Origin: an uncultured Chthonomonas sp.
GTDB taxonomy: Bacteria; Armatimonadota; Chthonomonadetes; Chthonomonadales; Chthonomonadaceae
Assembly (NCBI GenBank): GCA_903859705.1
Contig: CAIONQ010000004.1
Span: forward strand, 1 to 61,990
Length of the DNA: 61,990 bases
Direction of reading: 5' to 3'
The position numbers were made by a program, and so were the translations under genes. Below, piece after piece: positions 1 through 61,990 of the stretch. The notes below the pieces were generated by a model. It ran no database searches. It was not told the DNA's origin and saw only the letters and a program-made list of their open reading frames with translations. Within the stretch, counting starts at the first letter, position 1. Each line of letters starts with the position of its first letter.

Positions 1-540
1 GACAAATGTCGTAACGGCCTTGCCCGCCGGACCGATCTCAAACTTGCCATAGCGAGGTGAAACCAACCCATTTGGCCTGCTCTTGAGCCCGGCAGGCACA
101 ACCTCATCCATAGAGAGGGTCCTCAGCACTAAATCTCCGAACTTGTCTAGCAGGCCCGATTCCTGCCAATTGAGCTTCGATGTTTCGCCAGCCTTGGATC
201 CTACAATGGCGCGGCCCGTATTCAGCTCTCCCAATGCCTGGGATTTGGTCTGTTCATGTTCGGACGGAGCGGCATGCACCCGGACAGCCACGAGCGTAAC
301 GGCGAAACTCACGACTATAACTACTATCGCTGCAGCTCGGCCGAGTCGCCGTTGGCGGCTCGGGACCAATCGTTGCTCAAGAATCGCGTGCAGGCAGCGT
401 TCGATCTTAGCGTGTGCCATGAGCATAGCAATTGATATGGACCAGTCCTTGTTTCTCACTGTTCTCAAGACCTCCAGAAGCGTTACGGCATAGATAGTCA
501 GCTGGCGCGATGCCGACAAGCAGTCCTGGTCGTCGCATGC
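1..540 (-). pseudogene. C-terminal remnant of an M56/BlaR1-type membrane peptidase sensor (runs off left edge)
   Basis: An open frame on the minus strand enters at about 540 and is still open at base 1. It begins with an ACDDQ motif. A segment resembling the YAxxLLEVLR helix follows, then an AMLMAHAKIERCLHAIL stretch and one transmembrane helix (VVIVVSFAVTLVAV), then a periplasmic-looking tail. That order is typical of the C-terminal half of BlaR1-like M56 proteins, after the HExxH zinc site. A TGA lies in frame directly upstream of ACDDQ, and I see no zinc-site half in 541-1800. The gene therefore looks 5'-truncated, though an assembly error is possible. Family assignment rests on motif order only. 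Confidence 0.5.
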
Positions 541-1799
541 TCATTTTGTCCTCTTCCGTTTGGCATCGCCGTTCTCTTTCCTTTTAATTTGGCCAACACA
601 CTCTGTCTGAATAGAGCATAAGCAAACCTGACGTCAAGCAGGGCCCCTCCAAGCGTCAGTCTCAGGTGCTATTTCGCTTTTTCTGACATCGCATCGAAGA
701 GGTCTCAGACACTATCCTGACTGGAACCCAGTGTGTAATCTTCACAATTATATTTCGTAGACCTTCACAGTTATTTGGCGGGTTTTCTTCATAATTACTT
801 GTCGTACCAGCAATTAGGATGCACCAATGACCGGACTAACATGGTCAGTTTCGACAACCTGACGGGTTACGGTCTTGATCTAGTTAAACTCTAACACGCG
901 TGCGACCTGCATATAATGAGAGAATCACGGATAGCGAACTACGCACGGCACATTTCCTCCGCGTTCCCTCTATGGTCAGTCAGACCAGTTGAGAAAGCGC
1001 ACTCACCGCCAGCTGCGGGGGGAAATCACTAATGCCTTTCCAAGCTTCCTGCCATTTTTCGCAACGCGAGGACCGATTCCTGCGAGAATTGCCTGCCTTC
1101 ACAACGTCAGCCGGCTTGGAGGCTCACTAAACCGTCCGATAATGGGGCGATATGTGAGACTCGCACTAAAGTGTTGTTACCCCATCATCACAATTCTGCC
1201 GGCGCGTGCAGATGTTGTACCTGATCTTGTACTGTGAATACAATACGGATTCTTCTAAGCTTCTCTGGCATTTCACTTCCAGCGTTTCTGGAATTCATGG
1301 CGTAGGATGCACCGGGTGCATGGTAGGAAAGTGCTCACAAAATAGCCGAAGGCGTAAAGCAAGCGCGGCAAGTGGTCCCACACATAGCATTGACATCGGG
1401 TGGGGTAGATCGGATCCCCTGCAAATTGGGGAGGGATCATCTTGATACCAGAGGGTGGGCTACATCGCCTTGTTTTTGAGAAGGCGTTCCAGTCTCTGTA
1501 AAGCATTGCTGGTGTTTCCTGTCACTGGCAAGGTCAGGGCGATATTGTGCTTGCGCACATTTCATTCCAGGAGCAGACCGTAAACTAAGAGCGCCAAGAT
1601 TGTTGAGTTATGGCTTCCAGGCAAGCGTGACGTGATCAGAAGTGTCAGCACCTCACAGATGGTATTATCATCAGGACAACACCATTTAGTGGACTCACCG
1701 GCAAGTGTGTTGCCTGGCGCTTAGATTTTTTCCCCGAACAGGGGACACAAACGGGCTTGTTTTTCAAATCTAAATCTGAGGGGTGGTCAGGGTCATTTT
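541..1799. other. Long stretch without a recognisable gene
   Basis: About 1.26 kb with only short frames of random-looking composition on both strands. None has a convincing ribosome binding site or a recognisable motif. The stretch is AT-richer than its flanks and lies between a broken gene and a GH43 gene, so it may be decayed coding DNA. The only structure seen is the inverted repeat at 1721-1773. Confidence 0.5.
1721..1773. repeat. Nested inverted repeat before the GH43 gene
   Basis: TTAGATTT at 1721-1728 is repeated inverted as AAATCTAA at 1766-1773. An inner 5-bp hairpin, TCCCC-GAACA-GGGGA, lies at 1731-1745. It ends 26 bases before the GH43 start, so it could be a leader structure or operator; no function is shown. 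Confidence 0.3.
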
Positions 1800-3437
1800 A
1801 TGAGAAGCCGAATGATGAACATATCGCTGCTGTGCTTTGCGGCACTTTCCCTGACAATCGTAGCTGTGGCGCAGACTCCGCATGCCCTGCGGGCTGACTC
1901 AACCAGGAAGGCACAGAATCCTATCCTCTGGGCCGATGTGCCGGACATCGCTATGATACGTGTCGGCGACACCTACTACATGAGCAGCACAACCATGCAT
2001 ATGAGTCCGGGGCTGCCGATCATGAAGTCTAAGGACCTGGTGAATTGGGAGATGGCCAGCTACGCCTACGAAACCCTCGACGATACGGATGCGCTTACCT
2101 TGTCAAACGGCAAGAACGCCTATAGCTGGGGGTCCTGGGCGAGCAGTTTGCGCTACCATAACGGCACGTTCTACGTTACGTCCTTCTCTTTTACTACCGG
2201 TAAGACCTACATCTATAGCACCAAAGATCCTAACAAGACGCCATGGAAGGAAACTTCCTTCTCTCCCGCCCTCCACGATCATTCCTTGTTCTTCGACGAC
2301 GATGGGCGCGTCTACTTGATCCATGGATCCGGTGATATTCGGCTTACTGAGTTGAAGCCGGACCTGACCGGGTTACTGCCCGGCGGGGTGGATCAGGTAA
2401 TTGTTCCCAGGGCGGGCGACGTCGCCGGCGCCCCTGGCATGCCTGCGGAAGGCTCGCAGATTCGCAAGATCAACGGCAAGTATTACCTTTGCAATGTTAC
2501 CTGGCCAAAGAATGATATGCGCACCGAAGTCATTCATCGGGCCGAGAAGATCACTGGGCCGTACGAGGGTAAGGTCATGTTCCACGATCAGGGCGTCGCG
2601 CAAGGCGGCATGATCGATACGCCTAAGGGCGAGTGGTACGCCTACCTGTTCGGCGATCGCGGCTCGGTTGGGCGAATACCCTACCTCGTTCCCATGACGT
2701 GGGTGGATGGCTGGCCCGTTGTCGGAGTCAACGGTAAGGTGCCGGATACGCTCCACCTCCCGGCCAATAACATCGGCGTCTCCGGTATTGTGGCCTCCGA
2801 CGAGTTCAACCGCAAACCCGGCGACCGTCGCTTGCCACTGGTATGGCAGTGGAACCACAACCCCGATAACGCCCACTGGTCGCTCACCGAATCTCCCGGC
2901 AGTCTGCGCCTAACCACCGGCCGCGTGGATACGGAGGTAACCCAGGCACGCAATACGCTCACCCAGCGCACCTTCGGCCTCGAAAGCTCTGCAACCACCG
3001 CCATCAATGTGAGCAGCATGAAGGACGGCGACTATGCAGGGCTGATCGCGTTGCAAAAGAAATACGGCATTGTCGGCGTCAAGATGGCTGGCGGTGCCCG
3101 GTCCATCGTCATGATTAGCGCGCAAACAAACATCCCGGAAGAACTTGCCAGCATCCCGCTAACGCAGAAGACTGTTTATCTCAAGATCGACTGCGACTTC
3201 AAGGACCGAGGAGACCAGCCGCAGAACTTTTACAACCTCAACAACAGGGCGTACTTCTACTTTAGCCTCGACAACAAGAAATGGACCGCTATCGGGAAGT
3301 CCTTACGAATGGAATACAGCAGCCCGCACTTCATGGGCTACCGCTTCGGTTTGTTCAACTTTGCCACTAAGACAGCGGGCGGTTTTGTGGACTTCGACTA
3401 CTTGCGCCTGAGCGATAACATCACCCCCATCCCGTGA
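1800..3437 (+). CDS. Secreted glycoside hydrolase family 43 (beta-xylosidase / alpha-arabinofuranosidase type)
   Basis: 545 residues with a signal peptide (about 1-24, ending AVAQ). A five-bladed GH43 propeller spans about 40-330 and a concanavalin-like C-terminal domain of the GH43_C2 type about 345-540. The three family carboxylates can be placed: Asp49 in VPDIAMIRVGD (general base), Asp160 in HDHSLFFDDDG (pKa modulator) and Glu218 in EGSQIRKINGKYYL (general acid). The two-domain layout is that of enzymes releasing xylose or arabinose from hemicellulose side chains. It is transcribed alone, convergent with the reductase operon on the other strand. ATG at 1800 gives a normal signal peptide; the ribosome site upstream is weak. 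The exact sugar specificity cannot be read from sequence. Confidence 0.9.
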   Translation: MRSRMMNISLLCFAALSLTIVAVAQTPHALRADSTRKAQNPILWADVPDIAMIRVGDTYYMSSTTMHMSPGLPIMKSKDLVNWEMASYAYETLDDTDALTLSNGKNAYSWGSWASSLRYHNGTFYVTSFSFTTGKTYIYSTKDPNKTPWKETSFSPALHDHSLFFDDDGRVYLIHGSGDIRLTELKPDLTGLLPGGVDQVIVPRAGDVAGAPGMPAEGSQIRKINGKYYLCNVTWPKNDMRTEVIHRAEKITGPYEGKVMFHDQGVAQGGMIDTPKGEWYAYLFGDRGSVGRIPYLVPMTWVDGWPVVGVNGKVPDTLHLPANNIGVSGIVASDEFNRKPGDRRLPLVWQWNHNPDNAHWSLTESPGSLRLTTGRVDTEVTQARNTLTQRTFGLESSATTAINVSSMKDGDYAGLIALQKKYGIVGVKMAGGARSIVMISAQTNIPEELASIPLTQKTVYLKIDCDFKDRGDQPQNFYNLNNRAYFYFSLDNKKWTAIGKSLRMEYSSPHFMGYRFGLFNFATKTAGGFVDFDYLRLSDNITPIP

Positions 3438-3569
3438 GAGCACATACGGAAACGATTATACTAAGGTATTTCGACGGGAATTTCCCGAACCTCATGATGG
3501 GCCTTAACACCGCCATATAATTGTCGAGTTTACAGAGGGACCGCAGCGGCAAGGCGCAAAGCACCGTGC

Positions 3570-4607
3570 CTAAGACACCAGTAGGAGCGACTTGATCGCC
3601 CGTCGTTCATCCATGGCGGAGTATGCGTCGGCGATCCCGTCGAGATTGGTTACGAAGTCGAATACCTTGCCGGGATTGATCCGACCTTCCAGGACTGCGG
3701 GCAGCAAGGCGTCCATATAGGCACGAACCGGAGCTGGGCCGCCGCGCATCCCGACATTTCGATAGAACGTGCCAGCGGCGTCGATTTCGACCTCGTGTGG
3801 CACGCCGACGCGACCCACAATCGCTCCCGCCCGAGCAATAGCGAAGGAGGTGTCGCTCGCTTCTCCGGTGCCGACACACTCCAAAACCGCGTCCACGCCG
3901 ATGCCCTCAGTTAGCTTCTTGATGGCTTCAATAGCTGCTTGCCCGCGTTCCGCGATGATGTCAGTCGCGCCGAACTCGAGAGCGAGCTTCTGCCGATCCT
4001 TGTTCCTGCTGAAAGCGACGATTCGTCTTGCTCCAAGTAGTTTCGCCGAGAGAACTCCAGCAAGTCCAACTGCCCCGTCGCCGACTACCGCAACCGTATC
4101 ACCTACCTTCACCTCGGCGCTCACGGCTGCGTGATATCCGGTTCCCATCACGTCGCTGAGCGTTAGGAGGGAAGCCAGAACTTCGTCGGAATAATTGGAG
4201 CCAGGGACGACGACAAGCGTTCCAGCCGCCTGCGGCACACGTACATACTCCGCCTGGCATCCCATCCCCTCATCACCACTTCCGAAAAAGCCGCCATGCA
4301 GGCACGCCGTGTGAAAGCCGTGCGTGCAGTTGGGACAGGTGCCGTCGCTGAAGGCAAAGGGGCTGATGACGAAATTCCCCTGCTTGATGTCCTTTACCTG
4401 AGAGCCAACTTCCTCGACTACGCCGATGAACTCATGACCGATGGGGCCAACCTTATGTTCTGAGTGTCCACGGAAATACCAGAGATCCGATCCGCATACG
4501 CAGGACCGCACCACGCGGACGACGGCATCGGTTGTCTCCTGGATAGTAGGTTTTGGGCGCTCCTGGAGTTCGACCTTGCCGACTCCCTGGAAGATTGTAG
4601 CTTTCAT
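3570..4607 (-). CDS. Zinc-dependent alcohol dehydrogenase (MDR superfamily)
   Basis: 345 residues. The GroES-like catalytic domain carries Cys38 (CVCGSD) and His58-Glu59 (GHEF) as catalytic-zinc ligands. The structural-zinc lobe has Cys91, Cys94 and Cys102, only three of the usual four Cys. A Rossmann fold follows with VVGDGAVG at about 174-181. It oxidises alcohols or reduces aldehydes with NAD(P)(H); the substrate is not predictable. It is the last gene of a three-gene operon, 49 bases after the SDR and downstream of an aldo/keto reductase. A YqhC-like AraC regulator is divergent from the operon, which suggests aldehyde detoxification. Confidence 0.88.
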   Translation of the reverse strand: MKATIFQGVGKVELQERPKPTIQETTDAVVRVVRSCVCGSDLWYFRGHSEHKVGPIGHEFIGVVEEVGSQVKDIKQGNFVISPFAFSDGTCPNCTHGFHTACLHGGFFGSGDEGMGCQAEYVRVPQAAGTLVVVPGSNYSDEVLASLLTLSDVMGTGYHAAVSAEVKVGDTVAVVGDGAVGLAGVLSAKLLGARRIVAFSRNKDRQKLALEFGATDIIAERGQAAIEAIKKLTEGIGVDAVLECVGTGEASDTSFAIARAGAIVGRVGVPHEVEIDAAGTFYRNVGMRGGPAPVRAYMDALLPAVLEGRINPGKVFDFVTNLDGIADAYSAMDERRAIKSLLLVS

Positions 4608-4656
4608 AGTTTTGTCCTTACGTTTGGTAACGATTCACTTCTGGCGCCGTTGACGT

Positions 4657-5490
4657 TCAGGAGCCGGGTTGCGCGAGCCCTCCAAACCAGTAGGCTGCTG
4701 TTACGCCACCATCCATCAGGAAGTCGCTGCCCGTGATGAACCCGCCGTCCGGACCCATAAGCAATGCGGCCACGGAACCGACCTCATCGGGAGTGCCTGC
4801 ACGCCCAGCAGGCGAGCCTTCAATCATCTTCCGATAACTTTCGCCGCGCGGCCCGGTAAGTTCGTCCTTGGCCAGTGGTGTCATAACAATCCCCGGGCTG
4901 ATCGTGTTAATGCGCGCTCCGCGCTTACCCCAATGGAGAGCCTCGGCCATCACGCGAAGCGAGTTTCCCCGCTTGGCGAGTTGGTAGGCATGAAGTGAGC
5001 CAGTGACCTGGTCGAGTTGAAGAAATGGTAAGCCAAGAAGCTCCTCTACCGGCGTGGTAGCCAACGCCTTGTTCTGTTCGACCGAAAGAGGCGGAAGGCG
5101 GTGTCCGGACTGCGACGCGATGACAACACCGGAACCACCAGGGACAATGCACTTGCCGAACTCTTCCAACACGAGCGCCGTTCCGTACAGATCGACCTTC
5201 AGGATGGTCTCAGGTGAGGCCTGCGAGGGCGAGACGCCGGCTGCATGGATAAGCCCGGTGACATCGCCAAGCCCAGCAGCCATTTCAACAAGTGCTTGGA
5301 CCGTCTCGCGGGAAGAGACGTCGACTGTGGTGACGCTAACCTCATAACCGGCACTCTCCAGTACCTCGGCGGCGGCATTCGCGTTTTCCTCATTCCTGTC
5401 GGCGAGCAGTAGATGCTTTCCTACGCCGACTCTGCGCGCGATAGCCTGGCCAATCTGACCCGGCCCAATAACCACAATTACATTTTTCAT
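4657..5490 (-). CDS. Short-chain dehydrogenase/reductase (SDR)
   Basis: 277 residues from ATG at 5490. That start is chosen over one ten codons upstream because AGGAGG (complement of 5498-5503) lies seven bases before it. The cofactor loop is GPGQIG (9-14), and Asp31 ends the second strand, favouring NAD(H). The catalytic residues are a Ser in ASQSG (126 or 128), Tyr169 and Lys173 (YQLAK). The tail LMDGGV is typical of classical SDRs. It is the middle gene of the ADH-SDR-AKR operon with short gaps of 49 and 48 bases. The substrate is unknown; carbonyl reduction is expected. Confidence 0.87.
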   Translation of the reverse strand: MKNVIVVIGPGQIGQAIARRVGVGKHLLLADRNEENANAAAEVLESAGYEVSVTTVDVSSRETVQALVEMAAGLGDVTGLIHAAGVSPSQASPETILKVDLYGTALVLEEFGKCIVPGGSGVVIASQSGHRLPPLSVEQNKALATTPVEELLGLPFLQLDQVTGSLHAYQLAKRGNSLRVMAEALHWGKRGARINTISPGIVMTPLAKDELTGPRGESYRKMIEGSPAGRAGTPDEVGSVAALLMGPDGGFITGSDFLMDGGVTAAYWFGGLAQPGS

Positions 5491-5497
5491 AATGTTG

Positions 5498-5503
5498 CCT
5501 CCT
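5498..5503 (-). promoter_or_regulatory. Ribosome binding site fixing the SDR start
   Basis: AGGAGG on the minus strand, seven bases before ATG at 5490. The upstream ATG at 5520 lacks such a site. Confidence 0.7.
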
Positions 5504-5538
5504 GGCTCAGTACTTAGCACTTAGGTGCGCCTCTTTGT

Positions 5539-6522
5539 TTATTGAGCTCCGACAACTCGGTGAGGTACGTATGGCTCTTCCAGGTAGATAACCTCTTCTG
5601 GAAGCAGTTTTATGGATAAGGCGCCGATGGCATCTTCAAGATGTGAGATTTTGGTAGCGCCGACTATTGGCGCGGCCACCGGCGCCTTCTGCAACAACCA
5701 CGCGAGCGCAACTTGCGCGCGGGGAACCCCTTGCTTTGCCGCGACCTCGGCGACCCGCTCCACGATCTGCTGGTCGGTCTCAGATGTGGCGTCGTATTTC
5801 ATTTTCTGGATCTGATCCGTCTCGGCGCGTAGTGTACCTACCGACGCGCTGTCCCGTGTTAATCTGCCAGATGCCAGCGGGCTGTACGGAATGACACCTA
5901 TCTTCTCCTCTACGCAGAGCGGCAGCATCTCCCGCTCTTCTTCGCGATAGATGAGGTTGAGGTGGTTCTGCATCGAGACAAAACGCGTCCAGCCATGCGT
6001 CTCGGCGACATGCAGAGCCTTCTGGAACTGCCAGGCGAACATGGCGGAGGCCCCAATATAGCGCACCGTACCCGCCTTCACCACGTCATGCAGAGCTTCC
6101 ATTGTTTCCTCGATAGGAACGGTGTAGTCCCAGCGATGAATTTGGTAGAGGTCTACGTAGTCGGTCCCGAGCCGTTTTAGGCTTTTGTCGATCTCGCTTA
6201 AGATGGCCTTTCGCGATAGACCGCCGCCGTTCGGGCCTTCGTGCATTTTGCCCCAGACCTTGGTGGCCAGAACGATTTCGTCCCGGTTGGCGAACTCCTT
6301 TAGAGCGCGTCCCGTATACTCCTCACTTGTCCCAAGAGAATAGATGTTGGCCGTGTCGAAGAAGTTGATCCCCAGTTCGAGGGCTTTTTTGATGACGGGC
6401 CGACTGTTTTCCTCATTAAGCACCCACTTGTGCGTCCAGCGCTCCGCGTCACCAAACCCCATGCAGCCCAGACAGATGCGGGACACATCCATCCCGGTGT
6501 TTCCTAACTTCGTGTATTCCAT
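5539..6522 (-). CDS. Aldo/keto reductase
   Basis: 327 residues, the normal size for a single (beta/alpha)8 AKR. The catalytic tetrad is Asp56, Tyr61, Lys88 and His129 (DTANIY, ATKVW, QIHRW). A late VGATKISHLEDA segment binds the nicotinamide cofactor phosphate. It reduces aldehydes or ketones with NADPH. It is the first gene of the operon AKR-SDR-ADH and is divergent from the AraC regulator at 6805; the shared 282-bp intergenic region presumably holds both promoters. Confidence 0.9.
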   Translation of the reverse strand: MEYTKLGNTGMDVSRICLGCMGFGDAERWTHKWVLNEENSRPVIKKALELGINFFDTANIYSLGTSEEYTGRALKEFANRDEIVLATKVWGKMHEGPNGGGLSRKAILSEIDKSLKRLGTDYVDLYQIHRWDYTVPIEETMEALHDVVKAGTVRYIGASAMFAWQFQKALHVAETHGWTRFVSMQNHLNLIYREEEREMLPLCVEEKIGVIPYSPLASGRLTRDSASVGTLRAETDQIQKMKYDATSETDQQIVERVAEVAAKQGVPRAQVALAWLLQKAPVAAPIVGATKISHLEDAIGALSIKLLPEEVIYLEEPYVPHRVVGAQ

Positions 6523-6804
6523 GTGGTCGTTCTCTCCAATTGTTCCCCTGCTTCATGAGGTTGCTATCCCTCGGCTCATTTTGTCCGCTCAAAACGAGGC
6601 ATTACCTTACAAAGCTTTATGCACTCCCAGGCTGTGGCGACTTTCCATGCCCGCCGTCATTGCCAGTTTTACCACGAGATCAGCCACGCTCTTACGAGAC
6701 ACGACGTAGCCGCGTTCTTAAAAGTCTGGCCCTTTTGTGTCGTTCCATACGCAATCTCATCGTGGTATTCTACGATGTCAGAGGAACAAAGCGGTATAAC
6801 ATAA

Positions 6805-7791
6805 GTGGAAGATTGTTGTACGATCCTGCAAAATGGGAATAAAGATTTAGTGGCGGCACCAATGGAATCAAGCTTGCAGCGATTGGAACAGAGGGTGCTG
6901 TCAGACAGGGAAGAGCTGGTCGAACGCCTCTCGCGGGCTATTCGTGAAGACGGGAGAATTGAGCCGCTAAAGGGGCTCTATCTGAATCGCGCCTCCGCTC
7001 TTACGGAGCTGGCGTATGGCGTTACGGAACTCTCTTTCTGCATTATCGCGCAGGGGAGCAAAGAGATCTACCTGGCGGAAGAGCACTATCGGTATGACCC
7101 TGCGCATTACCTGCTGGCAACAGCGGAGCTTCCGGTAACAAGCAGGTTGGTTGAGGCATCTCCTGAACAGCCCTATTTGAGCGTTCGTCTTACGCTCGAC
7201 CCGGCGCTTGTCGGCTCCGTCATGGTCGAGGCCGGTCACGCCCCAAAAGGGGGAAGCGCAGACAAAAGAGCGCTCAACGTGAGCGCCTTAAATGCAGGAC
7301 TGCTTGATGCGACACTGCGGCTGATCCGGCTCCTGGACACACCTGAGGAGGCGCGCGTGTTAATGCCGCTGATCACCCGAGAGATCGTCTTTCGGCTCCT
7401 GATGGGAGAACAAGGTCCCAGGCTCCGGCACATGGCGATGTTGGGTGGCTACACAAACCGCATCTCCCGGGCCGTAGAACGGATACGTAACCATTTCGAC
7501 AAGCCGCTGCGCATAGACGGTCTCGCGAGAGAACTAGGAATGAGCACCTCGGGCTTTCACCACCAGTTCAAGACCGTGACCGCGATGACTCCCCTGCAGT
7601 TCCAAAAACAGCTTCGCCTACAAGAAGCGCGCCGTCTCATGATAGGAGAAGGCCTCGATGCAGCAAGCGCCGGCTATCGTGTGGGTTATGAGGATGCCGC
7701 GCATTTCAACAGGGAGTACAAGCGCCTTTTCGGATTGCCACCGATGCGCGACGCGGAGCGGTTGCGCGAAGTCGCGGCTTCTTTAGCCTGA
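6805..7791 (+). CDS. AraC-family transcription regulator, YqhC-like
   Basis: 328 residues if read from ATG 6805; an internal ATG at 6862 is equally possible and neither has a strong ribosome site. The N-terminal half is a cupin-like AraC_N domain (PF06719 type) with the CIIAQGSKEIYL and YLLATAELPV strands. The C-terminal 100 residues hold the two helix-turn-helix motifs (LARELGMSTSGFHHQFK and VGYEDAAHFNREYKRLFG). The same domain pair is found in YqhC, which activates yqhD and dkgA in E. coli. Here it faces an aldo/keto reductase-SDR-alcohol dehydrogenase operon, so control of that operon by aldehydes is a reasonable inference. Confidence 0.88.
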   Translation: MEDCCTILQNGNKDLVAAPMESSLQRLEQRVLSDREELVERLSRAIREDGRIEPLKGLYLNRASALTELAYGVTELSFCIIAQGSKEIYLAEEHYRYDPAHYLLATAELPVTSRLVEASPEQPYLSVRLTLDPALVGSVMVEAGHAPKGGSADKRALNVSALNAGLLDATLRLIRLLDTPEEARVLMPLITREIVFRLLMGEQGPRLRHMAMLGGYTNRISRAVERIRNHFDKPLRIDGLARELGMSTSGFHHQFKTVTAMTPLQFQKQLRLQEARRLMIGEGLDAASAGYRVGYEDAAHFNREYKRLFGLPPMRDAERLREVAASLA

Positions 7792-8251
7792 TCCGACCGT
7801 CCGATACGTGCCATTCCTACCGCTGACTTGATAACGCCACACTCGCAATCCTGCCTCTATAATAAATAGGTTTGCCTAACCATTGGCACCGAAATGCAGA
7901 ATTGTTTGATAACACTGACAGAACCGATGAGTTCGGCACACGCAATTGCCGTAACATCGATTTCCGAGGTAAACGTTCTGCATTAAAGGGTGAAATTAGT
8001 GTGTCGTTTTTCTGTTAGCAGGCCATTGCTTTTTCTGCTTATCTGCCTCTCCTGCCGAATGGGGTTCAGGTAGGCCCGCTATGATTAAAGAAGGATTCTC
8101 TTACCGCCGTGTTAGAGTTAGCCCCACAGTAACCATTCGCCCAGCACCATGCGCGGCAGAGCCGGTATCTCGGACGGAGCCGCCCTTCTTGTAAAGGTGG
8201 CCCTTACCTCTCTTGCTCCCCACATTTGTCTCAATTGAGAGTAGATTACAT
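7792..8251. other. Intergenic, no gene seen
   Basis: 460 bases between the AraC gene and the next plus-strand gene. I see no protein-like frame, RNA gene or strong hairpin. It presumably contains the promoter of the 8252 gene. Confidence 0.4.
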
Positions 8252-9169
8252 ATGAAGATAGGTCTTCGTGATATCGATCCGAATATCGCCAGGCGAATCC
8301 GCGAAATGCTCGATAACATGCGGACGATGGGGTTTCAAGACCATCAGCACCCCAACACGCCGCAGCGAGATGCGCTGCTTGCAGCGCGCACCGTACTTCA
8401 GCAGCCAGACTTGATGCCACACTTACTCAGATTGGCATCCAGCGTTTTAGTGGGCTTTCTTGCCCTGTTTTCTGTGGCTGGAGGTATTAATTCCGGCACG
8501 ATTCCAGGACCAATGGTAATAGCAGGGCCAGCGCTCGGGGGACTAACATACTGGCTATCCTGGCGGGTGAACAAGCAGCAGAGGGTGGCCGATCTGGATA
8601 CATCCATGACAAGCGAAGAGGTACGTGCCGCTTGCTCGGTGATCAATCCTACGCGCTCTGAGACCTCGTACTTCGAGTCGATCGCCCTCATTCTCGAAAT
8701 CGGCGCTCAACTCGAGGCGCAAACTGGCAAGGACATTCTGGCCGAGTTGAACGTGTTGATCGCTCAGGCGCGCCAACTCCAAACACATCGCGATAATCTC
8801 AGGGCTGCCACAAGCTCCGAGTCTGCCGATGCCCTGATAGCGCAGCGCGAGGAGCTCCGGACCAGGCTATCGCGAACCAACGATGAAGCGGCACAACGGG
8901 CGATCGAACAGAGCATTGCCTTGCTCGAAACCCGCTGTGTGGCGGCGCAAACTCTTCAGCCCAGCCTGGAGCGTGTGGAAGCCCAGCAGGAAGTGATCCA
9001 GCAAACGCTTGCATCCGTCCAATCGAGCCTCGCTCGCATGAAAGTCGCGCCAGCCGCGCTCACCGCTCCAGATATCGCAGTAATTCAGAGCAGTATTTCG
9101 GAAGTAACCGGGCAAACCCGGGCAGTAGAGCAAGCGATCCAGGAAGTCATGTCTATTCGCATTGAATGA
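8252..9169 (+). CDS. Unrecognised membrane protein with long coiled-coil tail
   Basis: 306 residues from ATG 8252 (MKIGLRD); a start 13 codons upstream is less likely. The N-terminal 55 residues are charged. Two adjacent hydrophobic segments (about 67-85 and 90-112) form a hairpin in the membrane. The remaining 180 residues are Gln-, Ala-, Glu- and Arg-rich with heptad-like spacing, so a long cytoplasmic helical bundle or coiled coil is likely. I do not recognise a family. It stands alone between the AraC gene and a convergent aldo/keto reductase. No codon oddity, truncation or catalytic motif was noticed. Confidence 0.6.
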   Translation: MKIGLRDIDPNIARRIREMLDNMRTMGFQDHQHPNTPQRDALLAARTVLQQPDLMPHLLRLASSVLVGFLALFSVAGGINSGTIPGPMVIAGPALGGLTYWLSWRVNKQQRVADLDTSMTSEEVRAACSVINPTRSETSYFESIALILEIGAQLEAQTGKDILAELNVLIAQARQLQTHRDNLRAATSSESADALIAQREELRTRLSRTNDEAAQRAIEQSIALLETRCVAAQTLQPSLERVEAQQEVIQQTLASVQSSLARMKVAPAALTAPDIAVIQSSISEVTGQTRAVEQAIQEVMSIRIE

Positions 9170-9347
9170 ACACGCACCAACCGTACTGCTTATCGCCTCT
9201 GCACGCCTCGCATCGTTACACCAACATCTCAATAAATCATTGTGGCCTGGCGGCCTGGCGTGATTGCGTGCCTATAAATCCCTGAATAGTATCAGTTGGC
9301 TGGCGCCGCATGGTGCCGGATTACCAACGGTGCCAAATACTGGTTCC

Positions 9348-9386
9348 TGGGGGCGTAGCCACGCGTAGCGCGTTTCCCAGCCCCCA
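9348..9386. repeat. GC-rich hairpin between convergent genes
   Basis: TGGGGGC at 9348-9354 pairs with GCCCCCA at 9380-9386, enclosing a CG-rich loop containing ACGCGTAGCGCG. It lies 28 bases past the stop of the minus-strand aldo/keto reductase. There is no T-run, so it may be a repeat element or a factor-dependent end. Confidence 0.35.
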
Positions 9387-9413
9387 AATCCTTAGACCCG
9401 CGCGCGAAGCGCA

Positions 9414-10325
9414 CTATGCCGGCGTTTCGCCAGCGGCATCCAGGCGCTGTTTCGCTTCTGCGTATACCTCGGCAGAGAGGGGGCCTCTGGCCGCTACGGC
9501 CATGTTCTCGGTGAGGTGCTCCGGGATCAGCGTGCCAACAATGGTGGTATGAATGTCCGGATGCGAGAGCAGGAAGCGCAGCAGGAACCCGGAGCGTGAT
9601 TCACCTTCTTCCCGCAGTTCGTCCAGCTTACCGGCCTCAAATTTCGCCCAGCGATCCTGATTGCCAAGGCCAACTCCTGGCTCACCGCGCGCCACTCCGC
9701 CCCGGTCGATAATACCTGCGCCAGCTTTTGCAGCCGCAGAGATCACGTTTTCATGCTGCCGCTCCAACCCGGAATAAGGGATCTGGTACGTATCGAAAAC
9801 GCCCCATCCGATGTAGGTGGTTATGTGCGGCAGGGTAGAGGAGCAGCCTATCCAGCGCACTTTGCCCTGCGCCTTCATCTCCTGCAGAACCGCCACCAGG
9901 TCGCCCTGTTCAACCTGCTCCACGCTCGGGTTGTGAAGCTGCATAATATCCACATAATCGGTCTTCATCCGTTCCAGACTCTCATGAAGACCTCGGAACA
10001 GATTCTCTCGCGTCCAAACATGCGGCGTCTCATCGGTATGCTCGTCTTTATGAACTACGGTGCAGCCGCATTTTGTTGCCAGGTAGAACTCCGAGCGGCG
10101 ATGGCTCAGGAACTTCCCTATAAACTCCTCGCTACGGCCATAATCGTTGGCCGTATCCACGAAGTTGATGCCAGCATCCAGTACCGCGTTGAGGATAGTA
10201 TTCGCCTGATTTTCTGTAACAGGGCGGCCGCCCCATATTCGAGAGCCGCGTACTTCCATCGCGCCATAGCCCAGTTGCGTCACTTCCAGGCCGGTTCGGC
10301 CCAATGTCTTTGTAGTAAGTGCCAT
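9414..10325 (-). CDS. Aldo/keto reductase
   Basis: 303 residues with the AKR tetrad Asp57, Tyr62, Lys85 and His131 (DTANDY, ATKCG, QLHNPS). A GGVARGEPGVGLGNQDRW insertion lies in the loop before the C-terminal helices. The sequence is clearly different from the AKRs at 5539 and 41284, so these are distinct subfamilies rather than recent duplicates. It sits alone. The start MALTTKTLGRTG is the usual first strand of the barrel. Substrate unknown; NADPH-dependent carbonyl reduction expected. Confidence 0.88.
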   Translation of the reverse strand: MALTTKTLGRTGLEVTQLGYGAMEVRGSRIWGGRPVTENQANTILNAVLDAGINFVDTANDYGRSEEFIGKFLSHRRSEFYLATKCGCTVVHKDEHTDETPHVWTRENLFRGLHESLERMKTDYVDIMQLHNPSVEQVEQGDLVAVLQEMKAQGKVRWIGCSSTLPHITTYIGWGVFDTYQIPYSGLERQHENVISAAAKAGAGIIDRGGVARGEPGVGLGNQDRWAKFEAGKLDELREEGESRSGFLLRFLLSHPDIHTTIVGTLIPEHLTENMAVAARGPLSAEVYAEAKQRLDAAGETPA

Positions 10326-10498
10326 TTATAGTTCACTCCCTTTTGAGAATAGGTTATTGACTTTAGATTGCCCGGCTCGCAGTCATCTCAAGCCGGGCTG
10401 CTTCTTAGCTTCGGAATACCCGCCACACGTTAGTGCACTATCGAAAGGTAGGAGAGCGTTTAGTGCGTACTGTTCTACTCATCATGCAGTGCGCTCTC

Positions 10499-10720
10499 CT
10501 ATTTGCGCGCAGTCTGTTTGGCCGTGGGGCCCTTCCCGCCATACAGTACTCTCCACACCGTGCCAGAACCGTCGTCCGTTACAAACAGGGAGCCATCGGC
10601 ACCAACGGTAACTCCCACCGGCCGGCCCCAGACGTTGCCCTCCGGAGTTACGAACCCGGTCATGAAGTCTTCGTACTCACCGTTAGGTATGCCGTTCTTG
10701 AGTGGCACGCGTACAACCTT
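10499..10720 (-). pseudogene. C-terminal fragment of a sorbosone/glucose-type sugar dehydrogenase
   Basis: About 73 residues read NKVVRVPLKNG, GEYEDFMTGFVT, VWGRPVGV and LFVTDDGSGTVWRV. These match the last beta-propeller blade of membrane-bound L-sorbosone dehydrogenase-like (PQQ-type) proteins. A TGA closes the frame three codons before this homology begins, and the remaining 300-plus residues are absent. The internal GTG at 10708 could only start a useless stub. I read it as the relic of a lost gene. Confidence 0.65.
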
Positions 10721-11037
10721 ATTGCTGCACGCACTTCACCTTGTCCCATGTCCCTCAAACCGTATCCCACCAGTCCCTGCGCCTGTACGCCACCGGTCCC
10801 AACTACTGTTCCTACGGGGGCGCGTACCCGTCGTACGCCCGGCTCTCCATGTGATGGCCAGTTGCCCGGTAATTACTATTCGAACATGGCGGTAAGTCCA
10901 CTTCCCGAAACCCAAATCCACCACACCTCGTATTGTTGGGACCGTTACCGGGTACATCTCATTTCTTGTGTCCTATGGCAAGTTGTGGGTTCTTCAATGC
11001 CCAGGCTTTCCATTCAGCAACTCCCCAAACAGTTCCA
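10721..11037. other. Probable decayed coding DNA, no intact gene
   Basis: About 317 bases upstream of the dehydrogenase fragment. The minus strand has a short frame, 10736-10957, whose composition is arginine- and glycine-rich and not protein-like. The region may be the eroded upstream blade of the same gene, but I cannot align it with confidence. Confidence 0.35.
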
Positions 11038-11631
11038 TCACCCTGATGCCCCCAACAACCCTGCTATTGCGTTAAAACCGCGGTTGCGCGCATGCTCAAG
11101 TGGTGTTACTCCCTCTCTATCCGCGATGTTGATATCTGCTCCATGCTCCAACAACAGCTGCACTATCCGCTGATGCGCAGGTCCACCGTTGCTGAGCACA
11201 ACAGCCTCCAATAACGCTGTCCAACCCAGGTTGTTTATGTGGTTCACATCCACATCCGTAGTGGTCAGCAAGGTGCGCACCACCTCCACATGTCCCCGTT
11301 CACAGGCGGGTATAAGTGCAGTACCTCCATAACGGTTGGTCAGCCTCGTGTTTGCACCGGCACCAATCAGGTGCTTAAGTATCTCCAGTAATCCTTCCGC
11401 ACCGGCGTAGAGGAAGGGATTATCCCGCATATTGTCCTGAATATGAATGTCCGCGCCAGCATCTATGAGCGCTTTCACCGTCTCCGGATGGTTTCCATGC
11501 GTTGCCGCCATTATTGGCGTGCGCCCGCGTACATCACGTTCGTTTATTGGTGCCCCATCTCTTAGCATCCCAAGCAGGGTTTCGGTATCGCCACGCTCGG
11601 CATTGGCGGTTAATGGCTCCTGTTTGCTCAA
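11038..11631 (-). CDS. Ankyrin-repeat protein
   Basis: 197 residues made almost entirely of ankyrin repeats, about five to six units of 33 residues. Recognisable pieces are RGRTPIMAATHGNHPETVKALIDAGADIH, then GGTALIPACERGHVEVVRTLL and VTPLEHARNRG. There is no signal peptide, so it should be cytoplasmic and act in protein-protein contacts. The likely start is TTG at 11631, preceded by GAGAGG ten bases upstream. A second ankyrin protein of the same length (197 residues) lies at 33586, but the sequences differ. The partner is unknown. Confidence 0.85.
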   Translation of the reverse strand: MSKQEPLTANAERGDTETLLGMLRDGAPINERDVRGRTPIMAATHGNHPETVKALIDAGADIHIQDNMRDNPFLYAGAEGLLEILKHLIGAGANTRLTNRYGGTALIPACERGHVEVVRTLLTTTDVDVNHINNLGWTALLEAVVLSNGGPAHQRIVQLLLEHGADINIADREGVTPLEHARNRGFNAIAGLLGASG

Positions 11632-11892
11632 TGTAATTCAACCTCTCAGTAGTGCAGACCCCAGAGTCTGTGATCGGGTGATGTAATCTTCAAAATTGTT
11701 TGGCACATACCTTCCCGGGTATTCGGTGTGGCTGCTTGCTAATCATCTTGCTTACCAACCGCCGGTCAAGTGCCACACAAGAGGATATCTCGGGCAGAGC
11801 AGCGCAATCTGGGCTGAGAATAGCGCGCTGGAACATGTCACCCAGTGCACAGATTGCCCGGGGTCTTCAACCTCAGGAAACAGGCTGCCATC

Positions 11893-13161
11893 ATGGATAA
11901 CGATCCCGAGAGCGAAACCAATCTCCAGCTGAAGATGCTCTGGAAGCTGCTTGCCAGGGTCCACTGGTTGGTGTACGTCAGCATCATCCTGTCAATTGCC
12001 TGGTTTATGGATACTGCGCATCCCCCCGTTGATCTGGCGCGCATGATCCCTCCGGGCCTGATCAAAACCGGACATCACGATATTAAGACGGATGCGGCCG
12101 ATATGGAAAAACTGCATCATTTCAAGGTTCAACTGGGTGAGCCAGAATTCAAATCCCATTTGCGAGAGATTTTGCGAAAGGAACGGCAGATCGCCGAGAA
12201 TCAGTGGAAGAACGATGAGATAAAGGAAAGGCCCACCATATTCACATTCAAACTGACAGCCGACTCTAACTCCGCCAGCGAAAATGGCCCGGTTATGCCG
12301 AGCCTGCTATTTGGCGAGGATACCTCCTCAGACCTCATTCGAGAATCAGGTTTCACAGATAACGAATACAAGAGCATCGAGGATGCGCATACCTGGTGTG
12401 CCATCGGAGATGCTTTCAGAGATTCGGGATACTCTATTCGTGTATTCCCGGTAGCTGCAGACATGCTGGGGTTGAGAGGTTTTGAGCACTTTAGCGCAAG
12501 CGGAACAGTGCTATGGGGTGACTTTTACTGGCATTACATGCCCAGGTTCTATACAAAAAGTAGTGAAGTCTTATTGTGCGGCGTCTGGCCCATACGCGAT
12601 GTAAACGGCTGCTCCACGGCTATAATTGCAAAATTACAGAAGGTTACAGACCAACGAATAAAGGTCATCGGCCTTCGATACGGAGTGCCATTTACCGATA
12701 ACTATATCGTTTCGGAACGTATCAAGGAGCTTGCGGAACAAGCTCCTCCTACAAGCGCTCCTGCCGATTCCCCAATAGAGCTACGGCCGTGGTCATTTGC
12801 CCCGCAAACGTACTGGAGTATTGTTCTGGCGGTTTCCACTTGCCTGTCTTTAACACTGCTCTGTGGCTTGCTGGCCACCGTTCGGCGGTTTGATCGAATT
12901 GAGGAATTCCCAGTTGGCAACGGGGGCAGAGCCCTTATTGGGATCGTCTGCTTGTTGCTTTTAGCGCTCATCCTGTTTTGTGCGGCAGAGCCGCTCGTAT
13001 TCATGTTCAAAGTTGCGCCGGAATACCGGCCCATATTTACTCTCGCGCTTGCGTGCAGTTTGCCAGCGGTTGGTTGTGCATGCTATACATACGCAATTGC
13101 CAGGCACGTAAAAGTCTATGCGGGGAATACAGGGCAGAAACAGCAGGGGCAAATATACTGA
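11893..13161 (+). CDS. Unrecognised membrane protein, one N-terminal and three C-terminal helices
   Basis: 422 residues from ATG 11893 (MDNDPESET), chosen because AGGAAA lies upstream and the earlier in-frame ATG at 11845 has none. One transmembrane helix (about 20-38, HWLVYVSIILSIAWF) is followed by an extracytoplasmic domain of about 260 residues rich in charged residues. Three closely spaced helices (about 312-336, 350-375 and 378-405) form the C-terminus. The middle domain has no motif I recognise. The topology is that of a sensor or a transporter accessory protein. It is monocistronic and convergent with the TPR gene. Confidence 0.65.
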   Translation: MDNDPESETNLQLKMLWKLLARVHWLVYVSIILSIAWFMDTAHPPVDLARMIPPGLIKTGHHDIKTDAADMEKLHHFKVQLGEPEFKSHLREILRKERQIAENQWKNDEIKERPTIFTFKLTADSNSASENGPVMPSLLFGEDTSSDLIRESGFTDNEYKSIEDAHTWCAIGDAFRDSGYSIRVFPVAADMLGLRGFEHFSASGTVLWGDFYWHYMPRFYTKSSEVLLCGVWPIRDVNGCSTAIIAKLQKVTDQRIKVIGLRYGVPFTDNYIVSERIKELAEQAPPTSAPADSPIELRPWSFAPQTYWSIVLAVSTCLSLTLLCGLLATVRRFDRIEEFPVGNGGRALIGIVCLLLLALILFCAAEPLVFMFKVAPEYRPIFTLALACSLPAVGCACYTYAIARHVKVYAGNTGQKQQGQIY

Positions 13162-13288
13162 GGCATGGCCAATACAGCGCGGTGAATGCTGCGCAAACTA
13201 CTTACAACCCTGTATATGAGGTAATGGTTTGTTCTTCACTCTTTCTATACCTGCGCCAAGAGCGCACACAATCCGGAACCATAACCGG

Positions 13289-14272
13289 TTAACTTGTCGG
13301 CTTTGCCGGTTTCTGCTTCTCTTTCATCGATTTTAGCAGTCTCGTCGCCCGCACGTCTCCAGGTGTCAAAATTAGCGCCAGTTCCAGATCGATAATTGCT
13401 TCCGTATAGTGCCCCGATTGTGAATAAGCAATGGCGCGATTGCCGAGAAATGTTGTTTCGTCTTTTACAGATTTCCCAATGTCGTGGCATGTAAGGCAGG
13501 TAGAGTAGTCTGCTATTGCGGCATCGGTACGGCCAGCTTTTAAGTACAGGTTGGCACGGTTGCCCCAGGCATTCCCGTTCAAGGGCTGAACTTCTGTAAT
13601 CTCAGTATAGTCTCGAATGGCTTCGTCCAGCTTTCCCGCGGCCTCTTCGGCGAGAGCCTTTTCGAAAAGTACCTTTGTGTCGAGTTTGCCAGTCGTATCC
13701 ACTGCCTTGTGATGTTTCTGGTATTCAATTGCATTCTTTGCAGCTATCACTTCGGTATAATTGCGTTCGCGGCCAGGCTGCAATTTGAGTGATTTTGCCA
13801 GGCAAGTTTTTGCCTGTTCCAAATTTCCCATCAGGTACCATGCATCTCCTCGAACAGACCATGCAATTGGGTCGCCAGCATTGGCACATGCGGCAATCGC
13901 ATCAACAAGAGCCCTCAAGGGTTCGTTCTTCTTATTGAGGGATCTGCCGCGAAATGAGTATCCCAGATACTTCCAGCCGCCTTTCTCATTCATATTTTTT
14001 ATTGTTATCGCTGCCGTAAAATCTGACACCGCGCCGTCGTAATTTTTTAGATTGTCGCGCATCGTGCCGCGAAACTGCCAGGCGGCACCGTCTTTGTAGT
14101 TCTCATCAATCTGTTTTCCAAACATCTTCTCCAGAGACGGCCACTCGGCGACTTCTGTGCTCAGAGTATCGGGGTCATTTGCCTGCGACATCGCTGGCGA
14201 TGATCCGGCGATGGCAAGCACAAGCGTAGCCGCACTTGCTGCAAGTGTTGAGCGTAAAGTAGAGTGTATCAT
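13289..14272 (-). CDS. Secreted tetratricopeptide-repeat (TPR) protein
   Basis: 327 residues. The signal peptide spans about 1-30 (hydrophobic core AASAATLVLAIAG, site near SPAMSQA). Several TPR units follow, such as AWQFRGTMRDNLKNYDGAVSDFTAAI, AWSVRGDAWYLMGNLEQAKTCLAKSL and AWGNRANLYLKAGRTDAAIADYSTCL. The last unit ends near the C-terminus. It should be a periplasmic or extracellular scaffold. There are no enzyme motifs. It is convergent with the membrane protein at 11893, and its partner is unknown. Confidence 0.8.
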   Translation of the reverse strand: MIHSTLRSTLAASAATLVLAIAGSSPAMSQANDPDTLSTEVAEWPSLEKMFGKQIDENYKDGAAWQFRGTMRDNLKNYDGAVSDFTAAITIKNMNEKGGWKYLGYSFRGRSLNKKNEPLRALVDAIAACANAGDPIAWSVRGDAWYLMGNLEQAKTCLAKSLKLQPGRERNYTEVIAAKNAIEYQKHHKAVDTTGKLDTKVLFEKALAEEAAGKLDEAIRDYTEITEVQPLNGNAWGNRANLYLKAGRTDAAIADYSTCLTCHDIGKSVKDETTFLGNRAIAYSQSGHYTEAIIDLELALILTPGDVRATRLLKSMKEKQKPAKPTS

Positions 14273-14547
14273 GGTTGGAATGGGTACCTTATTGAGAATA
14301 TCTGTTGATGGAAATACGCAAACGTGGCGCCGGTCTGCACCCGGTTATAAAAATTCAAATCTCAGGTGCTTACAATACCACCACATACTAAGTGTTGGTT
14401 TACGGTAACCTGCACCGCCCGGCGCGGCAGCATCGCTGGGTATACCAAAAGCACCTAAATGCCAACCCCTTGAAACGCGCAGTTTCGTCGGCTATATGTC
14501 TGAAAGTCATTTCGCCCGCTTCCCTCGTCACAAGGAGCGCGTCCAGA

Positions 14548-15021
14548 CTACACCTCAACACGCGAGTACGCTTCCTCATACATCTCATCACTGCATCCAA
14601 AGTATCGCACTACACGTGCGGAGAAGTCTACTTCATATCTCACTACACCGGCATCCCAGCTTGCCTCCAGGAACTCTTCGAAGCTGCCTTCACCGGCCTG
14701 GTCCGTTCGCAACGCCGCAATGAGGGCCTCGCGGTTGAATGGAGGCACGGCAACCATGCCGGTAACCAAGGGCTTTCCAACCACTGTTACTGAGCCGCTC
14801 TCCGTTATAAACAGGCTCTGGCAGGAAGGAAGGTACCAGGAGTTACGCGTTACTCCTGCTTGTCGCATGGTTTCGGCAAAATACGGGAACCCGCCTACTT
14901 TGGGGCGGTTTGCCGTGGCCCGTAGCAGAGCACCCTGTAAATTATCGATTGCATTGGCCACAGTAATAAGCTCCGTTTCGTTGTTCGGTGGTTCAGTCCA
15001 CCGGCACATCATTCCAGCCAT
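14548..15021 (-). CDS. DUF1398-like protein
   Basis: Up to 157 residues. The central and C-terminal parts (GGFPYFAETMRQAGVTR, LPSCQSLF, ALIAALRTDQAGEGSFEEF, AGVVRYEVDFSARVVRYFG) fit the DUF1398 / YbcV-like family, whose function is unknown. It overlaps the end of the MarR gene by 29 bases, so the two are translationally coupled and presumably repressed together. Several in-frame ATGs lie within the overlap; the first is listed. MarR-controlled partners are often stress or drug-response proteins, which is only a context hint. Confidence 0.7.
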   Translation of the reverse strand: MAGMMCRWTEPPNNETELITVANAIDNLQGALLRATANRPKVGGFPYFAETMRQAGVTRNSWYLPSCQSLFITESGSVTVVGKPLVTGMVAVPPFNREALIAALRTDQAGEGSFEEFLEASWDAGVVRYEVDFSARVVRYFGCSDEMYEEAYSRVEV

Positions 15022-15454
15022 GGCTCTGCGCCACTTTCTGCAGCAGGTACCTTAGTTGGCTCTGTTCATGTATATCCAGGCAGCCGAAGTAGTTTGCATC
15101 GTTTTGGTCCGCACACATTGCCAATTCCGGCAAGATGCGGCTGCCCTCTGCCGTAAGAAAGAGGCTGTGGCTGCGCTTATCTTCTTCTCTTACAATCCGC
15201 CCGGTGAGCCCTTTGGCCTCCAGCTTGTCGATTATTTTGGAAGTTGCTCCGCGCGTCGTGCCCATAAGTTCCGCTAAGTCGGCCGGGGTGATATCGGGAT
15301 GATCAAATAGTTGGCGCAGCGCCACCCACTCTGCAATGGTGAAATGTCGGTGTTGTAGAGCTCTGGCAAACGAACCGGATACATGGTTAGAGACATGCCG
15401 AAGCCAGTAACCCAGATGAACCTCCAAATTTGAGACCAGTTGATCATCAGTCAT
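14993..15454 (-). CDS. MarR-family transcription regulator
   Basis: 153 residues. The winged helix is clear: ITPADLAELMGTTRGATSKIIDKLEAKGLTGRIVREEDKRSHSLFLTAEG contains the recognition helix and the DxRS wing of MarR proteins. Flanking helices form the dimer interface. It binds DNA as a dimer and normally releases it on contact with small phenolic or oxidising compounds. A perfect palindrome inside its own promoter (15500-15520) points to autorepression. It is the first gene of an operon with the DUF1398-like gene. Confidence 0.9.
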   Translation of the reverse strand: MTDDQLVSNLEVHLGYWLRHVSNHVSGSFARALQHRHFTIAEWVALRQLFDHPDITPADLAELMGTTRGATSKIIDKLEAKGLTGRIVREEDKRSHSLFLTAEGSRILPELAMCADQNDANYFGCLDIHEQSQLRYLLQKVAQSHGWNDVPVD

Positions 15455-15496
15455 CTTATCACGTCTCTCGCATAAAGTTTCCCAGGAAACTATAAT

Positions 15497-15527
15497 AGTA
15501 TAGTTACCTGGGGTAACTATTTGTCAA
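15497..15527 (-). promoter_or_regulatory. Promoter of the MarR operon
   Basis: Minus-strand -35 TTGACA (complement of 15522-15527) and -10 TATACT (complement of 15497-15502), separated by 19 bases. The start codon is 43 bases downstream. The spacer is slightly long, a common feature of regulated promoters, and is filled by the palindrome at 15500-15520. Confidence 0.6.
15500..15520. promoter_or_regulatory. Probable MarR operator (perfect palindrome)
   Basis: ATAGTTACC-TGG-GGTAACTAT: nine-base arms, no mismatch, three-base centre. It lies between the -35 and -10 elements of the MarR promoter. Length and symmetry suit a winged-helix dimer, and repression of its own operon is inferred. Confidence 0.7.
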
Positions 15528-15660
15528 GGGTATAACACACACTCGTAATGAAATCTACAATCTCGTCGCGAACTGTGTGGGAAACCCAGCGGCCATTCAG
15601 ATCTCCCCACGCTGCTTTTTTAGCTGGATGTGCTCTTCCATTAACTCCGAAAGTGTCTAA
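15517..15660 (-). pseudogene. Possible N-terminal scrap of an IS3-like transposase
   Basis: A minus-strand frame reads PAKKAAWGDLNG and then VSHTVRDEIVDFI. This resembles the opening residues of a group of IS3-type transposases that continue into a tryptophan-rich helix-turn-helix. The resemblance stops at about 15530, the frame ends at 15517, and nothing downstream continues it; the MarR promoter begins there. No terminal inverted repeats were found. The match is from memory of the family and is weak. Confidence 0.35.
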
Positions 15661-15990
15661 CGATAGTGATATCGGTATAAGCAATCTGCCTAAAATAATC
15701 CGCGGGAATACAGTATTTGCTGTATTGATTATCACCTCCGCTCTAAGAACAGTGCCTCAGTACCGGTGGTTCTCTTTACCGTCACTTCTTTTGTGCGCTG
15801 TAGGGCTAATGCGCAGCGTTTGGTTACTGTTTCGTAAATTACGCAGCCGAGTTCCGAGTTCGCAAGAAGAAGGAAAGTGGTATGGCGGCTATATTTCCCA
15901 GGGGATAACCAGAGGCGGTGGCCGCACACAGTGTAAACTACACTCATATTTTATCCCGGCAAATTATTCAACACTTAAACTGGTAGCAAT
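15661..15990. other. Intergenic, nothing recognised
   Basis: 330 bases between the transposase-like scrap and the stop of the DeoR-type gene. A plus-strand frame crosses it, but its composition is not protein-like and it has no ribosome site. Confidence 0.4.
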
Positions 15991-16887
15991 TTAGTAGTCG
16001 CTGTCTCGAACAACGGCATGTTCCGTCAGTAGCAGCTCCATAGAGGCTTCGGTATAGGTCATCTCTGTTCCATACGCCTGCAGCCTGTCTCGCAGTGCTT
16101 CCAGCTGTTCTGTTTGCTCTTCGGTAAGTGTTTCGGTAACAAGCTTTACGCGCTTGCCATGCAGCGCCGCACCGCCAAAGTTCCACGGGTGGCGGCGGCC
16201 AAGCTTGGTGCTATCCACAGTAATAACCACTTCTGGCGCTACATTCAGAACCTGCTTCAGGAATGCCGCCTCTTCTGCCCTGTGGGAAAACAGATCCAGC
16301 AACCCCGCACCCGGCCCGGTGCCCAGCAACACGCCGCTGGCGCCAACTATTGCAAGGCTGGGCTGAAATGCACTTCGGAATTCGGAGGTGTGCAGAGCGC
16401 AATCTTCCGGGGAGTAGATTTCGCCAAGCACTCCGGTGGATATTCCGGCAGCAACCATCTCCAGCAACGAAGGAATACTGTTTGTAAACACAATAAGGTT
16501 GTGCGGCGGCTCCGCCTCCACTGCTGCGCGGCGAATTTCACAGGCCACAGCGTAGGGCGTGCTGCCCGCTGTAAGGGCAATTGCCTGGTCATCCGCAAGC
16601 GATTTCACAACATGGGTTGCAATGGCTCGCTTGGCAACGGTGCGCCGATCCAGCTGGTTGGTAAAGTAGCCAGGGCTGTAACCCACGCGCGCAACCTGAA
16701 CCTTGCCCCGCCGCAGTTCTAAACCATTGATGGAGTGGAATAGCTGCTGCAGGCTATCGATATCACGGCGGATCGTTCGCTGATCACACCGCATCGCCGC
16801 GGCAAGAGTTTCCAGTGTCTGCGGCTCTTCGTGGCGTGCAAGCAACTCCATGAGCTGCATACGTCTCGCATCTGCCTGTTCCGCCAT
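15991..16887 (-). CDS. DeoR-family transcription regulator
   Basis: 298 residues from ATG 16887 (MAEQADARR), preferred because AAGGAA precedes it; an earlier in-frame start at 16944 adds 19 residues of poor quality. The N-terminal helix-turn-helix (LETLAAAMRCDQRTIRRDIDSL) and the C-terminal DeoRC sensor domain (GSTPYAVACEIRR, NLIVFTNS, VTVDSTKLGRR) are both present. The DeoRC domain usually binds a phosphorylated sugar. The gene lies 163 bases downstream of the beta-helix gene on the same strand, and an inverted repeat at 16927-16956 could be its operator. Confidence 0.82.
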   Translation of the reverse strand: MAEQADARRMQLMELLARHEEPQTLETLAAAMRCDQRTIRRDIDSLQQLFHSINGLELRRGKVQVARVGYSPGYFTNQLDRRTVAKRAIATHVVKSLADDQAIALTAGSTPYAVACEIRRAAVEAEPPHNLIVFTNSIPSLLEMVAAGISTGVLGEIYSPEDCALHTSEFRSAFQPSLAIVGASGVLLGTGPGAGLLDLFSHRAEEAAFLKQVLNVAPEVVITVDSTKLGRRHPWNFGGAALHGKRVKLVTETLTEEQTEQLEALRDRLQAYGTEMTYTEASMELLLTEHAVVRDSDY

Positions 16888-16926
16888 GATGCCATTCCTT
16901 GGAAGAAAGTAATTAACATCCATAAT

Positions 16927-16956
16927 GTACCATAGAAAAGTCACAAACTATGGTGC
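16927..16956. promoter_or_regulatory. Inverted repeat upstream of the DeoR-type gene
   Basis: GTACCATAG at 16927-16935 is matched by CTATGGTGC at 16948-16956, eight of nine pairs, 12-base spacer. It lies 40 bases upstream of the DeoR start, a natural place for an autoregulatory operator. Confidence 0.45.
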
Positions 16957-17050
16957 AATTGTCAGGAAACTGTCAAAAACAACTACCTGGCAGGACTTCA
17001 GTGGCAGCTAGCTGCCGGGCAATTGAATCCGGACGAAAAGTGACTATTCG

Positions 17051-19588
17051 CTATTTCCCACTCTTCTTACGCATCGCCACTTTGAGGGTCCAGTAGCCAT
17101 CAATCTGGAAGTGCTCTATCTTCAGATGATGTTTTCCCTGCAGTTTGAGCTCACGAGAGTAAAGCGTTGGTGCCTGGTAGTGCCATTCATCAATAATCAG
17201 TTTATCATCGAGATACACACGGGCACCATCGTCCATAGTTACATCCAGGGTGTAATCGCCGGCCTGCACCTCAAAATCGCCTTCACTCACCGTGGCAAAA
17301 TAGTCTGAGCCAACCTCTTTAGGAATGCCGCCTGGAACCAGATTCAGGACAGTGCCCGAATTGGCTGAAGTAGCGAGCGGCTTGCCTGCAATGAGTTTCT
17401 GAAACTGCGGCAGCATAGTGCGCGGCTCCTGAATCGCTTTATCGTATCGATAGAAGCGAACATGCCAGTCGATCGGCACCCTTTGGTCTGCAAATTCAAA
17501 TGCAACTGCTTCGCCAGCCGCCTTAACCATTCCCCGGTAATCCACTGTTTTAGATCCAACGTACTCCAGTTGTATCCGTACTGCGGCGGCACCTGTGCGC
17601 TTGAGCCTCACCCAGCCGGGCACCTTCCCGGTTTGTGCCGAGAGGGTTCCACCTTCCACCTTCTTTAATGTCCATTTGCCAGCAGGGCCAACAATCTCAT
17701 AGAGATCTCCCTCTTTGCTGCCGGGCTCTGTTGAAGATGGCAGCGTTTGATCTTTGAGATTTTGCCTGGGCCAGATAACAGGATAAAGATAGTCGATAGG
17801 GCCCCAGTTATCCACCAGGATGGAGGCCCGGCCTCTGCGTGCGCCGGGTTTCAGAAACGGGTTCATGCCGCCAGCAAGCGGAGGTGGTGCCAATGCGGTG
17901 GATGCCTCTGTACTGAGCGGCGGGAAATGGCCACCTGCAGCACGGCCAATGGTTGGGCTATCGTCTGGCGTGCTTAGCGGGTCCCAGTTTGTGGCAAACC
18001 TGTCTGCATAGCGGTTAAACCCTTCGCCGGCTGGCAATACTGGTGCTCCGCTGTTATGGCTTACTGGCGCAAGTGGCGCCTTAGCGGAGCCGGGAATCAG
18101 CATCAATCCCTCCGTGTCTGCAGTCCAACCGGTGCCAAGGTGCTCCACATTCAAATCATCCAGCGAGGGCAGGGAGTTCCACAGGGAGGTGGTGGGCACA
18201 AGCGATCCGGAGCCCTTAATGGCAAGCGAAGTAAGCGGCCCGCGCGCATCCAGCAGGCCCGCAAGAGGGCCGAAGGTACAGCCAGTCGCCAGAAAATCGG
18301 AGGTTGCCTTAATCCGGAAGGCTGTGCCGTGGCCGGCCGCATGGCCAGGTATTGCCGTGGCATCTGGAGACACAATGTCTGAGAAAATGCTGTTCTGAAC
18401 AACGAAACCGTGGCTACGCGTATCGTGATGTTTGGGATAACCCCACAATGGGTCTTCTGAAGGCTTCTGCCATAGATGAATGCCCGTTGCATCCCGGTAA
18501 AACACGCAATCTTGAACGCGGTTGTTCTGGCCATGCTCAATGGCTATGGCTTCGCCGTTATATGCAAACAGGCATCCAAGCACCTGGGTATCAAAGCTGT
18601 ACCCGCCCCAAATACCGTGCCAGCACTCCATAACCAGGCAGTTGGCAAATGTGTTTCGGCTAAAGGTTGCCTCAATACCATTGGTGGGAGAGTGGCTAAA
18701 GTCACAGCCATACACCAGATTGTCGTTACAGCCACCCTGGCCACTGTCCATAGTGCGCTGCCCGGCCCACAAAAAGAAGCCATCGCCACCATGGGTAACA
18801 GAGTTGTAAGCAAACGTATTGCGATTGCTCTGCTCGTAAATCAGGATGCCCGCCGAATCTTGCCCCCGATTGTACACACCATGCGAGTAACCACGCACAC
18901 ACCAGTCTATCTTGTTGTGCATTATGCGGTTATCGGAGGATTCGTACATCCCAATACCAATGCCGCTAAGGTAACTGAAGTCACTGTTCCAAACCATACC
19001 CCGGTTGCACTCCGTAAGCATCAGCCCGCACTGGCCGCCATGTACTTTTGCGCGCTGGATTTCAAAATCATCGCAGCCACGCAAATAGATGCCAGCACCG
19101 TAGCGCAGCCACTCGTCTTTTTCGTTCTGGTGGTAGCTCATCCAGTCTGCAAGATCTTCCGATTCCTGGGTGCTGGCCAGCTGCTGCTTCCAGTTATAAG
19201 AGCAATCGGCGTTAATCAGCCGCAGGCCGCGTGCGCCCCGGCCAAGTATCCCAACTTTATATCCGCGCACCGTAAGGTTCTTCACCGTTACATTGCTGCC
19301 GGTAATCAATAGGCCAGTGCCCTTGCGTGCGTCCGGCTCGGTATCCTCAGGCGTACCCTCGATAATGGAGCCGTTAAAATCAATTACCGCGTTGGATGCC
19401 GATATTGTGAGCGCGGCTCCGCCCGGGGTGGCATCGCTGCCATCCAGCCTCCAAATTAACTTATGTACCTTGCCGCTCTGATTGAGAGACATGCCCGCAT
19501 GCAGTGCTATATCTGCCGAGGAAGCCTGCACTATAGTAAGGCATAAGGCGATACAGGCAAGCATGTTTGAGAAGCGTTTTATGAACAT
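17051..19588 (-). CDS. Secreted right-handed beta-helix protein with C-terminal PA14 domain
   Basis: 845 residues with a signal peptide of about 25. The region 45-450 has the N-and-I/V ladder of parallel beta-helix (NosD/pectate-lyase-like) proteins: VTVKNLTVRGYKVGILGRG, GIGIGMYESSDNRIMHNKI, GIEATFSRNTFANCLVMECWHGIWG and AIAIEHGQNNRVQDCVFYRDATGIHLW. A linker rich in Pro and Ala follows. The last 90 residues form a PA14 domain with DDGARVYLDDKLIIDEWH and HLKIEHFQIDGYWTLKV, which usually binds carbohydrate. An uronic-acid polysaccharide is a likely ligand, but no lyase residues could be assigned. The DeoR-type gene is directly downstream. Confidence 0.85.
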   Translation of the reverse strand: MFIKRFSNMLACIALCLTIVQASSADIALHAGMSLNQSGKVHKLIWRLDGSDATPGGAALTISASNAVIDFNGSIIEGTPEDTEPDARKGTGLLITGSNVTVKNLTVRGYKVGILGRGARGLRLINADCSYNWKQQLASTQESEDLADWMSYHQNEKDEWLRYGAGIYLRGCDDFEIQRAKVHGGQCGLMLTECNRGMVWNSDFSYLSGIGIGMYESSDNRIMHNKIDWCVRGYSHGVYNRGQDSAGILIYEQSNRNTFAYNSVTHGGDGFFLWAGQRTMDSGQGGCNDNLVYGCDFSHSPTNGIEATFSRNTFANCLVMECWHGIWGGYSFDTQVLGCLFAYNGEAIAIEHGQNNRVQDCVFYRDATGIHLWQKPSEDPLWGYPKHHDTRSHGFVVQNSIFSDIVSPDATAIPGHAAGHGTAFRIKATSDFLATGCTFGPLAGLLDARGPLTSLAIKGSGSLVPTTSLWNSLPSLDDLNVEHLGTGWTADTEGLMLIPGSAKAPLAPVSHNSGAPVLPAGEGFNRYADRFATNWDPLSTPDDSPTIGRAAGGHFPPLSTEASTALAPPPLAGGMNPFLKPGARRGRASILVDNWGPIDYLYPVIWPRQNLKDQTLPSSTEPGSKEGDLYEIVGPAGKWTLKKVEGGTLSAQTGKVPGWVRLKRTGAAAVRIQLEYVGSKTVDYRGMVKAAGEAVAFEFADQRVPIDWHVRFYRYDKAIQEPRTMLPQFQKLIAGKPLATSANSGTVLNLVPGGIPKEVGSDYFATVSEGDFEVQAGDYTLDVTMDDGARVYLDDKLIIDEWHYQAPTLYSRELKLQGKHHLKIEHFQIDGYWTLKVAMRKKSGK

Positions 19589-19745
19589 TGGTTATTCCGA
19601 ATACGTTGTATTAGCACGTTGGTAACGTTGCGATAGGGGGTTGGTTTTGGCTGGGAAAAGCAGTTGAAACCGCAAATGGCAGCGCCGTTTGCATACAGTA
19701 AATCATCTGCAGTTAACATAATGAAATAGCGCTAATTGTCAGCCC

Positions 19746-19774
19746 TTGACATGCTGCACAATCGCCATTACAAT
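19746..19774 (+). promoter_or_regulatory. Promoter of the amidase gene
   Basis: TTGACA at 19746-19751, a 17-base spacer and TACAAT at 19769-19774. This is a near-consensus housekeeping promoter 71 bases before the amidase start. Confidence 0.65.
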
Positions 19775-19845
19775 AGTATTCATTCCCGGTAATTCAATCC
19801 TAAATTGGCCTGGCCCTGGCCGGGCGGCGGAGCATCAACACTTCC

Positions 19846-20619
19846 TTGGCACCTTCCGATTCTGAGCACTCTCAAGAAGGCGCTGGCAAGCGGTTGCGAT
19901 CTATCCTGGTTCCCATTGTGGGGCTGGGAATTGCGGCGCTTATCGGCCTATTTGCATGGCGAGCACACCATTCTGCATTGCCGCACAATCGGCCTGCGGG
20001 GGCTCCGCCTGTTGCCGCCTATCCGGGACCAATGGCGGATGATCCGCCCGGTATCCTCATCCATCACTCCGATACGCCTGCCCGCAGCCGTAAAGGCGAG
20101 TCCTTTGATGCGGCCGCACTGGATAGGATCGCCAGTCGACGAGGCTTCTCGGTAACGTATCAGGGCAAAATCTACCACATCAGCTACCACTATGTTATCT
20201 TGCCGGATGGCACCGTGCAAAAGGGGCGCCCGGATAAGTGCCACGGCGCACACTGCCCGCACTATAACAACTGGATAGGCATCTGCTTGATTGGTGACTT
20301 TCAGAAGCAGAACTACTGGTTCCCCAACTCACCCACTGCGAGGCAGAAGCAGGCACTTGTTGGCTTATGCGAAAAACTGATGTCTCAGTACAGCATTCCG
20401 CCAGAGAATGTCCGAAGGCATCGAGATGTGCATATGACCTACTGCCCCGGCAGCCAGTTTCCGTATAACGAAATTGTAACCGAGCTGCGCAAATACGCTT
20501 CCGTTCATCCAGAAACGCGGCTTCCACATCCGCCCCCACCACGCGCCATTGCCAGCTCTGCAACCACGGTAAATCGGGCTGCCGGCGAGGCACATGAGGC
20601 GGCTATTGCAGAGCAATAA
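19846..20619 (+). CDS. Membrane-anchored N-acetylmuramoyl-L-alanine amidase (Amidase_2 / PGRP fold)
   Basis: 257 residues from TTG 19846, with GGCGGAG upstream. One transmembrane helix (about 19-38) anchors it facing outward. The Amidase_2 domain (66-220) has the zinc ligands His73 or His74 (IHHSDT), His192 (RHRDVH) and Cys200 (CPGSQFPY), plus Tyr115 in HYVILPDG. It should cut the lactyl-Ala amide bond of peptidoglycan for wall remodelling or recycling. A Pro/Ala-rich tail follows. It is convergent with the epimerase gene at a distance of 21 bases and has its own promoter. Confidence 0.88.
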   Translation: MAPSDSEHSQEGAGKRLRSILVPIVGLGIAALIGLFAWRAHHSALPHNRPAGAPPVAAYPGPMADDPPGILIHHSDTPARSRKGESFDAAALDRIASRRGFSVTYQGKIYHISYHYVILPDGTVQKGRPDKCHGAHCPHYNNWIGICLIGDFQKQNYWFPNSPTARQKQALVGLCEKLMSQYSIPPENVRRHRDVHMTYCPGSQFPYNEIVTELRKYASVHPETRLPHPPPPRAIASSATTVNRAAGEAHEAAIAEQ

Positions 20620-20640
20620 CCGCCCGCAATATTGCCTGCT

Positions 20641-21516
20641 TTAGAAGTGGTGTCTGCCTTCTGCACGCAGCCGGGATAAGAACTGCTCAAAGTTGTTCTG
20701 CGGATCGTAGCCCAGCTGTGTAATCGCCTTGGTGATATCGTATCGGTGGTGCACGTAGGGCACCCTCAGGTCGTTATCATGCAGCAACTGCGTGCTTCCC
20801 GGGTAATAAAACTCCAGTATCTTCTCGGGGTCTGTGGTGAGGGTGGGCCAGTCCGTCTCTACAAACGGCTTTGCACTCTGGATCTGGAACACCTCAAACC
20901 CAAAGCCTTCCTCCATAACCGCACCCAGCGCCAGCTGGTTGGCCTGCGCAACATCCTCTCGGTCTAATCCATTGTTCAGCCTTGCCAGGCCCTCTGTACG
21001 CCAGTCTGCCGATACAAATCGCCCGTAGCGCAGAGCCGCACAGCGCACACCACTCTTGCGCGCGTAGAACCGCAGCATCTCTTCACCCAGCAGCTTGGTT
21101 TCTGCATAAAAGTTTACTGGCAGAGTGGGGGTGGTTTCATCTATCACCAGGTGCCCGCGAGAGCCGTCGCCGTAAACTGCATCGCAAGATGAGTACACAA
21201 TGGCTTTTACACCGTTAAGGCTCATGGCGCGTAGCACATTGTGCAGGCCCGTTACATTCACGCTGTAGCAATCATCGTAGTTTCGATTGTCTCTGGCGGT
21301 GCTATGCAGGGCGGCAGCATGCACAACGGCATCACAGCCCTGTGTGATATGAGTAACCAGCCCAGCATCCCGGATATCGCCCTGAATTGCGGTGGATCCT
21401 TCCGGAGCGCCCATCGGTTCAAGATCAAACAGCACCAGTTCATGGCCATCTACCGCCAGCCGGGGAATCAAACCCGTTGCAAATGTACCACGCGCACCAG
21501 TAATCAAGATCTTCAT
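20641..21516 (-). CDS. NAD-dependent nucleotide-sugar epimerase/dehydratase-like protein (extended SDR)
   Basis: 291 residues. The Rossmann start is MKILITGARGTFATG; the third Gly of the usual GxxGxxG is replaced by Ala at position 13. The active site pair YxxxK is in FYAETKLLGEE, and YSSCDAVYG supplies the Ser/Thr position. The family acts on UDP- or other NDP-sugars, but the substrate is not evident. It lies 70 bases downstream of folC on the same strand and could be cotranscribed. ATG at 21516 is preceded by AGGAGAG in the minus-strand reading. Confidence 0.85.
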   Translation of the reverse strand: MKILITGARGTFATGLIPRLAVDGHELVLFDLEPMGAPEGSTAIQGDIRDAGLVTHITQGCDAVVHAAALHSTARDNRNYDDCYSVNVTGLHNVLRAMSLNGVKAIVYSSCDAVYGDGSRGHLVIDETTPTLPVNFYAETKLLGEEMLRFYARKSGVRCAALRYGRFVSADWRTEGLARLNNGLDREDVAQANQLALGAVMEEGFGFEVFQIQSAKPFVETDWPTLTTDPEKILEFYYPGSTQLLHDNDLRVPYVHHRYDITKAITQLGYDPQNNFEQFLSRLRAEGRHHF

Positions 21517-21586
21517 TCGCTCTCCTTGCAGGATGGCCAGATATGCTGAAAGGCTATCGCCCTTTCGCCATCACTCAGCTCTGCCT

Positions 21587-22987
21587 TTAAAACAGATCAC
21601 GAACCTCGGATGCACCAAAACTACGTTTTAGCCAACCCGGGTTGCACTCCCCAACAGTATAAAACGAGCCCGAAATTAGCAGCAGATCCTGCGGGGAGCA
21701 TACGCCAATAGCCCGCCGAACCGCCCGCTTAACATCCGGCACAATCTCGGTGCTTTCCGCTATGCCCTGTATGCATGCCCCCAGCTCTGCAGCAGGCAAT
21801 GCACGCTTCCACTTCGGGGCGCATGCCACCGCAAGGCTGGCACCGCGCAAAAGCTCTGCGGCAACTGGTTCAGGGTCGTGCCCTGTTAGCATGCCCATCA
21901 CAACCGCGGTTTTGCCCACTTCATATCGCGTTCTAAATTCGTATAATGGACCAGTTAGCGACTTTGCAGCCAACGCATTGTGCGCGCCATCCATAACAAT
22001 CCAGGGCGTGCCTGGCCCTTTGTAAACACTAAACCTGCCGGGCAGCGCTACTTTCGCCAGCGCCTCTGCTACAGGCTCGGGTTGGAGCACTTCACCGCTG
22101 TGCCGCCGCAAGGCTGTTTCGGCAGCTGCAATGGCGCAGGCAGCGTTCAGGCGTTGGTATTCTCCCACAAGTGCCATACCCGGTATTTCATACACGGCGC
22201 TCTGTGTGGCAACCCTAAATCCACCACATTGCTCAGAGCAAGATCGGGTACCGAACTCGGCAGGTTCCCAGTGCACTGCCGCCGTTGTACCCGTTGGTAC
22301 GCCTGCGGGGCCACGCCGCACATTCATCAGTGGCGCATCCAGTTCTGCCGCCCGGTTGCTGATCACCCGAAGCGCGCCGGGATGATCGCATGCCGTGAAG
22401 CAGGGAACCCCCGCCTTGATAATACCTGCCTTCTCACCCGCAATCAGCTCATGGGTATCACCAAGAATGTGCGTATGATCCAGGCCGATATTCGTAATCA
22501 CGCAGGCTGTTGGCCGTACTATGTTGGTGGCATCCAGCCTACCGCCAATCCCCACCTCTATGCACGCATACTCGGCATGCTGCAGGGCAAACTCCTCAAA
22601 CCCAATCAGGGTCTTCAGCTCAAACTCGGTAGTTTGGCCCAGTTCCGTTGCTGCAATAGCAGTAAGGTAGGGCTGCGCTCGGGCAACGATATCTGCAAAT
22701 CGTTTGCCGCCAATGCGCCTACCATCGGTTTGCACGCGTTCACGAACATCAAACACGTAAGGCGAGAAATAACCTCCCGTTTTGTGCCCGGCTGCCGTTA
22801 GAATGCCCGCTGCCATAGCGGTTGTAGAGCCCTTGCCCTTTGTGCCCGTTACATGCACAACTGCATACTGGTTCTGCGGATTTCCCATGGCATCACAAAG
22901 TGCCGTAAACCGCTCATTGCCCAGTTTCCAGCCAAAGGTTAGTAGGCCTTCCATAAAAGCAAGGGCTTCCCTGTAGCTGTTAGACAT
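21587..22987 (-). CDS. folC: Bifunctional folylpolyglutamate synthase / dihydrofolate synthase
   Basis: 466 residues, within the family range. The P-loop GTKGKGST is at 48-55, followed by FSPYVFDVRERVQ (ligand loop) and CIEVGIGGRLDATN. The Mur-ligase C-terminal domain contains IVMDGAHNALAAKSL. The enzyme adds glutamate to dihydropteroate and to folates, in the cytoplasm. It is followed 70 bases later by the epimerase gene. accD, a frequent partner elsewhere, is absent here. The upstream gap of 438 bases is shared with the divergent AraC regulator at 23426. Confidence 0.93.
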   Translation of the reverse strand: MSNSYREALAFMEGLLTFGWKLGNERFTALCDAMGNPQNQYAVVHVTGTKGKGSTTAMAAGILTAAGHKTGGYFSPYVFDVRERVQTDGRRIGGKRFADIVARAQPYLTAIAATELGQTTEFELKTLIGFEEFALQHAEYACIEVGIGGRLDATNIVRPTACVITNIGLDHTHILGDTHELIAGEKAGIIKAGVPCFTACDHPGALRVISNRAAELDAPLMNVRRGPAGVPTGTTAAVHWEPAEFGTRSCSEQCGGFRVATQSAVYEIPGMALVGEYQRLNAACAIAAAETALRRHSGEVLQPEPVAEALAKVALPGRFSVYKGPGTPWIVMDGAHNALAAKSLTGPLYEFRTRYEVGKTAVVMGMLTGHDPEPVAAELLRGASLAVACAPKWKRALPAAELGACIQGIAESTEIVPDVKRAVRRAIGVCSPQDLLLISGSFYTVGECNPGWLKRSFGASEVRDLF

Positions 22988-23425
22988 CGTTACCCCTCAA
23001 TTTGTGGCCACGGCCATGTACTATCTATGCGCATGTACTCGGATAGTACTCGGAAGCTGCATGCGGCATATGAAATTAAGTTCTTCGCCAGATCACAGGT
23101 TCCCTTTATGCCCGCTTGCAGGTTGTAAAGGATTGGAATTATTGATAGGCCGATTGTTGTTTTCACATTACAATCGCCAATTGTTTATGCCGGGCTAAAA
23201 ACATGAAACGAATGTGGAAATACCACGTCTACACTATTCGGGTCCAGATCGAGATTGTGCTCAGATTCCGCAGTTTCTGAGAAATCATCTGAGTCTGGCA
23301 TACCGTATACTATACATCGTGGCAACGGTGCCACATAGCAGCTAAGTTCCATCCGTGCTTGAGTTAGCATGCGGTATAGCTCGTGCACAGCCGAACACAC
23401 TTGATGGTTTAGACAGGGATTGGCG
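22988..23425. other. Divergent intergenic region, folC / AraC
   Basis: 438 bases. On the minus strand a frame at 23185-23370 could encode 61 residues (start MLTQARMEL) ending in an acidic, Asp-rich tail. It lacks a good ribosome site and I do not call it a gene. The rest holds no clear element; both promoters should be here. Confidence 0.4.
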
Positions 23426-24424
23426 ATGACGCCTGGTTCTGTGAATTCAAGCAAGACCCGAATATACACAGATGCTCCCGTTGCTGTGTCAATGGGCGAG
23501 AATGGCCTTGTGCATCTCGCTACGCCATGCAACGTGTTGTTGAATAGGGCAGCAACGTTTCTTGAAACACCCAGCCCGGGTGTTTCAACAGTGCTGTCTG
23601 TTCGATGGGCACTTAATGGCCAGCGCCTCTTCGAGAGTGGCTGCCGCAGATTTGCTGTTGATGATAGCAGTTACCGCATCTTTAACTTCGGCTCCGAATT
23701 CCGCAGCAGTATTAATTCCCCAACCCCGGTTGATTGTTACACCGTTTGCTTCCAGCCTGAGAGCGCTGCTTCTGCGCTGGCAAGCATCACTGTGTCTGAT
23801 CATGCTCTTCTGGACGACCCCTCCAAAGCGGCATCTGCATGTAATCTTCTGTTGTTCACAGAGAAGACCAACTCGCATGATGCTCTGGTAACTCCGGTCC
23901 TGCACAGCCTGGTTTACAACCGCGATTTGCCCGGTGCCACACACGGCTGGTTTGAAGAGCAGTTTCAGCAGCTTTTGCTGGCCCTGATGCGCACAGAAGC
24001 ACAGATACCGGATGAAGTTAACCGCATTGCCGCCGCACGCCCGGCAACGCGCGAAGAGTTGTTTCGCAGAGTGCACAGCGCGCGCGATTTCATGGAGGCG
24101 GGCCTGTTTCGGCGGCTCTCTATCTCAGAAATAGCCTGTGAGTCGGCATTTTCTCCTTTCCATTTTCTGCGCATATTCAAACAGTACTTCGGTGAAACGC
24201 CGCATCAGTACCTTACGCGCAGGCGCATTGAGGCGGCCATCGTAATGCTTCAGAATTCGCAGGTGCCTATTTGCGAAATCTGCGCTTCGCTTGGCTTCGA
24301 AAGCCCTGGTTCCTTTAGCTGGCTCTTCCGCCGACATGTTGGCATAAGCCCGGAAAAGTATAGGGCAGCCCGCCAGTACCATCGTGCCTGGCCAGCCAGA
24401 GAGCCAGTTGCAAGGGCGTCTTAA
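23426..24424 (+). CDS. AraC-family transcription regulator with unrecognised N-terminal domain
   Basis: 332 residues from ATG 23426, chosen because AGGGA lies six bases before it. The N-terminal 230 residues look like a cupin-like sensory domain (VDCYTVCFQPE, LFTEKTNSHDALVTPVLHSLVY). The last 100 residues contain both HTH_18 helix-turn-helix motifs (ISEIACESAFSPFHFLRIFKQYFGETPHQYL and ICEICASLGFESPGSFSWLFRRHVG). It has a proper terminator 102 bases downstream. The target is unknown; folC on the other side is an unlikely one. Confidence 0.85.
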   Translation: MTPGSVNSSKTRIYTDAPVAVSMGENGLVHLATPCNVLLNRAATFLETPSPGVSTVLSVRWALNGQRLFESGCRRFAVDDSSYRIFNFGSEFRSSINSPTPVDCYTVCFQPESAASALASITVSDHALLDDPSKAASACNLLLFTEKTNSHDALVTPVLHSLVYNRDLPGATHGWFEEQFQQLLLALMRTEAQIPDEVNRIAAARPATREELFRRVHSARDFMEAGLFRRLSISEIACESAFSPFHFLRIFKQYFGETPHQYLTRRRIEAAIVMLQNSQVPICEICASLGFESPGSFSWLFRRHVGISPEKYRAARQYHRAWPAREPVARAS

Positions 24425-24526
24425 TCGCCCACTAAGTTTTCAACGCAGGGTGCAGTGGAATGTGCCCTGTGGATGATGTGCGAGAAGTGCGTTCCAATTA
24501 GAGAGCGTGAGATATGGACCCTCCAT

Positions 24527-24556
24527 GGGACCGAGAAATCGGTCCCAAATTTTTTT
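24527..24556 (+). terminator. Rho-independent terminator after the AraC gene
   Basis: GGGACCGA-GAAA-TCGGTCCC stem (eight pairs, GAAA tetraloop) at 24527-24546 followed by AAATTTTTTT. Confidence 0.85.
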
Positions 24557-24574
24557 AACAGCACTAATAACAAA

Positions 24575-24606
24575 CAAACGCCCGAGGCTAAAAGCCCGGG
24601 CGTTTG
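24575..24606 (-). terminator. Terminator of tRNA-Gln
   Basis: CAAACGCCCG at 24575-24584 pairs perfectly with CGGGCGTTTG at 24597-24606. On the minus strand it is followed by TTTGTTTGTTATT. It lies 20 bases beyond the 3' end of the tRNA. Confidence 0.75.
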
Positions 24607-24626
24607 CGGTTGTTCTATAAGGAAAA

Positions 24627-24697
24627 CTGGGGGACGTGGATTCGAACCACGGTTCACGGCTCCAAAGGCCGCTGTACTGCCACTGTACGATCCCCCA
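24627..24697 (-). tRNA. tRNA-Gln (anticodon UUG)
   Basis: 71 nucleotides on the minus strand fold into a cloverleaf. Acceptor TGGGGGA pairs with TCCCCCA, and the discriminator is G. The anticodon stem GCGGC/GCCGT encloses the loop CTTTGGA with anticodon TTG. The T-arm is CGTGG-TTCGAAT-CCACG. CCA is not encoded. It lies between glmM and a terminator hairpin. Confidence 0.95.
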
Positions 24698-24769
24698 TTA
24701 AGGTCGGCAGATTATACTCTTGCTGCAACGCAGTGTCAAGGTGAAATGACGCTGCACACCGCAAAACGG

Positions 24770-26158
24770 CTAAACAACAACTCCGTACTTCTCTGTAACC
24801 AGCCCAATTAGGCGCCCAACCACGCGGCTTACAACTGCTTCATCTGTTCCCTGAGCCATAACGCGTATCAGCGGCTCCGTGCCGGATGCGCGCACCGAAA
24901 GCCACTCTGGTTTCCCCAATTCTTCTATGGATTCAATAATCGCGCTCTGAATGTCTTCATCGGTTGTCCAGCTAACACGATCTGTTACAGTAACGCTCTT
25001 CAGCTCTTGCGGGTAATCTTGAACAACTGCGGCCAGCTCTGATAGCGACTTTTGATGCTCTTTCATCACCTTCAACACCTGAAGGCCGGTAACAATGCCA
25101 TCGCCTGTGGGTGTCAGGTGCGGCAGCAGAATATGGCCACTCTGCTCGCCACCAATCGAGGCATGCAGCCCATCCATAGCAGCCGAAACATACCTGTCGC
25201 CAACATCCGTGCGATGCAGGCGTATGCCCTCCGGCTCCAGCGCTTTTTCGAGGCCCACATTGCTCATGATGGTTGCCACCACCACTTTGCCGTACAGCAG
25301 CCCCTGGCTATACAGGTGCTTGCCTATAATGGCGAGCATTCGATCGCCATTTATGATGTTGCCGTTCTCATCACTCAGAATAACCCTGTCTGCATCGCCA
25401 TCAAACGCCAGCCCAGCAGTGGCCTTCAGCGCCCTGACGGTTTGCGCCATAGTATCCGGGTGCGTAGAACCGCACTCTACGTTGATGTTAAGGCCATCTG
25501 GTGAGGCGTGCAAAAGGGCAACATCTGCGCCGAGTTGCTCAAATATGGCCGGAGCAACCTCGTATGCAGCACCGTTGGCACAATCCAGTACAATGGATAA
25601 TCCTTTTAGCGGGTGCGGCTCACTTGGCGCTGATACCGTGGCACACACATGCTGAACATAGGATTCCACCGGGCGTGCAGAGCGTACGATGGTTCCAATA
25701 TGGTCTGGTGAAACAGGATCGGTGCAGGGCGAATCAATAAACCGCTCTATCTCATCTTCCACTATATCCGGCAGCTTGCGCCCATCCGGCCCAAACAGCT
25801 TTATGCCGTTATCGTAATACGGATTATGAGAAGCCGAAATAACAAACCCTGCGCTTGCCATCATGGTGCTAACGCAGTGAGATACTGCCGGGGTGGGGGC
25901 AGTGCCAATGCACTGCACATCCACACCACGAGACGTTAATCCCGCTGTAAGGGCGCTCTCAAGCATATCGCAAGAAAGGCGTGTATCGCGCCCAATCACT
26001 ACAAATGGGCGTGCATATTCGCCCGCAGCAGGCATAGCGCTACGGCTTCGTATCCAATCGCCAACGGCAGTGCCCAGTTTCATCGCCAGGTCGATGGTCA
26101 GAGTGGCATTTGCCTTCCCTCGTACACCATCTGTGCCGAACAGTCTCTTTTTGGCCAT
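24770..26158 (-). CDS. glmM: Phosphoglucosamine mutase
   Basis: 462 residues from ATG 26158 (MAKKRLFGTDG), the family's normal N-terminus; a start 13 codons earlier is open but unlikely. The phosphoserine loop SASHNP (catalytic Ser110), the metal loop DGDADR and the phosphate-binding RASGTEPLIRV are all present. It converts glucosamine-6-phosphate to glucosamine-1-phosphate for UDP-GlcNAc and thus for wall synthesis. It follows grpE after 56 bases on the same strand, an unusual pairing of wall precursor and heat-shock genes. Confidence 0.95.
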   Translation of the reverse strand: MAKKRLFGTDGVRGKANATLTIDLAMKLGTAVGDWIRSRSAMPAAGEYARPFVVIGRDTRLSCDMLESALTAGLTSRGVDVQCIGTAPTPAVSHCVSTMMASAGFVISASHNPYYDNGIKLFGPDGRKLPDIVEDEIERFIDSPCTDPVSPDHIGTIVRSARPVESYVQHVCATVSAPSEPHPLKGLSIVLDCANGAAYEVAPAIFEQLGADVALLHASPDGLNINVECGSTHPDTMAQTVRALKATAGLAFDGDADRVILSDENGNIINGDRMLAIIGKHLYSQGLLYGKVVVATIMSNVGLEKALEPEGIRLHRTDVGDRYVSAAMDGLHASIGGEQSGHILLPHLTPTGDGIVTGLQVLKVMKEHQKSLSELAAVVQDYPQELKSVTVTDRVSWTTDEDIQSAIIESIEELGKPEWLSVRASGTEPLIRVMAQGTDEAVVSRVVGRLIGLVTEKYGVVV

Positions 26159-26214
26159 ATTCGTATCCCGGTTGTCCGGAGTATCATCCGGATGCAAACC
26201 CGCAGTGGTCTGCT

Positions 26215-26811
26215 CTAACCTTCGGTAACGCGCACAAGCGCTGGCCGCAACACGCGATCGTGCAGTATGTAGCCCTTCTGCACTTCCTCGGCAACGGTAT
26301 GGGGCGGGTACTCATCAGATTCGATGTGCCCGATGGCCTCATGGTAAGAGGGGTCGAACTCTTTACCAAGGGATTCAATCGGTGTAATTCCACTCTTCTG
26401 CAAAAACGTCTGCAGAAGTTTCAACGTGCCTGCCAGCCCTGATTTTATCGCATCAACGTTGTCGGTGGTTTCTGAGGCAGCAATAGCCCGCTCAAAGTTA
26501 TCGATAATCGGCAGCAATTTCGTCAGCACTTCACCCGCAGCGAACTTCTGTAGATCTTTTACTTCATCCTCTTTGCGGCGCCTGAAGTTCTGGAACTCCG
26601 CCTGAACATACAGAACCCGCTTCTCGCTTTCCTCTGCCCGGGTTCGCAGTTCCACAATCTCTGCTTGAAGTGCCGTGATGTAGTCCTCAGCACCTGAAGA
26701 CAATGCTTCGTCACCAGCTTCGGTGCTCGCTTCACTGTCCAAATCCTCCGGCACAATTTCTGCCGGGTCAACAGATTCTGTTTCGTTTACGTGGATCTTC
26801 TTGCGCATCAT
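26215..26811 (-). CDS. grpE: GrpE nucleotide-exchange factor
   Basis: 198 residues. An acidic unstructured head (to about 45) precedes a long coiled coil (about 45-110, with the YVQAEFQNFRRRKEDE segment). The beta-wing domain ends GYILHDRVLRPALVRV, the family signature. It releases ADP from DnaK. It lies 140 bases downstream of hrcA and upstream of glmM. AGGAG is 12 bases before the first of two tandem ATGs. dnaK and dnaJ are not in the window. Confidence 0.95.
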   Translation of the reverse strand: MMRKKIHVNETESVDPAEIVPEDLDSEASTEAGDEALSSGAEDYITALQAEIVELRTRAEESEKRVLYVQAEFQNFRRRKEDEVKDLQKFAAGEVLTKLLPIIDNFERAIAASETTDNVDAIKSGLAGTLKLLQTFLQKSGITPIESLGKEFDPSYHEAIGHIESDEYPPHTVAEEVQKGYILHDRVLRPALVRVTEG

Positions 26812-26951
26812 TGTAAATTACAACTCCTGGAATATTTCGCATATTCGGCGGTCGCTCAACTATGAGCCGCAGCCGGCGAAGACGCACCTGGCACATATAT
26901 ATACGCACCGCGTTCAGCAACCCTCGCCCACCAAAAGGGGCAGATCCCATA

Positions 26952-28013
26952 TTATGCGATGCACATTTTGGTGAGAAGGCTTGAAAGGCTGCCAGATATG
27001 AACTTTACAGCCGTAATCGCGCGTTCGTAGTGCATTCGCGTTGGGCCAATCACACCTATAAAGCCTGCGGGCCTGTCTCCAATGCTGTAGCTGTGCGTAA
27101 TCAGCGTGCAGTCATGCATCTGCTCATGGGGGTTTTCCGTGCCGATGTGTATGCTTACGCTGGATTTTCTGTTCACAGCTTCTGTACGCCGCATCAGCAC
27201 TTTAAACAGCGCCGAGCGCTGCTCAAGGGCATTCAACACTGCTTCCAGCCGCTGCACATCGTGAAATTCGGGCTGGCGCATCAGGTGGCTTGCGCCCTCT
27301 AAATACACACGCCTTTCACTTAGCGAGCGTGCAATTGCTGAAAGAGATGCACAGGCAAGCGGCTTCAAATCCGATAATCCGGCCATATCGGGTGGCAGTT
27401 CAATGCCTCTCAGCAGCCTGTCTATCTCATCTACTGCCTGATCGCTTACCGCCGAGTTAATCAGGTTAGAGAGCTGTATTAGCATTGCATCCGCCGGCGC
27501 GCTGGCAATGCCAATCATTCTGTGCTCTACCTGCCCCGTGGAAAACAGCGCAACCATCAGCACCTGCCTCGCACTGGCGCGCGTCATGTACACTCTGCGG
27601 AGATCGGTAGAAACTGTGAGCGGGTCGGTGGCAACAGAAACATAGGATGTTAGGCCAGCAAGCACCTGGCAGGATTGCCGCAAAATCTCGTCGATCTCGC
27701 TCTTCTGAACATCCTGTAGCTCCGCACGGGCACGGCGTGCTTCCGCCGGGCAAAGGTCACGCGGGGGTGCCATTACCTCATCTACGTAATATCGGTAGCC
27801 TAAATCTGTAGGTATTCTGCCAGCGGAGGTGTGAGGCTGAATAAGGTAGCCCATCTCAACCAGATCTGCCATTTCATTTCTTACAGTGGCAGATTTGCAA
27901 CCAAGTTGATAGATTTCAATCAGGCGTTCAGAAGCCACCGGACGGGTGGTACCGACATAATCCTGAACCACCGCCTGTAGAATCCTTACTTTGCGGTCAT
28001 CCAATGGTAGCAT
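26952..28013 (-). CDS. hrcA: Heat-inducible transcription repressor HrcA
   Basis: 353 residues. The N-terminal winged helix is MLPLDDRKVRILQAVVQDYVGTTRPVAS, followed by GCKSATVRNEMADLVEMGYLIQPHTSAGRIPTDLGYR, the family hallmark. The GAF-like dimer domain ends with ERAITAVKFIS. It represses chaperone genes by binding the CIRCE element (TTAGCACTC-N9-GAGTGCTAA) in other bacteria; I see no good CIRCE here. It is first in the hrcA-grpE-glmM group, with a strong promoter at 28138-28166. Confidence 0.95.
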   Translation of the reverse strand: MLPLDDRKVRILQAVVQDYVGTTRPVASERLIEIYQLGCKSATVRNEMADLVEMGYLIQPHTSAGRIPTDLGYRYYVDEVMAPPRDLCPAEARRARAELQDVQKSEIDEILRQSCQVLAGLTSYVSVATDPLTVSTDLRRVYMTRASARQVLMVALFSTGQVEHRMIGIASAPADAMLIQLSNLINSAVSDQAVDEIDRLLRGIELPPDMAGLSDLKPLACASLSAIARSLSERRVYLEGASHLMRQPEFHDVQRLEAVLNALEQRSALFKVLMRRTEAVNRKSSVSIHIGTENPHEQMHDCTLITHSYSIGDRPAGFIGVIGPTRMHYERAITAVKFISGSLSSLLTKMCIA

Positions 28014-28137
28014 CGGACAGCGCGACTCCTCAATTTCAATATCAAAATGGTGCTTCCAGGAAGATGTCCCCCTGGGGAAGGTAAACTGAACATAGGGCTG
28101 TTAGCCTGCCAGCTTTACTACTTACGAGTAGATGCTA

Positions 28138-28166
28138 ATTATAGCCGCGCCACTACAGGTTGTCAA
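28138..28166 (-). promoter_or_regulatory. Consensus promoter of hrcA-grpE-glmM
   Basis: Minus-strand TTGACA (complement of 28161-28166), 17-base spacer, TATAAT (complement of 28138-28143): a perfect match to the housekeeping consensus. The untranslated leader would be about 115 bases. A loose TTAGC...GCTAA pair spans 38 bases across the start site (28102-28139), too long for a CIRCE element. Confidence 0.75.
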
Positions 28167-28258
28167 GCAATTGACCGGTTCGGCCCGGGGATAGGTGTTT
28201 CGCACACAGCTACATGCCCGGCGGGGCTACAGGTTACTTACCCCATATTGGATCCAAA

Positions 28259-29593
28259 ATGTCTTTAAGCTCACAAAGTCTCCGAAATATCGCCGCAACT
28301 GCACTAAGTATGCTTTCAGTAATGGCTTGCGCAGGTTCACTTGCTCAGCCCGTACCGACAGCCCGTAAAGTACCGCAGCCGCAAAAGCCTGTTAAGTCAG
28401 CAGTTGCTACGCAACTCCGCGCTCGCGAAATGCTGCGTGTGGAAGGCGTGGAGTTGTGGCGAGGTAAGTACGAGTTCGAAAATGTTGGTGTGAATGCGCC
28501 CGGGCTGTTTCACAGGGTGATTACGGCTGGCGTATCTGCCGGCGAACGCCCCCTTACCACTGCCGTGAAGGCTGGGGCACGGCTGCTGCGCTGCACGGTG
28601 GCACCTGCCAGCTATGAAGAAACGCTTGCCTGGAACACTTCTCCAACCACGGCCCTCGCAGCACTCGATAGCTTGCTTGCCTCCGCAGATGCAAAAGGTA
28701 TTGCCATCGTGCCCGTTCTGCTTGGCAATGGGCTCCCTTTTGTGCCAGCCGGCCACACAATTCCTGAGCTCTTTAAGCCGGATACGCCTACTCAACAGGC
28801 TGCGCTTACCTGGATACGGATTGTAGCAACGCATTGTAAGAACGACCCCCGTGTTCTGTTTTTTGATCTTGGGGATGGGCTGAACATCGGTGCAGATTTG
28901 CCGGAGAGCAGCGAACGCCCCTCCGCTTCCTGCTTTCGAATCGATCAACTTCGGGGGTTCTACTCCCGCGCGGCGCAGGCAATTAAAGCAATCGATGCCC
29001 GGCGCTTAATTGGAGGTGGGTCAGCAGATTTGAGGCCCGATGCGTACCATCTGCGCCAGATCTGCCTTGCACACACCTCAGCAGATAAGCCCTGGACTTA
29101 CTCAATGCCGGATGATCAGGATCAATTCACAGAGTACACGGAAATGTTGGCCAACCTCTGTCCTGCTCCAATGGATATTCTGAGCATTCAACAATCGGCA
29201 CCTGCAGATCCTGAAAACCGCGTTCACTGGCTCACAGAGGACGATGAACATGCCCTGAGACTGCCATGGCTGCACAATGCTGCCGGGCTAATTCCCGCAG
29301 AGGTACGTGGCAAAGGCAATGGCCGCCCGCTGTTTGTGTGCAGCTTTGGCCAGGCTGCACCAACTGCCGTTGCCGGAGCAAAACCGCAAGATCTGCTATG
29401 GATTACAGATTTTGTACGCCGCTTGCGAACAGCATCCGCACCCATATCAGCCATCGCAAACTGGGAAGAAGATGGTTCTGGAGGCAGCCTGGCTGTTATC
29501 TCGCCTGAGAAGTACGCCGAGTTAATCAGCCTGATGTTTACGGTTAACTCTGCGCTTTACACAACCGCCAAAGACTCACCGCTGGTTAAATAA
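28259..29593 (+). CDS. Secreted GH5-like TIM-barrel protein, probably without the acid/base Glu
   Basis: 444 residues from ATG 28259, giving a signal peptide of about 33 with SLAQ near the cut. The order of segments suggests a GH5/GH39-like barrel: GVNAPGLFHR, KAGARLLRCTVAPASYEETLAW, DSLLASADAKGIAIVPVLLGNG, then an equivalent of strand 4. In active enzymes strand 4 ends in ELGNEPN. Here it reads DLGDGLN (203-209), so the Asn-Glu pair is replaced by Asp206-Gly207. It may bind sugar without cutting it, or the assignment may be wrong. It faces a PEP-CTERM gene across a hairpin. Confidence 0.6.
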   Translation: MSLSSQSLRNIAATALSMLSVMACAGSLAQPVPTARKVPQPQKPVKSAVATQLRAREMLRVEGVELWRGKYEFENVGVNAPGLFHRVITAGVSAGERPLTTAVKAGARLLRCTVAPASYEETLAWNTSPTTALAALDSLLASADAKGIAIVPVLLGNGLPFVPAGHTIPELFKPDTPTQQAALTWIRIVATHCKNDPRVLFFDLGDGLNIGADLPESSERPSASCFRIDQLRGFYSRAAQAIKAIDARRLIGGGSADLRPDAYHLRQICLAHTSADKPWTYSMPDDQDQFTEYTEMLANLCPAPMDILSIQQSAPADPENRVHWLTEDDEHALRLPWLHNAAGLIPAEVRGKGNGRPLFVCSFGQAAPTAVAGAKPQDLLWITDFVRRLRTASAPISAIANWEEDGSGGSLAVISPEKYAELISLMFTVNSALYTTAKDSPLVK

Positions 29594-29614
29594 CTTCCTG
29601 TAAACACAAACAGA

Positions 29615-29658
29615 AGGGGCCACAGCAAGTGCAAAAACTGCATGGCGCTGTGGCCCCT
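29615..29658. terminator. Hairpin between convergent genes, no T-run
   Basis: AGGGGCCACAGC at 29615-29626 pairs perfectly with GCTGTGGCCCCT at 29647-29658. The loop can form a short inner stem. It is placed where both neighbours should end, and similar tail-less hairpins occur at 39312 and 53098. Confidence 0.6.
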
Positions 29659-29684
29659 AACTGCTACTGCGTGCTTATTGTTGG

Positions 29685-30947
29685 TTACTTCTTCGCACGT
29701 TTTCGGCGAATAACGCCACCCACAGCAAAGCATCCCGTAACCAGTGCCAGCGCCGTTGAGCCAGGTTCCGGAGTACCGATGGGGGCGGTGTACGAAAGCT
29801 CGAACAAAGCGCCACCTGCCGTTGGGCCATTTGTATAGGTAAGCGTGCCGAATAAATTGCCGCTACCATCCAGAACTACGCCGCCGTAGAGTTCGGTAGA
29901 TTCCCCGGGGATATTGTGAAATGTGTGAAGTACCGAAAACACTCCATTGTTGGAGTATTCGTACACCACGCCATCCGGGCTTGGGTTGTCACCACCAGAA
30001 ATGGTGGTTCCAAACAGGTTCCCAGAAGCATCCGCCACCACGCCGTTGTAAGGCTCGTAACCATCGGTGGTGCCGGTGAAGTCCCACAACTTCTTGAAGG
30101 TTCCGCCAGCGGTAATCTCAAACAGCTGTCCGCTGCCACTAGGCCCACCTGCAAGTGTAGTTCCGTAAAGGTTGCCCGCAGCATCAAAGGAAATGGGGGA
30201 GGTTGGCTGCCCACCATCGGTAAAGTCGTAAATATCGTGGTAGCCGGTGTCGTCCACCTTAAACACATTGCCATTGCCAATTCCACCATAAGCCGATGTG
30301 CCATATAGCACACCATTGTGGATAACCAGGCTCATGCCGCCAACAGCATTTACGGCATTGAAGTCAACTTCAATGCTCTGAGCGCCACCCGGGGTAATCT
30401 TGAAAACATTGCCGTTACTACCGCCGTCATTTGTCCACGCTGCGCCAAACATGTTACCAGCTGCGTCTACTGCAGGTGCCCCGCCAGGGTATGATGCAAC
30501 TGCTGAGTCAAGAGCATACACCTGGTTGAGGCTGCCATCAGAGTTCAGCTTTACAAACGCACCAACGCCACTTGCGGCGCCGGCGGCGGTGGCCGCATAC
30601 AGGTTGCCGGCCGAATCGGTAGTAACTGCCGAGCGTGATGATGAGCCACTGGTAGCGTCAAAATTGTAGAGTACGCCGAAGCTGCCTGTGTTGCTGTACT
30701 TCCATATAGTGCCGTTGCTGTTTGTGCCTCCCGCATTAGTGGTGCCATACAGGTTTCCGCTGGCATCTCTAAGCAGGTTACCAAAAGGATTGAGCCCATC
30801 GGGGCTTGTAAATGTGTGAAGCTCAGTATAGGTGTACTGAGCCTGCGCCGCCTGCCCTGGGCAGCCTGCAAGCGCGATGGTGATGCATGCTGCCGTCCGC
30901 AAGCATGTGTGCACTGGATATCGCAAGGGTTGTCCACTTCCTTCCAC
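29685..30947 (-). CDS. PEP-CTERM anchored protein with GloVer repeats
   Basis: Up to 420 residues from GTG 30947; TTG or GTG codons a few residues later are also possible. A signal peptide (VHTCLRTAACITIALAG) is followed by about eight repeats of roughly 45 residues. Each has a core like DASGNLYGTTNAGG, typical of the Gloeo_Verruco (TIGR03803) family, probably a beta-propeller. The C-terminus is a PEP-CTERM signal: TPEPGSTALALV, a hydrophobic helix and an RRKRAKK tail. Such proteins are sorted to the outer surface by an exosortase, which must lie elsewhere. It is convergent with the GH5-like gene. Confidence 0.85.
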   Translation of the reverse strand: MEGSGQPLRYPVHTCLRTAACITIALAGCPGQAAQAQYTYTELHTFTSPDGLNPFGNLLRDASGNLYGTTNAGGTNSNGTIWKYSNTGSFGVLYNFDATSGSSSRSAVTTDSAGNLYAATAAGAASGVGAFVKLNSDGSLNQVYALDSAVASYPGGAPAVDAAGNMFGAAWTNDGGSNGNVFKITPGGAQSIEVDFNAVNAVGGMSLVIHNGVLYGTSAYGGIGNGNVFKVDDTGYHDIYDFTDGGQPTSPISFDAAGNLYGTTLAGGPSGSGQLFEITAGGTFKKLWDFTGTTDGYEPYNGVVADASGNLFGTTISGGDNPSPDGVVYEYSNNGVFSVLHTFHNIPGESTELYGGVVLDGSGNLFGTLTYTNGPTAGGALFELSYTAPIGTPEPGSTALALVTGCFAVGGVIRRKRAKK

Positions 30948-31437
30948 AGAACAATAGAAAATCGGTTATCGTGAAGCATTGAGATACCGTTTGCAGGAGC
31001 TTCAGCGGCTGTGCTTAAGCATCAACAGCAGGTATCCACAATCTGGCACATGGCCACATGGCGCATTCTATCCGCAGCGCCGTCAATTACTAACTGCTAA
31101 CCTGGAACAATACAAGGCCAAAGGAGTTTTACGTCCGGGAACCCCGCAGTTCCGACGCACAATATGCCAATCCCAACGTCTTCGTGAAACAGCCGGGCTT
31201 GAGCGCGAATAGATTGACCGGTTGTATTCTGTTATCCTCTGTAAGTTGTGCAATAGTTGCGTTAATGGGCACTGCACTGCACAAAGTGCCGGATCAATCT
31301 CAGCAGAGTTACACCCCACCTTCTCCGCTGCAGGATTCTGAAGCCCGGAACAGAACCTATTGTCAGTAGCTGGGTGCGCGAGTTTTTGAGCACTTCGGCA
31401 GAGTTTCTCTCTATTTTCACAAGAAGGGCATCAATGC
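30948..31437. other. Intergenic region, one doubtful small frame
   Basis: 490 bases between the divergent PEP-CTERM and channel genes. A 61-codon plus-strand frame at 31184-31369 has a basic start and a hydrophobic stretch (GCILLSSVSCAIVALMG), like a signal or lipoprotein peptide. It starts with GTG, has no clear ribosome site and ends 68 bases before the channel start. I leave it uncalled. Confidence 0.35.
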
Positions 31438-32553
31438 ATGCGGCTGGCCTTTGTAATTCCTGGTGTGCTGCTTGTAATCGCCGTTCTGTGGGATACCTTT
31501 GAAACCATAGTTCTCCCACGCAGTGTTACACGGCGCATTCGCCTCACCAGGTTGTTCTACACAACCTTCTGGCGATTATATAGCGGTGCTGCGTGCAGGC
31601 TATTTAAGGCCGAGAGGCGAGCCAACCTCATGAATGCCTTTGGCCCGCTTTCTTTGCTGCTGCTCATTAGTTTATGGGCATCTCTACTTATCTCTGGGTT
31701 TGCCCTTATCCAGTTCGGCTCCGGCATAACGGTGATGGAGCAGGGGGCACAGAGGGCAGCCGGGCTCTCTACCTCTATGTACCTCAGCGGATCTACCTTC
31801 TTCACGCTGGGCTATGGAGATGTAACGCCTGTAACACCCTTTACACGCGCGTTTGCCGTGCTGGAGGCCGGCGTCGGTCTCGGGTTTCTGGCGGTAGTTA
31901 TTGGCTATCTGCCAGTAATCTATCAATCGTTTTCCCGCCGTGAAGTGGGAATATCTCTGCTCGATGCCAGGGCCGGCTCGCCACCCACTGCTGTGGAGCT
32001 TCTGCGCAGGCACAGTGCGCATGGCAGCCTCCAATCTCTGGAAGATCTGCTGCGAACCATGGAGACCTGGTGCGCCGATCTTCTCGAAAGCCATCTATCT
32101 TATCCGGTGTTGGCGTACTACCGCAGCCAGCATGATAGGGAGTCGTGGCTTGCAGCCCTAACGTCTTTGCTGGATGTGTGTGCGGTAATCCAGGCCGGTT
32201 ATGCCGCAGATACTCCAGAAGCACGCGCGCTAAAGTGGCAGGCGCACCTCACCTTTGCCATGGCTCGCCATACCGTGGTGGACCTGGCTTTGGTGTTCGG
32301 CTACAGCCCACAAACCACAGAGTGCAGCAGGCTGGATGCAGCAAGCTTTACAACCTTGAAAGCGGTTCTACACGATGCAGGGCTAACCGTTTCTGCAGGA
32401 GCCGAGCCAACTCTGGCCGAGCTCCGCAAGCAGTATGAGCCGTATCTATGTGGCCTTTCTCACCGCCTAAGGCAAGAGTTACCACCCTTCTGGAATGCCT
32501 CCGCATCCGCGGATAACTGGGCTTCCACCGCATGGGATAACCAGCATCTATGA
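31438..32553 (+). CDS. Potassium-channel-like membrane protein
   Basis: 371 residues. Three membrane helices (about 3-19, 71-93 and 136-162) flank a pore loop with the selectivity filter TLGYGD at 123-128, matching K+ channels of the Ion_trans_2 type. The extra first helix and a short basic segment (30-64) precede the pore unit. The remaining 200 residues are cytoplasmic, helical and of no family I know; no RCK/TrkA nucleotide-binding motif is visible. Passive K+ transport is inferred. The gene stands before a TIM-barrel isomerase gene with 51 bases between. Confidence 0.82.
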   Translation: MRLAFVIPGVLLVIAVLWDTFETIVLPRSVTRRIRLTRLFYTTFWRLYSGAACRLFKAERRANLMNAFGPLSLLLLISLWASLLISGFALIQFGSGITVMEQGAQRAAGLSTSMYLSGSTFFTLGYGDVTPVTPFTRAFAVLEAGVGLGFLAVVIGYLPVIYQSFSRREVGISLLDARAGSPPTAVELLRRHSAHGSLQSLEDLLRTMETWCADLLESHLSYPVLAYYRSQHDRESWLAALTSLLDVCAVIQAGYAADTPEARALKWQAHLTFAMARHTVVDLALVFGYSPQTTECSRLDAASFTTLKAVLHDAGLTVSAGAEPTLAELRKQYEPYLCGLSHRLRQELPPFWNASASADNWASTAWDNQHL

Positions 32554-32604
32554 TGCAAATACAACACTAACCGCTTAGTAAACAGTACCAGGGAGGATTG
32601 TGCG

Positions 32605-33357
32605 ATGATACCGATAGGATTGCAGCTTTACTCAGTGCGTGAGGATGCCGCAAAGGATCTGGCCGGTGTGCTGGCCGCCGTTGCAAAAATGGGATACACA
32701 GGCGTGGAGTTCGCGGGCTACTATGGCCACTCTGCCACCGATGTTCGTAAAATGCTGGATGACAACGGGCTCATCTGCTGCGGCGGACACATTGGTATCG
32801 ACAACCTGCTGCCGGAGAATTTTGATGCCACAGTGGAGTACCAGAGAACACTCGGCAACCGGTTCCTGATAGTCCCGGGCCTCTCACCTCAGTGGAATGG
32901 CTCTCGAGAAGCCTGGCTGAACACCGCCAAAACCCTGAACGAAATCGCCGATAAGCTCGAGCCCCACGGTATGCGCACCGGCTACCACAATCACCACACA
33001 GAGTTCATCCCCTTCCCGGGCACCGAGGAACTCCCGTGGGATCTCTTCTTTGGCAATACCACCGATAAGGTGATTATGCAGTTTGATACCGGCAACGCCA
33101 TGCATGGTGGGGCAGAGGCCGGGCCATTCCTGCGCCGCTACCCAGGGCGAGCAGCAACTGTACACCTCAAAGAGTACAGCCCAACCGATTCAAAAGCGCT
33201 GGTTGGTGAAGGCGATGTGAAATGGGCAGAGATATTTGAACTCTGCGAAACAGTTGGCAAAACCGAGTGGTATGTGGTGGAGCAAGAGAGCTACGCTTAC
33301 ACACCGCTGGAGTGTGCCGATAGATGCCTCAAAAACCTGCGAGCTATGGGCAAGTAG
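32605..33357 (+). CDS. Sugar phosphate isomerase/epimerase (AP endonuclease 2-type TIM barrel)
   Basis: 250 residues, the usual family length, with GGGAGG upstream of ATG 32605. Barrel landmarks are GLQLYSVREDAAKDL, GYTGVEFAGYYGHSA, MRTGYHNHHTEFIP and QFDTGNAMHGG, and then VHLKEYSPTDSKALVGEGDVKW. His and Glu/Asp residues in these loops bind a metal. Members isomerise or epimerise sugars such as xylose, tagatose or inosose. It resembles the gene at 42354 in family but not closely in sequence. Substrate unknown. Confidence 0.85.
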   Translation: MIPIGLQLYSVREDAAKDLAGVLAAVAKMGYTGVEFAGYYGHSATDVRKMLDDNGLICCGGHIGIDNLLPENFDATVEYQRTLGNRFLIVPGLSPQWNGSREAWLNTAKTLNEIADKLEPHGMRTGYHNHHTEFIPFPGTEELPWDLFFGNTTDKVIMQFDTGNAMHGGAEAGPFLRRYPGRAATVHLKEYSPTDSKALVGEGDVKWAEIFELCETVGKTEWYVVEQESYAYTPLECADRCLKNLRAMGK

Positions 33358-33585
33358 GCAGTTAACTACCGAAAAGCAGGGGCTGATTGTATCTGCCACA
33401 CGTCAACTGTGACAGATTTCATATCGCTCCTGCTCTGCATACTGTAAGCTATGCATGTCTTCGGAAGAGCAGTTGCAACTCCGAAGAAATGCAATTCTTA
33501 CAAGCCCATCCGTTATGAGCGCTTTCAACTCCATATTCGATCGATGGCAGGCGTCTGGCAGAACTAAATCGCCAGGCGCCTAATT

Positions 33586-34179
33586 TTATGCGTCCCGGTT
33601 AAACTTTCTGGGGTTTGCAAATATATCCGGGGTCTCAGCCTGCTCGCCATCACGGATTATTGGGGCCACGGCTCCCGCTGCCAGCAAAATGTTTCGTATG
33701 GTTTGCCTGTCCAGCTGCAACGCCCAGCGCAGTGCCTCATCCTTATCCTCAGCCCCGCTTTGCAGCAACAGGTCTACCACCGGTGGGCGATTCATGCGCA
33801 CAGCCCACAGCAATGCAGTACGTCCGGTTACACCACGCGCCATAAGGTCAGCACCTGCCAGTATCAACGCGGCCACCACCGCAACATTGCCAACCGAAGC
33901 TGCCAGGGATAACGGAGTTTCTTCGGAAGTGGGTATCAGGTTTGGGTCCGCACCAAAACTAAGCAATAGCTGCACTGCTTCAAAGTTGTTGGTTTTAATC
34001 GCGACGCAAAGTGGCGTAATTTCAATTGCCCTGGATATTAGCCTGCCGGATTCATCAACTTCATAACCACCGTCATCTCGCGCTTCAATCTTGTTTGGGC
34101 CAACACCTTCCTGTAGAAGGCGCTGCAATTCGGAAATATCTTCGTTCTCTAATGCACTAATCAGCAGGCTTGCGTCCAT
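33586..34179 (-). CDS. Ankyrin-repeat protein
   Basis: 197 residues with four or five ankyrin units, clearest in ITPLCVAIKTNNFEAVQLLLSFGADPN, ETPLSLAASVGNVAVVAALILAGADLM and RTALLWAVRMNRPPVVDLLLQSGA. There is no signal peptide, and AGGAAC lies before the ATG. It is cytoplasmic and presumably binds a protein. It is 95 bases downstream of the zinc-ribbon membrane protein on the same strand. Confidence 0.85.
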   Translation of the reverse strand: MDASLLISALENEDISELQRLLQEGVGPNKIEARDDGGYEVDESGRLISRAIEITPLCVAIKTNNFEAVQLLLSFGADPNLIPTSEETPLSLAASVGNVAVVAALILAGADLMARGVTGRTALLWAVRMNRPPVVDLLLQSGAEDKDEALRWALQLDRQTIRNILLAAGAVAPIIRDGEQAETPDIFANPRKFNRDA

Positions 34180-34274
34180 TTTGGTTCCTAATCAATTGCA
34201 CTTAGCCGGTAGTTCCTGGCAAACTGAAGTCTCACCGGCACACTTGCAGGCACACTCTAAAACAGAGTCTGGTA

Positions 34275-34808
34275 CTACTCGCCCGGCAGCCCCTGCGCGC
34301 CACCACCGGGCATGCCCTGCCCACCACCCTGTCTCATTTGCTGCATTAATGGGATGAGCGATTTTAGTGAGCTCACAGCCCCCTGAAACATGATTCCCGT
34401 TATCAAAATGTGCACCACAAGCGCCACAGCGCTCCAGTTGGCACAAATGCGCCCAACACGCTGTGTCTTTGGGTTCTCTACCATCATAAACAGCCAGCCA
34501 GCTGGAAGCCCAACCCACGGTATGGTGAGTGCAAGGAGGATGGCAGCGCGAGTTGCTGTGGCCGGGTCACCGGCAGGCACGTATTGCGCTACAGGGGGCG
34601 AGTACGTGGGAGCCCGCTCTTCACGCGCGGAGTACATTGGCTGCGAAGGTGCCGCATGTACCTGTGCTGCCGATTGTGGTGCAGCCTGCCCACCGGGTGC
34701 TGCATGTGCACCGGTGCCAAGAGGCGTGCTGCACTTCCAGCATGCAGATACGGTTTCGAAGTTGTTCGCACCACATCGCGGGCACGCGATCCTGCCGCTA
34801 TGAGACAT
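34275..34808 (-). CDS. Zinc-ribbon membrane protein
   Basis: 177 residues. The N-terminus has a four-Cys zinc ribbon: Cys9, Cys12, Cys23 and Cys26. A Pro/Ala-rich linker follows to about 85. Two hydrophobic helices (about 88-108 and 122-143) anchor it, and the C-terminus is Gly/Met/Gln-rich. The layout resembles double-zinc-ribbon or DUF4190-type membrane proteins whose role is unknown. It is first of two co-directional genes with the ankyrin protein; a link between them is possible but unproven. Confidence 0.7.
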   Translation of the reverse strand: MSHSGRIACPRCGANNFETVSACWKCSTPLGTGAHAAPGGQAAPQSAAQVHAAPSQPMYSAREERAPTYSPPVAQYVPAGDPATATRAAILLALTIPWVGLPAGWLFMMVENPKTQRVGRICANWSAVALVVHILITGIMFQGAVSSLKSLIPLMQQMRQGGGQGMPGGGAQGLPGE

Positions 34809-35117
34809 TCATTTGCTCCAGAGAACTGTAAAAATTGTTTGGCCGGCGACAGGCAGGCGATATGCCTGCAACATTCCGTGTGTGAACGTTGTACTCCTGC
34901 AATTACAGACCGCTAAATTGCATCTCAAGTTCGCCTGTAGCTGTTTCCTCACTGTACCCGGGGCAAGCAATCCCCGCCCGCCAGCGGCGCCAACTACTGG
35001 TTCTACTGGGGTCACACCCGCGGCACCACTCTCCCGTCCGTCAGGCTCGCATTTCACCCGGTACCCCGCACCCACTGCTCAGAACCCCATTTCCTGCACT
35101 TTCCTTATCGGCACCCG
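34809..35117. other. Intergenic, nothing recognised
   Basis: 309 bases, Pro-codon-rich on the plus strand by composition. There is no hairpin of note, no RNA gene and no credible frame. Confidence 0.4.
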
Positions 35118-38100
35118 TCACGGCTTCCATCTGTAAAAGTGGTTCTTACCTCCCCATCCGCTGTTCTCAGTTAACACCAGGTATTCGCCACTCTTTGTTT
35201 TGGTCACCCGCAACCCCATGCTCGCATCTTCCCAGGCACCCTGGCCATTTACTTCAGGCCCAGGCGATAAAATCTCCACCAGCTTGCCGGTGTTAATATC
35301 AAAAACATGGATCTCGCCAAAGAGATAAGCAAAAAAGACGAAATTGCCGCACGCCTGCAAGCCCATGTATCCGCTATACGGAAACACATTCACTTCATAC
35401 ATAAAGTACTCGGGGTCCGATTCCGGGCGCAATCCACGAACCTTCCATTTACGTGTGCCACCACCCTTGCGGAAGTTGTCGTACCGGGCCATAACATACT
35501 CCGGCACGGCCTTATCGTTTTCTCCCTTTCGCGGCACTTCCGGAAAGTAGGCTATTAGCCTGTCTTCTTCCGCGTTATAATCAATTCTGCTGGCCATTCC
35601 CCAGCCATTCACTTTGCCGCCCTCTTCTGGTAGTCGTACATCTTCGTACCCAACTCCCACTTTGCCACTGTAAATTGGTACGCCAGCTGCCGTTAACCCC
35701 TTGCAAGTAAAATGGCGCATAAACGACCCATCCGTGGCCGTGCAAACCACCCACATGTCTCCCCGGGAATCCACACTCACACCGGTAGGATAAAGGCCAC
35801 TTGCCATCTTCACAACCTCGTTGCTCTGCACCTTGCCATCACCATTCAGATCGCACCACAGAGCAGTCCGATTGTCCACCACGCCACCCGCAGGTATGGC
35901 TATTTCCCCATCATATCGGTAGATCTTTACTTCCCCTACATCCCCCTGAGATGTGGTGTACATAATCAGCTGTTTGTTGTTGCCGAGGCGGCGCAATATC
36001 GCCTGAGAGTTGGATGGCCGGTCTGGCTCACCAAATCGCTGCCAGTGCCAGTTGTACCCCGCATAACTCTGCTCTTTTCCCGGCGTGGGCTGGTTAAGAT
36101 CCAGATGAAGGTGGTTGTACGTTCCGTAGATCTCAGTTCCATTGCTTGCTGGGTCGAAATCGTAGGTGCAGCAGAACATCAGGCTGTGTACTTCCCAGCT
36201 AAGTTTGCCTGCAGGGCTAAAGCTGCGCAAATCCGTTCCCTGAAAACCTCCACCTACATACAGATTGCCTCTTCGGTCCACACCAACTCCCGAAATGCCT
36301 GCAAATCTTGCGGCTCCTCCGGCAGTTTCGTCAATCACTTTCCCAGGGTGTTTGCCCGCATAAATACCGCCCTTTGCGCCAAAAGTGCGGGCAAGCATCG
36401 GCTTTGTAGCAAGTCCAGAGTAAATTCGCACATTCAAATCCGGCCCGTTATCTCCAACAATAATCTCATCTCGCGCGGCATCGTAAGCAACTGCACGCGG
36501 GTTAACCACATCGGTAACCTGCCTGCCGGTAAACTTGCCATCGGCTGTGTAGCACTTTATGGCTGCCGGGTACTTTGCCGCCTGTAGCTGCCCAATCGGA
36601 AAGTCGTTGCCACGCTGCACAATCCACAGATCGCCCCGTTTATCCACAGCTATAGGGCCCGGCCGATTAAACGCAAATGTGCGCTCGGGCTTCTCCTGAG
36701 ATTCGCCTTTCCAATCGTCAACCGGTATGCCGCCGCAGTTAACTGCCAGCATTCGCTTACCTTCGGTGCTCCGTATCTCTATTCCACAGATGCCCGGACC
36801 ACCATAAGAGCCAACCCCAAAAGAGACTACTCCTCTGGAATCAGAAACAATAGGGATGTCTACAAAATACGCTTTGCGCACTCCGCCGGCCGCTTCGGCC
36901 ACATTTATGGTGGTTCCAGCAATATCTATCCGCCGATTGCGAGGGTCACAATTCGCCGGCCTATCCACAAATTCAGCCAGATGGCACCGAATAGAGTAAC
37001 GCATAGTGGGCGCAAAACCGGGAAATGTGTACCCATTGCCTTCACCCACACGCTGGCTCTGATATACAACAGCCGGGGCAAAACCTGCACCTGTGGGCAC
37101 AGCAACTGGCATTATAGTATTGGCAATGCCATCGTTGGCAGCCTGTGCCCGATGATAAGTTGGTACAGCCTCGGCGGCGGCAACCCGAACCACATTCTCT
37201 CGCGCATCGGCTATAAACAGCTCTTTACCATCCGATGCCATGCCACTAATGGCAGAACTATTCGTCTTCTTGTCCAGCAGATTTACCGAGAGCGGAATAT
37301 CGAAAGGAGCAAAATCACTCTTAACAGGATCCAGCCTCACAATGCGATCTACCACCGCAACATATATGTACTTGCTATCGCCAGTTATGCCGCCTTCGTT
37401 GGTTTGTGGGGTTCCAATGGGTAGGGGCCGTGCTACTTTGCCATTTTTATAAGATGTTACCGGCTGTCCGCCTTCGTCCCAGTAAGAGCTTGTGTAGCAT
37501 GTGCCATCTGGGGATACCCACATCGCAGAAAGTCCGTTGGATACATGGCTATCAAAATCTCTTGAACCAAACGAGTTGCCAACCCAACTCGTTCGGTAAT
37601 GCATCTGTTCTGGGCCAATCTTTATGTTATCAAAGGTGGCAGTTGCAGAGGCATCAGCAGTACCGCTGCTAACAAACAGGCCCACTTTCAGCGGACCTTT
37701 AAGCCCGAACGGCCCGCCGCTCACATTGGATATAGGCAGCCACAGTTTGCCATCCGGGGATTTGTATACGGCAAAGTTGCCCCCGTGGCGAACAAGTCTG
37801 AGCCACACTGGCCTGCGCGCGCTATCGGCTGTCGCATTCGCTGATTGTGGCAACTTATGCAGTATTTCAATTCCACCTATAAGCACTCGGGGTGGTTTCC
37901 CTGGGAAGCGCGATATCCAGTTTAAAGAATTGTTCTTCTGCCTGTAAGTCACACCGGCCATTGGGCTATCGGGCTCGTTTAGGCTTCGAACAACAATTCC
38001 TATATTTGCATCTGCGTTTACTTCCATCTGGGCGGTAGATAGCCGTGCAGATACTTCAAAATTGCCGTCCTCAAGTACTAAATAAACGTAATGCCCCTGG

Positions 38101-38336
38101 TCTTTACCGCCAATGTTCAGGCCCATTCCGGTTCCGGTTATCCTCAACGCTTTGCCTGCCCGCAACGTGCTCCCAGTTGTCGGTGGCGCACCAATTTCAG
38201 CCTGCTGCCACTTCGCATTGTTGGCGAGGTTTGATGACGTAACCTGCGGTTTAGCCTTCCGTGGAGGCACGTAATTACCCGTAAGCAACCACGTGGCAGA
38301 TAGTGTAAGTGCAAACAGCTTGTAAGGAACTATCAC
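35118..38336 (-). CDS. Very large secreted protein: concanavalin-like, malectin-like and beta-propeller domains
   Basis: 1072 residues from GTG 38336 with GGAG seven bases upstream. A signal peptide (about 1-22) is followed by a DUF1349/concanavalin-like domain (40-245, NFEVSARLS, DANIGIVVRS, GGNFAVYKSPDGKLWLP). A first propeller stretch comes next, then a malectin-like carbohydrate-binding segment at about 444-525 (RYSIRCHLAEF, VGSYGGPGICGIEI). A second propeller stretch (GPIAVDKRGDLWIVQRGN, GVGVDRRGNLYVGGGF, SVDSRGDMWVVCT) runs to the C-terminus. It probably binds a polysaccharide; no catalytic residue could be assigned. It is alone, divergent from the SDR gene. Confidence 0.75.
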   Translation of the reverse strand: MIVPYKLFALTLSATWLLTGNYVPPRKAKPQVTSSNLANNAKWQQAEIGAPPTTGSTLRAGKALRITGTGMGLNIGGKDQGHYVYLVLEDGNFEVSARLSTAQMEVNADANIGIVVRSLNEPDSPMAGVTYRQKNNSLNWISRFPGKPPRVLIGGIEILHKLPQSANATADSARRPVWLRLVRHGGNFAVYKSPDGKLWLPISNVSGGPFGLKGPLKVGLFVSSGTADASATATFDNIKIGPEQMHYRTSWVGNSFGSRDFDSHVSNGLSAMWVSPDGTCYTSSYWDEGGQPVTSYKNGKVARPLPIGTPQTNEGGITGDSKYIYVAVVDRIVRLDPVKSDFAPFDIPLSVNLLDKKTNSSAISGMASDGKELFIADARENVVRVAAAEAVPTYHRAQAANDGIANTIMPVAVPTGAGFAPAVVYQSQRVGEGNGYTFPGFAPTMRYSIRCHLAEFVDRPANCDPRNRRIDIAGTTINVAEAAGGVRKAYFVDIPIVSDSRGVVSFGVGSYGGPGICGIEIRSTEGKRMLAVNCGGIPVDDWKGESQEKPERTFAFNRPGPIAVDKRGDLWIVQRGNDFPIGQLQAAKYPAAIKCYTADGKFTGRQVTDVVNPRAVAYDAARDEIIVGDNGPDLNVRIYSGLATKPMLARTFGAKGGIYAGKHPGKVIDETAGGAARFAGISGVGVDRRGNLYVGGGFQGTDLRSFSPAGKLSWEVHSLMFCCTYDFDPASNGTEIYGTYNHLHLDLNQPTPGKEQSYAGYNWHWQRFGEPDRPSNSQAILRRLGNNKQLIMYTTSQGDVGEVKIYRYDGEIAIPAGGVVDNRTALWCDLNGDGKVQSNEVVKMASGLYPTGVSVDSRGDMWVVCTATDGSFMRHFTCKGLTAAGVPIYSGKVGVGYEDVRLPEEGGKVNGWGMASRIDYNAEEDRLIAYFPEVPRKGENDKAVPEYVMARYDNFRKGGGTRKWKVRGLRPESDPEYFMYEVNVFPYSGYMGLQACGNFVFFAYLFGEIHVFDINTGKLVEILSPGPEVNGQGAWEDASMGLRVTKTKSGEYLVLTENSGWGGKNHFYRWKP

Positions 38337-38504
38337 CTTTGTTCTCCGTTATACAAGGGCCAATTACTAAAAAGTCTACCAAAAAACTATCCTTTAGTTC
38401 CGCATGCTTGCAGGTTCTTAGTCGTATAACGTCATAGTAGCCGTTACGGCCCCGGCAGCTCTCATGCTGCTGAAGGCGCAGCTAATTAAGATGGGAGCCG
38501 CAAT

Positions 38505-39293
38505 ATGGATCTTGGAATTAAAGGGAAAACCGCACTGGTGCTTGCCGCAAGTAAAGGGCTGGGCTATGCAACGGCACTTGGCCTGGCACGCGAAGGTGCG
38601 AAGGTTGCCATATGTTCTCGCACAAAGGCAGACATTGAGGCGGCCGCAGAGCGCATCCGGCAGGAAACTGGCGCAGAGGTTGTTGCCTTTACTGCTGATG
38701 TTACCAGAGCAAAAGATCTGAAGAAGCTTGTGGAAGAAACCCGGGCAGCTTTTGGCACTATCGAAATTCTGGTGCCGAACAGCGGCGGGCCTCCTGCCGG
38801 CACCTTTGAACAGCTGGATGATGAGAAGTGGCAGGCCGCACTGGATAGCACCCTGTTTTCTCTGGTTACCCTCACGCGTGAAGTTTTACCCGGCATGAAG
38901 GCACAGGGGTGGGGCCGTATAGTGGTAATCACCTCTACAAGCGTGCGTCAGCCCATCGCGGGCCTGCTGCTCTCAAACACCATCCGAGCAGGCGTAGTTG
39001 GCCTTCTCAAAACGCTTTCCAATGAGTACGCATCCAGTGGCATCACATTCAATAATGTGGCACCCGGCAGCTTCGATACAGATAGGCTGAAACACCTGCA
39101 CGAGCGCAACGCCGACGTGGCGGGCATCTCCTTTGAAGAAGCACGCCGCATTGCTGAACAGCGCATCCCGGTAGGGCGGCTCGGCAATCCAGAGGAGCTA
39201 GCTGCTGCCGTGGTCTTCCTTGCCTCGGCACAGGCCTCCTACGTTACCGGCCAAACCTGGCTGGTGGATGGTGGGCAAACTGCTGGTCTATAG
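38505..39293 (+). CDS. SDR-family oxidoreductase lacking the usual Tyr-x-x-x-Lys
   Basis: 262 residues with a normal Rossmann half: VLAASKGLGYA (cofactor loop), CSRTKADIE, then PNSGG in place of the usual NNAG. Where classical SDRs have YxxxK, this protein reads LLSNTIRAGVVG, so both Tyr and Lys are missing. This is a known divergent SDR subgroup often annotated as 3-oxoacyl-ACP reductase; fatty acid elongation is doubtful. The tail YVTGQTWLVDGGQ is standard. It is divergent from the big propeller protein and convergent with the DUF4139-like gene. Confidence 0.82.
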   Translation: MDLGIKGKTALVLAASKGLGYATALGLAREGAKVAICSRTKADIEAAAERIRQETGAEVVAFTADVTRAKDLKKLVEETRAAFGTIEILVPNSGGPPAGTFEQLDDEKWQAALDSTLFSLVTLTREVLPGMKAQGWGRIVVITSTSVRQPIAGLLLSNTIRAGVVGLLKTLSNEYASSGITFNNVAPGSFDTDRLKHLHERNADVAGISFEEARRIAEQRIPVGRLGNPEELAAAVVFLASAQASYVTGQTWLVDGGQTAGL

Positions 39294-39311
39294 TATTCCA
39301 GTTGCCTGAAA

Positions 39312-39354
39312 GTATTTCGGCCCCACAGCAAACTCTGCTGCGGGGCCGAAATAC
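39312..39354. terminator. Long perfect hairpin between convergent genes, no T-run
   Basis: GTATTTCGGCCCC at 39312-39324 pairs with GGGGCCGAAATAC at 39342-39354, 13 of 13. An inner CAGCA/TGCTG stem adds five more pairs. It should end transcripts from both sides or block read-through as a duplex. Confidence 0.65.
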
Positions 39355-39362
39355 ATTGTGGT

Positions 39363-41189
39363 TTACTGCCAGTAGTAGGTCCATTTGTAATCCAGGTCTA
39401 TGCTCTTTCCCGGTTCTATCTTCTGGTTCCAGGTTACTCGGCCAACCGCGTTAAAGTGGTACCACCAGTATGGCCAGCTGTACCAACCCCACCAGCTTGG
39501 GTTCTGGTAGCTCTTGATGTTCAGGTCGTCATCTTCGGTGCCGTTAAGCATCTCACCCTTGCCGCCTGCCGAGGCGCTGAGCTCGCCTCCCAGCACTGTT
39601 CGGGTAATTTCTATCTCTACCGGCTCATCCTGATAACTGGTTACACTGATAGTGCCTTCCATGCGGATACGCCCATAGTGGGTGCCCTGAAATACTACCG
39701 AATCTGGTATGCGCTCTATCTCACGATCCTTCTTCTTTACGCGTATCCCAACTGCCGTGGTAAGTTTCAGGTCCACATCGGCCCCGGCAGAAGCATACGT
39801 CATCTGCCCCTGAGACACTACGCGACCGTTGTTGAGAATGAGCGCTGGTGCCGTGGTAAGCGGAAACTTTGTGTTGTTGGTTAGCCGGATTTTGTGCTCT
39901 GCCCTTGGCTGGTTTTGCAGGCGCATCATCTCCATCTGTTGCTCATTCAGGTTGCCCATTACCCTGGCATCTGTGGGGGGCGTCACCGGCAGGTCCACCG
40001 TGTAAAGGTCTTTATAAGGCAACGTAAACTGAGTAATCGGCAGCACCATGCGCTGGCCTTTTTTCAGCGAAACATGCTTCACATTAAACAGATACAGGTC
40101 TTCGTTCTTTTCAGATCCAGCAGTCTCCGGGTTTGGGGTGCCAGCCTGTCCGCCCGGGCGGCCGAATCCACCACCACCACCACCAGGGCCGCCCATGCCT
40201 CCGCCCATGCCGCCGCCAAAACCGCCCATCTGCCCCATCAAGCCGTTAGACATTGCCATGCTGGTTGGTGCATTGCTGAACATATAGTTTGATAAACCGG
40301 CGATCGCCTGTTGCAACCCTATCGGATCTTGCTGATCTTGAAAGAAGAACGAGGGAACGCCAATCACCAGATTCACGCTCACATCGTTCAGGTCGGTAAT
40401 GTCGTTGATTAACGTAGCCTGCATAGTTACTGCCGCATGGCCCTTACCATCTATACTAATTTTGTAGGATGGTATCCAACGCATTCCCAGCTGTAGATAC
40501 ATCATTCCCACCTTTGCAGTGGGCGATCTCTGTGTACTGGTCCAATCCAGCTTCAGGGTAAGCAGATTTCGCATCTCCTGCTCGGTAACCTGGCTGTGGT
40601 AGGTGCCGCCAACAGTTACATCCTGTATTTTGTTGAGTGGCAATGCTTGCGTGCCTGCCGAAGTTTTTAGCAGCACCACGGCAGACTTAACGGGCAGCAG
40701 GTCTCCGCTGCCTGCAGGTGCCGTGCTTTGAAGCTCGGCAACGCTGCGCTGCGGAATGCCAACAACGGTGGCCGGGTATTTCTTGCCACCTGTTTCGGTA
40801 ATTACACACGCCGCACCAACATTGGCTTCTATAATGTCTTGAATACTCAGCGCCGTTCTGCGCAATTGCACCCTGTGCGGGCTGGCCACAACGGCGCTTA
40901 ACTTCGGTCCGCCTGGTGCAGCGTAGGGCCAAAAGGTACCCATAATCGGTATGGGCACGTAATCCATGCGCACATTGCCGTCATTATCAACCGGCAGCGC
41001 ACCCTCATGTACAAGCAGGGCATGCCCATCCTTGAACACGGTAACTTCCCTAATGGGCATCTTGCCCAGGGTTCCATGGTCATCTGTTGGTTGAGCATTG
41101 GCCGTTACTGCCTGCATAAAGGTTAGCGAGGTAAGCACGGTGCTCATCAGCAGGATGGCGCTCAGCGGTGAGCATTTGCGTATCTGCAT
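39363..41189 (-). CDS. Secreted DUF4139-like protein with glycine-rich loop
   Basis: 608 residues from ATG 41189, eight codons inside an earlier start and preceded by GGAG. The signal peptide spans about 1-32. The body resembles DUF4139 proteins (WIPSYKISIDGKGHAAVTMQATLINDI, then VNLVIGVP). A Gly/Met-rich stretch (about 316-345) may be a flexible loop. The C-terminus has Trp/Tyr-rich segments (SWWGWYSWPYWWYHF) and ends with an IDLDYKWTYYW strand. The function of the family is unknown; cell-surface location is inferred. It is preceded by the divergent AKR region. Confidence 0.65.
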   Translation of the reverse strand: MQIRKCSPLSAILLMSTVLTSLTFMQAVTANAQPTDDHGTLGKMPIREVTVFKDGHALLVHEGALPVDNDGNVRMDYVPIPIMGTFWPYAAPGGPKLSAVVASPHRVQLRRTALSIQDIIEANVGAACVITETGGKKYPATVVGIPQRSVAELQSTAPAGSGDLLPVKSAVVLLKTSAGTQALPLNKIQDVTVGGTYHSQVTEQEMRNLLTLKLDWTSTQRSPTAKVGMMYLQLGMRWIPSYKISIDGKGHAAVTMQATLINDITDLNDVSVNLVIGVPSFFFQDQQDPIGLQQAIAGLSNYMFSNAPTSMAMSNGLMGQMGGFGGGMGGGMGGPGGGGGGFGRPGGQAGTPNPETAGSEKNEDLYLFNVKHVSLKKGQRMVLPITQFTLPYKDLYTVDLPVTPPTDARVMGNLNEQQMEMMRLQNQPRAEHKIRLTNNTKFPLTTAPALILNNGRVVSQGQMTYASAGADVDLKLTTAVGIRVKKKDREIERIPDSVVFQGTHYGRIRMEGTISVTSYQDEPVEIEITRTVLGGELSASAGGKGEMLNGTEDDDLNIKSYQNPSWWGWYSWPYWWYHFNAVGRVTWNQKIEPGKSIDLDYKWTYYWQ

Positions 41190-41283
41190 GGGGTTCTCCG
41201 AATTTGATTGCACCCTTATAGATTTTGAATCAGGGCGCTTGAAGATTGGACGGCAATGGCGACATTCCGGTTACCGGTGTTAC

Positions 41284-42297
41284 TTATCGGTACGCAATAC
41301 CGGGGTCGCGATGTCTCGGTAGCGAGAACCATGCATCGTCACAGGCTGCAAGCTCTTCCGGGGTTAGTGTTACCGTACAGGCTTTTAAGGTTTCGTCCAG
41401 CTGTTCCGGCCGGCTGGCCCCAACTATTGCCGATGTAATGCCCGGCTGCTGTAGTACCCACGCAACGGCCGCCTGCGCCAGCGTCTTTTCTGCACCCACA
41501 AAAGCCGCCTTCAGCGCCTCTACGGCATCAAATTGAGCATCCTGCCAGTACCGATCATGATACAAAGAGCCCCGCCCCTTCATCACCCCAAAGCGCGTAT
41601 CTGGCGCGGCCTCTACCTGCTTTTGATGCTTACCGGTCAAAAACCCACCCGCCAACGGATTGTATGCGATTACTCCCACACCTTCTTCTTTGCAAAGTGG
41701 CAGCAGCTCCGCCTCTATGTGCCGAAACAACAGGTTGTACCGGGGCTGAACACAATCGAAACGCGCCAGCTTCTGCACATCGCTGGTCCACAGTGCCTTG
41801 CTCAACTGGTAGGCCGCAAAGTTAGAACACCCAATGTAGCGCACTTTGCCGCTCTTCACCAGGCTATCAAATGCCGCCAGTGTCTCCTCTATCGGGGTTT
41901 CTGCATCCGGCGAATGCGCCTGATACAGGTCTATGTAATCTGTGTTAAGGCGGCGCAGGCTATCTTCTACTGCGCGCAGAATATGTTTTCGGTTCAGCCC
42001 TTCACTCCAACTATGGCTGCCCATTCTGGCCCGGCACTTGGTAGCCAGCACAATGGAATCTCGCCTGCCGGGGGTACTTAGCCACTTGCCAATTATCACT
42101 TCCGTGTCTCCCCGGGTGGTATCTGCCACTGGCACAGGGTAAACATCGGCGGTATCAAAGAAGTTCACTCCGCCATCTATCGCGCGGTTCATAATCTCAA
42201 ACGCGGTAGCGGTGTCGGCCTGCATGCCAAAGGTCATGGTGCCAAGGCACACTTCAGAAACGCGCAGGCCCGTTCGGCCCATTCGGTTTATCTTCAT
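41284..42297 (-). CDS. Aldo/keto reductase
   Basis: 337 residues. The AKR tetrad is Asp48 (FFDTAD), Tyr53, Lys87 (ATKCR) and His128 (QAHSP). The C-terminal IVGASRPEQLDE segment is the cofactor-phosphate loop. It belongs to the same broad AKR branch as the 5539 gene, but the two are only distantly alike. It is divergent from the 42354 isomerase, with only 56 bases between, so the two may share control. Substrate unknown. Confidence 0.9.
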   Translation of the reverse strand: MKINRMGRTGLRVSEVCLGTMTFGMQADTATAFEIMNRAIDGGVNFFDTADVYPVPVADTTRGDTEVIIGKWLSTPGRRDSIVLATKCRARMGSHSWSEGLNRKHILRAVEDSLRRLNTDYIDLYQAHSPDAETPIEETLAAFDSLVKSGKVRYIGCSNFAAYQLSKALWTSDVQKLARFDCVQPRYNLLFRHIEAELLPLCKEEGVGVIAYNPLAGGFLTGKHQKQVEAAPDTRFGVMKGRGSLYHDRYWQDAQFDAVEALKAAFVGAEKTLAQAAVAWVLQQPGITSAIVGASRPEQLDETLKACTVTLTPEELAACDDAWFSLPRHRDPGIAYR

Positions 42298-42353
42298 TGC
42301 TGGTGTCTTTCTGTTTTAGGACCCGGCTCACTGTGTTGGAAGGAGCGAGTTAA

Positions 42354-43142
42354 TTGGGACTGGCTGTTCAGATGTATACGGTTCGCGATAGCGTTAAGGA
42401 TGCGCAGGGCTTTGTTGCTACGCTCCAAACTATTCACAACATAGGTTACCGCGCGGTTCAGCTCTCAGCGGTTGGCGCAATGAATGGCTCTGAACCGCAA
42501 GTTTCGGCGGCGGAGGCGCGCAAAATATTGGATGATCTCGGCATCGCCTGCATTGCCACCCATCGCTCCTGGGATGATCTGGTGCAGAACACTCAGAGGG
42601 AGATAGACTTTCATCTTACCCTCGGCTGTGATTTCGCCGCCATTGGCTCGCTTCCTTCGCGCTATAGCAGCCAGGGTGCCGCTGGCTATCGGCAGTTTGT
42701 AGCCGAGGCGGCGCCCGTAATAGAGGCCCTTACGGCAGCCGGTATTCGATTTGGCTACCACAACCATGCCCACGAATTTGAGGCCTTTGAAGAAGGCGGC
42801 TATCGGAAGGCGCTGTTCGATATCTTTGTTCAGGAGGCGCCAGATCTTTTGCTGGAGGTAGATGTTTACTGGGTGCAGCATGCCGGCCTGGATCCCGCCG
42901 CGTTATTCGCTCACTGCTCCGGCCGCACTCCCGTTATTCACCTGAAGGATAAGGAAGTGGTTGCCGGAGAGGGACCCGTGATGGCGCCCGTAGGGGAGGG
43001 CAATCTGGATTGGAGCCGCATTCTCCCGGCATGCCAGGCGGCCGGAGTGGAGTGGTATGCCGTGGAGCAGGATACCTGCCGCAGAGATCCGCTAGATTGC
43101 CTGAGATCGTCCTTTGAGTTTCTGCAAAAGTACGGGTTGTGA
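42354..43142 (+). CDS. Sugar phosphate isomerase/epimerase (TIM barrel)
   Basis: 262 residues from TTG 42354, with GGAAGGAG nine bases upstream. Family landmarks are VQMYTVRDSVKDAQGF, GYRAVQLSAVGAMNG, FGYHNHAHEFEAF, VDVYWVQHAG and VIHLKDKEVV, with His and Asp/Glu metal ligands in them. It is the first gene of a co-directional trio with an MFS transporter (59 bases) and a serine hydrolase (42 bases), suggesting uptake and conversion of a sugar. Xylose isomerase-like activity is the family's default guess. Confidence 0.86.
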   Translation: MGLAVQMYTVRDSVKDAQGFVATLQTIHNIGYRAVQLSAVGAMNGSEPQVSAAEARKILDDLGIACIATHRSWDDLVQNTQREIDFHLTLGCDFAAIGSLPSRYSSQGAAGYRQFVAEAAPVIEALTAAGIRFGYHNHAHEFEAFEEGGYRKALFDIFVQEAPDLLLEVDVYWVQHAGLDPAALFAHCSGRTPVIHLKDKEVVAGEGPVMAPVGEGNLDWSRILPACQAAGVEWYAVEQDTCRRDPLDCLRSSFEFLQKYGL

Positions 43143-43201
43143 GGAACTGGAGGCAGTTTGAAGTAAACTGCCGCCCGCCGGGCGTAATTTGAACGTCTAT
43201 C

Positions 43202-44824
43202 ATGTCCAGTTCAGCCAATTCAAATTCAAATGCAATGGCAGCCGCGGTAGAGGAGATCACTCCATACCGCTGGCTCATCCTTGCGGGCCTCATCACGGCC
43301 GCCATCCTCGAGGTTCTCGATACCACCATCGTTAACGTGGCCATGCCGCAGATGGCGGGCAACCTTGGTGCCACCACTCAGGAGATTGGCTGGGTATCCA
43401 CCGGCTACATCCTGAGTAACGTTATCGTGCTTCCCATGACGGCGTTTTTGTCTTCGCTGTTCGGCCGCAAGCGCTATCTCGTAGGCTCCATTATCCTGTT
43501 TCTTGTGGCGTCATTTCTGTGCGGTGCTTCGCGCACCCTCCCTCAGTTGGTGCTTTTCCGCATCATCCAGGGCGCCGGGGGCGCGGCTCTGCTCTCCACC
43601 GCACAGGCAACATTGCGAGAGATTTTCCCTCGTGAGATGCAGGGCACTGTGCAATCCATCTATGTGCTTGGTATCATCGTTGCGCCAACACTGGGCCCAA
43701 CTCTGGGTGGCTGGATTACCGATAACTACTCATGGCCCTGGGTATTTTATGTCAACATCCCCATCGGTTTGATTTCGGCATTCATTGTTGCTGGCTTCCT
43801 TTCTGATGCCAAATACCACATGCCTACGCTAAAAGTAGACTGGCCCGGCATAGGATTATTGGCAGTAGGGCTCGGGAGCCTGCAATATGTGCTGGAAGAA
43901 GGCAATGAGAACGATTGGTTCGAAGATAGAACCATATTTCTGCTCACCGTTATCTCGGTGATCGCCCTCACTGTACTGATATTGTGGGAGTTGAGCCCCC
44001 GCAACAAGCACCCTGTTGTGAACCTTCGAGTCCTTAAAAACCGGGATCTTAGCGCCGCGCTGGCTCTGTTTGTTGCGCTTGGCTTCGGCCTTTATGGCGG
44101 CATCTTTATCTTCCCGCTTTTCGCGCAGGGCATACTCGGCTTCAACGCCACAGTTACCGGGCTTGTGCTTATGCCGGGCGGGGTGGCAACAGGAATTAGT
44201 GCCATTCTGTGCGGCCGCCTGCTTAGTGGCAAACGCAGGCTGGTAGAGCCCAAGTTCCTCATTTGCGCCGGTATGTTTCTGTTTGTACTCTCCATGTGGC
44301 AACTGGGGCACCTTACCACACTCAGTGGAGAGCCCGATACGCGCCTCAGCCTCATACTGCGTGGTTTCGGCCTGGGCTTGCTGTTTACGCCAATCAACAT
44401 CGCGGCCTTCAGTACGCTTAAAGGCGTTGAAATTGCGCAGGGAGCAAGCATGCTAAACCTCACGCGCCAGCTGGGAGGCTCGCTTGGTATTGCCGTGCTC
44501 AGCACCTATCTCACACGCGCAACAGCATCGCACCGGCTCTCGCTTATCAGCAACTTGTACCCAACAAACCCGGCATTCCAAATGCGCATGTCGCAGCTCA
44601 CCCATGCCATGATGGCCAAAGGCCTCGCATCTGAATCCGCACGCCTTGCAGCCCTTAAGATAATGGATGGCACCGTTACCCGCCAGGCAATGACCATGGC
44701 TTTTAACGATTGCTTTATGCTCATCGGCGCATCGGTAGTGCTGGTATCGCCCGGAGTGTTTATGCTTGGCCGTAAAAAGCTGGCCAGCGCCGCGTCCGCC
44801 TCTGCACCGGTGGATGCGCATTAA
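43202..44824 (+). CDS. MFS transporter, DHA2 (EmrB/QacA-like) family
   Basis: 540 residues with about 14 membrane helices. Diagnostic DHA2 features are the N-terminal LDTTIVNVAMPQM helix, motif A near GRKRYLVG, motif B in VLFRIIQGAGGA and motif C in GIIVAPTLGPTLGGW. Members export drugs or small organic molecules by proton antiport, in the inner membrane. It is the middle gene of a trio with an isomerase and a serine hydrolase, so a role in releasing a metabolite is also possible. ATG 43202 is supported by the normal N-terminus. Confidence 0.93.
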   Translation: MSSSANSNSNAMAAAVEEITPYRWLILAGLITAAILEVLDTTIVNVAMPQMAGNLGATTQEIGWVSTGYILSNVIVLPMTAFLSSLFGRKRYLVGSIILFLVASFLCGASRTLPQLVLFRIIQGAGGAALLSTAQATLREIFPREMQGTVQSIYVLGIIVAPTLGPTLGGWITDNYSWPWVFYVNIPIGLISAFIVAGFLSDAKYHMPTLKVDWPGIGLLAVGLGSLQYVLEEGNENDWFEDRTIFLLTVISVIALTVLILWELSPRNKHPVVNLRVLKNRDLSAALALFVALGFGLYGGIFIFPLFAQGILGFNATVTGLVLMPGGVATGISAILCGRLLSGKRRLVEPKFLICAGMFLFVLSMWQLGHLTTLSGEPDTRLSLILRGFGLGLLFTPINIAAFSTLKGVEIAQGASMLNLTRQLGGSLGIAVLSTYLTRATASHRLSLISNLYPTNPAFQMRMSQLTHAMMAKGLASESARLAALKIMDGTVTRQAMTMAFNDCFMLIGASVVLVSPGVFMLGRKKLASAASASAPVDAH

Positions 44825-44866
44825 GGTCTATAATATTTCGACTTCTAACGGATATGGGAGCGCGAT

Positions 44867-45985
44867 ATGCAGATCAAAGACATTGCTAAACCGCCCAAAT
44901 CTCTCGGGTTTGATCCGCATCGCCTCAAACGCCTGGATGATATTGTTAAATCCGGAATAGATGAGGGGCTCTATCCGGCCGCATCGTGGGTGGTTTTGCG
45001 CCATGGCATGGCAGCATCCGCGGGCGCGCTCGGGGTTATTAACCCGGCTGGCACCGTTCAAACTCCGGCCTCGGCAGATACTATCTTCGATCTTGCATCG
45101 GTAACAAAATCTTTTACGGGCACGCTTCTTATGCAGTGTATAGAAGAAGGGCGTGTGCAGTTAATGCAAACGCTTGCCTCGGTGTTGCCGGAGGCCGCTG
45201 GCACCCCCACCGAGCACCTTACGTTGCGCCAGCTTGCATCTCACTCAAGCGGCCTTCCTCCCTGGAAGCCCCTGTACAAAGTAACCAATCGCTCCGTTCT
45301 GGAGGAGATACTGCACACCGCGCCAGAAAAGGAGCCCGGAACGCACTACGCCTACTCGGATCTGGGCTACATACTGCTGGGGATTATTGTGAGCAGGCTG
45401 CTGGGCAAACCGCTGGATGTAATCGCAAAAGAGCGTATTTTCGATCCTATAGGTATGAGTACCGCCGGTTACAACCCGCCGGCCAGCCTTAACCCGCGCA
45501 TCGCAGCAACGGGGCATTCCCGCAACCGCGAAGGCGAGGTGATAGTGGGGCAAGTGCACGATGAAAACGCCCATGGCATGGGCGGAGTGGCTGGCCACGC
45601 TGGCATATTTGCAAGCGCTGTGGATCTTGTGCGCTTCGCGCTGGCGCTGCAATACCCCGGGGTAGCATCCCACTTCTCTATTCAGCCCATACTCGGGGCG
45701 GCGGCAAAACGGGTTAGCCAGCACAGCCTCATTGATGCCGCTGTTGGAAGCCATGGGGTAGGGTGGTTTCTCTCCCCAAATCCTTACCTGCCACCCGCCG
45801 AGTTGCTTTCGTCGAGATCTTTTGGACACACAGGCTTCACAGGCACCATGTTCGTGGTAGATCCCGAGCTGGATTGCACGATGATCCTGCTAACAAACCG
45901 GGTATACAGCCCTGGCGATGGTGGCGGCGTGCTCCGAATTAGAAGGCTTTTCATTAATGCCGCCCTCGGCTCCATTGTAAGCTGA
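44867..45985 (+). CDS. Beta-lactamase-fold serine hydrolase (class C / penicillin-binding-like)
   Basis: 372 residues, no signal peptide seen. The nucleophile motif SxxK is SVTK at 78-81, the second motif is YSD at 163-165, and the KTG-like third motif is HTG at about 321-323. This set is typical of family VIII esterases and D-aminopeptidase-like proteins rather than true antibiotic-degrading enzymes. Without a signal peptide it is probably cytoplasmic. It ends a co-directional trio with the isomerase and transporter. GGAG precedes the start. Confidence 0.87.
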   Translation: MQIKDIAKPPKSLGFDPHRLKRLDDIVKSGIDEGLYPAASWVVLRHGMAASAGALGVINPAGTVQTPASADTIFDLASVTKSFTGTLLMQCIEEGRVQLMQTLASVLPEAAGTPTEHLTLRQLASHSSGLPPWKPLYKVTNRSVLEEILHTAPEKEPGTHYAYSDLGYILLGIIVSRLLGKPLDVIAKERIFDPIGMSTAGYNPPASLNPRIAATGHSRNREGEVIVGQVHDENAHGMGGVAGHAGIFASAVDLVRFALALQYPGVASHFSIQPILGAAAKRVSQHSLIDAAVGSHGVGWFLSPNPYLPPAELLSSRSFGHTGFTGTMFVVDPELDCTMILLTNRVYSPGDGGGVLRIRRLFINAALGSIVS

Positions 45986-46006
45986 TTTAATCACGTTCAG
46001 CGCTTA

Positions 46007-46052
46007 TAAAAACAAAACGGCGGCACCTAACCTCGCCAGGGTAGGTGCCGCC
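46007..46052 (-). terminator. Terminator of rhaB
   Basis: Perfect 11-bp stem GGCGGCACCTA (46019-46029) / TAGGTGCCGCC (46042-46052). On the minus strand it is followed by GTTTTGTTTTTAT, a good T-run. It may also act on transcripts of the convergent serine hydrolase. Confidence 0.8.
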
Positions 46053-46068
46053 ATTATTCGTAACAACT

Positions 46069-47571
46069 CTAAAGTGTGCTCTCCGCGGCAGCATTTAGCC
46101 GAAGTAGCCTGGCGTAGGCCGCTTCCCATGCATCGCGCGGCTGCTCAGGCAAATACACATCCAGTTCAAAAGATCCCCGAACTACTTCTCTTGCCTGCTC
46201 CAGCGAGGATATATGCCCCCGGCCAAGCGCCTGCATCAGCACATTGCCTATGGCAGTGGCTTCTACCGGGCCGGCAATCACGGTTCGATTTGTAGCCTCG
46301 GCAGCCAGTCGGCACAGCAGCTTGTTCTGCGTGCCGCCACCCACTATGTGGATGGTATCAATTGGCCCGCCTCTAAATACTTCCAGCTTCTCAACCACCC
46401 AGCGGTACTTAAGCGCAAGGCTATCCAGGCAGCAGCGCACAAACTCGCCGGGTGTTTCTGGCGGGGTTTGCCCGGTGCGCACACAATAGGCATGTATGGC
46501 TGCTGGCATATCCGCAGGCGCAAGAAAATCGGTATGATCCGGCTCTATGAGCGCTCCAAACGGCTTTGCGGCGGCCGCCATCTCGGTAAGCTGCACATAA
46601 CTGTAATCTTTGCCAGCCCGTGCCCAGGTGCGCTTGCACTCTTGCACCAGCCACAGCCCCATCACATTCTTCAGCAGCCGAATGGTTCCACAGGCGCCAC
46701 CCTCGTTGGTGAAGTTGGCCGCAAGCGTTTCAGGGGTAATGCGTGGGCCAGGTGTTTCAATTCCTACAAGCGACCACGTTCCGCTGGATATATAAGCATA
46801 ACTCTGCGTGGTTGCCGGCACAGCCACCACGGCAGAGGCCGTATCGTGCTCGCCAGTGGCAATAACCGGAATGGCGGCACAGCCCGTTTCCCGGCATATA
46901 TCCGCTCGTACGCTGCCGATAGGCGTTCCCGTTGGCACGATATCGGTGAGAATATCGGTAGGAATGCCGTACTTCTGAATCAAATCCATCGCCCACGTGC
47001 GAGCCTCAGGGTCCACCATCTGGCTGGTGCTGGCGATGCTGAACTCGGTGGTCTTTACACCCGTAAACCAGAAGTTAAGCAGATCCGGGGTAAACAGAAG
47101 CGTTTTTGCAGCTGCCAGCGCTGGCGAGCCGCTTCGGTACATAGATAGCAGTTGATACAGCGAGTTGATCTGCATAAACTGGATGCCGGTACGGCCAAAA
47201 ATCTGATCCCGCGGAACAATCTTAAAAGCCTCTTCCAGCATTCCATCGTTGGCGTGGTCCCGGTAGTGCCTTGGGTTTGCAAGCAGGCTATCATCGGCGC
47301 CCAGCAGCCCAAAATCAACTCCCCAGGTATCTATGCCAATGGCCTCTATATCGGCGCCATGGGCCGTAACCGCCATGGCGAGGCCGCGCTTAAGCTCTGA
47401 AAACAGGCGCAGGGTATCCCAGTATAAAGTATCCAGCACGCGCACCGGCTGGTTGGCAAATCGGTGCACATCCTGCAGGCGGAGCTTATCTCCGTCGAAA
47501 AAACCGATCACACCCCGTCCGCTCTCCGCTCCGAGATCGAATGCCAGATACTTCGCTTCCGCCGATGCCAT
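46069..47571 (-). CDS. rhaB: L-rhamnulokinase
   Basis: 500 residues of the FGGY kinase fold. Motifs include DLGAESGRG (12-20, phosphate 1), IDTWGVDFGLL (about 88-98), ATGEHDTASAV and the ISSGTWSLVG loop, with C-terminal VGGGTQNKLLCR. This matches rhamnulokinase better than xylulokinase or glycerol kinase. It phosphorylates L-rhamnulose at O1. rhaA, rhaD and a rhamnose transporter are not adjacent, so the pathway must be dispersed. GGAG is ten bases before ATG. The TIM-barrel isomerases in this window might supply the isomerase step, which is speculation. Confidence 0.93.
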   Translation of the reverse strand: MASAEAKYLAFDLGAESGRGVIGFFDGDKLRLQDVHRFANQPVRVLDTLYWDTLRLFSELKRGLAMAVTAHGADIEAIGIDTWGVDFGLLGADDSLLANPRHYRDHANDGMLEEAFKIVPRDQIFGRTGIQFMQINSLYQLLSMYRSGSPALAAAKTLLFTPDLLNFWFTGVKTTEFSIASTSQMVDPEARTWAMDLIQKYGIPTDILTDIVPTGTPIGSVRADICRETGCAAIPVIATGEHDTASAVVAVPATTQSYAYISSGTWSLVGIETPGPRITPETLAANFTNEGGACGTIRLLKNVMGLWLVQECKRTWARAGKDYSYVQLTEMAAAAKPFGALIEPDHTDFLAPADMPAAIHAYCVRTGQTPPETPGEFVRCCLDSLALKYRWVVEKLEVFRGGPIDTIHIVGGGTQNKLLCRLAAEATNRTVIAGPVEATAIGNVLMQALGRGHISSLEQAREVVRGSFELDVYLPEQPRDAWEAAYARLLRLNAAAESTL

Positions 47572-47893
47572 GTGCCCATATCTCCGTTCAAACGGTGCTT
47601 GTTAACTTCCGATAGGTTCGTTTTGATCGCCAAATCTCCTGCCGAAAGCACCACAGTAAATTACGCATCGCGGAATACATGCCGTGTTTCCCCTGCAGGC
47701 TGCCGTTAAGCAAATTCGGGAGTATGAAAAAGTGCATAATAGAGCGCAATTAATACAATAGTAACCTACACTCTGATTCGTGGGTTCGTAGTTGCCTGAG
47801 TGCAAAGCAACGGTAAAGCGTTGAGCGGTGGCTGCACATTAGCGGCATTTGCCGCATGTGACTATTGCTGCCTTCCCAACCTGGAGCTCCGGA
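47572..47893. other. Divergent intergenic region, rhaB / membrane protein
   Basis: 322 bases with no gene. No striking palindrome; both promoters should lie here. Confidence 0.4.
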
Positions 47894-48382
47894 ATGCCGG
47901 TTCATATAACCACAATTGCTGCAATGCTGCTGATAACCGGGGCCGTGCTGTTCAAGTGGCATACCAGGCCTACACTCAATCGGGCCGCCAGTGGATTATT
48001 GCTTGGGCTGCCCTTTGCAATTGTTGAGGTGGCATTCACATGCATCCTCAGCACAGAAGGCAATAACTCTATCATCCCGGCATTCACATGGCTCACAGCT
48101 TCAGCACTTATGCTGGGAATGCCATCGCGTAAATTGGCCGCTGCTGTTACTTGTGTACTCACGCTTTTCTGGGTGGCAATTGGCTTTCACCATGCGGTGC
48201 TTGCGAACTCACCAGGATTTACAGATAGCCCAAAAGACCGCCTCCACATAATTGCTAACCGCAATAAACGGCTGATGCGTGATGGCAAAACACCCGGGCC
48301 AGCCGTTAGCATCCATGCCGAGTGGCACACAGGCTTTACACGGCTTTACAGGGTAACACCACCTGGCCCGCGCTACTACTAA
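47894..48382 (+). CDS. Small unrecognised membrane protein
   Basis: 162 residues from ATG 47894, chosen over an upstream ATG because GGAG lies seven bases before it. Four hydrophobic stretches (about 5-20, 33-50, 63-80 and 84-103) suggest four helices in the first 105 residues. A basic soluble tail follows (KDRLHIIANRNKRLMRDG). No motif or family was recognised. It is convergent with the FAD oxidoreductase at 31 bases. Confidence 0.6.
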   Translation: MPVHITTIAAMLLITGAVLFKWHTRPTLNRAASGLLLGLPFAIVEVAFTCILSTEGNNSIIPAFTWLTASALMLGMPSRKLAAAVTCVLTLFWVAIGFHHAVLANSPGFTDSPKDRLHIIANRNKRLMRDGKTPGPAVSIHAEWHTGFTRLYRVTPPGPRYY

Positions 48383-48413
48383 TTCAGGCACTTTTGAAAG
48401 GGAACGAGCAAGC

Positions 48414-50117
48414 TTATTTGCCCGCTGGTGCTGGCCCAGGTTTTGACCTTGGCACCCAGGCAAGTATCTGATGGGCCGCAACCAGTGCGGGCTGCAGTTT
48501 TGTGTAGGGCACATCCTGCACGGCAATGTTATCTCGCAGCGCGATATCTGCGGCCAAAGCGGCAGATTGACCCAGGATCATAAAAACGGGTTCCATGCGT
48601 ATCGACCCGTAGGCGATGTGGCTGGCCGAGAGGCACACCGGCACAATCAAGTTATCGCACTGGTCTCTGGCCGGCACAATGGATCGATAAGAGATAGGGT
48701 AGGGCGGCGTTCCACCAATCTGCACATCGCCCTCGTTTCTAACGTAGCCACCTTCAATAAACCTGCGGCAGTTGTGAGAATCCATTGTGTAGGCAGCCAG
48801 CCCAACAGGGTCCGTAACCGGAGCCTCTCCCCGGCAGTTATGCTCCGTCATCACATAGTCAGAAACCATGCGACGCGCCTCTCGGATATACAGCTGATGT
48901 GGCCATCCGCCCGTATCCTGAAACTCATCTCTACATAACCCATACTCGCGCATATCCGCCCGGATAGTGGCCGGAACATGCGGATCGTTGCACAAATACC
49001 ACATCAGCCCCATCTGATAAACCACATGTGCCTGGAAAATACGTTCGCGGGTTTTGTAATCTGCATCCGGAAACGCCCAGTTCTCCCCGATATAATCGGT
49101 GGAAACAGGGCCATCGTTGTTCTTGTCGTACTTCTTGCCCTGAATAGCATCAAACTTATCGTAAACCTTAGTAAACCCGGCCTCCATCAGCCTGCCAAGC
49201 AGAATGTAGCGCTCCGGATCATATCCCTTCGGTTTCTTAAATGCCAGCCTGTTTGCGGTTACGCCAGTAAGGCATAATCGAAAATTATAAGCCTGAACAC
49301 GCTTATCACCGGAGCCCTGCGGTGGAAGCGGGCTAAGATCGATGCCCGGCACCACACCGCTATGGGGATCGCGCTCAACAAGATATGGGTCGATGTGATG
49401 CGTAAACTGATGCAGGTTGCGCACCTGTACGCCATCGTAAGTCTCCTTGTACTGCTTGTTATCCTCGCGCCCAACGCGGTACTTCACCTTCGCGCGCGCC
49501 AGCAGGTCACCTTCATACCCTGCATCAATAAAAACGCGCGCCTGAACCGTAAGGCCACTTTCGGTGGTGAGGGCTAAAATGCGTCCCTCCGGAGTTTTTG
49601 TTACGGTTTGAACAAACTCGCGATAATACACAGGGATGTGATGGGAGGTCACCCAATCATTCATAAGCCGCTCAGCCACATGCGGCTCAAATTTCCACTC
49701 AACCGGCTCGTTGTAGTTCTTGCCACAGCGCTTATAAAACTCCAGCGCCATGCCGCCAATGGCATCCTTATTGCCAATATCGGTGTAGCTAAGGCCACCG
49801 CTGGTCATGCCACCCAGGTGTGCTCCTTGCTCAATAATCACCGCCTTATGGCCCTGCTCCGCAGCCTGAACGGCAGCCACCACACCCGCAGCAGTGCCGC
49901 CATAAACACACACATCGGCAACTACCGTATGCTGTGCACGCAAGCGCGGTGCCACATAGTAATGCAGGCCAGCGGGTAGGGGCGTTTCAGCAGCAGCCTC
50001 CTGTTTAACCGCACGCTTAACAGAACCATGCCCGTCTGCAAACGCATAGCCTGAAACCGAAAGCAAACCGGCCACGCACACAACAAATCGCACAAAGTAA
50101 GCTGAGATATTTTTCAT
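48414..50117 (-). CDS. Secreted FAD-dependent oxidoreductase (FAD_oxidored family)
   Basis: 567 residues from ATG 50117, giving a signal peptide (FVRFVVCVAGLLSVSGYAFA). The dinucleotide fold is VCVYGGTAAGVVAAVQAAEQG, followed by GAHLGGMTSGGLS, a motif typical of PF12831 proteins. C-terminal landmarks are DSHNCRRFIEGGYV and SHIAYGSIRMEPVFMILGQSAALAA. Such proteins are common in carbohydrate-degrading Planctomycetes- and Armatimonadetes-type genomes and are often annotated as xanthan lyase-like; the substrate is unknown. It is divergent from mutS across about 294 bases. Confidence 0.88.
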   Translation of the reverse strand: MKNISAYFVRFVVCVAGLLSVSGYAFADGHGSVKRAVKQEAAAETPLPAGLHYYVAPRLRAQHTVVADVCVYGGTAAGVVAAVQAAEQGHKAVIIEQGAHLGGMTSGGLSYTDIGNKDAIGGMALEFYKRCGKNYNEPVEWKFEPHVAERLMNDWVTSHHIPVYYREFVQTVTKTPEGRILALTTESGLTVQARVFIDAGYEGDLLARAKVKYRVGREDNKQYKETYDGVQVRNLHQFTHHIDPYLVERDPHSGVVPGIDLSPLPPQGSGDKRVQAYNFRLCLTGVTANRLAFKKPKGYDPERYILLGRLMEAGFTKVYDKFDAIQGKKYDKNNDGPVSTDYIGENWAFPDADYKTRERIFQAHVVYQMGLMWYLCNDPHVPATIRADMREYGLCRDEFQDTGGWPHQLYIREARRMVSDYVMTEHNCRGEAPVTDPVGLAAYTMDSHNCRRFIEGGYVRNEGDVQIGGTPPYPISYRSIVPARDQCDNLIVPVCLSASHIAYGSIRMEPVFMILGQSAALAADIALRDNIAVQDVPYTKLQPALVAAHQILAWVPRSKPGPAPAGK

Positions 50118-50411
50118 TGGGAAGATTGGGCCAAACCGAGAGAAGCGGCACACCAGTTGTGAAATACTTGCGCCAATATTATGGCAGAACAGCTGGCCCG
50201 TTAAACATTGTGGTGGTTGCAGATGAAAAGCGAACATTGGGATGAACGGATCACGGAAGTTGTCCCGGCCCGTGGGTCCTCAACAGCCACTTGCCGGTAT
50301 ACCTGCCAGCAACACCCACCCATCCGGCAGAAGCGCATTTCCTCCCATTCCATTCGTCTGCCTACTGCCACCCTTGACCTTCAATGCCACAAAACGTATA
50401 CTGGTTTCACC

Positions 50412-53078
50412 ATGTCTGATACCACCAACGGCACACCTCCACGTTCTGTTCCTGCTTCCGTTCCACCCGGCTATGCCGGCGGCACGCCGCTGATGATTCA
50501 GTACTTCGCCACCCGCCTGGAACATCCCGGTGCCGTGCTTTTAATGCGTGTAGGCGATTTTTTTGAAGCCTATGGAGACGATGCCGAACTGCTGGCCAGA
50601 GAGCTCAACATCACGCTTACCGGCCGTGAAGATGGTGGCCTGCGTATCCCCATGGCGGGCGTGCCGCACCACGCCATGGAGCGTTATGTTGCGCGCCTCA
50701 TTGCGCGCGGTATGCGCATCGCCATCATGGATCAGGTGGAAGATCCGAAACTGGCAAAGGGCCTGGTTAAGCGCCGTGTAACCCGCGTGGTTACCCCGGG
50801 TACCGTGCTTGAAGATAACATGCTGGATGCACGCAGCAACAACTACCTGGTGGCAGCTGTTGTTGGCGACCCCGTTGCAGGCATCGGTATTGTAGATGTA
50901 TCCACTGGCGAATTTTTAACCACCGAAATTCAGGGCGATCGACGGCTGGAACAGGTTCTGGATGAGATTATTCGGCTGGAGCCAGCAGAGGTGCTGCTTC
51001 CAGAAAATGCCACCGAAGAGCTGATTGAGGCAGTGAAGGCCTCGTGCAACTCGGCCGTAACAACCTATGCACCGTCCCCATCTGCCCCCAGAACGCTCCA
51101 TGGCAACAGCCGAGATCTTCTACTTACACACTTCCAAACGCAATCTCTACGGGGTTTCGGCTGCGACGAGTTTAGCGCCGGCCTGGATGCCTGCGCTCTC
51201 GTTCTTAAATATCTGAACGATACTCAGGTAAGTGCGCTGCCCCACATCCGCTCTCTCAGCACCTACTCTGCCAGCGATTACATGGTGCTGGATGGCCCAG
51301 CCAGGAGGCACCTGGAGCTCACTTCCTCGCTGTCCGATGGCAGCCGCGCCCGCACCCTTCTCGGTGCCATCGACGATACGCTTACCCCCATGGGCGGCCG
51401 CATGCTCAAATCGTGGCTGCTGGAGCCCCTGCTGGATACGGTGCGCATTCGCCGCAGGCACGATGCCGTGGAAGAGCTGGCCTCCGATACCCTGCGTCGG
51501 GAAGATCTGCGTGAACTGCTGCGCGGCATGGGAGATATGGAACGCCTTGTAAGCCGTTCGGCTGCCGGGCTGGCCAATGCCCGCGATCTTGTGGCTCTGG
51601 CAACCGCTCTGCTGCGCCTTCCACTCATCGGCAATCTACTAACCGGCGTTACTTCGGATCGCCTGGAAGATATTCGCCACAAACTGTCCAACCCTCCCGA
51701 TGTTGCCGAGCGCATTGTAAGCAGCCTTGTGGAAGACCCACCGGCCGGCCTCCGCGAAGGCGGGATGATCCGGCCAGGATGCAGTGAGGAGTTGGATCGC
51801 CTTCAATCTGCAGCCAGCGAAGCCCGCACCTGGATAGCAAACCTGGAGGCCAGCGAGCGACTGCGCACTACCATTCCTTCACTTAAAGTGGGTTATAACG
51901 CCGTATTCGGCTACTACATAGAAATCACTCGCTCTCATCTCGCAAAGGTGCCAGATAACTACATCCGCAAACAGACCACAGCCAACGCCGAACGCTACAT
52001 CACGCCGGAACTCAAGGAGTACGAAGCCCGTGTTCTGGGGGCCGATGAGAAGGCCGTTGAGCTGGAGTACGAGATCTTTCTGGGGGTTCGAGAACGTGTT
52101 GCAGAATCCGCAGCCGATGTGCTGGCCGTTGCAAGGGCCGTTTCGGAACTGGATGTATTGGGCGCGTTTACAGAAACCGCCATCCGCTGCCGATATGTGC
52201 GGCCAGAGGTCGACGCCTCAGATACTATCGAGATTATTGCCGGGCGTCACCCGGTTATCGAGCGCCTCGGCGGCCCAGGGCATGCCTACATTCCCAACGA
52301 TTGCCGCCTGGATGCCGATTGCCGATTGTATGTTATAACTGGCCCCAACATGGCGGGTAAATCCAGCTTTTTGCGCCAGGTTGCCCTCATAACACTGCTG
52401 GCACAAATCGGTTCTTTTGTGCCGGCAGATAAGGCACGCATCGGGATTGTGGATCGCATCTTCACACGGGTTGGGGCGCACGATGAGCTTGCCAGCGGGC
52501 AATCTACTTTTATGGTGGAGATGAACGAAACCGCCAATATCCTCAACAACGCAACCCAGCGCAGCCTGGTGGTCCTGGATGAGATAGGGCGCGGCACCAG
52601 CACATACGATGGCTTATCTATCGCCTGGGCCGTGGCAGAGCATCTCAATGGCATTGGCTGCAGAACCCTATTCGCCACGCATTACCATCACTTAAATGAA
52701 CTGGCAAAACAGTTCCCGGCCATTCAGAACTTCCGAATTGCGGTTAAAGAACAGGGAGATCGAATAGTGTGGCTGCGCAAACTGGTGCCAGGTGGCACAG
52801 ATCGCAGTTACGGAATTCAGGTGGCCCGCATGGCAGGCATCCCTGCAGATGTTATCTCCAGGGCGCAAGAGGTGCTGAAGGGGCTGGAAAAGGGGGGAGC
52901 ATCTGCCAGAGACATCGGTTCTGCCGCCGCCATTCCCACAAAAAAGCAGAAGATACAGCTAACGCTTTTTGAAGCAGAACGCCACCCGATACTGGATGAG
53001 CTAGAGATGCTGGATATCCCATCCATGAGCCCGATTGAGGCTCTGATGAAGCTGGACGAACTGCGCCGAAAACTGTAA
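50412..53078 (+). CDS. mutS: DNA mismatch repair protein MutS
   Basis: 888 residues from ATG 50412 (MSDTTNG). A frame extends 68 codons upstream, but that part is not MutS-like. The mismatch-reading motif is the Phe-Phe-Glu in GDFFEAYGDD (50-52). The Walker A is GPNMAGKSS at about 644-652, the Walker B is VVLDEIGRGTSTYDG at about 720, and TLFATHYHHLNEL is the ATPase H-loop. The clamp and lever domains lie between. It binds mispairs and starts repair with MutL, which is not in this window. No strong ribosome site was seen. It ends at a hairpin before the GH2-like gene. Confidence 0.97.
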   Translation: MSDTTNGTPPRSVPASVPPGYAGGTPLMIQYFATRLEHPGAVLLMRVGDFFEAYGDDAELLARELNITLTGREDGGLRIPMAGVPHHAMERYVARLIARGMRIAIMDQVEDPKLAKGLVKRRVTRVVTPGTVLEDNMLDARSNNYLVAAVVGDPVAGIGIVDVSTGEFLTTEIQGDRRLEQVLDEIIRLEPAEVLLPENATEELIEAVKASCNSAVTTYAPSPSAPRTLHGNSRDLLLTHFQTQSLRGFGCDEFSAGLDACALVLKYLNDTQVSALPHIRSLSTYSASDYMVLDGPARRHLELTSSLSDGSRARTLLGAIDDTLTPMGGRMLKSWLLEPLLDTVRIRRRHDAVEELASDTLRREDLRELLRGMGDMERLVSRSAAGLANARDLVALATALLRLPLIGNLLTGVTSDRLEDIRHKLSNPPDVAERIVSSLVEDPPAGLREGGMIRPGCSEELDRLQSAASEARTWIANLEASERLRTTIPSLKVGYNAVFGYYIEITRSHLAKVPDNYIRKQTTANAERYITPELKEYEARVLGADEKAVELEYEIFLGVRERVAESAADVLAVARAVSELDVLGAFTETAIRCRYVRPEVDASDTIEIIAGRHPVIERLGGPGHAYIPNDCRLDADCRLYVITGPNMAGKSSFLRQVALITLLAQIGSFVPADKARIGIVDRIFTRVGAHDELASGQSTFMVEMNETANILNNATQRSLVVLDEIGRGTSTYDGLSIAWAVAEHLNGIGCRTLFATHYHHLNELAKQFPAIQNFRIAVKEQGDRIVWLRKLVPGGTDRSYGIQVARMAGIPADVISRAQEVLKGLEKGGASARDIGSAAAIPTKKQKIQLTLFEAERHPILDELEMLDIPSMSPIEALMKLDELRRKL

Positions 53079-53097
53079 TCCGAACACTCCTAAAATC

Positions 53098-53132
53098 GGC
53101 CATTCGCCTGCCATTGGGGCAGCCGAATGGCC
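53098..53132. terminator. Hairpin between mutS and the convergent glycosidase gene
   Basis: GGCCATTCG (53098-53106) pairs perfectly with CGAATGGCC (53124-53132), continued inward by CTGCC/GGCAG after one mismatch. There is no long T-run on either side. Confidence 0.6.
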
Positions 53133-53139
53133 ACAAATC

Positions 53140-54978
53140 TTACTCAAACACAATGTCATCCAGATAGAACATTACCGGAGATCCGTGGGATGCAAGGGTC
53201 CACGCAAAGCCGGTTTTTATGCGGCTCAGGTCCCGGCCCTTCAGGTCTATAGTGTACTGCGTCCACTCCTTCGCTAAGGAAACATCCTCCAGCTTTGTAA
53301 GCGCGGTATCGTGATAAGGCTTGTCGCTCTTCAGTAGGCCGCAAATAAAGGTAACCTTCTCGCCGCCCTTCTCGCCACGTGCCCAGAAGGTTAGCTTCGA
53401 TGCGCCGGTTAAGTCCAACCCGCCCGGCAAATCGCCCCAGTCGTTTGCAGGGTCCTGCCACACCACACCGCCCCAGCCATCATTTGCATCAAAGCGAACC
53501 TGCATGCAGCTCTTGCCAGAGTGTGGAGCTTCCGGGCTGTTGGCCACAACCTTTATGGCACCGGTATTTCCCATAAACCCGGAGGGAACATAAACCGCCT
53601 TTGCACCCTCCGCTTTCGCCAGCACCGCATACGGCAGCTTCGCCTTTTTTGCACTTCCCTTTGCCACCACCGCCGCAGCCATATTGCCTTTAACATGGAT
53701 CGGTACATTTGCAACAGCCGCCCCGCCATGCGCATCGCGAAGATAAGCAAACAGGCGGTAGATGCCAGGAGTTGCCGGCATCTTAATATCCGCACTTCGT
53801 GCATCCGAGCGTGTGATGGCCGCCGGGTAGGTGGGTGGGGCAGCCTGTGTGTCTCCATTTGAGTTCAAGTTCTGGGAATCGGCCTGCAGTATCCATGTGG
53901 TTTTTAGAGCCTCTCCAGAGGGCGAAACTGCGTCCAGATCTGCATGGATTGCAACTCCGGGATCCACCTCATTCGCACCCGCCAGTTTAAGGCTATTCAG
54001 GGTAGGGCACAGGTATTTGGGTGGGGCACCGGTCCAAAACTTGCTCAGCACATCGGTAGCACCAAGGCGGCTGCCATCCGGCAGCAGCAGGCCAAACCAT
54101 GTGGCCGTAGCTTCCTGTTTCCATCCCCATGCAAAAGCATAGCTCCCCAAACACAGGGGTTGGTTCTGAATGGAGTTGCTATAAGTAGCGAGGTAGGCGG
54201 CAGCCTTCGCCGTGCTGGAGAGCTCCTCTGCGGTATCAAAACCGTTGCGCGCAATCTCCCACACTCCGGCTGGGCCAAATTCGGTAACCACATACGGCTT
54301 TACTCCGCCCGCTGCCACATACCGCTTGGCCAGCGTCGGACCCCCACCATAGGAGTTAATGCCAATAATATCGATATCCGGGCAAAGCCGATTGATGTTC
54401 TTAACTTTGTTGGCGCCAATCTCTGCCACCACCGTCATGGTGGGGTGGTTGGTATCCAACTTTTTGGCTAAAGCAGCAATATTGTTTACTGCCGACCAAA
54501 CCGCAGCATTGTTGCCATCGCCCTCTTCTTCGTTGCCGATAGACCACATCAGCAGGGCAGGGTGGTCTTTGTACTTCAAAATAACTTTGCGGGCCTCTTC
54601 ATACTGTGCCGCAACCTGATCTGCGTTGGAGTAATCAAAACCGTGCTCTTTGTGCCCCAGCCATATGCCAAGGGTTACTGTAATTCCCAGTTTGTGGGCA
54701 TCATCCAGTATTTTGCCAGCATTCTCGGCACCCCAGGTTCGAATAGAGTTGCCGCCGAGCTCCTTGAGCAGGGTTTGAGAACCATCTCCACCCGCGCCAT
54801 TAATAAATAGATTGGTGCCAGACCGCTGAAGATGAGCCCCGGCGGCATCAGCCTGAATTTTCACCGGCACAGGTTGCGCCTTGCTTGTGCCAGCTGGCAG
54901 CAAACCCGCTAAACATAGCATGCCAAAGAAGGCACCGCGAACAGTGTAAGAAGGCAGCACGGATCGGAGTGTGATCAT
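53140..54978 (-). CDS. Secreted GH2-type glycosidase with C-terminal binding module
   Basis: 612 residues from ATG 54978, picked for its signal peptide (about 1-35) and GGGAG upstream. The TIM-barrel starts near NLFINGAGGDG. Glu150 in SIGNEEEGDG is the predicted acid/base and Glu233 in VVTEFGP the predicted nucleophile, the layout of GH2-type retaining enzymes. After an Ala-rich linker, the last 170 residues form a jelly-roll module (SCMQVRFDANDGWGGV, KLTFWARGEKGG, FYLDDIVFE), probably carbohydrate-binding. It is 53 bases downstream of the LacI gene, so it is likely part of that regulon. Confidence 0.82.
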   Translation of the reverse strand: MITLRSVLPSYTVRGAFFGMLCLAGLLPAGTSKAQPVPVKIQADAAGAHLQRSGTNLFINGAGGDGSQTLLKELGGNSIRTWGAENAGKILDDAHKLGITVTLGIWLGHKEHGFDYSNADQVAAQYEEARKVILKYKDHPALLMWSIGNEEEGDGNNAAVWSAVNNIAALAKKLDTNHPTMTVVAEIGANKVKNINRLCPDIDIIGINSYGGGPTLAKRYVAAGGVKPYVVTEFGPAGVWEIARNGFDTAEELSSTAKAAAYLATYSNSIQNQPLCLGSYAFAWGWKQEATATWFGLLLPDGSRLGATDVLSKFWTGAPPKYLCPTLNSLKLAGANEVDPGVAIHADLDAVSPSGEALKTTWILQADSQNLNSNGDTQAAPPTYPAAITRSDARSADIKMPATPGIYRLFAYLRDAHGGAAVANVPIHVKGNMAAAVVAKGSAKKAKLPYAVLAKAEGAKAVYVPSGFMGNTGAIKVVANSPEAPHSGKSCMQVRFDANDGWGGVVWQDPANDWGDLPGGLDLTGASKLTFWARGEKGGEKVTFICGLLKSDKPYHDTALTKLEDVSLAKEWTQYTIDLKGRDLSRIKTGFAWTLASHGSPVMFYLDDIVFE

Positions 54979-55031
54979 AGGTGAAAGCTCCCTGTGGCCA
55001 ACCAGGATTACGTAACAGAGTGTGCGTGTGA

Positions 55032-56060
55032 TCAGGCAGTGGTGCCGAGTATGAGGGAAGCCGGCAGGCACGTTTCTGCCGGAATCACTTCTCCACTAAT
55101 GCTGGATGCCAGCAGCGAAACTGCCCTGCACCCAATGTCGGCCCAACCGCAATCTACCGTAGTGAGGCGGTGGGCAGGCAGTTTGTTATCCAGAAAGCCA
55201 TCGAACCCCGTTATTGCCAGGTGAGCCGGGATGCTGCCATAGCGCAGTGTAAGCTGCCGAAGCAGGCTATACGCTGTTCTATCGTTCCAGCAGCACAGGG
55301 CACCGGGCCCGTTTTCAATCAGAGCCTGAAGCGCGTTCCAGTCCGCCTGCTCGCAATCCTCATCTGGGATTGTCATAACGCGTATCATTCCGCTGTCAAC
55401 ATCTGCGTTGCGCAGCGTATCGCACCAGGCATCGCGCCTGCGCTGAACAGAAGTCAGCTGGAATGCCGGCTCTATAAACACCCATGAAGCGCCAGAAACG
55501 CCAGCGCATAGCATATGTCTACCGTTGGAAAGCAGAAATTCAGTCAATGCACGCATGCCACCTGCATCATCGGCTGTAATGCACGGTAGAGCAGGGGCCA
55601 TGGGTGCAGGGTCTGCCAGGGCAATTACAGGCATTCCAGCTTGAGTGAGCATCGAAACAACAGGATCTTCTGCCGAAGTATGCAGCAGCACGCCATCTAT
55701 CCTGCCATCCATCAATGTGCGGAATATCTCATCTGGCGTGCGAGAGTGGGTGCCAACTGGCAGCAGCAGATCCAGAGCTTCTGCTCGGCAACCATGCTGG
55801 ATACCTGCCAGCACGTTGGATAAGAAGTCGTTACGGGCATCGTACGCCTGATTGGTGTACAGCCCTATTACATTGGTTCTGCCTTTCCGCAGGGCGCTGG
55901 CAAGGGCATTGGGGCGGTACTGATGCTTCTCTGCAGCATCCAGAACCCTCCGGCGAGTTTCGGCCGAAATACGCTGGCGTGTGTCTCCGTTGAGAATTCG
56001 GGACACGGTTGATTGCGATAACCCGAGTTCTGAGGCGATGTCTTTTGCGGTAACTGCCAC
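55032..56060 (-). CDS. LacI-family transcription regulator
   Basis: 342 residues from GTG 56060, with AGGGG seven bases before it. The N-terminal helix-turn-helix (TAKDIASELGLSQSTVSRILNGD) and hinge helix are clear. The periplasmic-binding-protein-like core (NVIGLYTNQAY, GRIDGVLLH, AITGFDGF) binds an unknown sugar. It lies upstream of the GH2-like glycosidase in the same direction. A 20-bp palindrome sits next to its promoter (56081-56100), so autorepression is likely. Confidence 0.92.
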   Translation of the reverse strand: MAVTAKDIASELGLSQSTVSRILNGDTRQRISAETRRRVLDAAEKHQYRPNALASALRKGRTNVIGLYTNQAYDARNDFLSNVLAGIQHGCRAEALDLLLPVGTHSRTPDEIFRTLMDGRIDGVLLHTSAEDPVVSMLTQAGMPVIALADPAPMAPALPCITADDAGGMRALTEFLLSNGRHMLCAGVSGASWVFIEPAFQLTSVQRRRDAWCDTLRNADVDSGMIRVMTIPDEDCEQADWNALQALIENGPGALCCWNDRTAYSLLRQLTLRYGSIPAHLAITGFDGFLDNKLPAHRLTTVDCGWADIGCRAVSLLASSISGEVIPAETCLPASLILGTTA

Positions 56061-56080
56061 GGTAATCCCCTGTCAAACCA

Positions 56081-56100
56081 GTGCGCATAGGTATGCGCAC
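56081..56100. promoter_or_regulatory. Probable LacI-family operator (perfect palindrome)
   Basis: GTGCGCATA-GG-TATGCGCAC, nine-base arms without mismatch, ending 20 bases before the GTG start. It lies just downstream of the predicted start site, where a repressor would block RNA polymerase. Confidence 0.75.
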
Positions 56101-56108
56101 GCACTTTC

Positions 56109-56137
56109 ATTATTCCACATAGTTATTGTAGCGTCAA
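56109..56137 (-). promoter_or_regulatory. Promoter of the LacI gene
   Basis: Minus-strand TTGACG (complement of 56132-56137), 17-base spacer, AATAAT (complement of 56109-56114); each differs from consensus at one base. The operator follows directly. Confidence 0.65.
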
Positions 56138-56312
56138 GTTGCCTTTCTCAACACTGTGGTTGCTATGCCATTGCAGGCAGTATTAAGGCATAATGTTGGG
56201 GTTATCTGTTTTTATGTCGGCGTGGTCCGTATGAAACGATCGCAGACGTAAATCCGTAAATGGCTTCGGGGCGATGGGCGGTACCTCGCACGGAACCGGA
56301 AGGAGATTTAGT

Positions 56313-57389
56313 ATGTTATCCAAATTATGCTCAGCTGCGCTGGCAGTAATCGGGCTCTCGCTGGTGGCGTCTGGTGTAAAGGCCGACCATGTTCTGGGTG
56401 TTGGCGATGCCGCGCCGGGTATTAGCGTTAAGAAATTTGTTAAAGGCGTGCCCGTTAGCAAGTTTGAGAAGGGCAAGCTCTACGTGGTAGAGTTCTGGGC
56501 CACATGGTGTGGTCCGTGCAAGGTAAGCATTCCTCACCTTACGGATATGCAGAAGAAGTACAAGAACGTAACGTTTATCGGCGTAAGCGTTTTTGAGCAA
56601 TCCCAGGATGGCGTTGTGCCGTTTGTAAAATCCATGGGCGATAAAATGGATTACCGCGTGGCGATGGATTCTATTCCTGCTGGTAAAGACGGTCAGGGTG
56701 GCCTTATGGCTACCCACTGGATGGAGGCTTCTAAGCAGCCCGGAATTCCTACCGCGTTTATCGTAGGCAAAGATTCTAAACTTGCATGGATTGGCCATCC
56801 TATGGAGATGGAAACGGTTCTTGCAAAGGTGGTTGCAGGTAAGTGGGACCTAAAGGTAGCAGCGGCCGAATCGACTAAGAAGGCACGCATTCAGGCAGCT
56901 CTTCAGAACCTGAACAAAGTCATTGGTCCACTGATGCAGAAGAACGACACAGCCGGTGCACTTAAGGCAGTAGACTCCGCAGTTGCAGCCAACCCGGAAA
57001 TTGAAGAGACAGTTGCCTCTTTTAAGTTCAACCTGCTGGTGCAGAAGGGCAGCGAGGCCGATGCCTGCGCTTATGGCACCAAACTGGCCAATGGTTCACT
57101 GCATAACAGCACCCAGGGCCTGAATGAGCTTGCCTGGAATATTGTGAACCCGCAGAACCCTCACAAGGCTGGAGGAGCCCTTCTTCAGCTGGCGGTTACC
57201 GCGGCAACCCGTGCCGACGTACTTGCCAACGGTAAGGATTCAAGTATAGCCGATACTCTTGCAACGGCCCAGTTTGCTGCTGGCAACAAAGCGGGAGCCA
57301 TTGCCACCGAACAGCGCGCAATAAAGAACTGCACAGATCCTCAGCTGGGTGTAGAACTAAAGAAATCGCTCGATCGGTTTACAAAATAA
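56313..57389 (+). CDS. TlpA/ResA-like thioredoxin protein with helical C-terminal domain
   Basis: 358 residues from ATG 56313, preceded by AAGGAG at seven bases. Signal peptide about 1-24. The thioredoxin domain has the redox motif Cys66-Gly-Pro-Cys69 (WATWCGPCK), a cis-Pro in GIPTAFIV and the strand FIGVSVFEQ. The C-terminal 170 residues are helical and TPR-like (AALQNLNKVIGPLMQKND). It should reduce or shuffle disulfides in the periplasm. A terminator follows. Confidence 0.9.
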   Translation: MLSKLCSAALAVIGLSLVASGVKADHVLGVGDAAPGISVKKFVKGVPVSKFEKGKLYVVEFWATWCGPCKVSIPHLTDMQKKYKNVTFIGVSVFEQSQDGVVPFVKSMGDKMDYRVAMDSIPAGKDGQGGLMATHWMEASKQPGIPTAFIVGKDSKLAWIGHPMEMETVLAKVVAGKWDLKVAAAESTKKARIQAALQNLNKVIGPLMQKNDTAGALKAVDSAVAANPEIEETVASFKFNLLVQKGSEADACAYGTKLANGSLHNSTQGLNELAWNIVNPQNPHKAGGALLQLAVTAATRADVLANGKDSSIADTLATAQFAAGNKAGAIATEQRAIKNCTDPQLGVELKKSLDRFTK

Positions 57390-57418
57390 GTGCGATCTGT
57401 GCGATAAGTGTTGCGATT

Positions 57419-57452
57419 AGGCCTATTCCGTATTGACGGAATGGGCCTTTTT
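57419..57452 (+). terminator. Terminator after the TlpA-like gene
   Basis: AGGCCTATTCCGT (57419-57431) pairs with ACGGAATGGGCCT (57436-57448), one G-T wobble, followed by TTTT. Confidence 0.8.
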
Positions 57453-57613
57453 GCTTTCAGGTTTGCGGCATAGTTGCCGAGTTTGTTATTAAATCTCTGC
57501 ATGCCAGGGTTCCCTGCCGTGATATTCGGGCCAAGTGGCATGCGTTTGTTCCGCACGACAGTTGCATTTTTGTCCAGATTGGCCGCATGTTGTGACTTTT
57601 AATCTTATTTTAA

Positions 57614-57642
57614 TTGACAACCTAACATGCATGTGTTAGCAT
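57614..57642 (+). promoter_or_regulatory. Promoter of the prepilin-like gene with internal inverted repeat
   Basis: TTGACA at 57614-57619, 17-base spacer, TAGCAT at 57637-57642. Within it lies the inverted repeat CTAACA-N6-TGTTAG (57622-57639), in the position of an operator. Start codon about 75 bases downstream of the -10. Confidence 0.5.
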
Positions 57643-57716
57643 AAAACTGTTCGTCGTCAGGCATGGTTTGCATGTACCTCACAGCATGGTGTGGGCATGT
57701 GAAGGAGAAAGCTGCA

Positions 57717-58481
57717 TTGAAGTCCCAGAAAAATGCATTTACCCTTATCGAGCTGCTCGTCGTGATCGCTATTATCGCTATTCTTGCAGCAATTCTGTTC
57801 CCGGTGTTTGCACGAGCTCGTGAGTCTGCTCGTAAAACATCATGTCTCAGCAACATCAAACAGATCAGCCTCGGTTTCACCATGTATGCTCAGGACTATG
57901 ATGAAACCTTCCCGGCTATCCCCTTCAACGATCCTTCCTGTTCGGGAGGCTGCTGGCCATGGAATGTTTGGCCAGTAAATGCACCGCTGGTAAGCGGCTG
58001 GATGGGTGTTTTCTACACTCCTCTGCAGCCCTACATCAAGAACCTGCAGATCCTGCAGTGCCCGTCTCAGAATGAGACAGGTCGCTGGTACGATCAGGCT
58101 GGCGTTTCTTACATGTACAATGAGTTCTTGTACAACAAGAACAACGGTTGGTCCAAAATGGCTGCCCTTGGCAATGCTGCAACCGGCCCGGCAAACGTAA
58201 CGTTCCTGGCAGAAGGCCTTGCCTCTGGTATCTACAATGACTGGGATAACGGCGGTCCCGCACCGAAAGATCAGGACGGTATGACCCGCCTGCGCTACCT
58301 GAACTACACAGGCGGCCAGTGGTCCAGCCCGCACGGTGGCACCAACTTCGGTTATGCCGATGGCCATGCCAAGTTCGTTCCGCAGCAGAAGATTATCAGC
58401 TTCCGTGCTTATGCATGGGGCGGTAATACTCAGCGATGCGTGCAGTACCCGATCGTATACCCTGGCTGCACCGAGCCCTAA
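57717..58481 (+). CDS. Type IV-pilin-like (DUF1559 / H-x-DG group) secreted protein
   Basis: 254 residues from TTG 57717, with AAGGAG nine bases before it; the longer frame from 57663 would spoil the leader. The leader MKSQKNA is followed by FTLIELLVVIAIIAILAAILFPVF, with Glu12 five residues into the mature part. Leader peptidase would cut after Ala7, where Gly is usual. The mature part ends with HGGTNFGYADG, an H-x8-DG version of the H-x9-DG motif. FPVFARARE is typical of Armatimonadota. It is probably a pseudopilin or fibre subunit. A 71-residue membrane protein follows. Confidence 0.9.
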   Translation: MKSQKNAFTLIELLVVIAIIAILAAILFPVFARARESARKTSCLSNIKQISLGFTMYAQDYDETFPAIPFNDPSCSGGCWPWNVWPVNAPLVSGWMGVFYTPLQPYIKNLQILQCPSQNETGRWYDQAGVSYMYNEFLYNKNNGWSKMAALGNAATGPANVTFLAEGLASGIYNDWDNGGPAPKDQDGMTRLRYLNYTGGQWSSPHGGTNFGYADGHAKFVPQQKIISFRAYAWGGNTQRCVQYPIVYPGCTEP

Positions 58482-58516
58482 GCTCCTGCAGTTGTTAAGA
58501 GGTGTATGACTCAATT

Positions 58517-58561
58517 GGGGCTGCTGTGCAAACAGAAACAATCTGAACGCACAGTAGCCCC
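58517..58561. repeat. Stem-loop between the prepilin-like gene and the 71-residue gene
   Basis: GGGGCTGCTGTGC (58517-58529) pairs with GCACAGTAGCCCC (58549-58561), one wobble. The 19-base loop holds an inner CAGA/TCTG stem. Without a T-run it may be a leaky terminator or an mRNA-protecting hairpin that lowers the downstream gene relative to the pilin. Confidence 0.55.
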
Positions 58562-58590
58562 TATTCAGAATTTGTACGACGAGGAAGAAG

Positions 58591-58806
58591 ATGGGGAAAG
58601 AAATTAAGCCAGTCGTGGGGATTGCCATTGGTGTACTGGTGGCAATTGTCGTTGGTCTGGTAAGCTTCAAGATGTTTGGCAAACCGGGAGATACAGTTCA
58701 GGGCAAGATTCCTGCACTCTACTCTAACCCCGGCAGCGCTAACCAGGCAGAGCCGGCAGGCGCTGTTAAGAGCGGAGCCGGCGGCTCCCCCGCCATTAAG
58801 ATGTAG
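58591..58806 (+). CDS. 71-residue single-helix membrane protein
   Basis: A strong ribosome site (GAGGAAGAAG) lies directly before ATG 58591. A basic start (MGKEIKP) is followed by one helix (about 8-28, VVGIAIGVLVAIVVGLVSF) and a Gly/Ala/Pro-rich tail facing outward. It follows the prepilin-like gene by 109 bases and is closed by a terminator. Its position suggests a role in making or anchoring the pilin-like protein. No family was recognised. Confidence 0.75.
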   Translation: MGKEIKPVVGIAIGVLVAIVVGLVSFKMFGKPGDTVQGKIPALYSNPGSANQAEPAGAVKSGAGGSPAIKM

Positions 58807-58827
58807 TAGGACAATGTCCTGCCTTTC

Positions 58828-58870
58828 AGGCGCCTGCAGCAGATTAGCTGCAGGCGCCTTATTCGTTTTT
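58828..58870 (+). terminator. Terminator after the 71-residue gene
   Basis: AGGCGCCTGCAGC (58828-58840) pairs 13 of 13 with GCTGCAGGCGCCT (58847-58859), followed by TATTCGTTTTT. Confidence 0.85.
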
Positions 58871-58983
58871 GAGCAGTGCTCTGGTTAATTCTGAAACCGT
58901 TTGCCATAATCACTCGTGAATATCAGGGGATATTGGTGTGCAACCGTAACGTGGATGCACCCAACCCTGCCGGGGAGATGCAA

Positions 58984-59388
58984 GTGCAACGTGTGTTAAT
59001 AAGCTGTGTAGGGGCGATTGCGGCTGCAGCAATTGTAGGATCGCTGGTGTTCCGAACAATGCGTAATGAGAGTAAGCCACACCCAACCAGCAACGAAGCC
59101 GTATTGAGTGCTGGAGACAGCAAGACGGGTGTGCTGGATGCATTCAAGACACAGAAGTCGCTGGAACAGTACCTGATTGCAGGTGCAGAGCACGATGCCA
59201 ACGCTCTGAAAAAAGTGGAGCAAGGCGCAGATTGTGTCCGACTGCCAAATGGCACGCATGCAATATTCCAGGGATATTCAGGTGCAGGCATGGGGAAGGT
59301 GCGCGTTCTTTCAGGGGCACATGCAGGTGAGGAACTGTACGTTAGCTTTCTGGTAATTCAACAGAGTGGGGGAAGCGGGCAGCAATAG
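58984..59388 (+). CDS. Unrecognised single-helix membrane-anchored protein
   Basis: 134 residues from GTG 58984, chosen because GGGGAG lies six bases upstream (58972-58977); the earlier ATG at 58978 is too close to it. One N-terminal helix (about 4-22) resembles an uncleaved signal. The body of 110 residues ends in a small beta-rich segment (GADCVRLPNGTHAIFQGY, MGKVRVLSGAHAGEELYVSFLV), perhaps an SH3-like fold. No family is known to me. Its stop overlaps the next gene by 23 bases. Confidence 0.65.
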   Translation: MQRVLISCVGAIAAAAIVGSLVFRTMRNESKPHPTSNEAVLSAGDSKTGVLDAFKTQKSLEQYLIAGAEHDANALKKVEQGADCVRLPNGTHAIFQGYSGAGMGKVRVLSGAHAGEELYVSFLVIQQSGGSGQQ

Positions 59389-60841
59389 GTCGGCTCCTGC
59401 GGAGGCAAGTGAGATAGCAGAGCAGTTTTCCGGCAGCAACGTACAGGTGTTTCGTGCTTCTAAAGGCAACCTGGCCATGGCTCCAATCATGCTTGCCATA
59501 TTCGGGTTTGCAGCGGGCAGCGGCCTGTATTTTATAATAAGCTCATACACGGATCCAGCTAATCACCTGCAAGATCGCGGCATTGGCTACATGGTACTTA
59601 CCGTGTTCGGTGCCATGTTTGTGCTGTCGATCTATATGACGGTGATTACGTTGCGTAAGTATGAGATCTCTGAGCACAGCCTTAGAGAATCCAGCCCACT
59701 TGGCGTACGCACTATATTTTGGGCAGATATCATTGGCATAGATCCTGGCAAAGGCACGCCCGATGCAGATGTTACGCTCATCCTGCGTGGGGGGGCAAAA
59801 CGCACAATTTCGTTTTCTTTGCTCGATAAAAAGGCTCCAGAATTGCGGGAAGCACTGCTTCAGCACACACAGGACCTGCGCAATCAGCAACTTGCAGAAT
59901 TTATTGGAGCCGATGGCAACCTTCCCATGTCACCGCCATGGGCATCGATTATCGGTATTGTGATTTCCCTCGGGCTCATGGCGTTTACCTGGTATGCCTC
60001 TACGCATCCCAACTCCACTCAGGATGTTTCCGCGCTGTTTATGTTTATGCAGGTGTTCTGGGTGCTGCTGCTGGCGCTGTTTGGCTGGGGATATACACGC
60101 AAAATCCAGTGGGATAGCAACGGGATTACCGTTAGCAGCATCGTTTCAAAAAAACACATACCGTGGGCTGCAATAGAATCCGCATTCTGCCGCAACCTCA
60201 ACACAAAGAATGGGCAAACAGAACTATTGACGGTAATAGCCGGTTCCCAGAAAATAGTTCTTGGTGCCAGCATGCCTTCTTACACATTGCTGAAGGAGCT
60301 GATACTAAAGAAAGCCAGTGAAGCGAGCCTGAAGGCTGGCGAAACAGACCTGATTAAGGCAGAAGTGGCTGAGAACAAGCAGGGCAACTGGATTATTGCG
60401 ATTTGCCTCGTACTGTTGCTGGGGGTTATGGGTGTACTCGGTACAATGTTCTTTCAAAAACGAGCCATCTTGCAAAATCTCGAGCGTTCTGGCGTTAGTG
60501 CCATGGCAGAAGTTACCGGGCGAGATTGTGGTTGCGATAGCCATTTAATCCGCGATGTTGAGTACAAGTTTCAGGCTGGAGGGCTGGTATACACTGGCGA
60601 ATGGCGTCTTACAAAGGGGCTGCCTTCCATGCATATTGGAGATAGGGCAGAAGTAGTCTATTTGCCCGGTAACCCATCCGTTAACCGGTTACAGATGCTT
60701 ATGGATACTTCTGGAGGCATAGCATCCTTTGTATTCATGATGGTTTTGCTCGGCATGTACCTGCTGATGATCGGGCTCGTTGTTGTGGAACGGAACAAGA
60801 AGCGGGTGCGGAAACAGGCACAAGACCAGTCGGCAGATTGA
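59366..60841 (+). CDS. Membrane protein with PH-like and DUF3592-like parts
   Basis: 491 residues from GTG 59366, overlapping the previous gene by 23 bases and probably translationally coupled. Seven hydrophobic segments are seen. Two come early (about 38-58 and 70-92), two near 192-232, one near 338-358 and one near 450-470. Between the helices are two bPH-like domains (KYEISEHSLRESSPLGVRTIFWADIIGI and IQWDSNGITVSSIVSKKHIPWAAIESAF). The segment after 370 (AEVTGRDCGCDSHLIRDVEYKFQAGGLVYTGEW, then VVYLPGNPSVNRL) resembles DUF3592. No catalytic residue was found. Confidence 0.72.
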   Translation: MGEAGSNRSAPAEASEIAEQFSGSNVQVFRASKGNLAMAPIMLAIFGFAAGSGLYFIISSYTDPANHLQDRGIGYMVLTVFGAMFVLSIYMTVITLRKYEISEHSLRESSPLGVRTIFWADIIGIDPGKGTPDADVTLILRGGAKRTISFSLLDKKAPELREALLQHTQDLRNQQLAEFIGADGNLPMSPPWASIIGIVISLGLMAFTWYASTHPNSTQDVSALFMFMQVFWVLLLALFGWGYTRKIQWDSNGITVSSIVSKKHIPWAAIESAFCRNLNTKNGQTELLTVIAGSQKIVLGASMPSYTLLKELILKKASEASLKAGETDLIKAEVAENKQGNWIIAICLVLLLGVMGVLGTMFFQKRAILQNLERSGVSAMAEVTGRDCGCDSHLIRDVEYKFQAGGLVYTGEWRLTKGLPSMHIGDRAEVVYLPGNPSVNRLQMLMDTSGGIASFVFMMVLLGMYLLMIGLVVVERNKKRVRKQAQDQSAD

Positions 60842-60946
60842 TCGTGCCCTTAACGCCACAACGAACTTACAGAGGAGTAGCACCTTCCTTCGGCTAACTA
60901 CCCCGAGTACTTACTCGTTGTGTACTGTTTCATGGAGGACCTCTAA

Positions 60947-61414
60947 ATGCGTCTCAACACGTTCTTTCGCCTTACTGCCACGGCTCTGGCTCTTTGCTCC
61001 GCAACACTCGCAGGCGCGGATAAACTGCCGGCAGGGCTAAACGAGCGCTATACAGCACTTGTTAAAAGCATAGAGACTGTCGACTTGAAATCCTTTGCCA
61101 CATTCTATGCACCGGAATATGTAACCATGGATGCTAAGGGTAACTCGGCAAAGCGGCCAGAGTATCTTGCCGGTATCAACTCCCTGATGAAGGGTGCAAA
61201 AAAGGCCGAATTCAAAGTCGTGCTGAAAAAAGCAACTGTGAAGGGCAATATTGCGGAAGTTCCATTCGATTGCCATGGTAAGATCTTCTCCCCAAAGGGG
61301 GTCATCTCATTTCATGAAGTAGGTACGGATACATGGAAGAAGACCGGTAAAGTGTGGATGGAGATAAAAACAGTAGATAAACTGTTTGATGTTGTTGCCC
61401 CTAAAAGCAAATAA
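60947..61414 (+). CDS. Secreted NTF2-like (SnoaL / DUF4440-type) protein
   Basis: 155 residues with a signal peptide (about 1-24, ALCSATLAGA). GGAGG lies ten bases before ATG 60947. The body fits a cone-shaped NTF2-like fold: LNERYTALVKSIETVDLKSFATFYAPEYVTMDAKGN, then KKATVKGNIAEV and KVWMEIKTVDKLFDVV. Such domains bind small ligands or act in heterodimers; no catalytic residue can be assigned. The ribosome site lies inside a four-codon frame (ATG at 60932) whose stop abuts the start. Confidence 0.75.
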   Translation: MRLNTFFRLTATALALCSATLAGADKLPAGLNERYTALVKSIETVDLKSFATFYAPEYVTMDAKGNSAKRPEYLAGINSLMKGAKKAEFKVVLKKATVKGNIAEVPFDCHGKIFSPKGVISFHEVGTDTWKKTGKVWMEIKTVDKLFDVVAPKSK

Positions 61415-61440
61415 CGGCCAGTAATCCAATGTATAAAAAC

Positions 61441-61473
61441 AAAAGGGCAGAAGCGTTAAGCTTCTGCCCTTTT
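61441..61473. terminator. Bidirectional terminator between the NTF2-like gene and tRNA-Pro
   Basis: AAAAGGGCAGAAGC (61441-61454) pairs with GCTTCTGCCCTTTT (61460-61473), 14 of 14, with T-runs on both sides, so it can stop both the plus-strand gene and the minus-strand tRNA. Confidence 0.88.
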
Positions 61474-61480
61474 ACATAAA

Positions 61481-61552
61481 TCGGGGTGACTGGACTTGAA
61501 CCAGCGACCACTCGCCCCCCAGACGAGCACTCTACCACTGAGCTACACCCCG
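61481..61552 (-). tRNA. tRNA-Pro (anticodon GGG)
   Basis: 72 nucleotides on the minus strand. Acceptor CGGGGTG pairs with CACCCCG, discriminator A, and CCA is not encoded. The anticodon stem CTCGT/GCGAG encloses loop CTGGGGG with anticodon GGG. The T-arm is GCTGG-TTCAAGT-CCAGT. Confidence 0.95.
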
Positions 61553-61692
61553 GTACGCATTGCGCACCACATTATACCCTGAATTGGCACCTCGAGGGAG
61601 AAAAATCGCGGCTTCCGGGGCCAACGCACCTAAATAATCACAAGGCGCGCATCAATCCCTCTACCCAATAACTCCTTGCGGGCAGTTGGGCT

Positions 61693-61733
61693 GCAGTTGT
61701 TTTGCCCTCCCTCTTCGCTGCATCTCTTCGCGC
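61693..61733. repeat. 41-bp direct repeat, copy 1
   Basis: Begins GCAGTTGTTTTGCCCTCC and ends CATCTCTTCGCGC; identical to 61874-61914. After it the first copy continues as CTCCGCGTCTTTGCGTG, a widespread intergenic motif. Confidence 0.85.
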
Positions 61734-61808
61734 CTCCGCGTCTTTGCGTGCGGCTAAAGGACCTATCGGTCCGCACTCAGTCCCCATACGGCAGGCGCGC
61801 AGCATGTG

Positions 61809-61827
61809 CTCTCCCCAGGCGGGAGAG
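61809..61827. repeat. Small hairpin between the two direct repeats
   Basis: CTCTCCC (61809-61815) pairs with GGGAGAG (61821-61827). It is part of a string, TTAGAGAGGGGGATGG downstream, often found in intergenic repeats of large bacterial genomes. Confidence 0.5.
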
Positions 61828-61873
61828 TTAGAGAGGGGGATGGTAGTTTGCGATACGTTCAAAGCAACACAGC

Positions 61874-61914
61874 GCAGTTGTTTTGCCCTCCCTCTTCGCT
61901 GCATCTCTTCGCGC
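61874..61914. repeat. 41-bp direct repeat, copy 2
   Basis: Exact copy of 61693-61733, 181 bases apart. The downstream base sequence then differs (AACGCATGG). Confidence 0.85.
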
Positions 61915-61990
61915 AACGCATGGCATGATGTTAATGAAAAGCAATACCTACCGCGCTACGCTTGCTTGCGCGACACATGCATTTCAGAAC

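Follow-up and report, generated by a model that had tools for sequence, protein, structure and literature searches.

A MarR-family regulator gene and a DUF1398 gene lie in tandem on the minus strand of the window, i.e., the whole 61,990-nucleotide stretch of uncultured Chthonomonas sp. DNA analyzed here, behind a promoter region that carries two palindromic sites, O1 and O2. The same gene order and a matching arrangement of sites were found in related operons, including those of distantly related bacteria. Very probably, marR and DUF1398 form a single operon under autorepression from tandem operators, released by a ligand: MarR would bind to both sites and repress a transcript shared by the two genes until the ligand relieves it. 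The self-repression and the ligand control are proposed by analogy with the MarR family. As judged from sequence comparison, this would be a switch of an ordinary type, with good support from its relatives, built around a recurrent gene pair.

The marR gene (14993..15454, minus strand) encodes a 153-aa protein with a winged-helix MarR domain, scoring 51.4 bits against Pfam PF01047 (cut-off, 24.6 bits; E = 1e-13). It matched 51 distinct PDB sequences at E ≤0.001, the best being HosA (8aga). Against the NCBIfam models of the named equivalogs Saro_0803, BilQ, MprA, HpaR, SlyA, and MarR, it reached at most 47.8 bits versus cut-offs of 120 to 240 (200 for the best-scoring model). It shares a winged-helix domain and a promoter dyad with the autoregulated repressors MarR, HosA, and Saro_0803, but differs from them in operator sequence and partner gene, and its scores are far below the equivalog cut-offs. 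An inverted repeat overlapping the -10 is described for the nov1 promoter in the excerpt available of PMC10046596.

Upstream of marR, we found the 21-bp palindrome of the preliminary description, the candidate operator O1 (15500..15520), which reads ATAGTTACC-TGG-GGTAACTAT and has perfect 9-nt arms and a 17-bp core (15502-15518). It had been placed exactly between a -35 and a -10 box, which needs correction. On the minus strand, a -35-like TTGACA (15527-15522) and a -10-like TATACT (15502-15497), both read off directly as consensus matches, are separated by a 19-bp spacer (15521-15503), and the palindrome shares its last three bases with the beginning of the -10 hexamer. A spacer of 19 bp is long for sigma-70, making the promoter call weak, and a consensus promoter scan allowing 16- to 18-bp spacers did not report this promoter. 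The -35/-10 assignment also depends on assumed promoter rules for Armatimonadota.

A perfect repeat with 9-bp arms (loop, 0 to 8) appeared in 6 of 3,000 dinucleotide-shuffled versions of the 150-bp region preceding marR. The shape alone is commonplace, with nine perfect repeats (arms ≥9, loop ≤8) in the window versus about two expected; the strongest of the window, at 61441-61473 and 58828-58859 (arms of 14 and 13), are possibly terminators. O1 had no further match in the window at three or fewer mismatches (0 in 100 shuffles), and its nearest other sites in the 6.24-Mb genome were three places with three mismatches each, none having two or fewer.

The preliminary description had taken this palindrome for a single operator, overlooking a second, imperfect inverted repeat, the candidate operator O2 (AGTTTCCTGGGAAACT, 15476..15491). 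O2 is palindromic at seven of eight positions and agrees with the related-operon consensus at 15 of 16, a match equaled in 3 of 20,000 dinucleotide shuffles of the same 150-bp region. It lies downstream of O1 at a center-to-center distance of 26.5 bp, i.e., about 2.5 helical turns, so that the two sites would face opposite sides of the helix. With TATACT as the -10, transcription would start near 15490, beneath O2. When strand-swapped, O2 resembles O1 minus one base, the plus strand of O1 agreeing with the minus strand of O2 in 12 of the 13 bases that precede a 1-nt gap. Compared with the related family site, O1 has ACC/GGT instead of TCC/GGA in its arms and is 17 instead of 16 bp long, differences that could alter or abolish binding. 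The extra base keeps its score to the family consensus below 12/16. Its position is that of the upstream operator in related operons, than which it is 1 bp longer, suggesting that O1 may be a variant of the 16-bp family site with one more base.

The closest MarR relatives (42 to 49% identity) were found on alphaproteobacterial plasmids and in a second genome of the phylum, G200, which held the only MarR match above 40% (42%) beyond the window's own among the 291 phylum genomes searched. The best 15 plasmid matches listed were 44 to 49% identical to the window MarR and all came from Alphaproteobacteria. In a tree, the window MarR grouped at 94/97 with DUF1398-linked MarRs (42 to 49% identical). 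With the Azospirillum MarR as the query, 22 plasmid records matched at 51% or more, and the remainder of the 60 matches listed fell to 36% or less; the Azospirillum DUF1398 also recovered 22 plasmid records. The two lists have 21 records in common, in which the coordinates place the genes side by side. AP023275 gave a MarR match only, yet its fetched region has a DUF1398 fragment, and CP091035 has a short DUF1398 without a MarR of this clade. We compared 11 of the 22 MarR-clade plasmid records, the remainder being mostly their close strains. DUF1398 lies downstream of marR in all 11 plasmid loci and in G200, being broken in two, among loci that mostly represent one class and include several close strains. 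No MarR or DUF1398 relatives were found among viral contigs, and the window DUF1398 had no match among phage records.

The promoter arrangement recurs with the gene pair. Pairs of 16-bp sites, AGTT(G/T)(A/C)CTAGGAAACT, precede marR in G200 and in each of the 11 plasmid loci, one site being degraded in one locus. We drew up a consensus, AGTTKMCTAGKMAACT, by eye from these same loci and scored every 16-mer upstream of marR against it. All 12 relatives (the 11 plasmid loci and G200) had a site of at least 13/16, and 11 of them had two, with starts 24 to 26 bp apart; the exception is L058, whose second site is degraded. The upstream operator of most relatives contains TTGAC, whereas in the window the -35 lies outside O1. 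The exact palindrome is absent upstream of the related marR genes, but a pair of related 16-bp sites is present at the same place. The proposal of a MarR operator in the marR-DUF1398 promoter, checked here against the promoters of related marR genes, is therefore supported by the conserved gene order and the matching place of the sites, though in altered form, with a conserved pair of sites instead of a single operator of this exact sequence.

A search with the 15-bp core at no more than one mismatch in ten plasmid records and G200 found almost all matches at the marR promoter, the exceptions being W01:866953 and W04:731764. The 17-bp pattern has a single exact match in the window genome. For the 16-bp pattern there is one other exact match, at C125:26352 inside open frames. 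A wide regulon in this genome was rejected on these grounds, and a regulon beyond the operon is unlikely. Loose patterns with two mismatches hit 303 and 267 places versus 243 and 171 for the reversed controls; since these controls also gave hundreds of places, we used exact matches alone. Upstream of marR and in the same direction is a DeoR-type regulator gene (16944-15991, minus strand) with its own promoter-like TTGACA-18-CATAGT at 16976-16947. A plus-strand frame at 15548-15994 was considered as a divergent partner and dismissed, having no Pfam match; nor do the annotated relatives have a divergent gene in common.

In the proposed mechanism, the core promoter and start site would be covered by two MarR dimers, one on O1, spanning the -35/-10 region, and one on O2, at the expected start of transcription. 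Occupied operators would then repress marR itself together with DUF1398, and a signal, probably a small molecule or a stress product, would release MarR. MarR could also be an activator rather than a repressor. One such reading starts from the fact that MerR-type activators re-shape promoters: in the long 19-bp spacer, in which the palindrome is centered, MarR might act likewise. This is very unlikely, as most relatives have TTGAC within the upstream operator, where binding should block the polymerase, and as O2 in the window covers the expected start site.

Two further readings concern the sites themselves. The scores given above, 15/16 for O2 and below 12/16 for O1, would suit a promoter in which O2 alone is the MarR operator and O1 is a chance or unrelated palindrome, e.g., the site of another regulator. 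However, O1 sits where the upstream member of the pair sits in relatives, it shares nearly the whole aligned stretch with O2 on the opposite strand, and a repeat as perfect as its own rarely arises in shuffled sequence; we therefore consider this unlikely, if less so than the activation by re-shaping. The O1 and O2 halves can also pair with each other (14-nt arms, 93% complementary, 4 nt apart), as would suit repeats that function in RNA as a hairpin or attenuator, unless they are simply due to chance. But a start near 15490 would leave the O1 half untranscribed, the sequence is conserved across operons beyond mere pairing, and a terminator-like site sought there was not found, so that we regard this last reading as extremely improbable. 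The tandem-operator reading agrees with the conservation of the site pair in the relatives.

A DUF1398-like gene does lie beside marR on the same strand, as had been described, with 34.2 bits against PF07166 (cut-off, 22 bits; E = 3e-8). The two genes had also been said to overlap. A frame does open inside marR, at ATG 15021, and would give 157 aa, but the alignment and the gaps in related operons favor GTG 14961, which gives 137 aa (14548..14961, minus strand) and scores 34.8 bits against PF07166. The alignment to L043, a lone relative with a 64% identical DUF1398, begins at this GTG, which is preceded by GGAG and stands 31 bp past the marR stop; six annotated related operons have marR-DUF1398 gaps of 30 to 40 bp. 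The G200 frames abut or overlap by a little. Hence, the gene probably starts at GTG 14961, and the two genes need not overlap.

The predicted fold of the window DUF1398, from a model built from two sequences only (pLDDT 77), resembles that of E. coli YdfO (2hh8) with a Z score of 13.6 and an rmsd of 2.5 over 122 residues. Foldseek also matched the model to YdfO (E = 1.6e-5; TM, 0.73/0.78), suggesting a YdfO-type fold. YdfO came from the fold search, as a sequence search of the PDB with DUF1398 returned nothing. Structure matches below YdfO (Z ≤4.2; GAF, sliding clamps) were not accepted as relatives.

The MarR-DUF1398 pairs on plasmids of Azospirillum, Novosphingobium, Sphingobium, Methylocystis, and Rhizobiaceae thus resemble the window in their MarR (42 to 49% identical), the adjacent DUF1398, and the paired operator-like sites 25 to 26 bp apart. 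They differ in that the upstream site mostly contains TTGAC and in that their DUF1398 belongs to another subfamily. In a tree of 21 proteins, the ten MarR-linked DUF1398s split from the rest, including that of the window, at 100/99. The window DUF1398 shares 65 to 72% identity with lone DUF1398s from the same family and order, which have no MarR of this clade within a flank of about 1.5 kb, and the only plasmid MarR-linked DUF1398 reaching E 1e-3 with it was that of L056 (28%). By these comparisons, the window DUF1398 is of a different subfamily from those paired elsewhere with this MarR. Forcing all MarR-linked DUF1398s together was not rejected (p-AU, 0.122). The DUF1398 trees were made without L035 (internal stop), L041, L059 and L063 (broken), and L043 (same contig as L036), and the second tree also without YbcV, the second L068 protein, and the L065 fragment. 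A loose operator pattern had 0 exact matches at 15 lone DUF1398 loci (two on one contig), a weak control, given that 3 of the 12 linked loci lacked a match as well.

Because the MarRs cluster while the DUF1398 tree splits and a single origin was not rejected, the DUF1398 partner may possibly have been exchanged beneath one conserved regulator. It would go further to propose that two different DUF1398 subfamilies have become attached to a single MarR lineage and its two-site promoter, making DUF1398 a dedicated partner and not a passenger, a tentative idea that we consider doubtful. If it is true, DUF1398 perhaps senses, makes, or removes the signal of MarR, or antagonizes MarR directly. As DUF1398 is without known function, a putative inducer of MarR would point to its role, and the operator consensus would allow the MarR-DUF1398 pair to be located, and its control probed, in cultivable hosts such as Azospirillum or Novosphingobium.

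Likeness in fold links the window protein to the E. coli DUF1398 proteins YdfO, YbcV, and YcgX, by way of the model matched to YdfO. The gene for YbcV differs in its setting: it belongs to prophage DLP12, where its neighbors are borD and ybcW, and the 10 kb examined there contain no annotated MarR. According to the portion available of PMC4077768, YdfO belongs to the Qin prophage, ydfO is induced by an imidazolium ionic liquid, and YdfO overexpression, as cited there, raises oxidative-stress resistance. The accessible part of PMC7660256 describes ybcV as a PdhR target of unknown role whose mRNA is 10-fold lower without pdhR. In the extracts at hand, DUF1398 is a table entry in PMC11510482, PMC11206351, and PMC8711792 and is named in PMC11457142. 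A literature search, in which subscription papers were mostly absent, found no published MarR-DUF1398 operon, and the operator sequence words led to no bacterial paper and to one unrelated muscle paper.

Several of the related loci carry damaged DUF1398 genes. In six records of the Agrobacterium vitis group, the gene is in two pieces (at 3503-3903 in L059 and 3000-3326 in L063), and marR is open in both compared plasmids of this group despite the broken DUF1398. Among Armatimonadota-like relatives, the L035 DUF1398 has an internal stop, and that of L041 lies in pieces in different frames. The DUF1398 gene seems to be readily lost. Two lone DUF1398 genes, L037 and L042, share a contig of a relative (G012:C86) at a distance of about 1.9 kb, near a gene whose product looks PIN-like by eye. 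Upstream of marR in L059 and L063 are genes for a response regulator, a PhnA-like or hypothetical protein, and a DUF892 protein, neighbors that may hint at a stress role.
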